A stretch of DNA of 31,898 bases from a virus, in IMG/VR virus record IMGVR_UViG_3300042691_001806, positions 1 to 31,898 of that record, one strand, 5' to 3'. Positions 1 through 31,898 of the stretch are shown here, in pieces. The stretch's first letter is position 1; the number at the start of each line of letters is the position of its first letter. The position numbers and the translations under genes were made by a program. The notes beneath the pieces are model-generated. The model searched no databases, had not been told where the DNA came from, and was given only the letters and a program-made list of their open reading frames with translations.

Positions 1-157
1 TCGCCTTTGGCAATCCAGGGACACCAGTAGGACCCTGCGGTCCGACGGTGGTTGCAGTGACCACGCTGGTGACCGGAACAGTGACGACCGTCGTGCCGCC
101 ATCACCTTCAGTGACGGTGACCGTATTGCTGACGGCAGTGACGTTAACGGTCGTCAT
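1..157 (-). CDS. Collagen-like tail fibre protein, N-terminal part (runs off the left edge)
   Basis: The ATG at 157-155 overlaps the TGA of the preceding gene (ATGA). The frame stays open to the window edge, giving 52 codons; the 3' end is missing. The first 40 or so residues are a Thr/Val-rich beta-like stretch. They are followed by the start of a Gly-X-Y pattern (GPQGPTGVPG), the hallmark of collagen-like triple helices used as shafts in phage fibres. Being last in the tail-fibre block supports a structural fibre role. The receptor-binding C-terminus, if present, is outside the window. The fibre assignment rests on the repeat start and the position only. Confidence 0.6.
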   Translation of the reverse strand, partial: MTTVNVTAVSNTVTVTEGDGGTTVVTVPVTSVVTATTVGPQGPTGVPGLPKA

Positions 158-492
158 GCGGTGTAGCCTTCGCTGACGTAAATGATCCCTTCGAGGTAGT
201 ATTCCTTGAGGCCGCTTGGATTGGTCAGCAGGACGTCGTAGAACACTTCAACGGGGAAGCTGGCGGTCTGCGTAGCAGTCAACGCAATGGCAACAGTGCC
301 CGTAGCACGGTTGGTGTAGGTAACCGTGAAGTCAGCGTATTTTGTGCTGCGATCTTGATTCCATGCTTGTGCAGCAACAGTCCAACCGGTGAGGTTGATG
401 GCGGTGTTGGTGCTGTCCTTGAATTGCAGCGTGATGCTGTAATCCGCCCGGCGCTGGAGCGTGATGTTGTATGTGCCGGGGGAGATTGCCAT
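154..492 (-). CDS. Small beta-rich tail/baseplate-associated protein (112 aa)
   Basis: This 112-aa protein has an ATG start and lies between a tail-fibre accessory gene and the collagen-like fibre gene, overlapping the latter by ATGA. The sequence alternates hydrophobic and polar residues and contains the phrase INLTGWTV followed by a predicted second sheet ending in YYLEG. That layout resembles the N-terminal immunoglobulin-like domain of BppU-type baseplate/fibre proteins (dsgxxidLtGxtv pattern). I recognise the general type from other phages, cyanophages among them, but cannot name a family with certainty. No signal peptide, membrane segment or catalytic motif is visible. Likely role: an adaptor or fibre-associated structural protein at the tail tip. 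Confidence 0.6.
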   Translation of the reverse strand: MAISPGTYNITLQRRADYSITLQFKDSTNTAINLTGWTVAAQAWNQDRSTKYADFTVTYTNRATGTVAIALTATQTASFPVEVFYDVLLTNPSGLKEYYLEGIIYVSEGYTA

Positions 493-578
493 GGGATCAG
501 TTTAACAACGATCGCTCAACTGCTGGCGTCGATGGTGATGGTAGTGCCGATCACTGCCGTAAGTGCAGGGGGAGCAGC

Positions 579-989
579 TTAGGCATTGAGTGCAGCCTTG
601 ATCGCCTCAGTTGTTTTCGCCGCATCGATCGCCACCTGGATGGCGGCGTAGCGGTCACGGATCTGCTGCCGCTTGGCCTCGGCGGCGTCATGATCGGTGC
701 CTGGGATCTGCAGGCTGATCACCTTGTCGTATGGCGCCAGTTCAGCAGCGCGGTTAGCGCGGCGCATGTCGTGACCGATGGCCTTGGCCTTGGCGAGATC
801 AACCTTGACGCCGCTGGCGCTGTAGGTCCAGGCATTACGGAAGGTGCGATCAGCGGGGATCTGGTCAGCGGTGACGATGGTGTAGATACCATCTGGCGCA
901 ACCTGCTGCGCGACCTGCTCGATGGGCACCTCACCGGTTGGGGTGGTGATTGCGACGCCGGTAGCGGTTGGGTGGATGATGTAGGTCAT
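579..989 (-). CDS. Tail fibre accessory/assembly-type protein (136 aa)
   Basis: The ATG at 989 follows the stop of the large fibre gene by three bases, so the two are probably co-translated. The N-terminal half carries short beta strands and the phrase DRTFRNAWTY. The C-terminal half is helical and charged (VDLAKAKAIGHDMRR, then AEAKRQQIRDRYA). The combination of an RTFRNAW motif and an 'AKaighdmRRanR' helix is typical of small proteins encoded just after phage tail fibres and often labelled tail fibre assembly or tail proteins. A bound structural component cannot be distinguished from a chaperone here. The 86 bases between its stop and the next start at 492 hold no convincing gene. Confidence 0.6.
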   Translation of the reverse strand: MTYIIHPTATGVAITTPTGEVPIEQVAQQVAPDGIYTIVTADQIPADRTFRNAWTYSASGVKVDLAKAKAIGHDMRRANRAAELAPYDKVISLQIPGTDHDAAEAKRQQIRDRYAAIQVAIDAAKTTEAIKAALNA

Positions 990-992
990 GGC

Positions 993-2165
993 TCAGCGGA
1001 AGATGGCGACGGAAACCAGAAACTTATCAAGGCCGGAAGTGCTCTCATCAAAGCTTTTCAGCTGCACTGCTGTTGTTGAATACGTGCTGCTAAGAGCAGT
1101 CTCTGATCCGTTGCCAAATGCACCAATCCTGCCGGTTCTGTTAGTTGAACTTGTAGCGTTAACCAGTGCAGTGAGGCAATAGTTCGCATCCGGCATCGCC
1201 GTGGTGAAGTTGACCGTATAGTCACCCGTTCCGTTGTCGGTGATTGAACTGACATTGAACGATGCTCTGATGGCTACGGTGCTGGTGCCGTTGAAGTTGA
1301 CCCATGCACGGCATAGCTGCCCGCCAACTGATCCAGGGCTGAGTGCTTTGGTGTTGTCGTAGAAGCCAACCGGATCGCTGCTCAACGTAGCGCCGGCATT
1401 GGCGCTGAGCGTTACGGTAGTGCTGACGATGGTGCTGACCGTGGTGCCGGGCGTGATGCCTTCACCAACGACCACCATTCCTTGCACGATGCCAGTGGCG
1501 GACGCAACCGTCAGGCTGGCGCTGCCACTTGTGACGGTGCCGGTGGTATGGACGCCATCAACATCTGACCTGCTGGCGATCGTCGGGGTGATCGTCGACC
1601 AGCTGAGCGCACCGCTGCCATTGGTGGTCAATGATTGGCCGCTGGTGCCATCAGCGTTCGGCAGCGTCCATGTAATGTTGCTGGCGATCGTTGCCGGCGC
1701 CTGGAACGCTACCCAGTTGCTGCTATCGCTATCAGCAAAGCGCAGGTCACCTTGACCGTTGAGCGTGACATTGCCGCCGTAGACCGTGACCTCGCCGGCG
1801 CTGCTGATGCCAACACGGCGGACGCCTGCAGTGGTGATGTCAACCGCATCGGTGCCGCTGCTGTAGATGCCGGTATCGGTGCCGCTGTCCTTGAAGTACA
1901 GCGATGGTGCAGCGGCGGTGCCGTTCTCCAGCGCAATGGATGTCCACTCGCCATCAAGCTGATAGAGCGTGATCCAGCCTGAGTTGGCGCCGTTGCGGAT
2001 CTTGTAGACGCCTGCCGTGGTATCAGCCCACGGCATGTAGGCGTAGGTTGTGGTCGGCTCAGTGGCGCTGCTGTTCTGGCTGACGATTGCCGCCAGCGCA
2101 TTGTTCAGGTCACTGCGGACGGCAGCACCTGTGCCATTAGCGATGACGTAATCGTGAGTGGCCAC
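993..2165 (-). CDS. Tail fibre protein (390 aa)
   Basis: The start is GTG at 2165 (reads GTG GCC ACT CAC). No ATG gives a better N-terminus. The first 75 or so residues form a conserved-looking phage fibre head (begins ATHDYVIANGTGAAVR, with WADTTAGVYKIRNG and WITLYQLDG), probably the part that attaches to the tail tip. The middle is rich in Ser/Thr/Gly with short repeated beta strands (YFKDSGTDTGIYSSG, then RRVGISSAGEVTV), as in trimeric fibre shafts. The last 110 residues (from about residue 282, SPGSVGG) form a C-terminal domain containing AWVNFNG and SSITDNGTGDYTV, a module common to many phage tail fibres that probably contacts the host. It is encoded directly after the gpJ-like protein. 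Confidence 0.8.
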   Translation of the reverse strand: MATHDYVIANGTGAAVRSDLNNALAAIVSQNSSATEPTTTYAYMPWADTTAGVYKIRNGANSGWITLYQLDGEWTSIALENGTAAAPSLYFKDSGTDTGIYSSGTDAVDITTAGVRRVGISSAGEVTVYGGNVTLNGQGDLRFADSDSSNWVAFQAPATIASNITWTLPNADGTSGQSLTTNGSGALSWSTITPTIASRSDVDGVHTTGTVTSGSASLTVASATGIVQGMVVVGEGITPGTTVSTIVSTTVTLSANAGATLSSDPVGFYDNTKALSPGSVGGQLCRAWVNFNGTSTVAIRASFNVSSITDNGTGDYTVNFTTAMPDANYCLTALVNATSSTNRTGRIGAFGNGSETALSSTYSTTAVQLKSFDESTSGLDKFLVSVAIFR

Positions 2166-2192
2166 CTATCAGGCGCACGTGATGCCTACAGT

Positions 2193-5100
2193 CTAGACCT
2201 GCTTGCCGTAGCCGGCTGCGCTGTAGGTGAAGTTACGATCAACCGCTGTGCCGCCGCTGTTCCTGAAGGTCACCGTAAAGCCAGTGCCGCTGATGCTGGT
2301 GATGGCGTAGTAGTCACCGCTTGCCATGTTCTGCGCCGTGATGCCGATCGATGGCAGCACCGTCCCGCCTGCGGTGTAAAACGGATGCTCGAACGTCACG
2401 ACCTTGGCACCGGCGCCACTGGCGATGGTTGCCGTGCTTTGATCAATGCGGCGCTGGAAGGTGGCCTCATAGCCGAGTTCATCAACCAGGATGTTCTGCC
2501 ATTGCACCGGACTGGTGAGCTGCGCCTTGAATTGAAAGCCTCGACCGTTGAATGTACCGTTGACGAACTCCTGCCAGCTGGACCATGTTGGCGTACCTGA
2601 TGGGTTGTCGGTGGTGAGCCGCATCAGCAGCTTGGCATTAACCAGATCAGCGATGGCACCATCGAAGTCGGACCATGTATCAACGAGGTCCGCTCGTGCA
2701 TCGATCAGATCACTCGGCAGATAGCCTTGCGTCACGAGGCGCCGCTTCAGGTCCAAGGCGAAGACAGCGCCGAGATCCAGTGTGTTGGCGAAGGCGTATT
2801 CACCTTGATCGACGATCTCGCCAAGATAATCAAGCCGGAGGATTGCATCAAAATCAGGCTCAGGATCCAGCAATCCATCAGCCTCTAGCGTCAATGCATC
2901 GAACTCATCGCTATAGAACAGGCCGGTCTTGGCACCTTGAAATGGTGGGCTGTCTTGATCTTCACGACGTGACTCAACCGTCAGATAGCCCAATGCATCA
3001 GGGAAGTCAACGATGACGCTGGTTTCTGCTGCTGATTGCCTGCCGCCATCATCAGCAAACTTGACGAGGATTTCACCTTCGACCAATGGCACGATGGCTT
3101 CAGTGCTGTGACCTGCAACAGCAGGAATCAGATCCACGCTGTTGCTCCATGTGCCGCTGCCATCCGTCAGGTTGGTGTGGCGGATGTGAACTTTGCCGCC
3201 GGTCTTGACATCAAGGTCAACCGTTGCATCCCACCGCAGCCGGGCGCTGTTGGCGCTGATCGGCTCAATGGTCAGGTTCTGCACGTTACCGGGTACGGCA
3301 GTTTTGCCTGCCAGCTGGAACGTTGCCGTAGCGGCAGTGCCGAGCTTGCCGATGGTGTTGACCGCACGAACCTCGACCTCCAGCGCGCCGGCGTACAGGC
3401 CCGTCAGTCTGGTGGATGGCGCCCGTGTGGTGATGAACTGCCAATTGTTGTTGTCGAGCCTGTAGCCGACGCGAAACTCCGCGACGCGTTCGGCTGGGCT
3501 GATCCAGCTGAGCTCAACGGCGGTCAGTACGCTTTGCCCATCGACGTATAGGTGCTCGGTGGCGACGATGCTGCCGGGTGCTGCTGGGATGCCCGACAGA
3601 TTGCTGATGTCGCGAAACTCCAGGGTCAGGTCTGATTCGATCGCGGCATAGAGCGATTCGTTGTAGGCGAGTGCCGTCACAGCAAACGACCCCTCATCAC
3701 CTTCGGCGACGCTGAGCACACGGAACAGCTGCGCTTCGATGTCGGTGGATTCCACCATGAACACACCGCCGGGATTTGGCGCCTCGCTGAATGCTGCGCT
3801 AACCGTCAATGTGTTGCCGCTGATGGCGATGATCGTGCGGGTCTCGATGATGCCCGTCGGCAGCAGCACCGAAACGGTCGGAGCACCGGACGCATTACCC
3901 GGCAGGCCGGTGGTTGAGTCAACCGTGATGGATGTTGTGGTGGCGCTGCTGATGCGACCAGATCGCCGTGCGCCAGCCTTGACCGGATCAGCGACGCCGA
4001 TGACCATGCCGGGCCTGAGGATGATGCCGCTGTCGATGCCGACTGCGAATGACACCGTATCGGTCAGGTTCTGCTCAGTGAGCAGCATCCACTTACCGAG
4101 GCGATGCGCTTGGCCGCGGCTGTAGCAACCGAAGGCCTTGAGGTCTTTGTTGATGATGCCGTACTTGCTGACCGCATCCGAGTCCTCGACGTACTCAAAC
4201 TCAACCTCGCCTAGTGTTTCGTACGACTGATAGGAAACAGTGGCGGTGGTGTGGCGTGACTTCTGTGAGCTGCCGCTGTAGGTGAAGTTACCCTCGACGA
4301 CATTGCTGGGGCCGAGGATATATTGCGGATCACTGGGCTTGTCGGCAAGGATCGCCATCGATCCGGCGCCGTAGTAGGCGATGCCGCGGAAGATCGAGAC
4401 GAACTCCTGGATGAGGTTATAGACCTCACTGCGGGTGTTGACGTAGACGTGACAGGCAAAGCGCGGCTCCTGCCCGCCGAAGCCGTTGCTTACCAGCTCG
4501 TTGCAGTATTGGCTGATGGCGTAGAAGTCATAGCGGTCGAGGCTGCTTTCGGGGATGCCAGCGCCGTAACGGGTATCGGTGAGCAGATCCCACAAGCACC
4601 ATGCCGGATCAGCGCACCATGTCGCGGCACCAAAGGTGCCATCCCATACGCCGGCATAAGTGACGCGTCCTAGGTGGGTGGTGGTGTCGACGGTGGCGTT
4701 AGACGGCAGCCGTACCTTGATGCCACGCACCAAGTACTTGCGTTGTGGGATGCTGCTGAACTGCCGTGAATCAAAGCGCAGGTACGAAAGCGCGCTATTT
4801 GGGTAACGCAGCTTGTCATCGATAATTTCGGTATAGCTGAACCAGTAGGTACGATTCTGACGTCGTGCGCTGGTTTCATCAGCAGAGACGCGCACCAGCT
4901 TGATATCAACCGGGAACGCACCGGTCAACGGAATCAGGTAATCACGTTGATAGGCGTTGGTTGTCTTGCCGCTGATCGTATCTGCGACGACTGTGGTGTA
5001 GCCGCCGCCGTTGTAGTTGACCTGAATCTGAATGTCTACCGAATGACCAACGATGTCACCATCGTCTTGGATGATCTGTAATGCCGGCAGCTGCAGCGTG

Positions 5101-5477
5101 ACGCGCACACGATCGACATCGGTATCAGCGATCGTGCGAATGACGGGTGATGCATTGGTTGCTTCGACGCTGACGCTATTTTCTGACTCGATGCCGCCGG
5201 TGGGGATGTAGGCCTGATCTTGCGTGCCGGCGCGAAACTCGTTGCTGTACCCGGTGAAGTTTTCGGCACCGCTGGGGCCGATGATCGGCGTACCATCGAG
5301 GTAGACGCTGCGGAGGCCATTGTCGAGGCCCTGCACGGGCCCTTCGCTGATCAGATCCAGTACGGCGCCGTACTGGACGGACTGCAACGAGTCATCGGCT
5401 TCGGTTGGTGCGCTGCTGCCACCACCAGCCTTGCCGCCATCACCACCGGCGCCTTGGATCGCGAATGGTGTTGTCAT
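2193..5477 (-). CDS. Host-specificity tail tip protein, lambda gpJ-like (1094 aa)
   Basis: This is a large central tail-tip protein. The N-terminus shows the J-family signature: a Gly-rich start, then VQYGAVLDLISEGPVQGL and VYLDGTPI at about residues 33-62. The region around 100-330 matches the hub part (TVSYQSYETLGEVEFEYVED lies further on, near 400-420). One or two fibronectin type III-like domains follow from about residue 635 (APGSIVATEHLYVDG, AVELSWISPAERV). The C-terminal 150 residues are beta-rich. Lambda J is about 1130 aa, so the length fits. It overlaps the gpI-like gene by ATGA, the same order as lambda K-I-J. In lambda, J forms the tip and binds the receptor. Here later fibre genes may share that role. 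Confidence 0.92.
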   Translation of the reverse strand: MTTPFAIQGAGGDGGKAGGGSSAPTEADDSLQSVQYGAVLDLISEGPVQGLDNGLRSVYLDGTPIIGPSGAENFTGYSNEFRAGTQDQAYIPTGGIESENSVSVEATNASPVIRTIADTDVDRVRVTLQLPALQIIQDDGDIVGHSVDIQIQVNYNGGGYTTVVADTISGKTTNAYQRDYLIPLTGAFPVDIKLVRVSADETSARRQNRTYWFSYTEIIDDKLRYPNSALSYLRFDSRQFSSIPQRKYLVRGIKVRLPSNATVDTTTHLGRVTYAGVWDGTFGAATWCADPAWCLWDLLTDTRYGAGIPESSLDRYDFYAISQYCNELVSNGFGGQEPRFACHVYVNTRSEVYNLIQEFVSIFRGIAYYGAGSMAILADKPSDPQYILGPSNVVEGNFTYSGSSQKSRHTTATVSYQSYETLGEVEFEYVEDSDAVSKYGIINKDLKAFGCYSRGQAHRLGKWMLLTEQNLTDTVSFAVGIDSGIILRPGMVIGVADPVKAGARRSGRISSATTTSITVDSTTGLPGNASGAPTVSVLLPTGIIETRTIIAISGNTLTVSAAFSEAPNPGGVFMVESTDIEAQLFRVLSVAEGDEGSFAVTALAYNESLYAAIESDLTLEFRDISNLSGIPAAPGSIVATEHLYVDGQSVLTAVELSWISPAERVAEFRVGYRLDNNNWQFITTRAPSTRLTGLYAGALEVEVRAVNTIGKLGTAATATFQLAGKTAVPGNVQNLTIEPISANSARLRWDATVDLDVKTGGKVHIRHTNLTDGSGTWSNSVDLIPAVAGHSTEAIVPLVEGEILVKFADDGGRQSAAETSVIVDFPDALGYLTVESRREDQDSPPFQGAKTGLFYSDEFDALTLEADGLLDPEPDFDAILRLDYLGEIVDQGEYAFANTLDLGAVFALDLKRRLVTQGYLPSDLIDARADLVDTWSDFDGAIADLVNAKLLMRLTTDNPSGTPTWSSWQEFVNGTFNGRGFQFKAQLTSPVQWQNILVDELGYEATFQRRIDQSTATIASGAGAKVVTFEHPFYTAGGTVLPSIGITAQNMASGDYYAITSISGTGFTVTFRNSGGTAVDRNFTYSAAGYGKQV

Positions 5478-6052
5478 ACCAGCTGATCCACGTCAAGGCC
5501 GGAGCTGACGACGGCGGAACCGGTGAAGACACGGCCATAGGCGATCGGCACCGGGAGACCCTGCTTGCTGGTGTTGACGATGTTGCTGAAGGTGAACGAT
5601 TCAAGCCGTGCGGCATCCTTGCCGTTGTTGAAGCCAAGGTCTGGTTGTGGTGACAGCATCTGCGCGACCCCACCCAACACAAGGGCGACCCCAAAATTGA
5701 ACAGCACCGTACTGGCGAACGGCACCACAAACGACAACGCGATCAATCCGATGCCGGCGAGGATCTCGCCAAACCCTCGACCGGCGCCGCAGATCACGGG
5801 CGTGATGCTGAAGACTTCACGTTCACTCCACGGCAGCACCAGGTCCTCGACGTTGCCATTGGTGATCCGTTCGCGACCTACCGTAACGCGGAAGCCGATC
5901 CCTTCACCTTCGCGATCAATCAACCACCGCTCAAGGCCGGGGAAGTTGACGCACAATGCCTTCAGCGCCTGCGCTGGTGTGTCGGCATAGAACTCAAAGC
6001 GGCACTGCCCCAGCTTCTTGCGGAGTGCGCCGTAGACCTTAACGACTTTCAT
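5474..6052 (-). CDS. Tail assembly protein, lambda gpI-like (192 aa)
   Basis: The N-terminal 90 residues have the I-family ubiquitin-like pattern (MKVVKVYGALRKKLGQ, then FEFYADTPAQALKAL). A hydrophobic Gly/Ala/Val/Leu-rich segment follows at about residues 95-130 (ILAGIGLIALSFVVPF, then VALVLGGVAQML). It looks like one or two membrane-like helices, as is usual in lambda I. The C-terminal part ends in a short beta region with GLPVPIAYGRV, a motif shared with gpJ-type proteins. It sits between the K-like peptidase (14-nt overlap) and J (ATGA overlap). In lambda, I is needed for tail-tip assembly and is not found in the mature particle. Confidence 0.88.
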   Translation of the reverse strand: MKVVKVYGALRKKLGQCRFEFYADTPAQALKALCVNFPGLERWLIDREGEGIGFRVTVGRERITNGNVEDLVLPWSEREVFSITPVICGAGRGFGEILAGIGLIALSFVVPFASTVLFNFGVALVLGGVAQMLSPQPDLGFNNGKDAARLESFTFSNIVNTSKQGLPVPIAYGRVFTGSAVVSSGLDVDQLV

Positions 6053-6752
6053 GCCGCAGGACGCAGGCGGTGCTTTTCACATAGTAGCCGCCGAGCACAT
6101 CACGACTTGACAGGCGACCTTGAACATGATGCAGGATCTGCTGATCGCCAAGGTATATCGCGGCATGATTTGGTAGGTCAGCATTGAGCTGCATCAGCAA
6201 CGAATCACCGTAGGCAAGATCCTCAAACGGGATGCGACGGAATCCTTGGCTGGCGTAGTTGTCGAGGTATAGATTTTCACCGCGCTCCCAGAACCGATCA
6301 CGCCGGTGGAAGTCATCCAGCTTGATGCCAAGCTCGCGGCTGTACCAGTCGCGCACCAGTGAGTAGCAATCCAACAGGCCGAACACAAATTCACGACCGA
6401 CGTACGGCAGCTCAAAGCGTGCAGGGATGCACTTATCCCATTGCTCAGTTTTTGGGTTGACGATGACCCATGGCAGGCCTGATGCGTTGCAGCCGATCCG
6501 ATCCGCTGGTGATGGTGCCGGTGGTGTGGTCGGGTGGCTATGAACCACGGCGATGATCTCACCTGCATCCTCGACGGTGGCATAGTCTTCAGGATCCAGG
6601 ATGAAGTGCTCATCTGGTGTGGCGGCAATATTCCGGCAGGGAAAGTACCGCCGACGGCCTTTGATGACAGCAATCAACCCGCAGCATTCGCGGGGATCCT
6701 GCGCCTTGGCATGAACCATGATTTCAGCTTTCAGCTGTTCGGTTAGGTTCAT
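6039..6752 (-). CDS. Tail tip peptidase, lambda gpK-like: JAB/MPN plus NlpC/P60 domains (237 aa)
   Basis: There are two enzyme domains in order. Residues 1-110 are a JAB1/MPN (JAMM) metalloprotease domain: glutamate E22 in RECCGL, then H71-x-H73 in HSHP, S81 and D84 (HxH...S..D). Residues 115-237 are an NlpC/P60 cysteine peptidase domain, with probable nucleophile C129 in LLDCYSLV and His H196 in NHAAIYLG, and H208/H209 as possible third residue. This matches lambda gpK, a tail-tip protein probably involved in tail maturation and peptidoglycan cleavage on entry. It overlaps the L-like gene by ATGA. All expected catalytic residues are present. Confidence 0.92.
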   Translation of the reverse strand: MNLTEQLKAEIMVHAKAQDPRECCGLIAVIKGRRRYFPCRNIAATPDEHFILDPEDYATVEDAGEIIAVVHSHPTTPPAPSPADRIGCNASGLPWVIVNPKTEQWDKCIPARFELPYVGREFVFGLLDCYSLVRDWYSRELGIKLDDFHRRDRFWERGENLYLDNYASQGFRRIPFEDLAYGDSLLMQLNADLPNHAAIYLGDQQILHHVQGRLSSRDVLGGYYVKSTACVLRHESR

Positions 6753-7642
6753 TGCGTCAGCCCAGCACCAGGGAATGATCCAAACGGTAGTTCAGCTGTT
6801 GCGCCAAACCGTAGCTTGCAGGAGCTGAGTCGTTTTCCGCATCGATCTGCGCCTGCAGTAGCAACCGGTTCATCTTTTGCATTCCAGTAGTTGGTGCCGG
6901 TATAGCTGCATTCTGCTGAACGGTATTGCCATTGGCAGATGTTGGCGATGATCTGCCGCTTTGGCATCAACACACCAGCAAGATCAAACTTGCTGGCCAG
7001 TTCCCATTGAATTGCGTCGCGGTTTTCGCTGGCTTTGCGGTCGATGTACCAGACCTCATCGGGAAACTTGGCATTGACATCAGCGCCGGGTTCACCATCA
7101 AGGAATTTGCGTAACGTACGGATGCGACGCACCACGGCACCACCGAGGTCATTGCCGGTGGTGAAGGCGTTGACGGTCAGCAGCAAGGCGCTGATTTCAC
7201 CGCCGAGGTTGGCGACGGTCAACGTCGGTCTAGGCAGGGTGCCGCCATTGCTGTACTCAAAGCCTTCAGCCTTGATCGGCAGGCGGATGTAGGTATTGTT
7301 GTTCCAGATGATGTTGCCGCTGACGGCTGCATTGGCGCCGGCATGGAAGTAGTAGGTATCGCTGCTGCCGTGCAGTGCAGCATCCAGCGTCAGCTCAAAC
7401 AACTCGATGATGGCATTGGGTGCCAACACCGCCAGTTCTTCGTAGACGCTGCTGATCGCCTGCCATGTGACGCCACCATCGGTGATGGTGCTGCCGATGT
7501 CGGTCGGCCATGCAGGTTGTGTGCTGCCGGTGGTGCCGGCAACAGTGCAGCGAAACACAAGACCGCTGGCCTGCAGGGTGGTGGCAGCACGGATGTCACC
7601 GACGACCTGCGCGGTGGTGGCGGTCCAGGCAGCGAAGCTCAT
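6749..7642 (-). CDS. Minor tail protein, lambda gpL-like, with an N-terminal carbohydrate-binding-like module (297 aa)
   Basis: From about residue 68 the protein follows the gpL family (VLAPNAIIELFELTLDAALHG, then NNNTYIRLPIKAEGFEYS). It ends with four cysteines arranged CQW...AECSY...DRCGKR...SCKLRFG. In lambda L such conserved cysteines bind an iron-sulphur cluster in the C-terminal domain. The first 65 residues are extra compared with lambda L. They show W at 6, a GDI turn, FRCTVAGTTGSTQPAWP and DGGVTWQA, the pattern of small chitin/carbohydrate-binding-like beta modules often attached to phage tail proteins. The gene overlaps its neighbours on both sides by ATGA, in M-L-K order. Confidence 0.88.
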   Translation of the reverse strand: MSFAAWTATTAQVVGDIRAATTLQASGLVFRCTVAGTTGSTQPAWPTDIGSTITDGGVTWQAISSVYEELAVLAPNAIIELFELTLDAALHGSSDTYYFHAGANAAVSGNIIWNNNTYIRLPIKAEGFEYSNGGTLPRPTLTVANLGGEISALLLTVNAFTTGNDLGGAVVRRIRTLRKFLDGEPGADVNAKFPDEVWYIDRKASENRDAIQWELASKFDLAGVLMPKRQIIANICQWQYRSAECSYTGTNYWNAKDEPVATAGADRCGKRLSSCKLRFGATAELPFGSFPGAGLTQ

Positions 7643-7983
7643 GGCTCGAAGACCTGCTCAAATACTGCCGACATGTTGGCGCGACCGGTGTAGGGGATCG
7701 TCTTGCTCCATTCGCGACAGATCCACTTGTATGACGTGCTGGTGTCTGGTGGTGTCCAGTCGAAGGACTCCTGCCCAGCGCGGGCATCAAGGAAGGTTTC
7801 AAGCGTATCAGCGTCAGCTTCGGTGATGTTCTGCCACGACAATGACCACGCCTTAGGGTTCTGGTTGAGGCCATAGACCAGCCGTTGCTCGTAGCCATCA
7901 CCGAACTTGACGCTACGCACTGCAGGTCGGCTGCGCTTCTCGGCGCCGTAGGACGGTGCTGGTGATGCGGGGAAGGTAGCCAT
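7639..7983 (-). CDS. Minor tail protein, lambda gpM-like (114 aa)
   Basis: The 114-aa length matches lambda gpM (about 109 aa). The family pattern is clear: SVKFGDGYEQRLVYGLN at about residues 24-40, then WSLSW, an acidic helix (ITEADADTLETFLDAR) and FDWTPPD. M-family proteins sit at the distal end of the tape measure and help to start the tail tip complex with H, L, K, I and J. The start ATG overlaps the tape-measure stop by one base (TGATG), so translation is probably coupled. Confidence 0.92.
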   Translation of the reverse strand: MATFPASPAPSYGAEKRSRPAVRSVKFGDGYEQRLVYGLNQNPKAWSLSWQNITEADADTLETFLDARAGQESFDWTPPDTSTSYKWICREWSKTIPYTGRANMSAVFEQVFEP

Positions 7984-10900
7984 CAGGCGAGCAGGCCTCC
8001 GGGGCGCTTCTGCTTGATCAATTCTGCCTGCACTGCAGCGGATACTGCCATGCCAAGCTGCTTGCCTTGTGCTTGATCACCGCTGACGCTGGAACCGCTG
8101 GCATCAACGTTGACGATGACGGTCGTGCCACCACCTCCGAGGTTGTGGTTAGGGATGATGGTGCCGCTACGACCAGGCATGAACAGCTCCGGGCCTTTCT
8201 CACCGACGATGTACGGCTGACCGCTGGAGACGCTACCGCCGTTAGCGCGGAACAATGGACCCAGCAGGCCGCCACCGGTGCCGGTGCCTGACATGGTGCC
8301 GAATAGCGCCATGTTGACGGCGATGTCTAGCAGCTTGTTGGCGATGCTGTTCAGCAGGTCAACAGCAACCTGCTGGAGGCTCTTGGTGCCATCGATGGCG
8401 CCTTGGATGGCATCAACGACGCCGGACTTGATCGACATGCCGATGTCGGCATAGACCTGCTTCAGTTGCTCGGCTGCATCGGCTTGCGCCTTGAGTGCTT
8501 TGGTCTTCGCCAACGTGGTGCGGATGTCAGCTTCGTTGAGGCCTGGGAATTGTGCTTTCAGATCGCGGATCTGCTGGTTGAGGATGACCTCAGCTTCGTT
8601 GCCATTAAGCCTGGCTTGCTGTAAGGCAAGCTCATCATTCAGCGCTTGGATGCCCTGAGCCTTCAGGTCAGCATCTTCCTTGCGGATGGTGTTGATATCG
8701 AACTCAAGCTGCCGGGCGGTTGTGGCGGCCTTGATTGCAAGCTGATCGAGCTCTGCCTTCTTCTGCGCTGCCGGCATCTCCTTATCAACCTTGAGCCGCT
8801 GCGCCTCGAAGGTGATCCGCAGTAGTTCTGCTTGCGCCTGACGGGTGATCTCCAGCTGACGGTTGCCGGAACCACGCGCCTCAAGGATGCGACCTTCGAC
8901 ATCAAACAATGCCCGCGCTTGCGATAGCTGCAGCTGTGATGTGGCGAGTGCTGCCTTGGCAGCTGCTGCCTTGCTGTCCCCGTCTTTGGCCTTGCCGCTC
9001 CCTGCACCGCCGACGGTGGGTGGTGGGGTGGTGTCGGTGGCTGGTGGTGGGGTGGTCGTCGCAGGCCTTGCTGCGCGGGTGGGGAGGGCGAGGACTGCTC
9101 GTGCCTTGCGCTCACGTTCTGAGAACAGCAGTTGCCGATTCATCACATCAGCCTGTGATGGTTGGCCAACTAGCGGGGAGAACGCACCTAGCGCTAATCG
9201 GGTTGCCTGTGCGCCCGGTTGGGCCATGCTTTCGCGTTCTGCCCGAATCTGAGCCAATGTCTTAGCCGCAGCTGCTTTCTGTTCTGCTGTTGCGCTACCA
9301 CCAAAGATGCGCGCCACACCACCGGATTCCCTTTCGCCTCGCAGTTTGTTGACTTCCTTGATCGTGGCGATCAAGTCAGCAGTACCAGAAACGATGATGT
9401 TGACGCCAACGGTGATGATGCCAATAGCGGCAAGCCCACGCAAAGCAGTCCCCAGCGCAGTGACCTGCGTCGCCGAGGCGGCTGATTGCGTCGCCAGTGC
9501 CTGGCTGTTGCGGGTATAGAGCGCAAATGCGCCTGAGCTTGCAGTAGCAGCCGTGCCGGTGGCCGCTGTTGATGCTGCCATCGCGGTGGTGGCTGCAACA
9601 TACGCTGCCCGCAAGGCAATCACAGCGTCAATGGCGCGCTTGACCAGCATCATCTGGATGCCGAACTTGATCAGCGTTCCGACTGCATCCATCACCGGTT
9701 GCGGGATGGAGCTCATCACATTGGCGAAACCATTAACGCTCTTGGTGATGTCTTGAATCGTGATGACAACCGTCGGGCCGAATGCCTTGGCTAGTGCTTC
9801 GCTCAAGTTGATGAATGATGTATCAAGCGCCTTGATTGTGTTTTCAAGGCTGCCCTTCATCGTTTGGAAGTCAGCATCGGTCTTGCCTGCTGCACCGCTG
9901 AGCTGCTCAAGCACCATCACGAAGTCCTTGCCGCCTTTGGCATTAGCGGCGAATGCACCACGCATCGCCTCCTGCGAACCCAGCAGCCGTGCAGTGGTCT
10001 CCTTGTCCTTCTGCATCGCCACCGCAAGCTGCGCCATGAGGCCCGTAAAGCCCTTGGCTTGGAGGCCGCCGTAGTTCCAGGCGATGCCGAGCTTCTTGGC
10101 GGCATCCTGGCTCTCCTTGGTCGGTTGCAGCAGGGTATTGAGCACTGCGCCGAGACCGGTGAAGGCAACTTCAGCCGTGGCGCCATTCTTGGTAGCCGAC
10201 GCGATGAACGCATTCATCTCGTTGATGCTCACGCCAGCCAATGACGTGGTTGACACCACACGACCTAGGAGGGATGTGTAGTCACTCCATTCTTGGTTGC
10301 CGAGTTCAACGGCTTTCGAGATGCTGTCGGTCACCTCAAACGCTCTGGTGCCTGACATGCCGTAGGCATTGAGTGTCTTGACCAGCACCTCCGTCACGGC
10401 TTGCGTATCTGCAAGACCACCGACCGCTGCTCGGGTTGCAGCATCAAGAATCTGGATGTTGCCTGCCGTATCAGCGAAACCTGCTGATGCCGCTTGATAC
10501 GATGCCGCCGCAAGATCAGCCTTGTTTGCAACACCACCGAGCTGATCACTCAGCTTTGATAATGCCGGGTTGATCTTCTCAATATCCATGCCGACCGTGC
10601 CAAGCCGGCGGATGTTGCGGTCGAGTTCGGTGGCATCACGAATGACGCGATCAACAGCAAAGCCGCCGGCTAATGCAAGACCGATTCCGGCGATGCGCTG
10701 CGTGAATCCATCCAGCTGTATACCCGCACGTTCTGCGACCTGTCCTTGATTGCGGATACCTGCTGCAGCTCGTTCTGCTGTCGTAAGGAGCCGACCATTC
10801 TCTGCCCGTGCGCGACCTGCGGCATCGGTGAAATACTTCATCCCGTTGGCGGCGGTCTGAAGTTCTCGGCCTTGCCTCGTTACAGCAGTAGTGGCGCCAT

Positions 10901-11000
10901 TGACAGCAGTTTGCAGCTGCTGCGATTGCTGATTCAGGTTGCGTAGCTGCTGCGATGCACCGCCAGCATTGACCTGAATGTCAACAACAGCAACAGCCAC
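7983..11000 (-). CDS. Tail tape measure protein (1005 aa)
   Basis: The start codon is GTG at 11000, preceded by a strong GGGAGG seven bases upstream. Residues 1-100 are Gln-rich and coiled-coil-like. About 115-410 resembles the TP901-type tape-measure core (RVVSTTSLAGVSINEMNAF, MKGSLENTIKALDTSFINL). Two hydrophobic Ala-rich stretches at about 430-560 may cross or insert into a membrane. The 620-860 region is mostly long charged helix. Near residue 930 is the PYIVGEKGPELFMPGRSG motif found close to the end of many tape-measure proteins. By the usual rule of about 0.15 nm per residue, the tail would be near 150 nm. It lies directly after the G/T genes, as expected. Confidence 0.95.
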   Translation of the reverse strand: MAVAVVDIQVNAGGASQQLRNLNQQSQQLQTAVNGATTAVTRQGRELQTAANGMKYFTDAAGRARAENGRLLTTAERAAAGIRNQGQVAERAGIQLDGFTQRIAGIGLALAGGFAVDRVIRDATELDRNIRRLGTVGMDIEKINPALSKLSDQLGGVANKADLAAASYQAASAGFADTAGNIQILDAATRAAVGGLADTQAVTEVLVKTLNAYGMSGTRAFEVTDSISKAVELGNQEWSDYTSLLGRVVSTTSLAGVSINEMNAFIASATKNGATAEVAFTGLGAVLNTLLQPTKESQDAAKKLGIAWNYGGLQAKGFTGLMAQLAVAMQKDKETTARLLGSQEAMRGAFAANAKGGKDFVMVLEQLSGAAGKTDADFQTMKGSLENTIKALDTSFINLSEALAKAFGPTVVITIQDITKSVNGFANVMSSIPQPVMDAVGTLIKFGIQMMLVKRAIDAVIALRAAYVAATTAMAASTAATGTAATASSGAFALYTRNSQALATQSAASATQVTALGTALRGLAAIGIITVGVNIIVSGTADLIATIKEVNKLRGERESGGVARIFGGSATAEQKAAAAKTLAQIRAERESMAQPGAQATRLALGAFSPLVGQPSQADVMNRQLLFSERERKARAVLALPTRAARPATTTPPPATDTTPPPTVGGAGSGKAKDGDSKAAAAKAALATSQLQLSQARALFDVEGRILEARGSGNRQLEITRQAQAELLRITFEAQRLKVDKEMPAAQKKAELDQLAIKAATTARQLEFDINTIRKEDADLKAQGIQALNDELALQQARLNGNEAEVILNQQIRDLKAQFPGLNEADIRTTLAKTKALKAQADAAEQLKQVYADIGMSIKSGVVDAIQGAIDGTKSLQQVAVDLLNSIANKLLDIAVNMALFGTMSGTGTGGGLLGPLFRANGGSVSSGQPYIVGEKGPELFMPGRSGTIIPNHNLGGGGTTVIVNVDASGSSVSGDQAQGKQLGMAVSAAVQAELIKQKRPGGLLA

Positions 11001-11025
11001 CGCAGCACCTCCCTATAGCAGCAGT

Positions 11026-11555
11026 CTACCGGCGCTTGGCTTTATCAATCGCCTGCTGCTCACGTTTGCCTTTGATCTCGTAGTACGCCGCAAAATGGAT
11101 GAACTCATCATCCGTTAATTCTTGCCGCAGCTGGCTGACGGTCTTGCCTAGTTCTGTCGCCAGGAAGAACTCAAAGTACAGCCAGCTGTCGGCCTCTAGT
11201 CGTTTTTTGCGGTCTCCAGTGTCTCGGTCTGCCCGAGGCCAAACAGGAACAGCTCAAGGTCGTTGAGCACCGCTTCAGGCAGCTCACGTTGCAGCTTCAC
11301 CGCATCAGCCGGCGCAAAGGCCTTCGAGCCGTCCTCAAGTTCAGCCTTTTGGCACAGCATCTGGGTGCTGATGTCAAGCGCCTCATCGGTGCCGGCAAGA
11401 CCGCTGGCACGCTTGCGATCAGCGCGGGTGATCGGCGTGAAGTACAACGACATCACCACCGTGCCATCGTCTTTCTTCACATCAAACCGCCGGCGAGCGG
11501 TGAGATCAAAAGCACCGGTGAGCAGGTCAACGGTGCGTGGTGTTGCAGCAGGCAT
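11026..11555 (-). CDS. Tail assembly chaperone, gpG-T type fusion made by -1 frameshift (about 176 aa)
   Basis: Translation starts with the 119-aa frame at 11555 and shifts back one base at the heptamer A AAA AAC (11208-11202, minus strand). It then continues for 58 codons from CGA at 11202 to TAG at 11028-11026. The extension begins RLEADSWLYFEFFLATELG and continues with an acidic-then-basic helix (ELTDDEFIHFAAYYEIKGK, ending KAKRR). It has no start codon or ribosome site of its own, fills the otherwise empty space before the tape measure, and is the same size class as lambda T. In lambda the G-T fusion recruits tail-tube subunits to the tape measure. The shift itself is inferred from the heptamer and the position. 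Confidence 0.82.
11196..11555 (-). CDS. Tail assembly chaperone, gpG-like (119 aa)
   Basis: This is the unshifted product of the G/T pair. It has an N-terminal beta part (VDLLTGAFDLTARRRFDVKK), then a helical acidic half (AELEDGSKAF, LPEAVLNDLELFLFGLG), ending in AKND. It is placed between the tail-tube genes and the tape measure, where lambda-like phages encode gpG. The ATG at 11555 overlaps by one base the stop of the upstream tube gene. Its last codons are GCA AAA AAC GAC TAG, so the slippery heptamer lies just before the stop, as in known G/G-T pairs. No sequence family is recognisable by eye; the assignment rests on position, size and the frameshift site. Confidence 0.85.
   Translation of the reverse strand: MPAATPRTVDLLTGAFDLTARRRFDVKKDDGTVVMSLYFTPITRADRKRASGLAGTDEALDISTQMLCQKAELEDGSKAFAPADAVKLQRELPEAVLNDLELFLFGLGQTETLETAKND
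11202..11208 (-). other. Programmed -1 frameshift site A AAA AAC
   Basis: Read on the minus strand, this is the classic X XXY YYZ heptamer in the correct register with the upstream frame: GC[A AAA AAC] GAC TAG. The zero-frame stop is two codons downstream, while the -1 frame is open for 58 more codons and fills the gap to the tape measure. A downstream stem-loop was not established by eye. Confidence 0.82.
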
Positions 11556-11974
11556 CAGATGTCGAGCGTGATCGTTCCGGTTGTGGTGAAGTTGATCGTC
11601 ACCACTTGAAGCTCACCAACCGTAGCACCGTATTCAGCCGAGTTGATCACGATGGTGCCGGTGATCTTCTTGCCGCCGGTTTCGTCAAGATACAGCTCAA
11701 TGGCTGCATTACCTTCATCGGTGGCGGTGTTGACATCCTTCAGCATGTCCAGCTTGTCGCCAGACCCTGGGGCGTCATACATCACCTCCATGGTGCCGGT
11801 ACCAGCCAGCAGGCCGCCGACATTGGCCTTGTAGGTGGCGCCTTGAGCGGTGGTCTCAAGGACATCCTTCTCAACGGTCATCGACCATGACCGGACTGCA
11901 GCGATCTCGGAAAGACCGGCGCCGCTGTCCTTGTCGAAGAAGACCGTGCCTTGTTGCCCGCGATAGAAAGCCAT
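11555..11974 (-). CDS. Major tail (tube) protein, second tandem copy (139 aa)
   Basis: This is one of two adjacent paralogues, roughly 55% identical by eye. Shared blocks are MAFYRG at the start, RSWSMT-EKDVLETTA and GATYK near residues 28-50, SAEYGATVGE near 111-120, and FTTTGTIT at the end. The all-beta pattern and position just before the G/T chaperones match siphovirus tail-tube proteins, which polymerise around the tape measure. It differs from its twin mainly in the loop around residues 60-85 and around 100. Either copy could be the main tube subunit. Two bases separate it from the upstream copy. Confidence 0.82.
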   Translation of the reverse strand: MAFYRGQQGTVFFDKDSGAGLSEIAAVRSWSMTVEKDVLETTAQGATYKANVGGLLAGTGTMEVMYDAPGSGDKLDMLKDVNTATDEGNAAIELYLDETGGKKITGTIVINSAEYGATVGELQVVTINFTTTGTITLDI

Positions 11975-11976
11975 GA

Positions 11977-12393
11977 TCAGATCGAGGTGGTGATGGTGCC
12001 GGTGGTCGTGAAATTGCAGGTGATGGTTTCGATCTCACCCACGGTGGCGCCATACTCGGCGCTGGTGATCAGGCCTGCGAAGCTGATCTTCTTGGTGCCG
12101 GTGGTATCAAGGAACAGCTCAAACGTCGCTACCGCTTGATCGGTGGCGGTGTTGGCAGCCTCAATGAAGGCATTGGTTTCATCAGCACTGGAGGCGGTAT
12201 AAAGCACCTCGACGGTGCCAGATCCACCGATCAATCCACCGATGTTTGACTTGTATGTCGCGCCCAGTGCTGTGGTTTCAAGCACGTCCTTTTCGATGGT
12301 CATTGACCACGAGCGGGTGGAGGCGATGGTGGTGTTGGCAGAGCCGGCATCGTCAAACTTGACGGAGCCCTGTTCGCCGCGATAGAAGGCCAT
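11977..12393 (-). CDS. Major tail (tube) protein, first tandem copy (138 aa)
   Basis: This is the upstream member of the tandem tube-protein pair. It begins MAFYRGEQGSVKFDD and keeps the same conserved blocks as the downstream copy (RSWSMTIEKDVLETTALG, SAEYGATVGEIET, FTTTGTIT). It is entirely beta-like, with no membrane or signal segments. It follows the tail terminator gene by two bases, the normal order in siphovirus genomes. Known alternatives for such pairs are one tube protein plus a decorated or minor tube variant, or two subunits mixed in one tube. Confidence 0.82.
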   Translation of the reverse strand: MAFYRGEQGSVKFDDAGSANTTIASTRSWSMTIEKDVLETTALGATYKSNIGGLIGGSGTVEVLYTASSADETNAFIEAANTATDQAVATFELFLDTTGTKKISFAGLITSAEYGATVGEIETITCNFTTTGTITTSI

Positions 12394-12395
12394 GG

Positions 12396-12821
12396 TTAGA
12401 GATCCTCGAAGGTTTGGAAGGTCATCCTGACCTGTGACTGAAAGTACCCTTCAGGAGACGGCGCAGCCACCACCTCTGGGCCGGTTGGCGGATCGAAGTG
12501 GACCCCCGATACGATGACCCTATTGTAGAGATCCCGCACACGCTTGCCGATCACAAGGTTGGCGCCAGGTCCTGCACCTTGCGGGGTGAAGATATTGATG
12601 ACGACAATGCCGATGGCGCTATTGTTGCTGCCGGTGGTGCCGCCCATCGTCAGGTAGTTGTTAACGCCGAAGCTGATCAAGCATTGCGCCCAGCTGCTGT
12701 TTGGCGTTGGGTTGTAGGGCTGGTTATGAAACACCACCGGAATGACCGGCGCTGCTGCCAGCTCAGTGGCTAGTCGACCTTCGACGATGGCGCGGATGCT
12801 GTTGAGGTCCAATGCTGCCAT
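12396..12821 (-). CDS. Tail terminator-like protein (141 aa)
   Basis: The N-terminus is a helix (DLNSIRAIVEGRLATELA), then PVIPVVFHNQPYNP, then alternating strands (IGIVVINIFTPQG). The C-terminus reads YFQSQVRMTFQTFEDL. This order (helix, 'vpvafdNvpyxP' strand, then a strand carrying a hydrophobic pattern) is typical of the DUF4128/tail-terminator group of siphoviruses. These cap the tube and join it to the head. Its position between the HK97 gp10-like gene and the tail-tube genes agrees. The start ATG shares one base with the upstream stop (TGATG). Confidence 0.78.
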   Translation of the reverse strand: MAALDLNSIRAIVEGRLATELAAAPVIPVVFHNQPYNPTPNSSWAQCLISFGVNNYLTMGGTTGSNNSAIGIVVINIFTPQGAGPGANLVIGKRVRDLYNRVIVSGVHFDPPTGPEVVAAPSPEGYFQSQVRMTFQTFEDL

Positions 12822-13300
12822 CAGTCGGTCCTCCCGATGCGATCAGCTGCCTGCCGAGCCCAGTCAGCCATCTCACGGGCGATCAGGTCGGGATATCCCA
12901 CCTCGATTTGAGGCGGCGGGCCAGTAACGGGCTTGCCGTCAAGCATGGAATGACTGACGGATCGCCAGACTCCACCCCACGACGGCGGCAGGTTGGTGCC
13001 ATACAGCACCGGCTCTGCATACGGCAGGCTGTTGTGGATGTGGTAGACATTGCCGGCGCGCTCGGTGCCGTAGTTCAGCCGGCGCGGTGGTGTGATGCCC
13101 GCTACGCCATTTTGCGGGCCTGGGTCGTAGCCGGGTGTGCTGTTCTCGCCGATTGACCAACTCATGCGCAGCCGTCCCGTATCGACTGGGCTGCCGTCCT
13201 TCAGCCTTCTGTCAGTCAGTAGCACCACCTCGCGCAGCAGCTGTTCGTACTTGTCCTGCGAGAAGTTACCGATCTGCGATAGGTTGATGCGACGCGCCAT
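12821..13300 (-). CDS. HK97 gp10-like neck/minor tail protein (159 aa)
   Basis: The central block DGSPVDTGRLRMSW (about residues 35-48) followed by NSLPYAEPVLYGT (about 90-102) is the signature of the HK97 gp10-like family. The N-terminal helix runs to about residue 33 and a C-terminal helix (LIAREMADWARQAADRI) closes the protein. Family members act at the neck or in tail completion, always between head-closure and terminator genes, as here. Start ATG is at 13300, two bases after the upstream stop. Confidence 0.85.
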   Translation of the reverse strand: MARRINLSQIGNFSQDKYEQLLREVVLLTDRRLKDGSPVDTGRLRMSWSIGENSTPGYDPGPQNGVAGITPPRRLNYGTERAGNVYHIHNSLPYAEPVLYGTNLPPSWGGVWRSVSHSMLDGKPVTGPPPQIEVGYPDLIAREMADWARQAADRIGRTD

Positions 13301-13302
13301 GA

Positions 13303-13659
13303 TCAGGCCCTCAAGATCAGCTCGTAGGTGATCGGCTGGTTGTCTTGCTCGATGGTGGTGACCTTGATGACCTGATGCGTCACGGCATTGATCAGCACCT
13401 TGTCGGCAGTTGTTGGCGTGATGACCAGATCAGCGGCGGCGATGATCAGCCGCTTGTCGCTGGCCTGCACCAGCTCATTAACCTCACGCCTGTTGACGTC
13501 CTGCAACGTGCCGCGGATCGTGGTGTCGCTTGCAGTTTCTGACATCATGCCGGTGGTGGCGTTATAGGTGCCAAGCGTGATGCGACGGATCGTCACTGAT
13601 CCGCCGAACTTCGCCATCAACTTGCTGGCAGTAGACCGTAGCGAGGTTGCAAGAGTCAT
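13303..13659 (-). CDS. Head-closure/neck protein candidate (118 aa)
   Basis: A short N-terminal helix (LRSTASKLMAKFGG) leads into a beta-rich body (SVTIRRITLGTYNATTG, IRGTLQDVN) ending in PITYELILRA. Size, fold pattern and position (upstream of the HK97 gp10-like gene, downstream of the connector-type gene) match small head-closure or head-tail joining proteins of siphoviruses. No named family can be claimed from the sequence alone. The start overlaps the stop of the upstream 83-aa gene by ATGA. Confidence 0.68.
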   Translation of the reverse strand: MTLATSLRSTASKLMAKFGGSVTIRRITLGTYNATTGMMSETASDTTIRGTLQDVNRREVNELVQASDKRLIIAAADLVITPTTADKVLINAVTHQVIKVTTIEQDNQPITYELILRA

Positions 13660-13907
13660 AGTCGATAGGCGACGCAGTGGCCGTTCTGTAGCTCAATGCT
13701 GGTGAAGACGCCATACAGCGTGGTATGGGCGTTGAAGGTTTGCCCTGCCAGGGTGTTGCCGTCGTAGTTGACGGCGGTGATCGCCTGCACCTGCGTATTG
13801 CTGGTGAAGTGGATCGCGCACCAGCGGCCAGTATGCGGATCGGTGTCAGAAATGAAGGTTCCGCCTTTGGCGTAGTCAACGCCCCATACGGCTGAGTATG
13901 CGCTCAT
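13656..13907 (-). CDS. Small beta-rich protein, second member of a tandem paralogue pair (83 aa)
   Basis: This 83-aa protein shares a clear skeleton with the gene just upstream: FISDTDPHTGRW against YISDTSAHTGRF, then a GNT turn, then GVFTSIELQNGHCVAY against GVFTSVTLASGKVVAY. Both are all-beta, with no helix of note. The gene overlaps both neighbours by ATGA. Function unknown. The place between the connector gene and the head-closure gene, together with the strand-rich make-up, suggests a neck or head surface component. A duplicated decoration module is one reading. Confidence 0.7.
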   Translation of the reverse strand: MSAYSAVWGVDYAKGGTFISDTDPHTGRWCAIHFTSNTQVQAITAVNYDGNTLAGQTFNAHTTLYGVFTSIELQNGHCVAYRL

Positions 13908-14134
13908 ACCTTGTAAGCAACGACCTTGCCGCTGGCGAGTGTGACACTGGTGAAGACGCCCATGATGCTGTCGCCAGCATTGAGCGGCACTGATGTGAAC
14001 GTATTGCCGGTCTGGTTGGCGATCACCGCCGAGGCGATCACCGCATCAGCTACGGCATACAGCTGCCAGAACCTACCGGTATGGGCGCTGGTGTCGCTGA
14101 TGTACTCAAAGCCAAGGCTGTAGGCGCGGTCCAT
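13904..14134 (-). CDS. Small beta-rich protein, first member of a tandem paralogue pair (76 aa)
   Basis: The start was chosen at ATG 14134 because AGGAG sits five bases upstream and the stop of the connector gene lies one base before the ATG. The longer frame (from 14170) would add twelve residues inside the previous gene. The 76-aa product contains EYISDTSAHTGRF, then VIANQTGNTF, then GVFTSVTLASG, and ends VVAYKV. It matches the downstream 83-aa protein over its whole length. No known family is recognised. It is likely to be structural, from the location in the head-neck block. Confidence 0.7.
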   Translation of the reverse strand: MDRAYSLGFEYISDTSAHTGRFWQLYAVADAVIASAVIANQTGNTFTSVPLNAGDSIMGVFTSVTLASGKVVAYKV

Positions 14135-14135
14135 A

Positions 14136-14699
14136 TCAGCTCCTGCGAATGGCGAAGTTCCCCGGTCCACTGAGTCTAAGACCGGTCAGGTATCGCTCCA
14201 TGATCGGCGGCACCTTATCAGCACCGATGGCGCCATAGCCAAGGTTTGGCGTCACATCAAGGTTGCCGATCTTGACGTTCTTGTAGTCCTCCAGACCGCT
14301 CAACCCGATGCCGCTTGGATTGTTGTGCAGGTAGACCGCCAGCACCGCTTGAGCCTTCTTGATCTGATCGGGGATCTCAGTGTCGGTGAAATAGTCGGTG
14401 GTGATCCTAAATGGAAAGCCGACGGCGTAGGTGTTGATGTAGGTGTCAGGCTTGCGGACACCGGTACGAGGCCACTGCAGCGCCTGCGTATCAGTTGATC
14501 GCGCACCTAGGAACCGTTCGCGATCGAGGCGTTGTGTTGCGGTATAAAGCGCCCGGTTCTTTTGATCAGTCGTTGCTGATGCCCATGCGGTGACGTCAGC
14601 ATCCTCGACAAAGCCATCAATGATGGCCTGCGCATCATTCAGCGTCAGGTAGGAGTTGGCGTTGACGCCCCCTGCCGTTGCGTCGATTGCGATGGCCAT
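14136..14699 (-). CDS. Head-tail connector/adaptor, DnaT-like family (187 aa)
   Basis: The N-terminus GGVNANSYLTLNDAQAII is the typical opening of phage proteins often labelled 'DnaT-like ssDNA-binding'. These are in practice gp6-like head-tail adaptors encoded right after the capsid genes. Helices follow (TTDQKNRALYTATQRLDRE), then LQWPRTGVRKPD and IPDQIKKAQAVLAVYL. The conserved 'LxWPRtGv' phrase is a strong family sign. An AGAGGA sequence lies eight bases upstream of ATG 14699. The gene overlaps the preceding 58-aa frame by 65 nt in another frame. Confidence 0.82.
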   Translation of the reverse strand: MAIAIDATAGGVNANSYLTLNDAQAIIDGFVEDADVTAWASATTDQKNRALYTATQRLDRERFLGARSTDTQALQWPRTGVRKPDTYINTYAVGFPFRITTDYFTDTEIPDQIKKAQAVLAVYLHNNPSGIGLSGLEDYKNVKIGNLDVTPNLGYGAIGADKVPPIMERYLTGLRLSGPGNFAIRRS

Positions 14700-14811
14700 C
14701 GGTCTGATCCTCTGCTGTCAGTGTAGGCACCGGCTCTGATGCAGAAAGAGAGGCCACCTCCAGGGAGGCAGCCTCACGTTCACGCATCCGCCGGAAGGCG
14801 AATAGACCCAT
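14635..14811 (-). CDS. Small basic phage protein between decoration protein and connector (58 aa)
   Basis: This hand-read frame starts at ATG 14811, one base after the stop of the decoration-type gene (TGACATG), so translational coupling is likely. It runs 58 codons to TGA at 14637-14635. The protein begins MGLFAFRRMREREAAS, has an acidic middle (SEPVPTLTAEDQ) and a very basic tail (HRNRRNGRGRQRQ). Very short 'MGLFA-(K/R)RR.rE' proteins occur downstream of capsid genes in other phages, as far as I recall. Function is unknown. Its last 22 codons overlap the connector gene in another frame, which is the main reason for caution. Confidence 0.65.
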   Translation of the reverse strand: MGLFAFRRMREREAASLEVASLSASEPVPTLTAEDQTDGHRNRRNGRGRQRQLLPDAE

Positions 14812-14812
14812 G

Positions 14813-15205
14813 TCAGACCTTGTAGATCACGACGGTGTTGGCAGCCGTCACCACCGCACGGAACGTGCTGGAGGTACCAGCTTCCACGATCGCATCACCG
14901 TTGACCGTAACGCCAGTGGCGCCAGCGAGCAGGGTGACATGGAACGTGGAGGTTCCGAGGTTGACGATGCTGAACTGAAAGCTGATGCCAACCACGTTTT
15001 GGTTGACAGCATCCAGTGCCGTGCAGATCTCAGCGCCGGTGGCGGTGGTCAGGTTGAACGCTGCCGTAGCAGTCGAAACCAGCACACCACCCAGCAGCTG
15101 GGCAGCAGTAGCGGTCTGGGCGCCGCTTGCTGCCAGCGTCGTGACGGTGGTCTTGCGGTAGGTGTTCCCGAAGGCGGGATTTTCCAGCTCAAAGATAGAA
15201 GCCAT
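14813..15205 (-). CDS. Capsid decoration/head-associated protein candidate (130 aa)
   Basis: This follows the capsid gene by 11 bases, with GAGGT eight bases before ATG 15205. It is a beta-rich, Ala/Thr/Val-rich protein (AASGAQTATAAQLLGG, TAAFNLTTATGAEI, then GISFQFSIVNLGTS) ending VVIYKV. There are no cysteines outside one at about residue 63, no signal peptide and no membrane helix. Small strand-rich proteins in this slot usually trim or decorate the capsid surface. No specific family (gpD, Hoc or SHP-like) can be assigned from the sequence. A fibre-like head protein is an alternative. Confidence 0.65.
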   Translation of the reverse strand: MASIFELENPAFGNTYRKTTVTTLAASGAQTATAAQLLGGVLVSTATAAFNLTTATGAEICTALDAVNQNVVGISFQFSIVNLGTSTFHVTLLAGATGVTVNGDAIVEAGTSSTFRAVVTAANTVVIYKV

Positions 15206-15216
15206 TGCTAGTTACC

Positions 15217-16236
15217 TCAGAAGTTGGAAGTGACAGTACCGCGCACGATACCAATGTTCTTGGTTTCGTACACCTTCGACCAGTTGCCGATGGTGGCAAG
15301 TTGCGCCTGTGTCGGGTTGGTGGTGCCGACGGTCCACTTAGCGCCGACCGGGTGGTAGCAGTAGTGCAGGTCGATCGACATGGCATCACTCTTGGCGAGG
15401 ATGTCACGGTCGGTTTCGGTCCGCAGTGCCAGCTGCTCACCGGAGGCGATAGCGCCTTGGGTGAAGAAGTACACCGGATAGTTGGTGCTGGTCGGGGCAA
15501 GGTCGTCGGAGACGATGACGCGCAGACCCATATAGGTCGGCACCACGACTTCACCGTAGGCGTTCTGGATGCTGCCAGCAATGACCGGGGCAATGCCGGT
15601 AGTGGCAACAGTGCCGCCGCCGCGGGCTTCGGTGTTGGTGACATAATCAATGGCCTTGCGCTCCACCAGGTCGTAGTAAACGGCTGAATGAAGCGCAACA
15701 GCAGCGAGCTTGTCGCCTTGATCACCCAGCAGGCTGCGGGCCTTGGCCACCTGACGGGGACCCAGTGCCGTCATGCCGCTGGTGTCGAAGCGCAGCGCCG
15801 AGAAGGCCGGGCTATCGGAGCCGGTGAGGCTGCCGAACACACCTTCAAGGCACTTGATCAGGTCCTTCTGCCGTTGGTTGGCGACATAATCTGCCACCTT
15901 GGCGCCGATGGCAGCCATAGGGTCAGCGCCAGCAGCAAGTGCCGCAAGGTCGCGTGATTCCCATGCCTTGCCGCGATGCACGATCACGCCGACTTGCTTG
16001 TCAGCGGTGATCTTGCCAGGCGTCAGGCTGGTGCTGTCGGTCAGCACCTCGAAGTCACCGGTCAGGTTGGCCTTCCAGAAAGGCACATTGACGTAATCAC
16101 CGCCTTCGGTGGCGTTCAGCTCCGCCATCGGCTGCACCACGCCGGATGCCAGGAAGGCATCGCGTTGAGTGGTGGCTTCGATGACGTACGGAGTGAAAAC
16201 CTCGGGGATGATCACATCAGAGCGAAGTGTCGCCAT
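15217..16236 (-). CDS. Major capsid protein, HK97-fold type (339 aa)
   Basis: The 339-aa length and order (after a scaffold-like gene, before decoration and connector genes) are those of a phage capsid protein. The N-terminus begins SDVIIPEVFTPYVIEATTQ and contains GDYVNVPFWKANLTGDFEVL. The middle has VGVIVHRGKAWESRDLAAL and VADYVANQRQKDLIKCLEG, and a helical 'spine' (RQVAKARSLLGDQGDKL) at about 175-190. The C-terminal part carries GLRVIVSDDLAP. This is the coat-protein group with no visible N-terminal cleavage domain, which fits a separate scaffold gene. The 77-nt leader before the start contains an 8-bp direct repeat (GCGCAGCC) and a GAGG ribosome site. Confidence 0.9.
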   Translation of the reverse strand: MATLRSDVIIPEVFTPYVIEATTQRDAFLASGVVQPMAELNATEGGDYVNVPFWKANLTGDFEVLTDSTSLTPGKITADKQVGVIVHRGKAWESRDLAALAAGADPMAAIGAKVADYVANQRQKDLIKCLEGVFGSLTGSDSPAFSALRFDTSGMTALGPRQVAKARSLLGDQGDKLAAVALHSAVYYDLVERKAIDYVTNTEARGGGTVATTGIAPVIAGSIQNAYGEVVVPTYMGLRVIVSDDLAPTSTNYPVYFFTQGAIASGEQLALRTETDRDILAKSDAMSIDLHYCYHPVGAKWTVGTTNPTQAQLATIGNWSKVYETKNIGIVRGTVTSNF

Positions 16237-16313
16237 GATGATTCCTCAGATAAAGAGATTGATGGTGGTGCGGGCGCAGCCCAGTATCACCAGCGCAGCC
16301 GGTTGTGATTATG

Positions 16314-16985
16314 TTAGCGACCCGCTGCAGCTTTGAGCCGATCGTACAAGTCACGATCGGTACGATAGAGCCTTGATTGTTCGGTCAGGTTGAATGATTC
16401 CGGCGCAAATGGATTCTTGATGCCGATCGTTGCGGTGGCGCTACCGCCAGCTGGTGCGCCGCCGCCTTGCGGTCGTGGTTGCTTCTGCATCCATGCCGGC
16501 AGGGTCTTGGCCCATTCGCTGACCGGTTTGCGCTCGTAGCCATCAACCACGACGACGGTGCCATCCGGGTCGCGTTCGATTGATTCTGGCTTCAGCTTGG
16601 TCTTCAGCACCAGATCAGGATCATGCACGATGTCGGCCAATGCCGTCACGGCTGGAGCGATGAGTTCAAGCTCCCGAACGCGGATTTCAAGGTCAGCAAT
16701 GCGCTGGTCCTTCTGCGCCGTCGCCTCACGGAACTGCTGCTCCAAAGCCTGCCGGGCTTCTTGGTATTTTCCTTGGGCTTCAAGTTCAGATTGCTCGGCG
16801 CGGCGCTTGAACTCAAGGAGCTCGTTGACATCGACACCATCCGGCAGCTTGGTTTTCTTTGCAGCGCGCAGTTCAGCGATCAGCTCTTGATTCTTGCGCT
16901 CCAATGCCTCGACACTGCGTTGCAGTGCTTCGGTATTGTCACCCCCGGTAGCCGCAGGCTCCTGGGTGTTGAGTTCATCGGACAT
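16314..16985 (-). CDS. Scaffolding-like protein (223 aa)
   Basis: This is an acidic, mostly helical protein. Residues 18-115 form a long predicted coiled coil (ALQRSVEALERKNQELIAEL, FKRRAEQSELEAQGKYQEA, RIADLEIRVRELEL). A Gly/Pro/Ala-rich linker follows near 175-195, and a short helical tail ends LYDRLKAAAGR, which resembles the capsid-binding end of other scaffolds. It lies immediately upstream of the major capsid gene. No protease is visible nearby, so the scaffold may leave or stay without processing. The call rests on composition and position. Confidence 0.8.
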   Translation of the reverse strand: MSDELNTQEPAATGGDNTEALQRSVEALERKNQELIAELRAAKKTKLPDGVDVNELLEFKRRAEQSELEAQGKYQEARQALEQQFREATAQKDQRIADLEIRVRELELIAPAVTALADIVHDPDLVLKTKLKPESIERDPDGTVVVVDGYERKPVSEWAKTLPAWMQKQPRPQGGGAPAGGSATATIGIKNPFAPESFNLTEQSRLYRTDRDLYDRLKAAAGR

Positions 16986-17031
16986 TGATAACCCGCAGGG
17001 TCAGTTACTGTTGCAGTGTATCGGAGCAGGC

Positions 17032-17277
17032 ATGGAGATCATCAAGCAGAACCCAGACGGGCTTGGATCACGCGATCTACGGCATGTACTGTCGAACGTA
17101 ATCGACATCGACGAAGATGGCAATGAAGTGCTGACTTTTGCTGCTGTCGGCAACCTGCATCTGTCAAGAGTGGTCGCCATCGCCCGTGATGAGGATGGCG
17201 ACCTGCTGCTGATCACCGACCACGCGCAGGCGGTGATGGAACAACTCGGCAGCTGGGATGATTTCGTGGCAGATTGA
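17032..17277 (+). CDS. Small acidic protein of unknown function, encoded against the late operon (81 aa)
   Basis: ATG 17032 is chosen because GGAG lies five bases upstream; the longer frame from 16894 would run antisense through the scaffold start. The 81-aa product is acidic (NVIDIDEDGNEVL, AIARDEDGDLLLITD, ending GSWDDFVAD) with alternating strands and a final helix. The TGA at 17275-17277 directly abuts the stop of the minus-strand gene at 17278. Its start is 47 bases from the divergent scaffold start. It is the only plausible plus-strand gene left of 27838 and fills an otherwise empty 292-bp gap. No family is recognised. The start-site spacing and codon-level sense suggest it is real. Confidence 0.62.
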   Translation: MEIIKQNPDGLGSRDLRHVLSNVIDIDEDGNEVLTFAAVGNLHLSRVVAIARDEDGDLLLITDHAQAVMEQLGSWDDFVAD

Positions 17278-17634
17278 TCAGGCCTTACGGCGACGACCGG
17301 TGCTGCGCTTGGATTCCATCCGCCGCACCTTGGCTTGTGCAGATTGATAAGCCTTGACGTTGGCGCGGATGTTCTTGGCGCCGGCATCTGTGCGCTTGCC
17401 AAGGCCTCGTGCGCTGGTGCGACCACCGGCCAGCATCTTGGCTTCACGGGCCTTGCTGGTGGCAGCCTTGTAAGCAGCCTTAGCCCTACGACCTGCCGCT
17501 ACTTGATTCTTCATGCCAGCGGCTTTCTTCTTCCCGCCGCCGCCAGACTTCTTCCCGCCTCCACCTTTCTTTCCGCCTCCACCTCCACCGCCGGAGAACC
17601 GACCGCGTGAGTCCCTGGAGTAGGTCCGTGCCAT
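17278..17634 (-). CDS. Highly basic Gly/Lys-rich protein (118 aa)
   Basis: The N-terminus reads ARTYSRDSRGRFSGGGG, followed by a low-complexity run of Gly and Lys to about residue 40. The rest is a basic Ala-rich helical region (AAGRRAKAAYKAATSKAREA, then NVKAYQSAQAKVRRM) ending in STGRRRKA. The make-up is like histone H1 tails. The RDSxGRF phrase is shared with the 147-aa protein two genes upstream. The function is unknown. A role in binding DNA or packing it inside the head, or as an internal head protein, is an inference from charge and from its place next to the scaffold. Confidence 0.75.
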   Translation of the reverse strand: MARTYSRDSRGRFSGGGGGGGKKGGGGKKSGGGGKKKAAGMKNQVAAGRRAKAAYKAATSKAREAKMLAGGRTSARGLGKRTDAGAKNIRANVKAYQSAQAKVRRMESKRSTGRRRKA

Positions 17635-17665
17635 GGTGACTACCGTAACTGAACTAAGTCTAGTC

Positions 17666-17941
17666 TCACCACTTTGTGCGATCTGCCCAATATGCAGCCG
17701 ACATCTTGCCTTTGGCTATGTTGGCGGCATGGCGCGCCTTGAATGATGCCCGTCTGGTTTTGGCTGCTGCCGATTCTCCTGTTCGCGCTGGTGAGCCTGA
17801 TACGCCCTGCTGACCGAACCTGATCAGCTTGATGGTATCGCCTTCCTTGGCGAGTACCGCATGAGACTTCTTCGGGTGTGATGGTGTCCGCTTCGGCTTG
17901 TTGTAGCCGTCGAACTGTTCGCCGCGGTAGGTGATGCTCAT
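17666..17941 (-). CDS. Conserved basic phage protein of unknown function (91 aa)
   Basis: This is a compact 91-aa basic protein containing GYNKPKRTPSHPKKSHAVLA, then DTIKLIRFGQQGVSGSPAR, FKARHAANIAKGKMSAAYW and a final ADRTKW. I recognise this as a short protein seen in many unrelated tailed phages of aquatic bacteria, usually near head or packaging genes and uncharacterised; this is from memory and was not checked. The start ATG overlaps the upstream stop by ATGA. The strong conservation of the phrase suggests a fixed structural or nucleic-acid-binding role. Confidence 0.8.
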   Translation of the reverse strand: MSITYRGEQFDGYNKPKRTPSHPKKSHAVLAKEGDTIKLIRFGQQGVSGSPARTGESAAAKTRRASFKARHAANIAKGKMSAAYWADRTKW

Positions 17942-18381
17942 GATCCCTTCAACCGTCGTTGGCGAGTTGTGCGCGAAGGGTTGACTCGTGCTTTTGGTGC
18001 TGACTGTCCTATGGCTTGATTCACTTCACGGAAGTATCGCGCATCGGATTTAGCCAGCTCGCGCAATGTGCCCCGAAGTGCATCGCTGACACGTCGATTG
18101 GTAGTGCCGGCGCCAGCGGTCGAGGTGGGCCTTGTCGCTGCTGCGCCGCGCTTGACATTGCGCCTGATGATGCGCATCCCCGCGACATTGCCGCCGAGTG
18201 AATAAACTCGCTGCTGTTCAGCCTTGTAGAGCGCCCTTTGGCCGCGCTTCAAGGCTCTTGTCATGCTGCCGCCTTTTGGTGCAGGAGCTGGCGGCCTTGA
18301 TCGACGAATCACGCCGCCACTGCCGCCACTGCCGCCGGCAAACCGACCTTTAGAGTCTCGAACGAAATTACGAACGCCCAT
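17938..18381 (-). CDS. Basic protein with RDSKGRF N-terminus (147 aa)
   Basis: ATG 18381 is preferred to GTG 18384, because the ATG overlaps the previous stop by one base (TGATG). The product starts GVRNFVRDSKGRFAGGSGG, followed by basic helical segments (TRALKRGQRALYKAEQQRV, MRIIRRNVKRGAAATRP). It ends with an Arg-rich tail (RTTRQRRLKGS). It shares the short N-terminal signature RDS(K/R)GRF-x-GG with the 118-aa protein nearby but no further similarity. It probably acts in the head, perhaps with DNA, but this is inferred only from charge and position. Confidence 0.72.
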   Translation of the reverse strand: MGVRNFVRDSKGRFAGGSGGSGGVIRRSRPPAPAPKGGSMTRALKRGQRALYKAEQQRVYSLGGNVAGMRIIRRNVKRGAAATRPTSTAGAGTTNRRVSDALRGTLRELAKSDARYFREVNQAIGQSAPKARVNPSRTTRQRRLKGS

Positions 18382-18545
18382 CACTTCCTCTTGCGTGGCT
18401 TGGCGGCTTCAGATAGAGCAATGGCTATGGCCTGCTTCCGGCTTGTCACCTTGCCGCCCTTGCCGGGGCCTGGCTTGCCGGTGCGTAGTGTTCCCCGCTT
18501 GTACTCGCCCATCACCTTCCCTACCTTGTCCTTCTTCTTCGCCAT
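18381..18545 (-). CDS. DUF6496-like small basic protein (54 aa)
   Basis: This hand-read 54-codon frame begins MAKKKDKVGKVMGEYKRGTL and continues with GKVTSRKQAIAIALSEA and a Lys/Arg-rich tail KPRKRK. The pattern 'EYKrGtLrsG...kvtsRkQAIAIALSEA' is that of the short DUF6496 family found in many phages and bacteria. The function is unknown. The TGA shares one base with the ATG of the downstream 147-aa gene. It lies mostly inside the 3' part of a 99-aa frame. Because its protein sequence matches a family, this frame is the better supported of the two. A GTG at 18548 is an alternative start. Confidence 0.78.
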   Translation of the reverse strand: MAKKKDKVGKVMGEYKRGTLRTGKPGPGKGGKVTSRKQAIAIALSEAAKPRKRK

Positions 18546-18708
18546 CACCGATCGAGCAACCTTGCGTCAATGCTAAGCCGGAGCGGGTGTACCAAGCGCC
18601 AGAGCCGTCAGGTTGCTCGACATACCGGCACTCGACACCATCATGCACGATGAACTCAGACGCCTTGCGGCCATCGGCGTAGGTGTACTTAAGGTTCGGC
18701 AGGTCCAT
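18409..18708 (-). CDS. Hypothetical protein, 3' part overlapping the DUF6496-like gene (99 aa)
   Basis: The first 54 residues look like a real small protein (NLKYTYADGRKASEFIVHDG, VECRYVEQPDGSGAWYTRSG). ATG 18708 lies inside the end of the MuF gene by 20 bases. From about residue 55 on, the protein is a low-complexity Gly/Gln/Arg/Glu run (GDGEEEGQGREGDG) that overlaps the DUF6496-like gene in another frame. Either the gene truly overlaps by 137 bases, or a base is missing or extra near 18545 and the natural protein ends sooner. No family is recognised. The N-terminal half is well supported; the C-terminal half is doubtful. Confidence 0.55.
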   Translation of the reverse strand: MDLPNLKYTYADGRKASEFIVHDGVECRYVEQPDGSGAWYTRSGLALTQGCSIGDGEEEGQGREGDGRVQAGNTTHRQARPRQGRQGDKPEAGHSHCSI

Positions 18709-19906
18709 ATCGCTTGCGGAGCTGCGCCAAGGTTAGCTCTGAGCCATCATCACGCACCAGCTTGGCGATAGCGGTTTGCGGACCGTGCTGTTGAGATAAC
18801 CTGCGGAAGTATGCCGCCTTGCCGGTGCCGAGGATCTCGGCCTGCTCGGCCTGTGATTGCTTGGCCAGCCATTCGCCGTAGGTCGTGCCTGTTGGCACCA
18901 TGCCGCCTGCTGCTGCCCGCTTCCCTTCCGGTGGTGGTGGGAAGCCAAGGGCCTCGTAGTCGATCACCGGCACCGTCGTACTGCGGCAGTTGAAGTGCTG
19001 CGGTGGTTTCGGGCCGCGGCCATACTCAAACTCCCGTCCATCCAGCGCCCGGCAGATTGAGCTGGTGCGGCTGTCTAGCGTCGCGACGTAACGGTACTTC
19101 TTCGTAATGTCCTGGTTGGCCTCGTAGACCTGCTGACTGGCGGCATTAGCGACCTGGTTGATGCTGGTGCGCACCAGCGCCATGACCTGATTGTTGGCGA
19201 CAGCAGTGGATTGGCCGCCGCCAGCAATGATGCCCTTGATCGGTCGGGCTTCATTGAACTGCAGGTTGCCGATGAGTCTGCTGGCGATCGATGGCGTCGT
19301 CTCACCGCTCAACAGGCCATTGCGCACCACCTGCGAGAACTGCTCAGCCTGGCTGGTGGCGATGCCACGGAATGCCTTCTCGACTACCTCGCCATTGGGT
19401 AGCGTGATCGTCGCGCCACGGGCGGCAGTGAGGCTATAGGTGCCGGTGCCGGCTTGTGTCGCCAGCGCCTCTGGGCCATAGGCTGCCTTGAATAGGTCAT
19501 CGCTCAAGGTGACCACATTCAGCTGCGTCGGGTCAGTGGTGACGACCGATTGCGCAAACTGCGGGCTGATCTCAACGGTATTGACAGCACTCCTTGCGCC
19601 AGCTGGTAAGGCGCGGCGGAGCTGATCGGTGACGAACTCAGATTGCAGCTGGGCGATGCCTTGCAGCTCGATGGCGGTTACTTCCGTGCTGCTGCCAGCC
19701 CATGTGCCGAGGCTGTCGCGCAGCTGCGCCAGGATGCCGCGGAGCCGTGCGGCCTTTACCGGTGCTGCAAGCTCATCAATGGTGCGCAGCTGGTTGACCG
19801 CATCGATGATGATGTCGTTGTAGCTGTTGATGATGCGCCGCGCCACGCTATTGCTGTAGCGGTTCAGATCAATCGCATTGCGGTACAGGACCGCCGGGGT
19901 GCTCAT
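18689..19906 (-). CDS. Phage Mu F-like/SPP1 gp7-like head morphogenesis protein (405 aa)
   Basis: The N-terminal two thirds are helical (IINSYNDIIIDAVNQLRTID, LRGILAQLRDSLGTW). The MuF domain is at about residues 265-320: VATLDSRTSSICRALDGREF, then KPPQHFNCRSTTVPV, with conserved Arg, Cys, Asp, His and Cys in the family spacing. MuF proteins are minor head proteins tied to the portal and are thought to enter the procapsid and assist DNA ejection. The last 85 residues are helical and charged, and no toxin-like C-terminal domain is seen. ATGA overlap with the upstream gene. Confidence 0.9.
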   Translation of the reverse strand: MSTPAVLYRNAIDLNRYSNSVARRIINSYNDIIIDAVNQLRTIDELAAPVKAARLRGILAQLRDSLGTWAGSSTEVTAIELQGIAQLQSEFVTDQLRRALPAGARSAVNTVEISPQFAQSVVTTDPTQLNVVTLSDDLFKAAYGPEALATQAGTGTYSLTAARGATITLPNGEVVEKAFRGIATSQAEQFSQVVRNGLLSGETTPSIASRLIGNLQFNEARPIKGIIAGGGQSTAVANNQVMALVRTSINQVANAASQQVYEANQDITKKYRYVATLDSRTSSICRALDGREFEYGRGPKPPQHFNCRSTTVPVIDYEALGFPPPPEGKRAAAGGMVPTGTTYGEWLAKQSQAEQAEILGTGKAAYFRRLSQQHGPQTAIAKLVRDDGSELTLAQLRKRYGPAEP

Positions 19907-20226
19907 TGAAGGATGCCCAGATCCTCTGGGTTATATGTCGATCGGATGCTGACATTAGCGCCGTTCTGCATCGAATGGCTAACCAGCTCAGTGAATGCGG
20001 CGTAACCATCCTTGCCGTCTTCCATGATGATCTGTTCATCAACTTCCTTCGGCTTGCCGTCTTCGTACCAGCTGACGCGCACAATCGCCAGGATGTCATC
20101 CGGCAGGTTGCAGACGTGGTAGTCAAGCGTCTGCCGTCGTGGTTGCTTGGGTTCAATCATGATCATCAGATCGACGAGACGATCGGTCACCCAATCAAGC
20201 AGCCGGTATGTCAATGTCCTCACCAT
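19903..20226 (-). CDS. Hypothetical protein between portal and MuF gene (107 aa)
   Basis: ATG 20226 is chosen because a GGAGG sits six bases upstream; the longer frame from 20286 would add 20 residues inside the portal gene. The 107-aa protein has a helical start (LTYRLLDWVTDRLVDLMIMI), a strand-rich middle (DDILAIVRVSWYEDGKPKEV) and ends STYNPEDLGILQ. It overlaps the portal by 32 bases and the MuF gene by ATGA. No family is recognised. Its fixed place among head genes suggests a head-assembly accessory, but nothing in the sequence proves it. Confidence 0.7.
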   Translation of the reverse strand: MVRTLTYRLLDWVTDRLVDLMIMIEPKQPRRQTLDYHVCNLPDDILAIVRVSWYEDGKPKEVDEQIIMEDGKDGYAAFTELVSHSMQNGANVSIRSTYNPEDLGILQ

Positions 20227-21568
20227 CGTTGGCCTCCATTTCAGAATCGACGTCAAAGTCATCACTGAAGACCTCGCCATCAGCAAGTTCCTTCAGCAGG
20301 GTTTCCTTGCCGATCACCTGCGCGGTGTAGAGCTCCCGCAGCTCCTTGATGTCAGCAGGTTCCAGCCTGGCGCCAACGAAGTCGCGGTTGACCGTGCTAC
20401 TGCCAGCGGTGTTGCCTTGACCGAGGTATTGCGCATGGTATTGCAGGCAGTTGTCGATCATGTCCTGCACGTTCTGCGCGATGACCATCATCGTGCTATC
20501 ACCTTGACTGCGGTCGATGCGCTTCGCCTCGGCGGTTTCGGCTGACAGCTTCTGCCCTAGCACTGCCGACAGACCCAGCTCATTGATCTGCATGGCGATC
20601 CCTTCGAGCCGCTTGAATTGCGCCTCAAAGCTGCGACCTGCAGGCTCGATGTACTCGGCGCGGCCTTCGGCTGGAAAGGCGATCGCTTCACCGGGTCCGG
20701 CGGAGACCTCCTCGGCGCTGCTCGGGAAGCCGTAAAACGCCAGCATCGGCACGGCGCTGATGTGCAGCTGGTTGTCGAGGTCAGACTGCACCTGATACGC
20801 TTTCAGGTTGAGCTCGGCGATATCCTCCAGCGGAGGCCGTGACTCCATGAAGCCCAGCCGGTTGGCATAGGCGACGCTGAACGGGATCTCGCTGATGGTG
20901 GTGGTGCCTTCATCAACGACCTCAAAGTCGCCGGTGTCCTTCTTCTGATGCAGCTGGTACTGACCAGGCGTCAACACACGGATCTGATCGACTACCTTCT
21001 CGCCGTAGGTGCCATCAGGGATCGTGACGGTTTCAGCAAGGCGCAGCATGGTCAACTGCTGCTGGCCTTCCTTGGTCTCTGATCGCCAGCCGAGGATCTG
21101 CCGTGGTGTGTAGGTGCACCAGTACGGGCGACCGCCATCAGATGGTGCATCAACGAGCACACCGATGTGGCCATAACGGACCATCTTGCGCGTGGTCTCA
21201 TAAGTCCAGACATTCAGGTCATTGCCCTGCATGTCAACATCAAACAGCTGCTCGCGGATGGCATCGCTGGTGTCATTGAGCCGCACCGGCTTGCGGGTCA
21301 ACATGCCCGCCAGCATCCGCTCCAATCGCTGGTAGTACGGCGGGCAGACGCTACGGGCCAGACGGTTGTCGTAGCTTTCGTCCTGCTCGCGGGGCTCCTG
21401 CGGCAGGTAGCGGCGATGCTTGCGCCTCATGCCGTAGGTGCCCTGCATCAGATCCTCAATCAGGATCCAATGCGGCTCCATCGCATACCACGCTGCAGCC
21501 GCATCATTGACCGCCGTGACAGGCCGTTGCGATTGCGGACGGTCGTAGTAGTTGAAGCCGGTGTACAT
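20195..21568 (-). CDS. Portal protein, DUF4055-like (457 aa)
   Basis: It lies directly after the large terminase (two-base gap) and before the MuF gene, the usual portal slot. The sequence has the pattern of the DUF4055 portal group: AAAWYAMEPHWILIEDLMQG near residue 27, ESYDNRLARSVCPPYYQRL near 65-82, an aromatic wing region (SDGGRPYWCTYTPRQILGW), and a long C-terminal helical crown (LKRLEGIAMQINELGLSAV, QGDSTMMVIAQNVQDMI). The last 40 residues are acidic. Portals form the dodecameric DNA entry channel and bind the terminase. The length of 457 aa is normal. Confidence 0.88.
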   Translation of the reverse strand: MYTGFNYYDRPQSQRPVTAVNDAAAAWYAMEPHWILIEDLMQGTYGMRRKHRRYLPQEPREQDESYDNRLARSVCPPYYQRLERMLAGMLTRKPVRLNDTSDAIREQLFDVDMQGNDLNVWTYETTRKMVRYGHIGVLVDAPSDGGRPYWCTYTPRQILGWRSETKEGQQQLTMLRLAETVTIPDGTYGEKVVDQIRVLTPGQYQLHQKKDTGDFEVVDEGTTTISEIPFSVAYANRLGFMESRPPLEDIAELNLKAYQVQSDLDNQLHISAVPMLAFYGFPSSAEEVSAGPGEAIAFPAEGRAEYIEPAGRSFEAQFKRLEGIAMQINELGLSAVLGQKLSAETAEAKRIDRSQGDSTMMVIAQNVQDMIDNCLQYHAQYLGQGNTAGSSTVNRDFVGARLEPADIKELRELYTAQVIGKETLLKELADGEVFSDDFDVDSEMEANDGEDIDIPAA

Positions 21569-21570
21569 GG

Positions 21571-22926
21571 TCAGTACAAGCGAATACCAGTGCCGCGACC
21601 GGCGGAGGCATGAAGCGGGTTGAACTCACGCCATACCAGGTAGCCGAGTGCATCGTTCATGTGATCGAAGCCGGCATCCTTGTCAGGGTCTCCCTTGTCA
21701 GTGTAGGACTGCAGCTCCAAGCATTCGATCAGCCGCTGGCAGGACTGATGCACCTGCAGCCTGATCTCACCTTTGCCGTTCTCCAGCAATGCCTGCACTG
21801 CCGCGATGCGATCACGCACCGGTGGGTTGGCCTTGGGTGATTGGTTGCTGAAGCCATAGGACTCCAGGATCTGAATGTCGGTCTGGGTGGCGTTGGTGCT
21901 ACGGCTGCTGCCGCTGGCGTCTGGGTAGATGTAGACGCGATGGGTTGGGTACCGCCGGCGGATCTCCTGCGCCAATGCATCAGTGTCATGCGCACCGCTG
22001 ACCTCATCGACGACCGTCAGGCGCTTGGCATCACGGATCGCAATCACGGCAGACATCTTGCCGACGTTGAAGTCAATGCCGATCCGCAGCGGGTCATCGC
22101 TGATGTCCGGCAGATTGCTGAACACATGCTTGGCGCGATCGAACCTGTCATACACCTGCCCGGTGGTCAGGTTGACGAACTCACCATCGAGGTACGCTCG
22201 CAGCAGGCTCGGGTCGTAGTTGGCCTGCAGTCGCTCGATGAAGTCCGGCGGCAGATGTGGGTTGTCTGCCGTGCGCATTCGGATCAGCCGGCGATCAGTG
22301 CGGGCCTTGCTGTCATCACTGCCGAACGTCTTCCACATCCACCGGAAGCCTTCTGGTGTTGATGCAGCACCGAACTGCCGGATGTTGCCAGCCCGCAAGC
22401 GGCCAAGGATCTTAGGGAAGGCCTTGTCCGCAATGCTTGGCGTCACGGTGTCGATCTCATCCGCCAGTACCCACGCAAGGTTCAGACCGATGATGCGTGA
22501 CCAATTCTCGAAGCTGCGGCACAGGATCTTCGTGTCGCCGCCAGGGAGATGCAGGATGTATTCCGGCAGCGGTGATGCTCTGAACGTATGGGGGATGCCG
22601 TAATCGTCGAGAAAGTTATCGAAGTCTGTCTGCCAGATGTCACGAATCAGCGGGCCGGTGGGCTCCATCACAGCACCGATGAACCCTTGATTGGCTGCGG
22701 CCATCATCACGGCCTTAGCGCATAATGCCCGCGTCTTGCCGGCGCCATACCCTGCGCTGATGCCCAGAATCTCGGTGCTGACATCATCAACGAAGGCCAG
22801 CTGACCGGGATGCAGGTCAGCGCGGATGGTGGCCAGCTGCTGATCCAGGTCCAGCATCGTCCGGCCTTGCTGCTCAAGCTGCAGCGCCGCCAGGCGTGCC
22901 GCGATCGGATCAACTAGGCGAGGCAT
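21571..22926 (-). CDS. terL: Terminase large subunit (451 aa)
   Basis: The ATPase domain has Walker A GYGAGKT (residues 59-65), Walker B AWVLADEID with acidic pair D156/E157, and coupling motif ASTPEG (188-193). The nuclease domain (RNase H fold) shows GIDFNVGKMSAVIAI with D285, a second acidic site YIYPDASGS (D336) and a third DHMNDALGYL (D421 or D425). All residues expected for an active packaging motor and headful or cos cutter are present. It overlaps the small subunit by 17 bases. The sequence does not reveal the packaging type. Confidence 0.95.
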   Translation of the reverse strand: MPRLVDPIAARLAALQLEQQGRTMLDLDQQLATIRADLHPGQLAFVDDVSTEILGISAGYGAGKTRALCAKAVMMAAANQGFIGAVMEPTGPLIRDIWQTDFDNFLDDYGIPHTFRASPLPEYILHLPGGDTKILCRSFENWSRIIGLNLAWVLADEIDTVTPSIADKAFPKILGRLRAGNIRQFGAASTPEGFRWMWKTFGSDDSKARTDRRLIRMRTADNPHLPPDFIERLQANYDPSLLRAYLDGEFVNLTTGQVYDRFDRAKHVFSNLPDISDDPLRIGIDFNVGKMSAVIAIRDAKRLTVVDEVSGAHDTDALAQEIRRRYPTHRVYIYPDASGSSRSTNATQTDIQILESYGFSNQSPKANPPVRDRIAAVQALLENGKGEIRLQVHQSCQRLIECLELQSYTDKGDPDKDAGFDHMNDALGYLVWREFNPLHASAGRGTGIRLY

Positions 22927-23377
22927 TATGGCCAGTCTTCGCCGTGATCCTCAGCAGCAAATCACGCTCCACATCAGGCGGAAGGTTGGCATCAGCAATC
23001 GCCGATACAGCAGCCTCGATGCCTTCCTGCTTGGCGCGATTGGCTGCCGCGGTGTCGCTGTAGTGCTCGCGGAATGCAGGCGAGTGCGTCAGCATCCAGG
23101 TGGATGCCTTCATGTCGCCATTCTCGGCTTGTTCGGCAATCTTGTTGATCAGCCGCATTCCGCCTTTGGCGCGTCCGGCCTCAATAGCCACAGAAAGGGC
23201 AACTTCTTCCGGCGTAGGATTGGGGCCTTTTGCGTTTAAAAGCCATTGCCTCATGGACTCATATGTAACACCAGCTGCCGGCGCAATATGTTCAAGAGGT
23301 GCGCCAAACTCAGCGAGAAAGCGCACCTTCTTGATCACATCGTCGTTTAGTTTGTAATGACGACGGGCTGGTTTCAC
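22910..23377 (-). CDS. terS: Terminase small subunit candidate (155 aa)
   Basis: The N-terminal 50 residues form a helix-turn-helix (DDVIKKVRFLAEFGAPLEHI, AAGVTYESMRQWLLNAK), the usual DNA-recognition part of small terminases. A central helical stretch (GGMRLINKIAEQAENGDMKA, STWMLTHSPAFREHYSD) is typical of the family's oligomerisation region, with the 'aaxWlLxhxP' phrase. It lies immediately before terL. Its start overlaps the sliding clamp stop by ATGA, so packaging and replication genes are translated together. Confidence 0.85.
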   Translation of the reverse strand: MKPARRHYKLNDDVIKKVRFLAEFGAPLEHIAPAAGVTYESMRQWLLNAKGPNPTPEEVALSVAIEAGRAKGGMRLINKIAEQAENGDMKASTWMLTHSPAFREHYSDTAAANRAKQEGIEAAVSAIADANLPPDVERDLLLRITAKTGHNASPS

Positions 23378-24435
23378 GCTCTGATCTGTACGGGCATCAC
23401 AAGATAGATGTTATCAGCTTCACCCGGTGGCGCAATCACAACCGGCGTGGTTGATGAATTGGCGGAGATTTCCACCGTATCACCCGCCAGGTGCTTGAGG
23501 CCATCAAGCAGGTAATGCACGTTAGCCGCCAGCTTGGGCATGGTGCCATCAGCCAACACCGCCTCAGAGCCGCTGCTGGCATCCGTCTCGGACTGGATCT
23601 TGATGATGCCATCAGCCATCTCCAGCTTGACGATGCCGTTATGGCTGTCAGCGATGACTGCGATCCGCTCCAGACCGTGAATCAAGGTCTGCCGATCGCA
23701 CGTTGCTGAATGCTTGAACGCTTCAGGCACCAGCGCCCTGGCGTTCGGGTACTTGCCATCGAGGATGGTGGAAAGCACTTGGGTGCCATCAGCAAGACCC
23801 AGCACCGCGTGACGGTTGTCGGTGGCGAGTGTTGCAGGTTGCCGCACCATGGCAAGCGCCTTGGCGGGAATCACCAGATCCATCTCAGCCGCTGCTGATG
23901 GGATGCTGCGCATCACGAGCCGATGGCCGTCGGTGGCCTCCATGCGGATGGTGTCACCATCGGCGGTGACGTGGATGCCGCAGAGGATCTGCTTTGACGC
24001 GTCGGTGCTGACGACCGGCAGCATGGCCGCCAGTGGCCCTGAGAGGTCGATGGGAGCGCCTGCAGCAGCATCCACCGCCGGAAGGTCGGGGAAGTCCTCT
24101 GCAGAGGCCACGGAGAGGCTGTAGGAGCCCGCTACGGCATCGATGGCGATGCGAGAGCCGTCAACGGTCAACGAGAGCGCCTCAGAGGCGTCCAGGCGGC
24201 TGATCAGGTCCGACAGCAGGCGATGCGGCACAACGGTGGCGCCGGGTGTGATGACGACAGCAGGAATCGATGCAGTGACGCCGGTGTCGAGGTCATAGGC
24301 ACGAACGCGGAGGTTGCCATCAGTGGCGGTGAGCTCCACGCCGGCGAGGATCGGATGGGTCTTGCCGCTGCCGACAGCGCGTGATGTAACGCGCAAGGCA
24401 TGGACAAGGTTTGATGCAGAAATTGTCAGCTTCAT
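23374..24435 (-). CDS. dnaN: Bacterial-type DNA polymerase III beta sliding clamp (353 aa)
   Basis: The sequence follows DnaN from end to end: MKLTISASNLVHALRVTSR, HPILAGVELTATDGNLRVRA at 27-46, PHRLLSDLISRLD, then a second domain with ATDGHRLVMRSIP around 160-175 and a third domain ending NIYLVMPVQIRA, like the host MPMRL-type terminus. The length of 353 aa is near the 366 aa of E. coli beta. Three-fold repeat structure is implied by three 'ATDGxRL'-like turns, the clearest at residues 37 and 165. A clamp encircles DNA and tethers polymerase. It starts by ATGA overlap with the 70-aa gene and ends by ATGA at terS. A phage-encoded clamp is uncommon in siphoviruses. Confidence 0.93.
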   Translation of the reverse strand: MKLTISASNLVHALRVTSRAVGSGKTHPILAGVELTATDGNLRVRAYDLDTGVTASIPAVVITPGATVVPHRLLSDLISRLDASEALSLTVDGSRIAIDAVAGSYSLSVASAEDFPDLPAVDAAAGAPIDLSGPLAAMLPVVSTDASKQILCGIHVTADGDTIRMEATDGHRLVMRSIPSAAAEMDLVIPAKALAMVRQPATLATDNRHAVLGLADGTQVLSTILDGKYPNARALVPEAFKHSATCDRQTLIHGLERIAVIADSHNGIVKLEMADGIIKIQSETDASSGSEAVLADGTMPKLAANVHYLLDGLKHLAGDTVEISANSSTTPVVIAPPGEADNIYLVMPVQIRA

Positions 24436-24644
24436 TGTGCTGCGGCTTCGGTGAGGGCGTTGATGATGTCGTCGTAATCAGCTTGGAAGGAGGCAACCAG
24501 CTCTGCCGGTATGGCAATCTGATCATCCTGTGCGTTGTCGCGGATGGCATTGGCATAGGCCTTGGCCATCTCCATGGCGTCATGCAGCCGATTGATCACC
24601 GGTTGCTGCTTGGCTGGAATGTTGATGAAGTCTGGTGATGACAT
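24432..24644 (-). CDS. Small helical protein upstream of the clamp (70 aa)
   Basis: ATG 24644 is preferred over the TTG at 24662 because it gives a normal start codon; no good ribosome site is visible for either. The 70-aa protein is mostly helical and acidic (QQPVINRLHDAMEMAKAYAN, LVASFQADYDDIINALTEAAA). It has no recognisable family. Its stop overlaps the clamp start (ATGA), and its start overlaps the RHH-like gene by 65 bases. Tight coupling to the clamp gene suggests a shared replication role, but this is inference from position only. Confidence 0.65.
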   Translation of the reverse strand: MSSPDFINIPAKQQPVINRLHDAMEMAKAYANAIRDNAQDDQIAIPAELVASFQADYDDIINALTEAAAQ

Positions 24645-24870
24645 AAGCCACGAGTGTTTCAACGTGCCGTTGGTTCAGATCATTGCGCATGAAGGCGCAG
24701 GCATCTGACACGAGGCGATGGTAATCGGCGGTCGAGATGCTGGCAACAGGAGCACTTAACACTCTGTCGCGAATGAGCGCCGAGCGGTTGGTGCCGAGCA
24801 TGACGGCCTGCTCATCGATGATCTGCAGGTCGACAAGCGACATACGGATCTTGACTTCTTGCTGAAGCAT
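24580..24870 (-). CDS. RHH-like DNA-binding protein next to the repeat array (96 aa)
   Basis: The first 45 residues match a ribbon-helix-helix fold: strand EVKIRMS, helix LVDLQIIDEQAVMLG, turn TNRSA, and helix ALIRDRVLSA. RHH dimers bind tandem or palindromic repeats with their strand. The rest is helical (ADYHRLVSDACAFMRNDLN, VETLVAYVITRLHQ). The start codon lies 13 bases downstream of the nearest TCGGACGCAA repeat (24884), so autoregulation or origin binding is a natural idea. No ribosome site is visible at the start. The RHH assignment is from pattern only; MobC-like or Arc-like proteins are alternatives. Confidence 0.7.
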   Translation of the reverse strand: MLQQEVKIRMSLVDLQIIDEQAVMLGTNRSALIRDRVLSAPVASISTADYHRLVSDACAFMRNDLNQRHVETLVAYVITRLHQHSSQAATGDQSAA

Positions 24871-25171
24871 GGGTTTGAGGGCTTCGGACGCAAAACCCTA
24901 GTCCACCACAGGCGTCGGACGCAAACTGGCCATTGTCGGACGCAAAAATCCCAGTCATACCAAGGGAGGACGCAAAATCGCCATTTTCCCTATCCCCCCC
25001 CTATGCGTTGCATGTGTATCACCCCGTACATAGACCCTCCCTGTTTTCTCATGTAGCGGTATATATCCCCTATTTGCGTCCGAACAGCTGAAAAGCCAGT
25101 CAGAGACAGGGAATTTGCGTCCGAAATTTGCGTCCGATTTGCGTCCGATCGGACGCTAGTTGCGTCCGACA
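24871..25171. other. Non-coding repeat-rich stretch, candidate replication origin
   Basis: These 301 bases hold no convincing gene. They contain eight exact 10-bp repeats (three left, five right, in opposite orientations), two degenerate copies and a 16-bp palindrome. A middle part of about 100 bases without repeats (24976-25073) carries a C-run and an AT-rich box (GGTATATATCCCC). They lie between the primase-helicase and the clamp/RHH genes, where replication starts in many plasmids and phages. A promoter for the clamp operon may also lie here, but no clear -10/-35 pair can be picked. Confidence 0.6.
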
Positions 25172-25245
25172 TCACGCCCAAGCGTCCAACTTGAGACCCA
25201 TCAAGAGACGATCGCGGCTCTTGCCGCCGCCTCTGTCGGACGCAA
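24884..25245. repeat. Iteron-like array of TCGGACGCAA / TTGCGTCCGA
   Basis: Exact copies as TCGGACGCAA: 24884, 24915, 24936 and 25236 (start positions). Exact copies in reverse as TTGCGTCCGA: 25074, 25115, 25128, 25139 and 25160. Near copies: 24966 (8 of 10) and 25149 (9 of 10). That is nine exact copies in 362 bases, when chance would give about 0.06 in the whole window on both strands. Left copies point one way and right copies the other, facing a repeat-free centre. Many spacings are close to whole turns of DNA (31, 21, 30, 11, 10, 11, 41). The copy at 25236 lies inside the primase 3' end. Confidence 0.9.
25141..25156. repeat. Perfect 16-bp palindrome in the right arm of the array
   Basis: GCGTCCGA is followed at once by its reverse complement TCGGACGC. 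It forms where a forward repeat (25139) and an almost perfect reverse copy (25149) meet head to head. A dimeric protein could bind it with two-fold symmetry, unlike the single direct repeats around it. Confidence 0.85.
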
Positions 25246-27547
25246 GTTTTGGGAAGATCTGCCGCAGCGCCGGCACCAGCAGCCGTGGCGCCTTGACCGT
25301 TCGATCAGCCGGTGGGTCCATCAACCACCGACCATTGTGATCTAAATAGCCTTCTTCTTTGTACCAGTTCTGTAATGCATCCCAGACGCGCTTGCAGGAC
25401 ACCTGCGCATCTTCATCCCATGTCAATCCGACGGCATCGCAGAAGTCCCATAGGTGACAAGATCCACGCCTGACATCTTGCATCGCTTGGTTGCCGGTGG
25501 CGTAGTCGATGCCATCCGACACGCTGAGCGCCATTCCTTCGAGGAGCCAATTCAGGAACGCAGGGCATATCTGCTCCTGGATGAAAGATGGATCATCCTT
25601 GAGCCTTGGATCAGCCTGTAGATGCGTCGGTTCAGTTGGTGTCGCCATGAAGGTCTTGCGAAACTTAAACACATGAAACCGGGTCTCGATAGCAGCCTGC
25701 TCACCGGTCAGCGATGGATCTTTGTTGAGGTTGAACACAAACAAAGCAGACGGCACAAACTGCGACTCCTGAACGCCCTTGAGCTCATAGGACAATTCCT
25801 CACCGCTGATTGCAGCCTTGAGTGATTGCAGGTTGTCGATGCTGACGAACTGTGAATTCTCGCTGGACCAGTTGACCGAGGCACCACGAAGCGGGGCGAT
25901 CGGAAACTTACGGCCTTGGTCGTACTGACGAAAATCAGCCAGGGTGCAGGAGGTGAAGTTACGGCTGCCGAGCGTGTCGCGCAGTGCTGTGCGGATGGTG
26001 TCCTTGCCGTTGCTGCCTTCACCGATCATCAGCACCGCACGAGGACGGCCTCGGGTGGCGCGGTACTTGGCGAGATCCAGACCGCTGCCGAGGATGCGCT
26101 GCAGGGTGTCGAGGTCGGTGTGCTCAACGGCATCAAGCAGTCGCCAGAGGTGTTGCCCGTTGGCGTCTGGGTTGTAGTCGTAGGCGGTGACGTAGGTGAA
26201 GGCAACAGCTGGATCATGCGGCGCGAGGGTCAGGTCAAGCTTCTTGCCAGCCCATGACCACGAGACGACACCATTGCGGCAGTTGATGGCATTGGATGGG
26301 TTGACGGTGACGGGACTGAGCAGGCGACGCATCCAGACGAGGGCCTCGTCGACGTAACGGGGACGACGCCATGGGTAGACGGGTTCACCGCTCTTGGTGT
26401 TCATGACGTGGAGGAGCGAGAGGAAGCTGGCGATCAACGGCGCCAGCTGCTCATCAGGCTTGGGTTCGTAGTGGGTGCCGACCCATAGGTGGAGGACGCC
26501 ATCAACGCAGATCCACCGCTGCTGCGGATGATGGAAGACGTGCTGAACCGTGAGATCCAGCCATTCGGTATCGGTCTTGTCGTAGAGCTGAAGCTTGATG
26601 GCATCAGGATCAGCGGCGGCATCCACCACCGACGCCCTTCGTCGCGGTGTAGGTGTTGCGGGCCTCCAGCCGTGATGCCGCGCCCAGTACCAGAAGGTGC
26701 CGGCGGTGATGTGATCACCACCTGAGGCTGCGATCTGCTCAAGGCCTTGCCATTGCGGGCTGTGCTGCTGCATCAGCTCGATGGCGAGGTCAACGCTGTT
26801 GCAGGCCTGGATCAAGCCCCAGAAGATATTGCGGTAGACGTGATAGGTGCCGCTGCCTGGTGTGCGTGGTGGTATGGCGGCGAGGGCATCACGGATGTCG
26901 TCGATGCTGCGCTCTGCTGGTTCGGTGTGATGCTGTGCTGGCTTCTGGTGTTGATAGAAGGCTTCAGACGGCAGGACCGCCTCGATGTCGGCAACGGTGT
27001 AGCGATGGCCGGCGCTGGTGACCATCTGACACGGATCGCCAAGGGTGCCATCAGCCATGGCGTAGTAGCTGCCGGGCAGCCGCATGACGCGTGAGGCGTT
27101 CTTGATGCTGCGGTCTGCATCGCAGTAGTCAAGCAGCCGTGCCTGCACCAACTCCCAGTGGGATGGTGTGATCGGATCGGTCAGTACCCAGTAGCTATGG
27201 ATGGACTTGCCGCCGGTGTTGATCTGAAAGGTGGGTTCAGGCAGCTTGAGTGACCGCCATGCGGTGAGCTGCCAATCACGGGGACGGTCGTCCCATTCGG
27301 CGAAGAAGGCACGGCAGGCGGTGATGTCGGCATTGGTGTCACCGCCGTCGTTGATGACGACGTAAACGCCGCGGCCTTCGGCTTGCCATTGCTCGATGAG
27401 CTTCTTGGAGGCGCCACCTTTGCGACCTTTGTCGGTGCCCTTGTCTGGGTGGTCGCGATGGAGGAAGGCACGAAGGCGGATAGCACCGGCGGGTTTGCCG
27501 AGGAGGGCGATGAACCGACGGGCTTCATCGAAGTCAATGGGCTTCAT
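25172..27547 (-). CDS. Primase-helicase: AEP-type primase plus superfamily 3 (D5-like) helicase (791 aa)
   Basis: The N-terminal 200 residues look like an archaeo-eukaryotic primase of the RepB/bifunctional type: acidic site FFAEWDD (81-87), QINTGGKSIHSYWVL with the catalytic-type His (108-122), and a third motif SRVMRLPGSYY (152-162). The C-terminal SF3 helicase has Walker A IGEGSNGKDT (508-517), Walker B NWSSEN (559-564), motif C ALFVFNLN (601-608) and an Arg-finger region ETRFHVFKF (621-629). Such proteins unwind and prime at origins in phages, plasmids and satellites. Its start overlaps the RHH gene (ATGA), and its 3' end and downstream flank carry the repeats. Length is normal for the D5 group. 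Confidence 0.9.
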   Translation of the reverse strand: MKPIDFDEARRFIALLGKPAGAIRLRAFLHRDHPDKGTDKGRKGGASKKLIEQWQAEGRGVYVVINDGGDTNADITACRAFFAEWDDRPRDWQLTAWRSLKLPEPTFQINTGGKSIHSYWVLTDPITPSHWELVQARLLDYCDADRSIKNASRVMRLPGSYYAMADGTLGDPCQMVTSAGHRYTVADIEAVLPSEAFYQHQKPAQHHTEPAERSIDDIRDALAAIPPRTPGSGTYHVYRNIFWGLIQACNSVDLAIELMQQHSPQWQGLEQIAASGGDHITAGTFWYWARHHGWRPATPTPRRRASVVDAAADPDAIKLQLYDKTDTEWLDLTVQHVFHHPQQRWICVDGVLHLWVGTHYEPKPDEQLAPLIASFLSLLHVMNTKSGEPVYPWRRPRYVDEALVWMRRLLSPVTVNPSNAINCRNGVVSWSWAGKKLDLTLAPHDPAVAFTYVTAYDYNPDANGQHLWRLLDAVEHTDLDTLQRILGSGLDLAKYRATRGRPRAVLMIGEGSNGKDTIRTALRDTLGSRNFTSCTLADFRQYDQGRKFPIAPLRGASVNWSSENSQFVSIDNLQSLKAAISGEELSYELKGVQESQFVPSALFVFNLNKDPSLTGEQAAIETRFHVFKFRKTFMATPTEPTHLQADPRLKDDPSFIQEQICPAFLNWLLEGMALSVSDGIDYATGNQAMQDVRRGSCHLWDFCDAVGLTWDEDAQVSCKRVWDALQNWYKEEGYLDHNGRWLMDPPADRTVKAPRLLVPALRQIFPKLASDRGGGKSRDRLLMGLKLDAWA

Positions 27548-27720
27548 GCGGTTTCCCGATACCCGGTAGCGGGCAGGATGCCATCACGGTGCAGCTGCAT
27601 GGACTGCTCCAGGAGGACGCGGATGGCGGTGCTGCGGGACATGCGATCAGCGCGCCAGGTATCGAGCCAGCGGATCAGGTCTGGCGATAGGCGTATGGGT
27701 GTCGGATGGGCAAGGCGCAT
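27544..27720 (-). CDS. Ribbon-helix-helix regulator (58 aa)
   Basis: This hand-read frame of 58 codons starts at ATG 27720 and overlaps the primase start by ATGA. The sequence has the RHH layout: strand PTPIRLSP, helix DLIRWLDTWRADR, turn MSRST and helix AIRVLLEQSMQLH. It is followed by a short tail (DGILPATGYRETA). CopG/Arc-type proteins of this size usually repress their own promoter by binding a palindrome. The perfect palindrome 27747-27763 lies just upstream of its start. It leads the minus-strand operon, so it may set the level of the primase and late genes. Confidence 0.8.
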   Translation of the reverse strand: MRLAHPTPIRLSPDLIRWLDTWRADRMSRSTAIRVLLEQSMQLHRDGILPATGYRETA

Positions 27721-27837
27721 CGGATCGTGTAGGCTGCTTGTGCACCGTAGCCGGTCCGGCTACCGTTGCAAGGCCACTAGCACTTGAGAGCCTATGGACT
27801 GGACCCAACTGCCCGCGCTGCCTGATCGGGAGGTGGG
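27721..27837. promoter_or_regulatory. Divergent intergenic region between the minus-strand array and the plus-strand cassette
   Basis: These 117 bases separate two gene blocks reading away from each other, so promoters for both must lie here or close by. No -10/-35 pair is convincing on either strand. The visible elements are the palindrome at 27747-27763, a short possible leader frame at 27794-27841, and the ribosome site GGAGG at 27829-27833 for the helicase. Confidence 0.7.
27747..27763. promoter_or_regulatory. Operator candidate: 8+1+8-bp perfect palindrome
   Basis: GTAGCCGG, one T, then CCGGCTAC. The arms are perfect inverted copies. It is centred 35 bases upstream of the RHH start and about 83 bases upstream of the helicase start. 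A transcription terminator is unlikely, because no T-run follows on either strand and genes start on both sides. Confidence 0.65.
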
Positions 27838-27841
27838 ATGA
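27794..27841 (+). CDS. Possible 15-codon leader peptide overlapping the helicase start
   Basis: ATG 27794 opens a frame of 15 codons (MDWTQLPALPDREVG) that stops with TGA at 27839-27841, overlapping the helicase ATG at 27838 by ATGA. The overlap would allow coupled translation. The frame contains the helicase ribosome site. No ribosome site is seen for the leader itself. A chance frame of this length is quite possible. Confidence 0.25.
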   Translation: MDWTQLPALPDREVG

Positions 27842-29202
27842 GCTATCAGGAGTTTCTGAACCAGAAGACTCACGAAGGTGCCGCGCATGGCTTTGAGCCG
27901 GTGTGGATGCCGCCGCAGTTGTTTGACTTTCAGCAGTCTCTGGTGACGTGGGCGATCCGAAAGGGTCGGGCTGCGATCTTTGCGGATTGCGGGCTTGGCA
28001 AGACCGCCATGCAGCTGACATGGGCGGAGAACGTGGTACGACACACCGGGAAGCCGGTGCTGATTTTGACGCCGCTGGCCGTGGCGGCGCAGACCATCCG
28101 CGAGGGCGAAAAGTTCGGCATTGAGTGTCATCGTTCAAGCGATGGCAGCGTGACAGGTCGCATTGTGATCACCAACTACGAGCGCCTGGAACATTTCAAG
28201 CCAGCTGACTTCGCTGGTGTGGTGTGCGATGAGTCGAGCATTCTGAAGTCATTTGATGGCGCCCGCCGCAATGAGATCACCGACTTTATGCGCAAGGTGC
28301 CATACCGATTGCTGGCTACCGCCACGGCGGCACCCAATGACTTCATCGAGCTTGGCACCAGCTCCGAAGCCCTTGGCTACATGGGCCACATGGACATGCT
28401 TGCTCGTTTCTTCAAGAACGATCAGAGCAATTTGACCAGTCGGAGAATGTATGGCGAGGCGCCCAAATGGCGTTTCAAGGGTCATGCCGAGGTGCCGTTC
28501 TGGCAATGGGTCACCAGCTGGGCAAGGGCTTGCCGCAAGCCTTCAGACCTTGGATTTGATGATGGCCGGTTTGTGCTGCCAGCATTGACTGAAGCTGATC
28601 ATCTGATTGAAACCGACACGGTCCCCGATGGGATGCTGTTTGCCATTCCGGCAACAGACCTCAAAGAGCAACGTGCTGAAAAAAAGCGCACCATCCGCGA
28701 ACGTTGTGAGCAGGTTGCTGCCATGGTGTCAGGCACCGGTCAGCCTGCGCTGGTGTGGTGCCATTTGAATGAAGAAGGCAATTTGATGGAGCAATTGATC
28801 CCCGATGCCGTACAGGTTTCAGGGTCTGACCGTGATGACATCAAAGAGTCTCGATTGATTGACTTTGCGGAAGGTCGATCACGAGTGCTGATCACAAAAC
28901 CCAAGATTGGCGCCTGGGGATTGAACTTTCAAGTCTGCAACCACATCACCTATTTTCCGTCTCACAGCTTTGAGCAGTATTACCAGTCGGTGAGGCGCTG
29001 CTGGCGGTTTGGTCAAGAGCGACCGGTAACGGTTGACATCATCCTGACCGAAGGCGAGCGGCGAATCATGGACAACCTGCATCGCAAGCGCCAGCAAGCT
29101 GAGCAAATGTTCAGCAACCTTGTAGCCGAGATGAATCATTCGCTGGACATCCAGCGCAAAGAATACAACAACGCACCTATCGAGCTTCCATCATGGCTGT
29201 GA
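27838..29202 (+). CDS. SNF2/DEAD-like helicase (454 aa)
   Basis: Superfamily 2 motifs in order: a Q-like start (LFDFQQSLVTWAI, 29-40), Walker A DCGLGKT (50-56), motif Ia LILTPLAVA, Walker B-type CDESSIL (130-136), motif III ATATAAPND (160-168), motif V GAWGLNFQ (358-365) and motif VI QSVRRCWRFGQ (383-393). The 'HSFEQYYQSVRRCWRFGQ' ending is typical of SNF2-type phage helicases often encoded beside a methyltransferase. It would move on or remodel double-stranded DNA. Ribosome site GGAGG lies four bases before the ATG. It overlaps the methyltransferase by 10 bases, so it is in the same operon. Confidence 0.88.
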   Translation: MSYQEFLNQKTHEGAAHGFEPVWMPPQLFDFQQSLVTWAIRKGRAAIFADCGLGKTAMQLTWAENVVRHTGKPVLILTPLAVAAQTIREGEKFGIECHRSSDGSVTGRIVITNYERLEHFKPADFAGVVCDESSILKSFDGARRNEITDFMRKVPYRLLATATAAPNDFIELGTSSEALGYMGHMDMLARFFKNDQSNLTSRRMYGEAPKWRFKGHAEVPFWQWVTSWARACRKPSDLGFDDGRFVLPALTEADHLIETDTVPDGMLFAIPATDLKEQRAEKKRTIRERCEQVAAMVSGTGQPALVWCHLNEEGNLMEQLIPDAVQVSGSDRDDIKESRLIDFAEGRSRVLITKPKIGAWGLNFQVCNHITYFPSHSFEQYYQSVRRCWRFGQERPVTVDIILTEGERRIMDNLHRKRQQAEQMFSNLVAEMNHSLDIQRKEYNNAPIELPSWL

Positions 29203-30155
29203 TCACTGACCGTTACGCAATCTACAACGGCGACTGCATCGAAGTGATGCAAGGACTACCCAGCGAATCGATCCATTTCTCGATCTATTCACCTCCGTTC
29301 GCTGGCTTGTATGTCTATAGCTCAAACGAGCGTGACATTAGCAACTGTAAAGACTATGACCAGTTCATGGTGCATTATGGCTATGTGGTAAAAGAACTGC
29401 ACCGGCTGACGCTACCGGGAAGGCTGACGGCTGTGCATTGCACCGACATTCCAACGGGGAATAGTGGTCAGGATGCATTGCTGGATTTGCCTGGCAAGAT
29501 TATCGAGCTGCATCAGCAACATGGCTGGCATTATGTGGCGCGGCATACGATCTGGAAAGAACCTCTATGGGTTCGCAACCGGACGATGGTCAAGAATCTG
29601 GCCCATAAGACCATTGTCGATGATGCTGCGTATGCCGGTGTTGCGAGTGCTGATTATCTGTTGATTTTCCGCCGCAGTGGCTCCAATACAGTGCCGATCG
29701 CCAATCCTACCGGCCTTGATCACTACGCCGGAGAGTGTCCGATACCGCAGGATCTGCACAAGTACCGCAACTGGAAAGGCAAGCAAACCGAGAACCGCTT
29801 CAGCCATTGGATCTGGCGCCGGTATGCGTCATCTATTTGGGATGACATCACCATGGGACGAGTTCTTCCATTCCGCGATAGCAAGGATCCAGATGACGAG
29901 AAGCATGTGCATCCTTTACAGCTGGATGTGATTGATCGTGCTATCTGCCTTAGATCCAATCCTGGCGAGACGGTGCTGACTCCATTCATGGGCGTAGGCA
30001 GCGAGGTCTATGGCGCCGTGAATCTTGGTCGTCGTGGGATTGGCATTGAGTTGAAGGAGTCGTACTACAAGCAAGCCATCAAGAATATGGAGATTGCCGT
30101 AGAAGACACACGTCAACCGGATCAGGCGGCATTGATCAACCTTGATGAGTTTTGA
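29193..30155 (+). CDS. DNA methyltransferase, beta-class order, N4-cytosine or N6-adenine type (320 aa)
   Basis: Motif IV is SPPF at residues 33-36 (YSPPFAGLY), near the N-terminus. The AdoMet-binding motif I is TPFMGVGSEVYGA at 263-275, near the C-terminus, so the order is the beta class. HPLQLDVIDRAICLRSNPGE before it is the usual helix of this group. SPPx favours N4-cytosine methylation over the adenine DPPY/W, but the fourth residue F is unusual, so the base is uncertain. No separate target-recognition domain is obvious; the middle (110-240) would hold it. It is encoded between two helicases. It may protect phage DNA from host restriction or mark it for the neighbouring enzymes. Confidence 0.88.
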   Translation: MAVITDRYAIYNGDCIEVMQGLPSESIHFSIYSPPFAGLYVYSSNERDISNCKDYDQFMVHYGYVVKELHRLTLPGRLTAVHCTDIPTGNSGQDALLDLPGKIIELHQQHGWHYVARHTIWKEPLWVRNRTMVKNLAHKTIVDDAAYAGVASADYLLIFRRSGSNTVPIANPTGLDHYAGECPIPQDLHKYRNWKGKQTENRFSHWIWRRYASSIWDDITMGRVLPFRDSKDPDDEKHVHPLQLDVIDRAICLRSNPGETVLTPFMGVGSEVYGAVNLGRRGIGIELKESYYKQAIKNMEIAVEDTRQPDQAALINLDEF

Positions 30156-30158
30156 CCC

Positions 30159-31511
30159 ATGCAACTAAGACCCTACCAACAACAACTCATCACCGACATC
30201 CGCCTGCAGTATCAGATGGGCCGCCGGCGGGTGCTGGCGGTGCTCGCCACCGGTGGCGGGAAAACAGTCTGCTTCAGCTACATCGCCCAATCTGCTGCGC
30301 GCAAGGGTAACCGCGTCTGCATCCTGGTGCATCGCGCGGAGCTGCTGGAGCAGGCCAGCCGTAGCCTGAAGGCCATGTGCATCCCGCATGGCTTGATCCA
30401 GGCTGGACGCAGCATGAACCTGACCCATGCGGTGCAGGTGGCCAGCGTCGGCACTATTGCGCGAAGGCTGCATCTGCTGCCGCGTGATTTCTTCCAGCTG
30501 GTGGTCGTTGATGAGGCGCACCACACCACGGCAGGAACATGGTCGAAGGTGGTGGATCATTTCCACACGGCGCATCTGCTGGGTGTGACGGCAACACCGA
30601 TCAGAGGTGATGGCCGCGGCCTCGGCGAGCACTATGAGGTGATGGTGCAGGGTCCGACGGCGGCATGGCTGACGGACAACGGATTCCTGGCAAGAGCGCG
30701 GGTGTTGGCACCACCGGGCTTTGATGCGGCGGGACTGCGGAAGCGGATGGGTGACTACGACAGCAAGCAAGCCGAGCAGCGGGTGAAGCAGATCCATGGT
30801 GATGTCTTCAGCCATTACTGCAGGCACCTGAGCAACCAGACGGCGATTGCGTTCTGCTGCAGCGTGGCTCATGCGGAGGCGGTAGCGGATCTGTTCCAGC
30901 GGCAGGGTGTTGCTGCTGCAAGCATTGATGGCACGATGGACAGCCCAACGCGACGGGGGCTACTGGAGGACCTGGGCACCGGCAGGCTGAAGGTGCTGAC
31001 CAGCTGTGCGCTGATCGGTGAGGGGGTGGATGTGCCGAGTGTCGGAGGATGCATCATGCTGCGACCAACGGCATCCGTGGGGCTGCATCTGCAGATGATC
31101 GGTCGATGCCTGAGGCCCAGCGGCGACAAGGTGGCGGTGGTACTCGACCATGTGGGAAATACGTTGAACCTCGGCCACCACCTGGAGGATCGCGAGTGGA
31201 GCCTGGATGGTGTGAAGAAACGCGACCGTGAGGCAGCGCCATCGGTGAAGGTGTGCCCGGTGTGCTTTGCGGCGAACCCAGCCAATGCGCAGGTCTGCGT
31301 GGAGTGCCGGCATGAGTTCCGGCCTGAGGTGCGTGAGCTGCAGGTGGTACCGGGTGAGTTGCGGGAGCTGCAGATGCGTGCCCGCAAGCGCGAGCAAGGC
31401 AATGCCACCGACCTGGAGTCATTGCGCGAGCTGGCCCGGCAACGTGGCTACAAGGCAGGATGGGCAGAACGCGTCCACCAGGCGCGGCTTGCGAAGCGGC
31501 ATGGCATCTGA
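30159..31511 (+). CDS. DEAH-type helicase with C-terminal zinc ribbon (450 aa)
   Basis: Motifs: RPYQQ (4-8), Walker A ATGGGKT (30-36), DEAH (118-121), TAT (144-146), GEGVDVP (287-293) and QMIGRCLRP (312-320), an SSL2/XPB-like set. After the helicase core, four cysteines CPVC...CVEC (366, 369, 380, 383) form a zinc ribbon. The end is a basic helical tail (MRARKREQG, LARQRGYKAGW). Phage helicases of this type act in replication, recombination or fork remodelling. The gene follows the methyltransferase after three bases and overlaps the nuclease by 11, so all four genes are one transcription unit. All motif residues look intact. Confidence 0.9.
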   Translation: MQLRPYQQQLITDIRLQYQMGRRRVLAVLATGGGKTVCFSYIAQSAARKGNRVCILVHRAELLEQASRSLKAMCIPHGLIQAGRSMNLTHAVQVASVGTIARRLHLLPRDFFQLVVVDEAHHTTAGTWSKVVDHFHTAHLLGVTATPIRGDGRGLGEHYEVMVQGPTAAWLTDNGFLARARVLAPPGFDAAGLRKRMGDYDSKQAEQRVKQIHGDVFSHYCRHLSNQTAIAFCCSVAHAEAVADLFQRQGVAAASIDGTMDSPTRRGLLEDLGTGRLKVLTSCALIGEGVDVPSVGGCIMLRPTASVGLHLQMIGRCLRPSGDKVAVVLDHVGNTLNLGHHLEDREWSLDGVKKRDREAAPSVKVCPVCFAANPANAQVCVECRHEFRPEVRELQVVPGELRELQMRARKREQGNATDLESLRELARQRGYKAGWAERVHQARLAKRHGI

Positions 31512-31890
31512 GCAATCAATCCAGCAGCAGATCCGCCTCCAGTGCTCCAGGGGTCCGGTGCGGCTGCATCGCAACAACACCGGGACGCTGCTCGACCGCA
31601 ATGGCAGGCCGGTGCAGTTCGGGTTGGCGAAGGGCAGCGCGGATCTGATCGGGTGGACGACGCGAACGATCACGCCGGACATGGTGGGTCAGCAGGTGGC
31701 GGTATTCACCAGCATCGAGGTCAAGAGCGCCACGGGTCGGCTCAGGCCGGATCAGCGGCAATGGATGGAGGCGGTGCAGGCCGCTGGCGGCATCGCTGGC
31801 GTGGCGCGCAGCGTGGAGGATGCCGTTGGGTTGACCACGGTTGAGGATGGTGTAGGATTGCTGCACGTGGGCCAGGAGCCCAGCACCTAG
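31501..31890 (+). CDS. VRR-NUC domain nuclease (129 aa)
   Basis: ATG 31501 is chosen; the longer open frame from 31267 runs inside the helicase. The 129-aa protein is a stand-alone VRR-NUC domain: N-terminal SEQSIQQQIRLQC, then RNNTGTLLDRNG, the GSADLIGW acidic site (Asp in SADLIG, about residue 48), EVKSATGRLRPDQRQW with the E-x-K pair about residues 74-76, and a helix ending in VARSVEDAVG. In phages these small nucleases act on branched DNA, as Holliday-junction-type enzymes or in genome processing. It is last in the helicase-methylase cassette. The frame ends at 31890, eight bases before the window edge. Confidence 0.88.
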   Translation: MASEQSIQQQIRLQCSRGPVRLHRNNTGTLLDRNGRPVQFGLAKGSADLIGWTTRTITPDMVGQQVAVFTSIEVKSATGRLRPDQRQWMEAVQAAGGIAGVARSVEDAVGLTTVEDGVGLLHVGQEPST

Positions 31891-31898
31891 ACAATTGC

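Follow-up and report, generated by a model that had tools for sequence, protein, structure and literature searches.

Genes at the locus

The window, as we call the whole stretch of DNA analysed here, is the 31,898-nt IMG/VR record IMGVR_UViG_3300042691_001806, read on one strand. It carries its own portal, terminase, capsid and tail genes, and is a fragment of a tailed phage. A cluster of short repeats (iterons) lies directly 3′ of the stop codon of a primase-helicase gene and spans the interval from the last primase codons to near the start of a ribbon-helix-helix (RHH)-like gene, both in the window and in its relatives (Table 1). Continuing past this array along the minus strand, the gene order is RHH-like gene, sliding clamp, terminase subunits and portal. 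Domain and PHROG matches bear out the flanking genes named in an initial annotation of this DNA, namely a primase-SF3 helicase on one side and an RHH-like gene followed by a sliding clamp on the other.

The primase-helicase, our proposed initiator (called the initiator below), contains D5_N and DUF5906 domains and has PHROG primase/helicase matches, while its N-terminus matches the AEP PrimPol structure of cyanophage S-2L (PDB 6zp9, E 4.5e-36). The closest named relative is S-2L when judged by the AEP domain and Synechococcus phage S-H1 when judged by the clamp and RHH genes, and since these are the nearest relatives we infer a cyanobacterial host. At the right end of the window (27838-31511), two SF2-type helicases and an N6/N4 DNA methyltransferase are encoded on the plus strand, divergent from the primase. 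An 87-aa ORF at 24320-24583 is probably not a gene; it lies across the clamp start in a different frame and has matches to parts of certain relatives.

Table 1. Coordinates of the repeat array and its neighbouring genes in the window.
Feature	Position	Strand	Remarks
Sliding clamp (DNA polymerase III beta) gene	23374..24435	-	
Ribbon-helix-helix-like gene	24580..24870	-	NikA-like, below Pfam cut-off; not likely the word reader
Two-armed iteron array	24884..25245	.	candidate replication origin; last site within primase gene
Iteron, left arm, exact	24884..24893	-	TCGGACGCAA; column kept in relatives
Iteron, left arm, exact	24915..24924	-	TCGGACGCAA; column kept in relatives
Iteron, left arm, exact	24936..24945	-	TCGGACGCAA; column kept in relatives
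Iteron, left arm, innermost, degenerate	24966..24975	-	GAGGACGCAA; 2 mismatches to the 10-bp word; core GGACGCAA intact, in nearly all relatives
Repeat-free centre, 98 bp	24976..25073	.	probable melting region
Iteron, right arm, innermost, exact	25074..25083	+	TTGCGTCCGA; column kept in relatives
Iteron, right arm, exact	25115..25124	+	TTGCGTCCGA; column kept in relatives
Iteron, right arm, exact	25128..25137	+	TTGCGTCCGA; column kept in relatives
Iteron, right arm, exact	25139..25148	+	TTGCGTCCGA; column kept in relatives
Degenerate iteron, opposite orientation	25149..25158	-	TCGGACGCTA; many relatives have an intact 9-bp site here
Iteron, right arm, outermost intergenic copy, exact	25160..25169	+	TTGCGTCCGA; column kept in relatives
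PrimPol (AEP)-D5_N-DUF5906 SF3-type primase-helicase, 791 aa	25172..27547	-	predicted C-terminal winged helix; proposed initiator
Coding part, predicted C-terminal RFX-like winged-helix domain (residues 690-791)	25175..25480	-	proposed iteron reader
Iteron inside primase gene, exact	25236..25245	-	TCGGACGCAA; codons L768-A-S-D771, start of predicted wing; nucleotide-level conservation

Layout of the repeat array

All nine exact copies of the 10-bp word that the initial annotation had counted within 362 bp are present where it placed them, including the ninth, which lies within the last 75 bases of the primase gene. No tenth exact copy of TTGCGTCCGA or TCGGACGCAA was found in the whole 31.9-kb record, and in 100 Markov-1 simulations of the window the most frequent 10-mer in 362 bp never exceeded 3 copies, against the 9 observed. 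The array comprises 11 sites once two degenerate sites, both conserved in relatives, are added. Four sites lie to the left of the centre and six to the right, and the plan is the same in relatives. As had been claimed, the layout differs from simple direct-repeat iterons, the arms being inverted in the window and in its relatives. The two-armed layout does have a precedent, as SaPI/PICI origins organised in this way are already in print (PMC6092414).

Other details of the layout needed adjustment. The repeat-free centre, put earlier at about 100 bases, measures 98 bp, with its left bound now set by the degenerate site that precedes it. The AT-rich box described within it is slight: positions 24981-25073 have 49% GC against 55% for the whole array. 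Several relatives have a centre richer in AT, with locus L043 reaching 85% AT across 40 bp. Start-to-start spacings are 31, 21 and 30 in the left arm and 41, 13, 11, 10 and 11 in the right, so that the series quoted earlier (31, 21, 30, 11, 10, 11) is obtained only when the degenerate sites are counted. Support for the sites sharing one face of the helix is marginal: the left arm has a resultant of 0.98, where the 95% limit for random spacing is 0.95, and the right arm one of 0.86 (limit 0.89).

Conservation of the array in relatives

The initiator or a relative of it is encoded at 60 IMG/VR loci. Most of the comparisons involve metagenomic contigs, many of which are close to each other, so that locus counts are not counts of independent events. 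An array is present in all tested loci whose contig includes the 3′ side of the initiator gene, and its word is lineage-specific (TCGGACGCAA, GCGGACGCAA or, in L046/L050, CGAAGGCAAA). A comparison of this interval among related phages, as proposed in the initial annotation, revealed positionally fixed sites in relatives of 67-100% protein identity. Positions relative to the stop codon hardly vary in the TCGGACGCAA and GCGGACGCAA groups: one site falls at -71 to -59, four to seven follow up to about +98, and past a gap of about 90-106 bp come another four or five, spread over about +190 to +290. When 24 relatives were aligned, mean identity was 97% in the iteron columns (70 of 88 invariant) and 73% in the other intergenic columns (23 of 193 invariant). 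The last letter of the word is mixed within some arrays, for example that of L043.

In near-complete relatives of 40-44 kb that use the window's word, exact copies are confined to the array. In four of these records the two ends overlap exactly by 60-127 bp, suggesting completeness. A search with the initiator alignment against one genome each of 84,980 bacterial and archaeal species gave no match. At L057 (6001-8382) the initiator frame ends early, 353 aa from the start of the match, perhaps through a sequencing error or frameshift.

The pattern of conservation bears on whether the PrimPol-SF3 protein might recognise a DNA structure rather than the iteron sequence. The pRN1 plasmid carries a 100-nt stem-loop without iterons 3′ of the gene, and both pRN1 and BIP-1 have been proposed to use stem-loops in this position (PMC4234260). 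Their proteins belong to the same class as the initiator described here, and the inverted arms of the array are complementary and are paired in the consensus fold. That fold gave no independent support for a stem or for pairing of the arms, however. Moreover, the core letters are invariant at each site, and not merely complementary; the few double changes mainly fall on the word's final letter, which is altered throughout the array together; and many sites are in direct orientation within an arm. A pRN1-type stem-loop origin is thus very unlikely.

Which protein reads the repeats

The initial annotation had suggested testing both flanking proteins for binding to the repeats. RHH proteins often bind repeated short sites, and the gene adjoining the array has an RHH-like fold by sequence, so it could be imagined to read the words as an operator or centromere. 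Contrary to this, the array and its word are present in L003/L004, which have no RHH gene, and in L043/L045/L055, which have neither RHH nor clamp. The RHH gene, for which the search gave 291 loci, also follows three unrelated initiators. Type A is the window's PrimPol-D5 protein, type B a Zn-ribbon/Toprim primase of the kind present in S-H1, and type C a Prim-Pol-PriCT2-VapE protein. Each type has its own repeat family on a broadly similar two-armed plan, strong for types A and B (best 8-mer in 8-12 copies, against at most 6 in shuffles) and weak for type C (6-8 copies against 5-6). The RHH proteins of L011, L098, L099 and L086, which together span all three initiator types, are 97-99% identical although they sit beside unrelated words. 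Conversely, the DNA-reading strand of the RHH protein differs between the window (EVKIRMS) and L007/L011 (EIKINVT) while the word does not. The RHH protein was rejected as word reader on its presence and absence and on its near-identity across different words, and we consider such a role highly improbable.

At the place occupied in other loci by the RHH and clamp genes, L043 has a DNA-methyltransferase-like gene (7296-8483), and the array plan in front of it is unchanged.

Exchange of the initiator and array as a unit

Further comparisons come from closely related genomes with different initiators. For kilobases on either side of the initiator-array segment, L093 (type A) and L116 (type C) share 93-95% identity, but they show no similarity from the start codon of a divergent 752-aa ORF to the start codon of the RHH gene. 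The same pattern is seen between L083 and L073, with flanks 92-93% identical, and between L093 and L133 (type B), with flanks 88% identical. The initiator is the only evident gene in the exchanged segment, and as the word changes with that segment it is most simply read by the initiator. That gene and array are swapped together as one unit indicates that they form a matched pair. Taken with the evidence from the RHH gene, the best reading of these sequence comparisons is that the adjacent PrimPol-D5/SF3 initiator, and not the RHH protein, would be the reader of the word.

Two further functions for the array were weighed against these exchanges. Terminase genes lie 1.5-3 kb away, and the exact terminal overlaps of some relatives suggest circularly permuted maps, both in keeping with a packaging (pac) site recognised by terminase. 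Such a site should track the terminase, however, and the word instead varies with the initiator while the neighbouring operon remains 88-95% identical, which makes packaging an improbable explanation indeed. Alternatively, the array could serve mainly in transcription control of the RHH-clamp-terminase operon, possibly besides being an origin, with the initiator repressing or timing these genes. The array takes up all the intergenic DNA upstream of the RHH operon, and the exchanged cassette stops exactly at the RHH start codon. Against this, inverted arms, a fixed centre of about 100 bp and 11 sites over 362 bp exceed the needs of an operator, one site lies inside the initiator gene, and the array stays when the downstream genes differ (L003, L043). 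No sigma-70-like promoter was found in the array, although cyanobacterial promoters may be missed. We therefore regard transcription control as unlikely to be the main function. It is nevertheless quite possible that the array also acts in regulation, since the DNA upstream of both neighbouring genes, with their promoters, lies in the exchanged segment.

The boundaries of exchange fall exactly at the ATGs of the 752-aa ORF and the RHH gene (L093, 2893 and 5994; L116, 3473 and 5994; likewise in L133, L083 and L073). Exact recombination and trimming by selection are possible explanations for this precision.

The predicted C-terminal winged helix and the in-gene site

The C-terminal 102 residues of the initiator were modelled, with fair confidence, as a winged helix (pLDDT 81.4, pTM 0.77). 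Fold comparison was made with this domain only, the full-length model being poor (mean pLDDT 54.7). The best matches were RFX DNA-binding domains (1dp7, VIA Z 8.8, rmsd 2.0 over 75 residues; Foldseek E 0.016-0.05), followed by the C-terminal tail of AsfvPrimPol (Z 7.0), a PrimPol-helicase whose plan is similar to that of the initiator. RFX domains read DNA largely via the wing. Based on the model, the initiator C-terminus is predicted to be an RFX-like winged helix, and we propose it as the iteron reader. The AsfvPrimPol tail has itself been likened to the P4 origin-binding domain and to RFX1 (PMC10516667). The P4 domain was not among the fold matches listed for the C-terminal domain, which excludes nothing.

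Divergence between relatives also points to this region. L046 is about 67% identical overall and has a different word; its residues 751-791 are 27-37% identical while residues 481-630 are 87-100% identical, so the word change coincides with divergence largely confined to the C-terminal domain. L043, at 69% overall, keeps the same word, and its residues 751-791 are 73-80% identical.

The iteron inside the primase gene falls within the codons for the predicted wing's first strand and turn. The GCG and TCC codons in this iteron are identical in 22 of 22 sequences. Only 5 of the 212 invariant residues with at least fourfold-degenerate codons have monomorphic codons, and the GCG and TCC residues are two of these five. 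The in-gene site is thus conserved as DNA sequence, synonymous positions included. Initiators paired with the word TTGCGTCCGA have D or E at residue 771 and those paired with TTGCGTCCGC have A, a correspondence that is partly forced and is on its own no proof of readout by the wing, because the same bases encode the residue and form the site.

Tentatively, and at slightly less than even odds, we suggest that this phage lineage swaps whole initiator-origin cassettes, drawing on three or more unrelated initiator families but retaining a single two-armed plan, and that in the PrimPol-D5 family the site encoded in the wing codons ties changes in the word genetically to changes in its reader.

Comparison with known origins

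SaPI/PICI Rep-ori systems are the closest known kind. Their origins lie 3′ of rep and have an AT-rich stretch with an iteron set on each side (PMC6092414), and the initiators of SaPI, PICI and SCCmec have C-terminal origin-binding domains with iterons 3′ of the gene (PMC6092414, PMC7581432). As in SaPI/PICI, the present array is directly 3′ of the initiator gene, two iteron sets flank a central stretch, the word appears to be initiator-specific in that it follows initiator type and changes in natural swaps, and the C-terminal domain of the helicase (here a predicted winged helix) is the expected reader. Unlike them, it occurs not in a satellite island but in tailed phages that themselves encode capsid, terminase and portal, its initiator is a fused AEP PrimPol-D5 protein, one site lies in the initiator's wing codons, and its centre in the window is only weakly AT-rich. 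Because it sits in a tailed phage we do not file it as a PICI, though it apparently works like one.

Other systems share parts of this arrangement. P4 alpha joins primase, SF3 helicase and winged helix in one repeat-binding protein (PMC4234260), as the initiator is predicted to do, and a likeness to winged helices of the P4 class has been described for the AsfvPrimPol tail (PMC10516667). The P4 primase is of the Toprim type, however, whereas that of the initiator is AEP, and in contrast to P4 ori and crr all sites here fall in one two-armed cluster. The pRN1 ORF904 and BIP-1/BPP-1 systems share an AEP-SF3-winged helix protein with an origin element 3′ of its own gene, but the conserved element here is a sequence-conserved iteron set and that of pRN1 a stem-loop. 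In SCCmec, the C-terminal domain of the Cch2 helicase binds short iterons of a putative origin just 3′ of its gene (PMC7581432), a similar placing, although these are three 5-nt iterons in a 23-bp direct repeat with a separate primase, rather than 11 sites in inverted arms with a fused PrimPol. The inverted arms likewise set the array apart from classical RepA-type iteron plasmid origins, with direct iterons in one orientation beside an AT-rich region.

Among named phages, S-H1 has homologous RHH, clamp and small terminase genes, and its primase gene too is followed on the 3′ side by a two-armed array (10 copies, where shuffles gave at most 5). Its initiator is an unrelated Zn-ribbon/Toprim protein, its word is ACCGTTAG, and no origin is annotated in its record. 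In the regions 3′ of SF3-type primases, copy numbers did not exceed the shuffle maximum in Pumpkins (7 against 7) or Floof (7 against 8) and were marginal in Milly (9 against 7) and MaGuCo (10 against 8). In S-2L, the 360 bp after the PrimPol gene (L174, 10190-10550) contain several GTGCC/GGCAC words that may be a degenerate array (8 against a shuffle maximum of 11). The two-armed arrangement is thus not general, being without a clear counterpart in these other SF3-type primase phages.

A model for origin function

We propose, with a probability of roughly 0.86, that the array is the phage's replication origin and serves as a platform to which the neighbouring PrimPol-SF3 initiator binds. Origin function, suggested in the initial annotation, gains good comparative support from conservation of the sites, exchange of the array with its initiator and the predicted winged helix; positional conservation, joint exchange and a predicted winged-helix C-terminus are what would be expected of an initiator-bound origin. 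Against it, the centre is not strongly AT-rich in the window, and the GC-skew change sought at the array did not appear, no switch being seen in nine relatives of 40-44 kb. In these nine the TA-skew has an extreme within about 3 kb of the array, but it follows gene orientation.

By analogy with SaPI/PICI, SCCmec, P4 and pRN1, initiator copies would bind both inverted arms flanking the 98-bp centre through the C-terminal RFX-like winged helix and assemble face to face, probably as two facing hexamers. The SF3 motor could then melt the centre and unwind outward, giving bidirectional forks, with the AEP domain laying primers and host DNA polymerase III extending them together with the phage sliding clamp.

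A description of this origin was not found in the open-access literature. New features are the setting, in tailed, cyanophage-like phages whose initiator is a PrimPol-D5 protein, the in-gene site, and the exchange of cassettes among three initiator types. The model gives a concrete, testable pair of origin and initiator for widespread, little-studied phages related to S-H1, and would extend to full-size tailed phages a type of two-armed iteron origin that had been ascribed to satellite islands alone. The swapped cassettes in genomes that are 92-95% identical offer a natural experiment for matching words with their reader proteins and for learning how phages change replicons; the exchange may also bear on origin-based incompatibility of co-infecting phages.

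A further feature of the arrays concerns the DNA between the iterons. A terminator scan of the window found no terminators, and there was no Rfam match. Imperfect short hairpins such as AACCCAGTCGTGGACAGGGTT recur between iterons in the arrays of L011, L003, L099, L105 and L126 and at 24895-24965 of the window. They occur in more than one initiator type and might be primer-start or terminator elements.

Follow-up and report, generated by a model that had tools for sequence, protein, structure and literature searches.

Gene content of the locus

The window, i.e. the whole 31,898-nucleotide stretch of viral DNA analysed here, carries towards its right-hand end four intact genes, encoding an SNF2-type ATPase, a beta-class DNA methyltransferase (MTase), a DEAH helicase with a zinc ribbon and a stand-alone VRR-Nuc nuclease (Table 1). 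The ORF list and the domain matches agree with an earlier note on the positions and identities of all four, and also on their junctions: SNF2 and MTase overlap by 10 nt, 3 nt separate the MTase from the helicase gene, and the latter overlaps VRR-Nuc by 11 nt. Equally borne out is the remark that the cassette is set on the opposite strand, for it occupies the plus strand, whereas every other gene recognised in the window is on the minus strand. This divergent layout is normal for the phage group, being the same in the Synechococcus phages S-H1 and S-LBS1; in many loci a primase homologue lies upstream on the opposite strand.

The spacing of the four genes points to a single transcript. The promoter scan found 2 candidates against 2.0 in shuffled sequences, i.e. 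not above the shuffles, the terminator scan 6 sites against 2.8 +/- 2.0, all 6 within genes; the Rfam search gave no match and the tRNA search no tRNA. The window contig stops 8 nt past the VRR stop codon, where the gene unit is incomplete. The corresponding four proteins of contig L004 are 100% identical to those of the window; that contig continues for 1.5 kb with small ORFs and holds an exact second copy of the 28-nt repeat 377 nt further on.

Table 1. Features of the four-gene cassette and its left border (window coordinates)
Feature	Position	Strand	Evidence and remarks
D5/DUF5906 primase-helicase, divergent	25172..27547	-	Domain and PHROG matches; left border of the cassette slot
Small repressor-like protein, 58 aa	27544..27720	-	PHROG 4738 transcriptional repressor, 2e-4 (weak); adjoins the divergent promoter region
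SNF2-type SF2 ATPase, 454 aa	27838..29202	+	PHROG 62 DNA helicase, 6e-57; partner of the MTase
SNF2 stop/MTase start overlap, 10 nt	29193..29202	+	Same aligned offset in 75/80 relatives (best 80 of 558)
Beta-class DNA methyltransferase, 320 aa	29193..30155	+	Pfam N6_N4_Mtase PF01555, 3e-15
RadD-like DEAH helicase/translocase, 450 aa	30159..31511	+	ResIII, 4e-29; C-terminal CxxC...CxxC zinc ribbon
Stand-alone VRR-Nuc, 129 aa, predicted Holliday-junction resolvase	31501..31890 (ATG 31501)	+	PF08774, 1.5e-11
Promoter-like repeat, 28 nt	31831..31858	+	At the end of the VRR gene

The four proteins

The SNF2 protein has a Walker A motif (CGLGKT), a box II (DESS) and a motif VI (QSVRRCWRFGQ), its Pfam matches, DEAD and Helicase_C, both lying below their cut-offs. 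The best PDB sequence match of the MTase is TTHA0409 (2zie, 1.3e-15); its motif IV, SPPF (29289-29300), comes before motif I, PFMGVGS, which lies near the C-terminus. SPPF in motif IV is a pointer to an N4-cytosine target, and its presence suggests that the MTase modifies N4-cytosine. Catalytic motifs of the cassette proteins are kept in relatives, DESS in 91/91 and SPPF in 93/93. The SNF2 domain of a fused homologue (L145) resembles ATPases of the INO80/ISWI/CSB type (Z 27-31, rmsd 3-4, 367-393 residues), the domain placement in the fusion model (mean pLDDT 76, pTM 0.55) being too uncertain to show an SNF2-MTase interface. The VIA-align matches listed for this model concerned the SNF2 domain only; those listed by Foldseek also included the MTase domain (TTHA0409).

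The DEAH helicase combines an SF2 core with a C-terminal zinc ribbon and is closest to RadD. It also matches the PADLOC type IV mREase (5e-42) and PDB 7clg (4e-23), which we take to be SauUSI. Its best PDB sequence match is E. coli RadD (6jde, 2.7e-26), over residues 2-373, the PDB chain being longer (586 aa) than the window protein. RadD is reported to speed RecA strand exchange and to bind SSB (PMC8887467, PMC10238739).

VRR-Nuc consists of a single VRR_NUC domain (PF08774, 44.8 bits against a cut-off of 23.8) with a conserved acidic/ExK-Q active site (G45..D48, E73-V-K75, Q85), of which D48, E73, K75 and Q85 are invariant in 37 aligned sequences; it also matches endonuclease and Holliday junction resolvase PHROGs. 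Its structural model, only modestly reliable at pLDDT 64, ranks VRR_NUC folds (Z 8.1-8.3) above Hjc (Z 5.4-5.8) and FAN1 (Z 5.2); 4qbo is the best match (Z 8.3, rmsd 2.5, 87 residues). Foldseek with the same model gave no match at E <= 0.001 (best E 0.09), and searches of PDB sequences (phmmer, profile) no real match, only spurious ones to ribosomal S19. The structures ranked highest are 4qbo, 4qbn and 4qbl. The known stand-alone VRR-Nuc resolvases, psNUC, stNUC and saNUC (Pennell et al. 2014, PMC4103454), are likewise single-domain; sequence identity to them is low (18-20%), and dimeric cleavage of Holliday junctions is a prediction for the window protein.

Distribution and co-inheritance

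Relatives were the best 80 of 558 for SNF2, the best 80 of at least 491 for the MTase, the best 80 of at least 581 for VRR-Nuc and 19/19 for RadD. The MTase and VRR locus sets overlap with other sets, and the 237 loci fall into 147 groups by shared sequence, a grouping by which distinct contigs may be merged too.

An MTase adjoins SNF2 in 80/80 SNF2 loci (best 80 of 558 relatives), and an MTase is present at every one of the 96 loci in which an SNF2 ORF was recognised. The two form a single ORF of 734-776 aa in 10 loci, and fusions are likewise present in named phages (S-CBS3 gp40, FCV-1 gp49); both halves occur in 271 of the 308 matching named phage records. Their inheritance is closely matched across 39 loci, a set that includes the duplicate L004 and the non-collinear L060 (Mantel r 0.994, 0/2000 permutations); in follow-up subsets lacking both, r is 0.978 when fusions are left out (n=28) and 0.996 among the loci sampled through RadD/VRR (n=18).

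RadD precedes VRR-Nuc in 72/73 loci. The genes after VRR are a DUF3799 PDDEXK exonuclease and RecT in 48/49 contigs and in S-H1, and an SSAP and an SSB in S-LBS1; streptococcal phage DT1 has a helicase, a DUF5906 protein, an SSAP and a resolvase, with no SNF2-MTase in the stretch read. RadD and VRR are co-inherited more loosely (Mantel r 0.446, 0/2000 permutations, n=39), not significantly so in the smallest subset (n=9, L004 and L060 removed; 420/2000). Between modules r ranges from -0.10 to -0.16 (n=39), and in the RadD/VRR-anchored subset it is weakly positive (0.09-0.12, reached by 65-205/2000 permutations).

The full four-gene combination, which the earlier note had thought worth a search for co-occurrence, does recur, in 39 loci (window and L004 counted) and in the isolated phages S-H1 and S-LBS1, but as two modules. 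RadD and VRR are missing downstream of SNF2-MTase in 16 of the 35 contigs that extend far enough. Conversely, 47 contigs could be scored for the slot in front of RadD (67 distinct VRR contigs, less 18 with too little upstream sequence and 2 without usable RadD), and SNF2-MTase stands directly upstream of RadD-VRR in 22 (tblastn) or 21 (profile) of them; the slot otherwise holds a RecD-like helicase (2), DUF4326 (2), uncharacterised genes (4) or nothing recognised (11), as well as PAPS-reductase/ParB and ParB-MTase cassettes. The modules are not wholly independent, since RadD and/or VRR homologues lie upstream of SNF2-MTase, on the same strand, in 8/80 SNF2 loci (best 80 of 558).

Among 21 bacterial and archaeal SNF2 loci, an MTase ORF was recognised in 20 (all but L238) and VRR in none, and L241 alone has a RadD distinct from its SNF2. 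In eight, large neighbours were scanned (10 proteins): L245 has only a tRNA-synthetase gene, L254 nothing, and six (L240, L241, L249, L251, L257, L258) carry phage or plasmid replication or packaging genes, so the bacterial loci appear mostly prophage-like and a bacterial defence island was rejected.

Discussion

Judged from sequence, the cassette is a combination of two known modules, SNF2-MTase and RadD-VRR, each found without the other. The favoured reading, to which we assign a probability of about 0.72, is that an early recombination operon of a cyanophage begins here, its first position taken by an exchangeable SNF2-MTase module for self-modification. SNF2 and MTase would constitute one enzyme, presumably a physical complex of two subunits here and one protein in relatives; the motor would move along or clear duplex phage DNA, and the MTase would mark its targets, with N4-methylcytosine as the likeliest product, and so keep host restriction enzymes from cutting. 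The pair probably marks the phage's own DNA. As the phage replicates, recombination intermediates would be formed and resolved by RadD and VRR-Nuc together with the exonuclease and RecT found behind them in relatives, VRR-Nuc being the putative junction resolvase. The simpler of the earlier note's two readings, phage recombination and genome modification, is the right one: an SNF2-MTase module beside RadD/VRR recombination genes.

The note's bolder proposal was a modification-guided nuclease, in which the methylase would mark phage DNA, and the helicases with VRR-Nuc would destroy unmarked host or competitor DNA. The occurrence of the four genes together in 39 loci speaks for it, and so does the kinship of RadD with SF2 restriction helicases (PADLOC type IV mREase, PDB 7clg), but the obligate partner of the MTase is the SNF2 ATPase, not VRR-Nuc, and no obligate methylase-nuclease linkage was found: VRR-RadD lacks SNF2-MTase directly upstream in 25-26/47 contigs, SNF2-MTase lacks downstream RadD and VRR in 16/35, and the cross-module correlation is close to zero. 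Moreover, the constant neighbours of VRR are RadD, the exonuclease and RecT; VRR has no PADLOC match, and the Pfam scan of the four proteins revealed no modified-base reader domain. We regard this proposal as highly improbable, and the tempting nuclease-system reading as unsupported, the cluster being a pair of known modules.

More serious, if still unlikely, is a set devoted purely to recombination, with SNF2 as a UvsW-like branch-migration enzyme and the methylase, coupled to it, controlling replication or packaging epigenetically and having no anti-restriction role. The remaining operon genes are indeed recombination genes, and a passage in PMC7824862 puts forward the suggestion that in jumbo phages Snf2-type helicases take the place of UvsW. 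Against this, none of the 96 loci has SNF2 without the methylase, and several lineages have the two fused. Moreover, divergent versions replace SNF2-MTase as a whole where RadD and VRR remain conserved, a pattern more in keeping with specificity exchange than with a housekeeping role. As for the favoured reading, the methylase could instead regulate replication, packaging or transcription, and the motor could be a branch-migration enzyme that only shares its gene pair; the slot also holds genes not obviously for DNA modification (RecD-like helicase, DUF4326, uncharacterised genes).

Both kinds of module are already known. The SNF2-methylase dyad of phages and plasmids, typified by DarB of phage P1, is described in passages of Iyer et al. 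2017 (PMC5512222), together with a proposed role against restriction through translocation-dependent protective methylation. Like that dyad, the window pair couples an SNF2-clade ATPase with a DNA methylase, here as conserved neighbours and in relatives also as a fusion. It differs from DarB, as portrayed in those passages, in that its methylase is beta-class SPPF (PF01555, motif IV before motif I) and not a gamma-class (EcoKI/TaqI-like) adenine NPP(Y/F) enzyme, and in consisting of two small early proteins instead of a giant polypeptide. The DarB type also has an N-terminal LPD36 domain in a polyvalent protein; a Pfam scan, run without an LPD36 model, found no extra domain in either window protein. 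The swap slot, which also holds other cassettes, is a further difference from the described dyad. The same pair, fused, is annotated as 'DNA helicase/methylase' in actinobacteriophages (Mycobacterium phage Cerasum gp63, Arthrobacter phage Sakai gp72), which were found with the window SNF2+MTase sequence as query and are about 28-40% identical; Cerasum gp63 lies two genes away from a RecA-like recombinase, but no VRR-Nuc or RadD is annotated in the stretch read. The whole set, in the same order and orientation, is present in S-H1 (MK105819) and S-LBS1 (MG271909), which differ by additional genes that separate the two modules, or RadD from VRR, e.g. a C5 methylase in S-H1, and by an SNF2-MTase pair only 42/41% identical in S-LBS1. 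A literature search among openly licensed PMC papers found none on the four-gene set as one system.

The locus offers a clean case of an SNF2 motor and a beta-class methylase swapped as one unit, and motor-driven methylation is open to testing because the phage group has isolated members (S-H1, S-LBS1, S-CBS3). Tentatively, and at less than even odds, the primase-RadD gap may be a dedicated cyanophage swap slot for DNA-modification and counter-restriction cassettes, with SNF2-MTase acting as a motor-driven N4-cytosine methylase on DNA that is undergoing recombination-dependent replication. If so, slot occupants without names would become candidate new anti-restriction systems. Further modification cassettes should be easy to look for at this position beside RadD.

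Genes and genomic setting

ORF and sequence checks recovered the four intact genes in the order and with the overlaps that the earlier note gave, and domain searches identify an SNF2-type ATPase, a beta-class N4/N6 methyltransferase (MTase), a ResIII/DEAH helicase and a VRR-Nuc nuclease. The helicase's top solved relative in a PDB sequence search is E. coli RadD (6jde, E 2.7e-26); behind it ranks the restriction helicase SauUSI (7clg, E 4e-23; entitled 'putative helicase'). Among relatives, DESS is kept in 91/91 SNF2 proteins, SPPF in 93/93 methylases and DEAH in 96/101 RadD-like proteins (DECH or DESH in the remainder); VRR-Nuc D48, E73, K75 and Q85 are unchanged in all 37 sequences compared.

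The window is a virus record of 31.9 kb and, among named phages, is closest to Synechococcus phage S-H1. The window's minus-strand structural genes, of lambda-like siphophage type, are followed by terminase, sliding clamp and D5/DUF5906 primase, the four cassette genes running in the opposite direction. The cassette had been described as set apart on the other strand: the opposite strand holds, but not a special arrangement, since the divergent layout, with the four genes in this order, recurs in S-LBS1 and in the complete 39-kb genome of S-H1. The appearance is therefore that of a normal early/late split, made starker by the contig's end 8 nt past the VRR gene. Contig L004, whose four proteins are identical to those of the window, extends 1.5 kb farther; an exact 28-nt promoter-like repeat lies at the end of the window's VRR gene and twice, 377 nt apart, in L004. 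S-H1, though complete, has no annotated DNA polymerase, so the clamp, a phage-encoded DNA polymerase III beta subunit, may act by recruiting that of the host.

Positions of features in the window and in related contigs (L-numbers)
Feature	Record	Position	Strand
Sliding clamp	window	23374-24435	-
SNF2	window	27838-29202	+
MTase	window	29193-30155	+
RadD-like helicase	window	30159-31511	+
VRR-Nuc	window	31501-31890	+
28-nt repeat	window	31831-31858	
28-nt repeat	L004	4039; 4416	
Tandem SNF2-MTase pairs	L077	1918-7403	
SNF2-MTase pair split by HNH gene	L263	8442-11507	
PAPS-reductase/DUF3440 + ParB-like	L147	3127-5799	
Recurrent slot family	L183	438-1508	
Recurrent slot family	L219	3116-4321	
Recurrent slot family	L165	2367-3539	

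Two modules

Among the best 80 of 558 SNF2 relatives, the methylase adjoins SNF2 in all 80, at an identical aligned offset in 75, and each of the 96 loci that carry an SNF2 ORF also has a methylase. The two form a single ORF of 734-776 aa in ten loci; further fusions are gp40 of S-CBS3 and gp49 of Flavobacterium phage FCV-1, and actinobacteriophage records name such fusions 'DNA helicase/methylase'. When the joined window pair is used to search named phage records, 308 match, and in 271 of these the match spans 80% or more of the query. One phage contig (L077) carries two different pairs in tandem, with identities to that of the window of 42/41% and 81/90%, and in Flavobacterium phage hattifnatt9-1 (L263) an HNH endonuclease gene lies between the two genes.

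Of the best 80 SNF2 relatives, 35 have 3.5 kb or more of sequence past the methylase; RadD and VRR both lie downstream in 19 of these and neither in 16. Eight of the 80 instead have homologues of RadD, VRR or both on the upstream side. Among the VRR matches listed, RadD is upstream of VRR in 72/73 loci, and SNF2-MTase immediately precedes RadD in only 21-22 of the 47 contigs with enough sequence. Where the four genes occur together (39 loci), distances agree near-perfectly between SNF2 and methylase (r 0.994), moderately between RadD and VRR (r 0.446), and give r -0.10 to -0.16 for the four cross-module pairs, the contrast between gene pairs weighing more than any one r because permutations ignore relatedness. 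The SNF2-MTase r stays at 0.98-1.00 once one duplicate and one locus out of collinear order are dropped (n = 37), without fusions (n = 28) and in RadD/VRR-sampled loci (n = 18), where cross-module r is weakly positive (0.09-0.12).

Proposed functions

Among the VRR matches listed, 49 contigs extend 3 kb past VRR, and in 48 of them a DUF3799 PDDEXK exonuclease and RecT follow it; both are present in S-H1, and an annealing protein and SSB in S-LBS1. The stretch of Streptococcus phage DT1 covered here has no SNF2-MTase; it groups a DNA helicase and a DUF5906 protein with a Sak4-like annealing protein and a VRR homologue, the last bearing the annotation Holliday junction resolvase. The AlphaFold model of the window VRR-Nuc (pLDDT 64) matches stand-alone VRR-Nuc structures first (Z 8.1-8.3) and archaeal Hjc next; stand-alone VRR-Nuc proteins are described in PMC4103454 as dimers cutting four-way junctions.

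Most likely, SNF2 and methylase would act jointly as a motor-driven methylase protecting phage DNA, while RadD, VRR, exonuclease and RecT would serve recombination. The SNF2-MTase unit, and the exonuclease and RecT beyond VRR, support phage recombination plus genome modification, the simpler of two readings in the earlier note; its bolder idea, a modification-guided nuclease, finds no support, RadD-VRR occurring without SNF2-MTase and conversely, and cross-module r being near zero. The motor-plus-methylase idea is already known: Iyer et al. 2017 (PMC5512222, section 14) report SNF2-methylase coupling in phages, by fusion or neighbourhood, and propose translocation-dependent modification with DarB as archetype. 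The DarB methylase is of gamma class with NPPY/F, whereas that of the window is of beta class with SPPF and is therefore not a DarB member; it may work like DarB. By a general rule, the SPPF motif would suggest an N4-cytosine target; the S-H1 record labels its copy adenine-specific. The cassette belongs to known kinds, and offers a tidy, testable example of a motor-methylase pair swapped together.

The slot between the divergent primase and RadD, surveyed in 47 contigs, holds SNF2-MTase in 21 (6 fused), PAPS-reductase-like plus ParB-like genes in 6, a RecD-like helicase in 2, DUF4326 in 2, two uncharacterised families in 2 each, ParB-MTase in 1 and nothing recognised in 11. In some phages, extra C5 methylases and PAPS-like genes separate RadD from VRR. 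The PAPS-reductase/DUF3440 and ParB-like pair (L147; relatives L179, L196, L206, L227, L234) resembles IbrA/IbrB pairs, and the L147 ParB-like protein has an N-terminal ectoine-synthase/cupin match. Families represented by L183, L219 and L165 recur in the slot, the two scanned (L183, L165) having no Pfam match; these are possibly unnamed modification or counter-defence genes.
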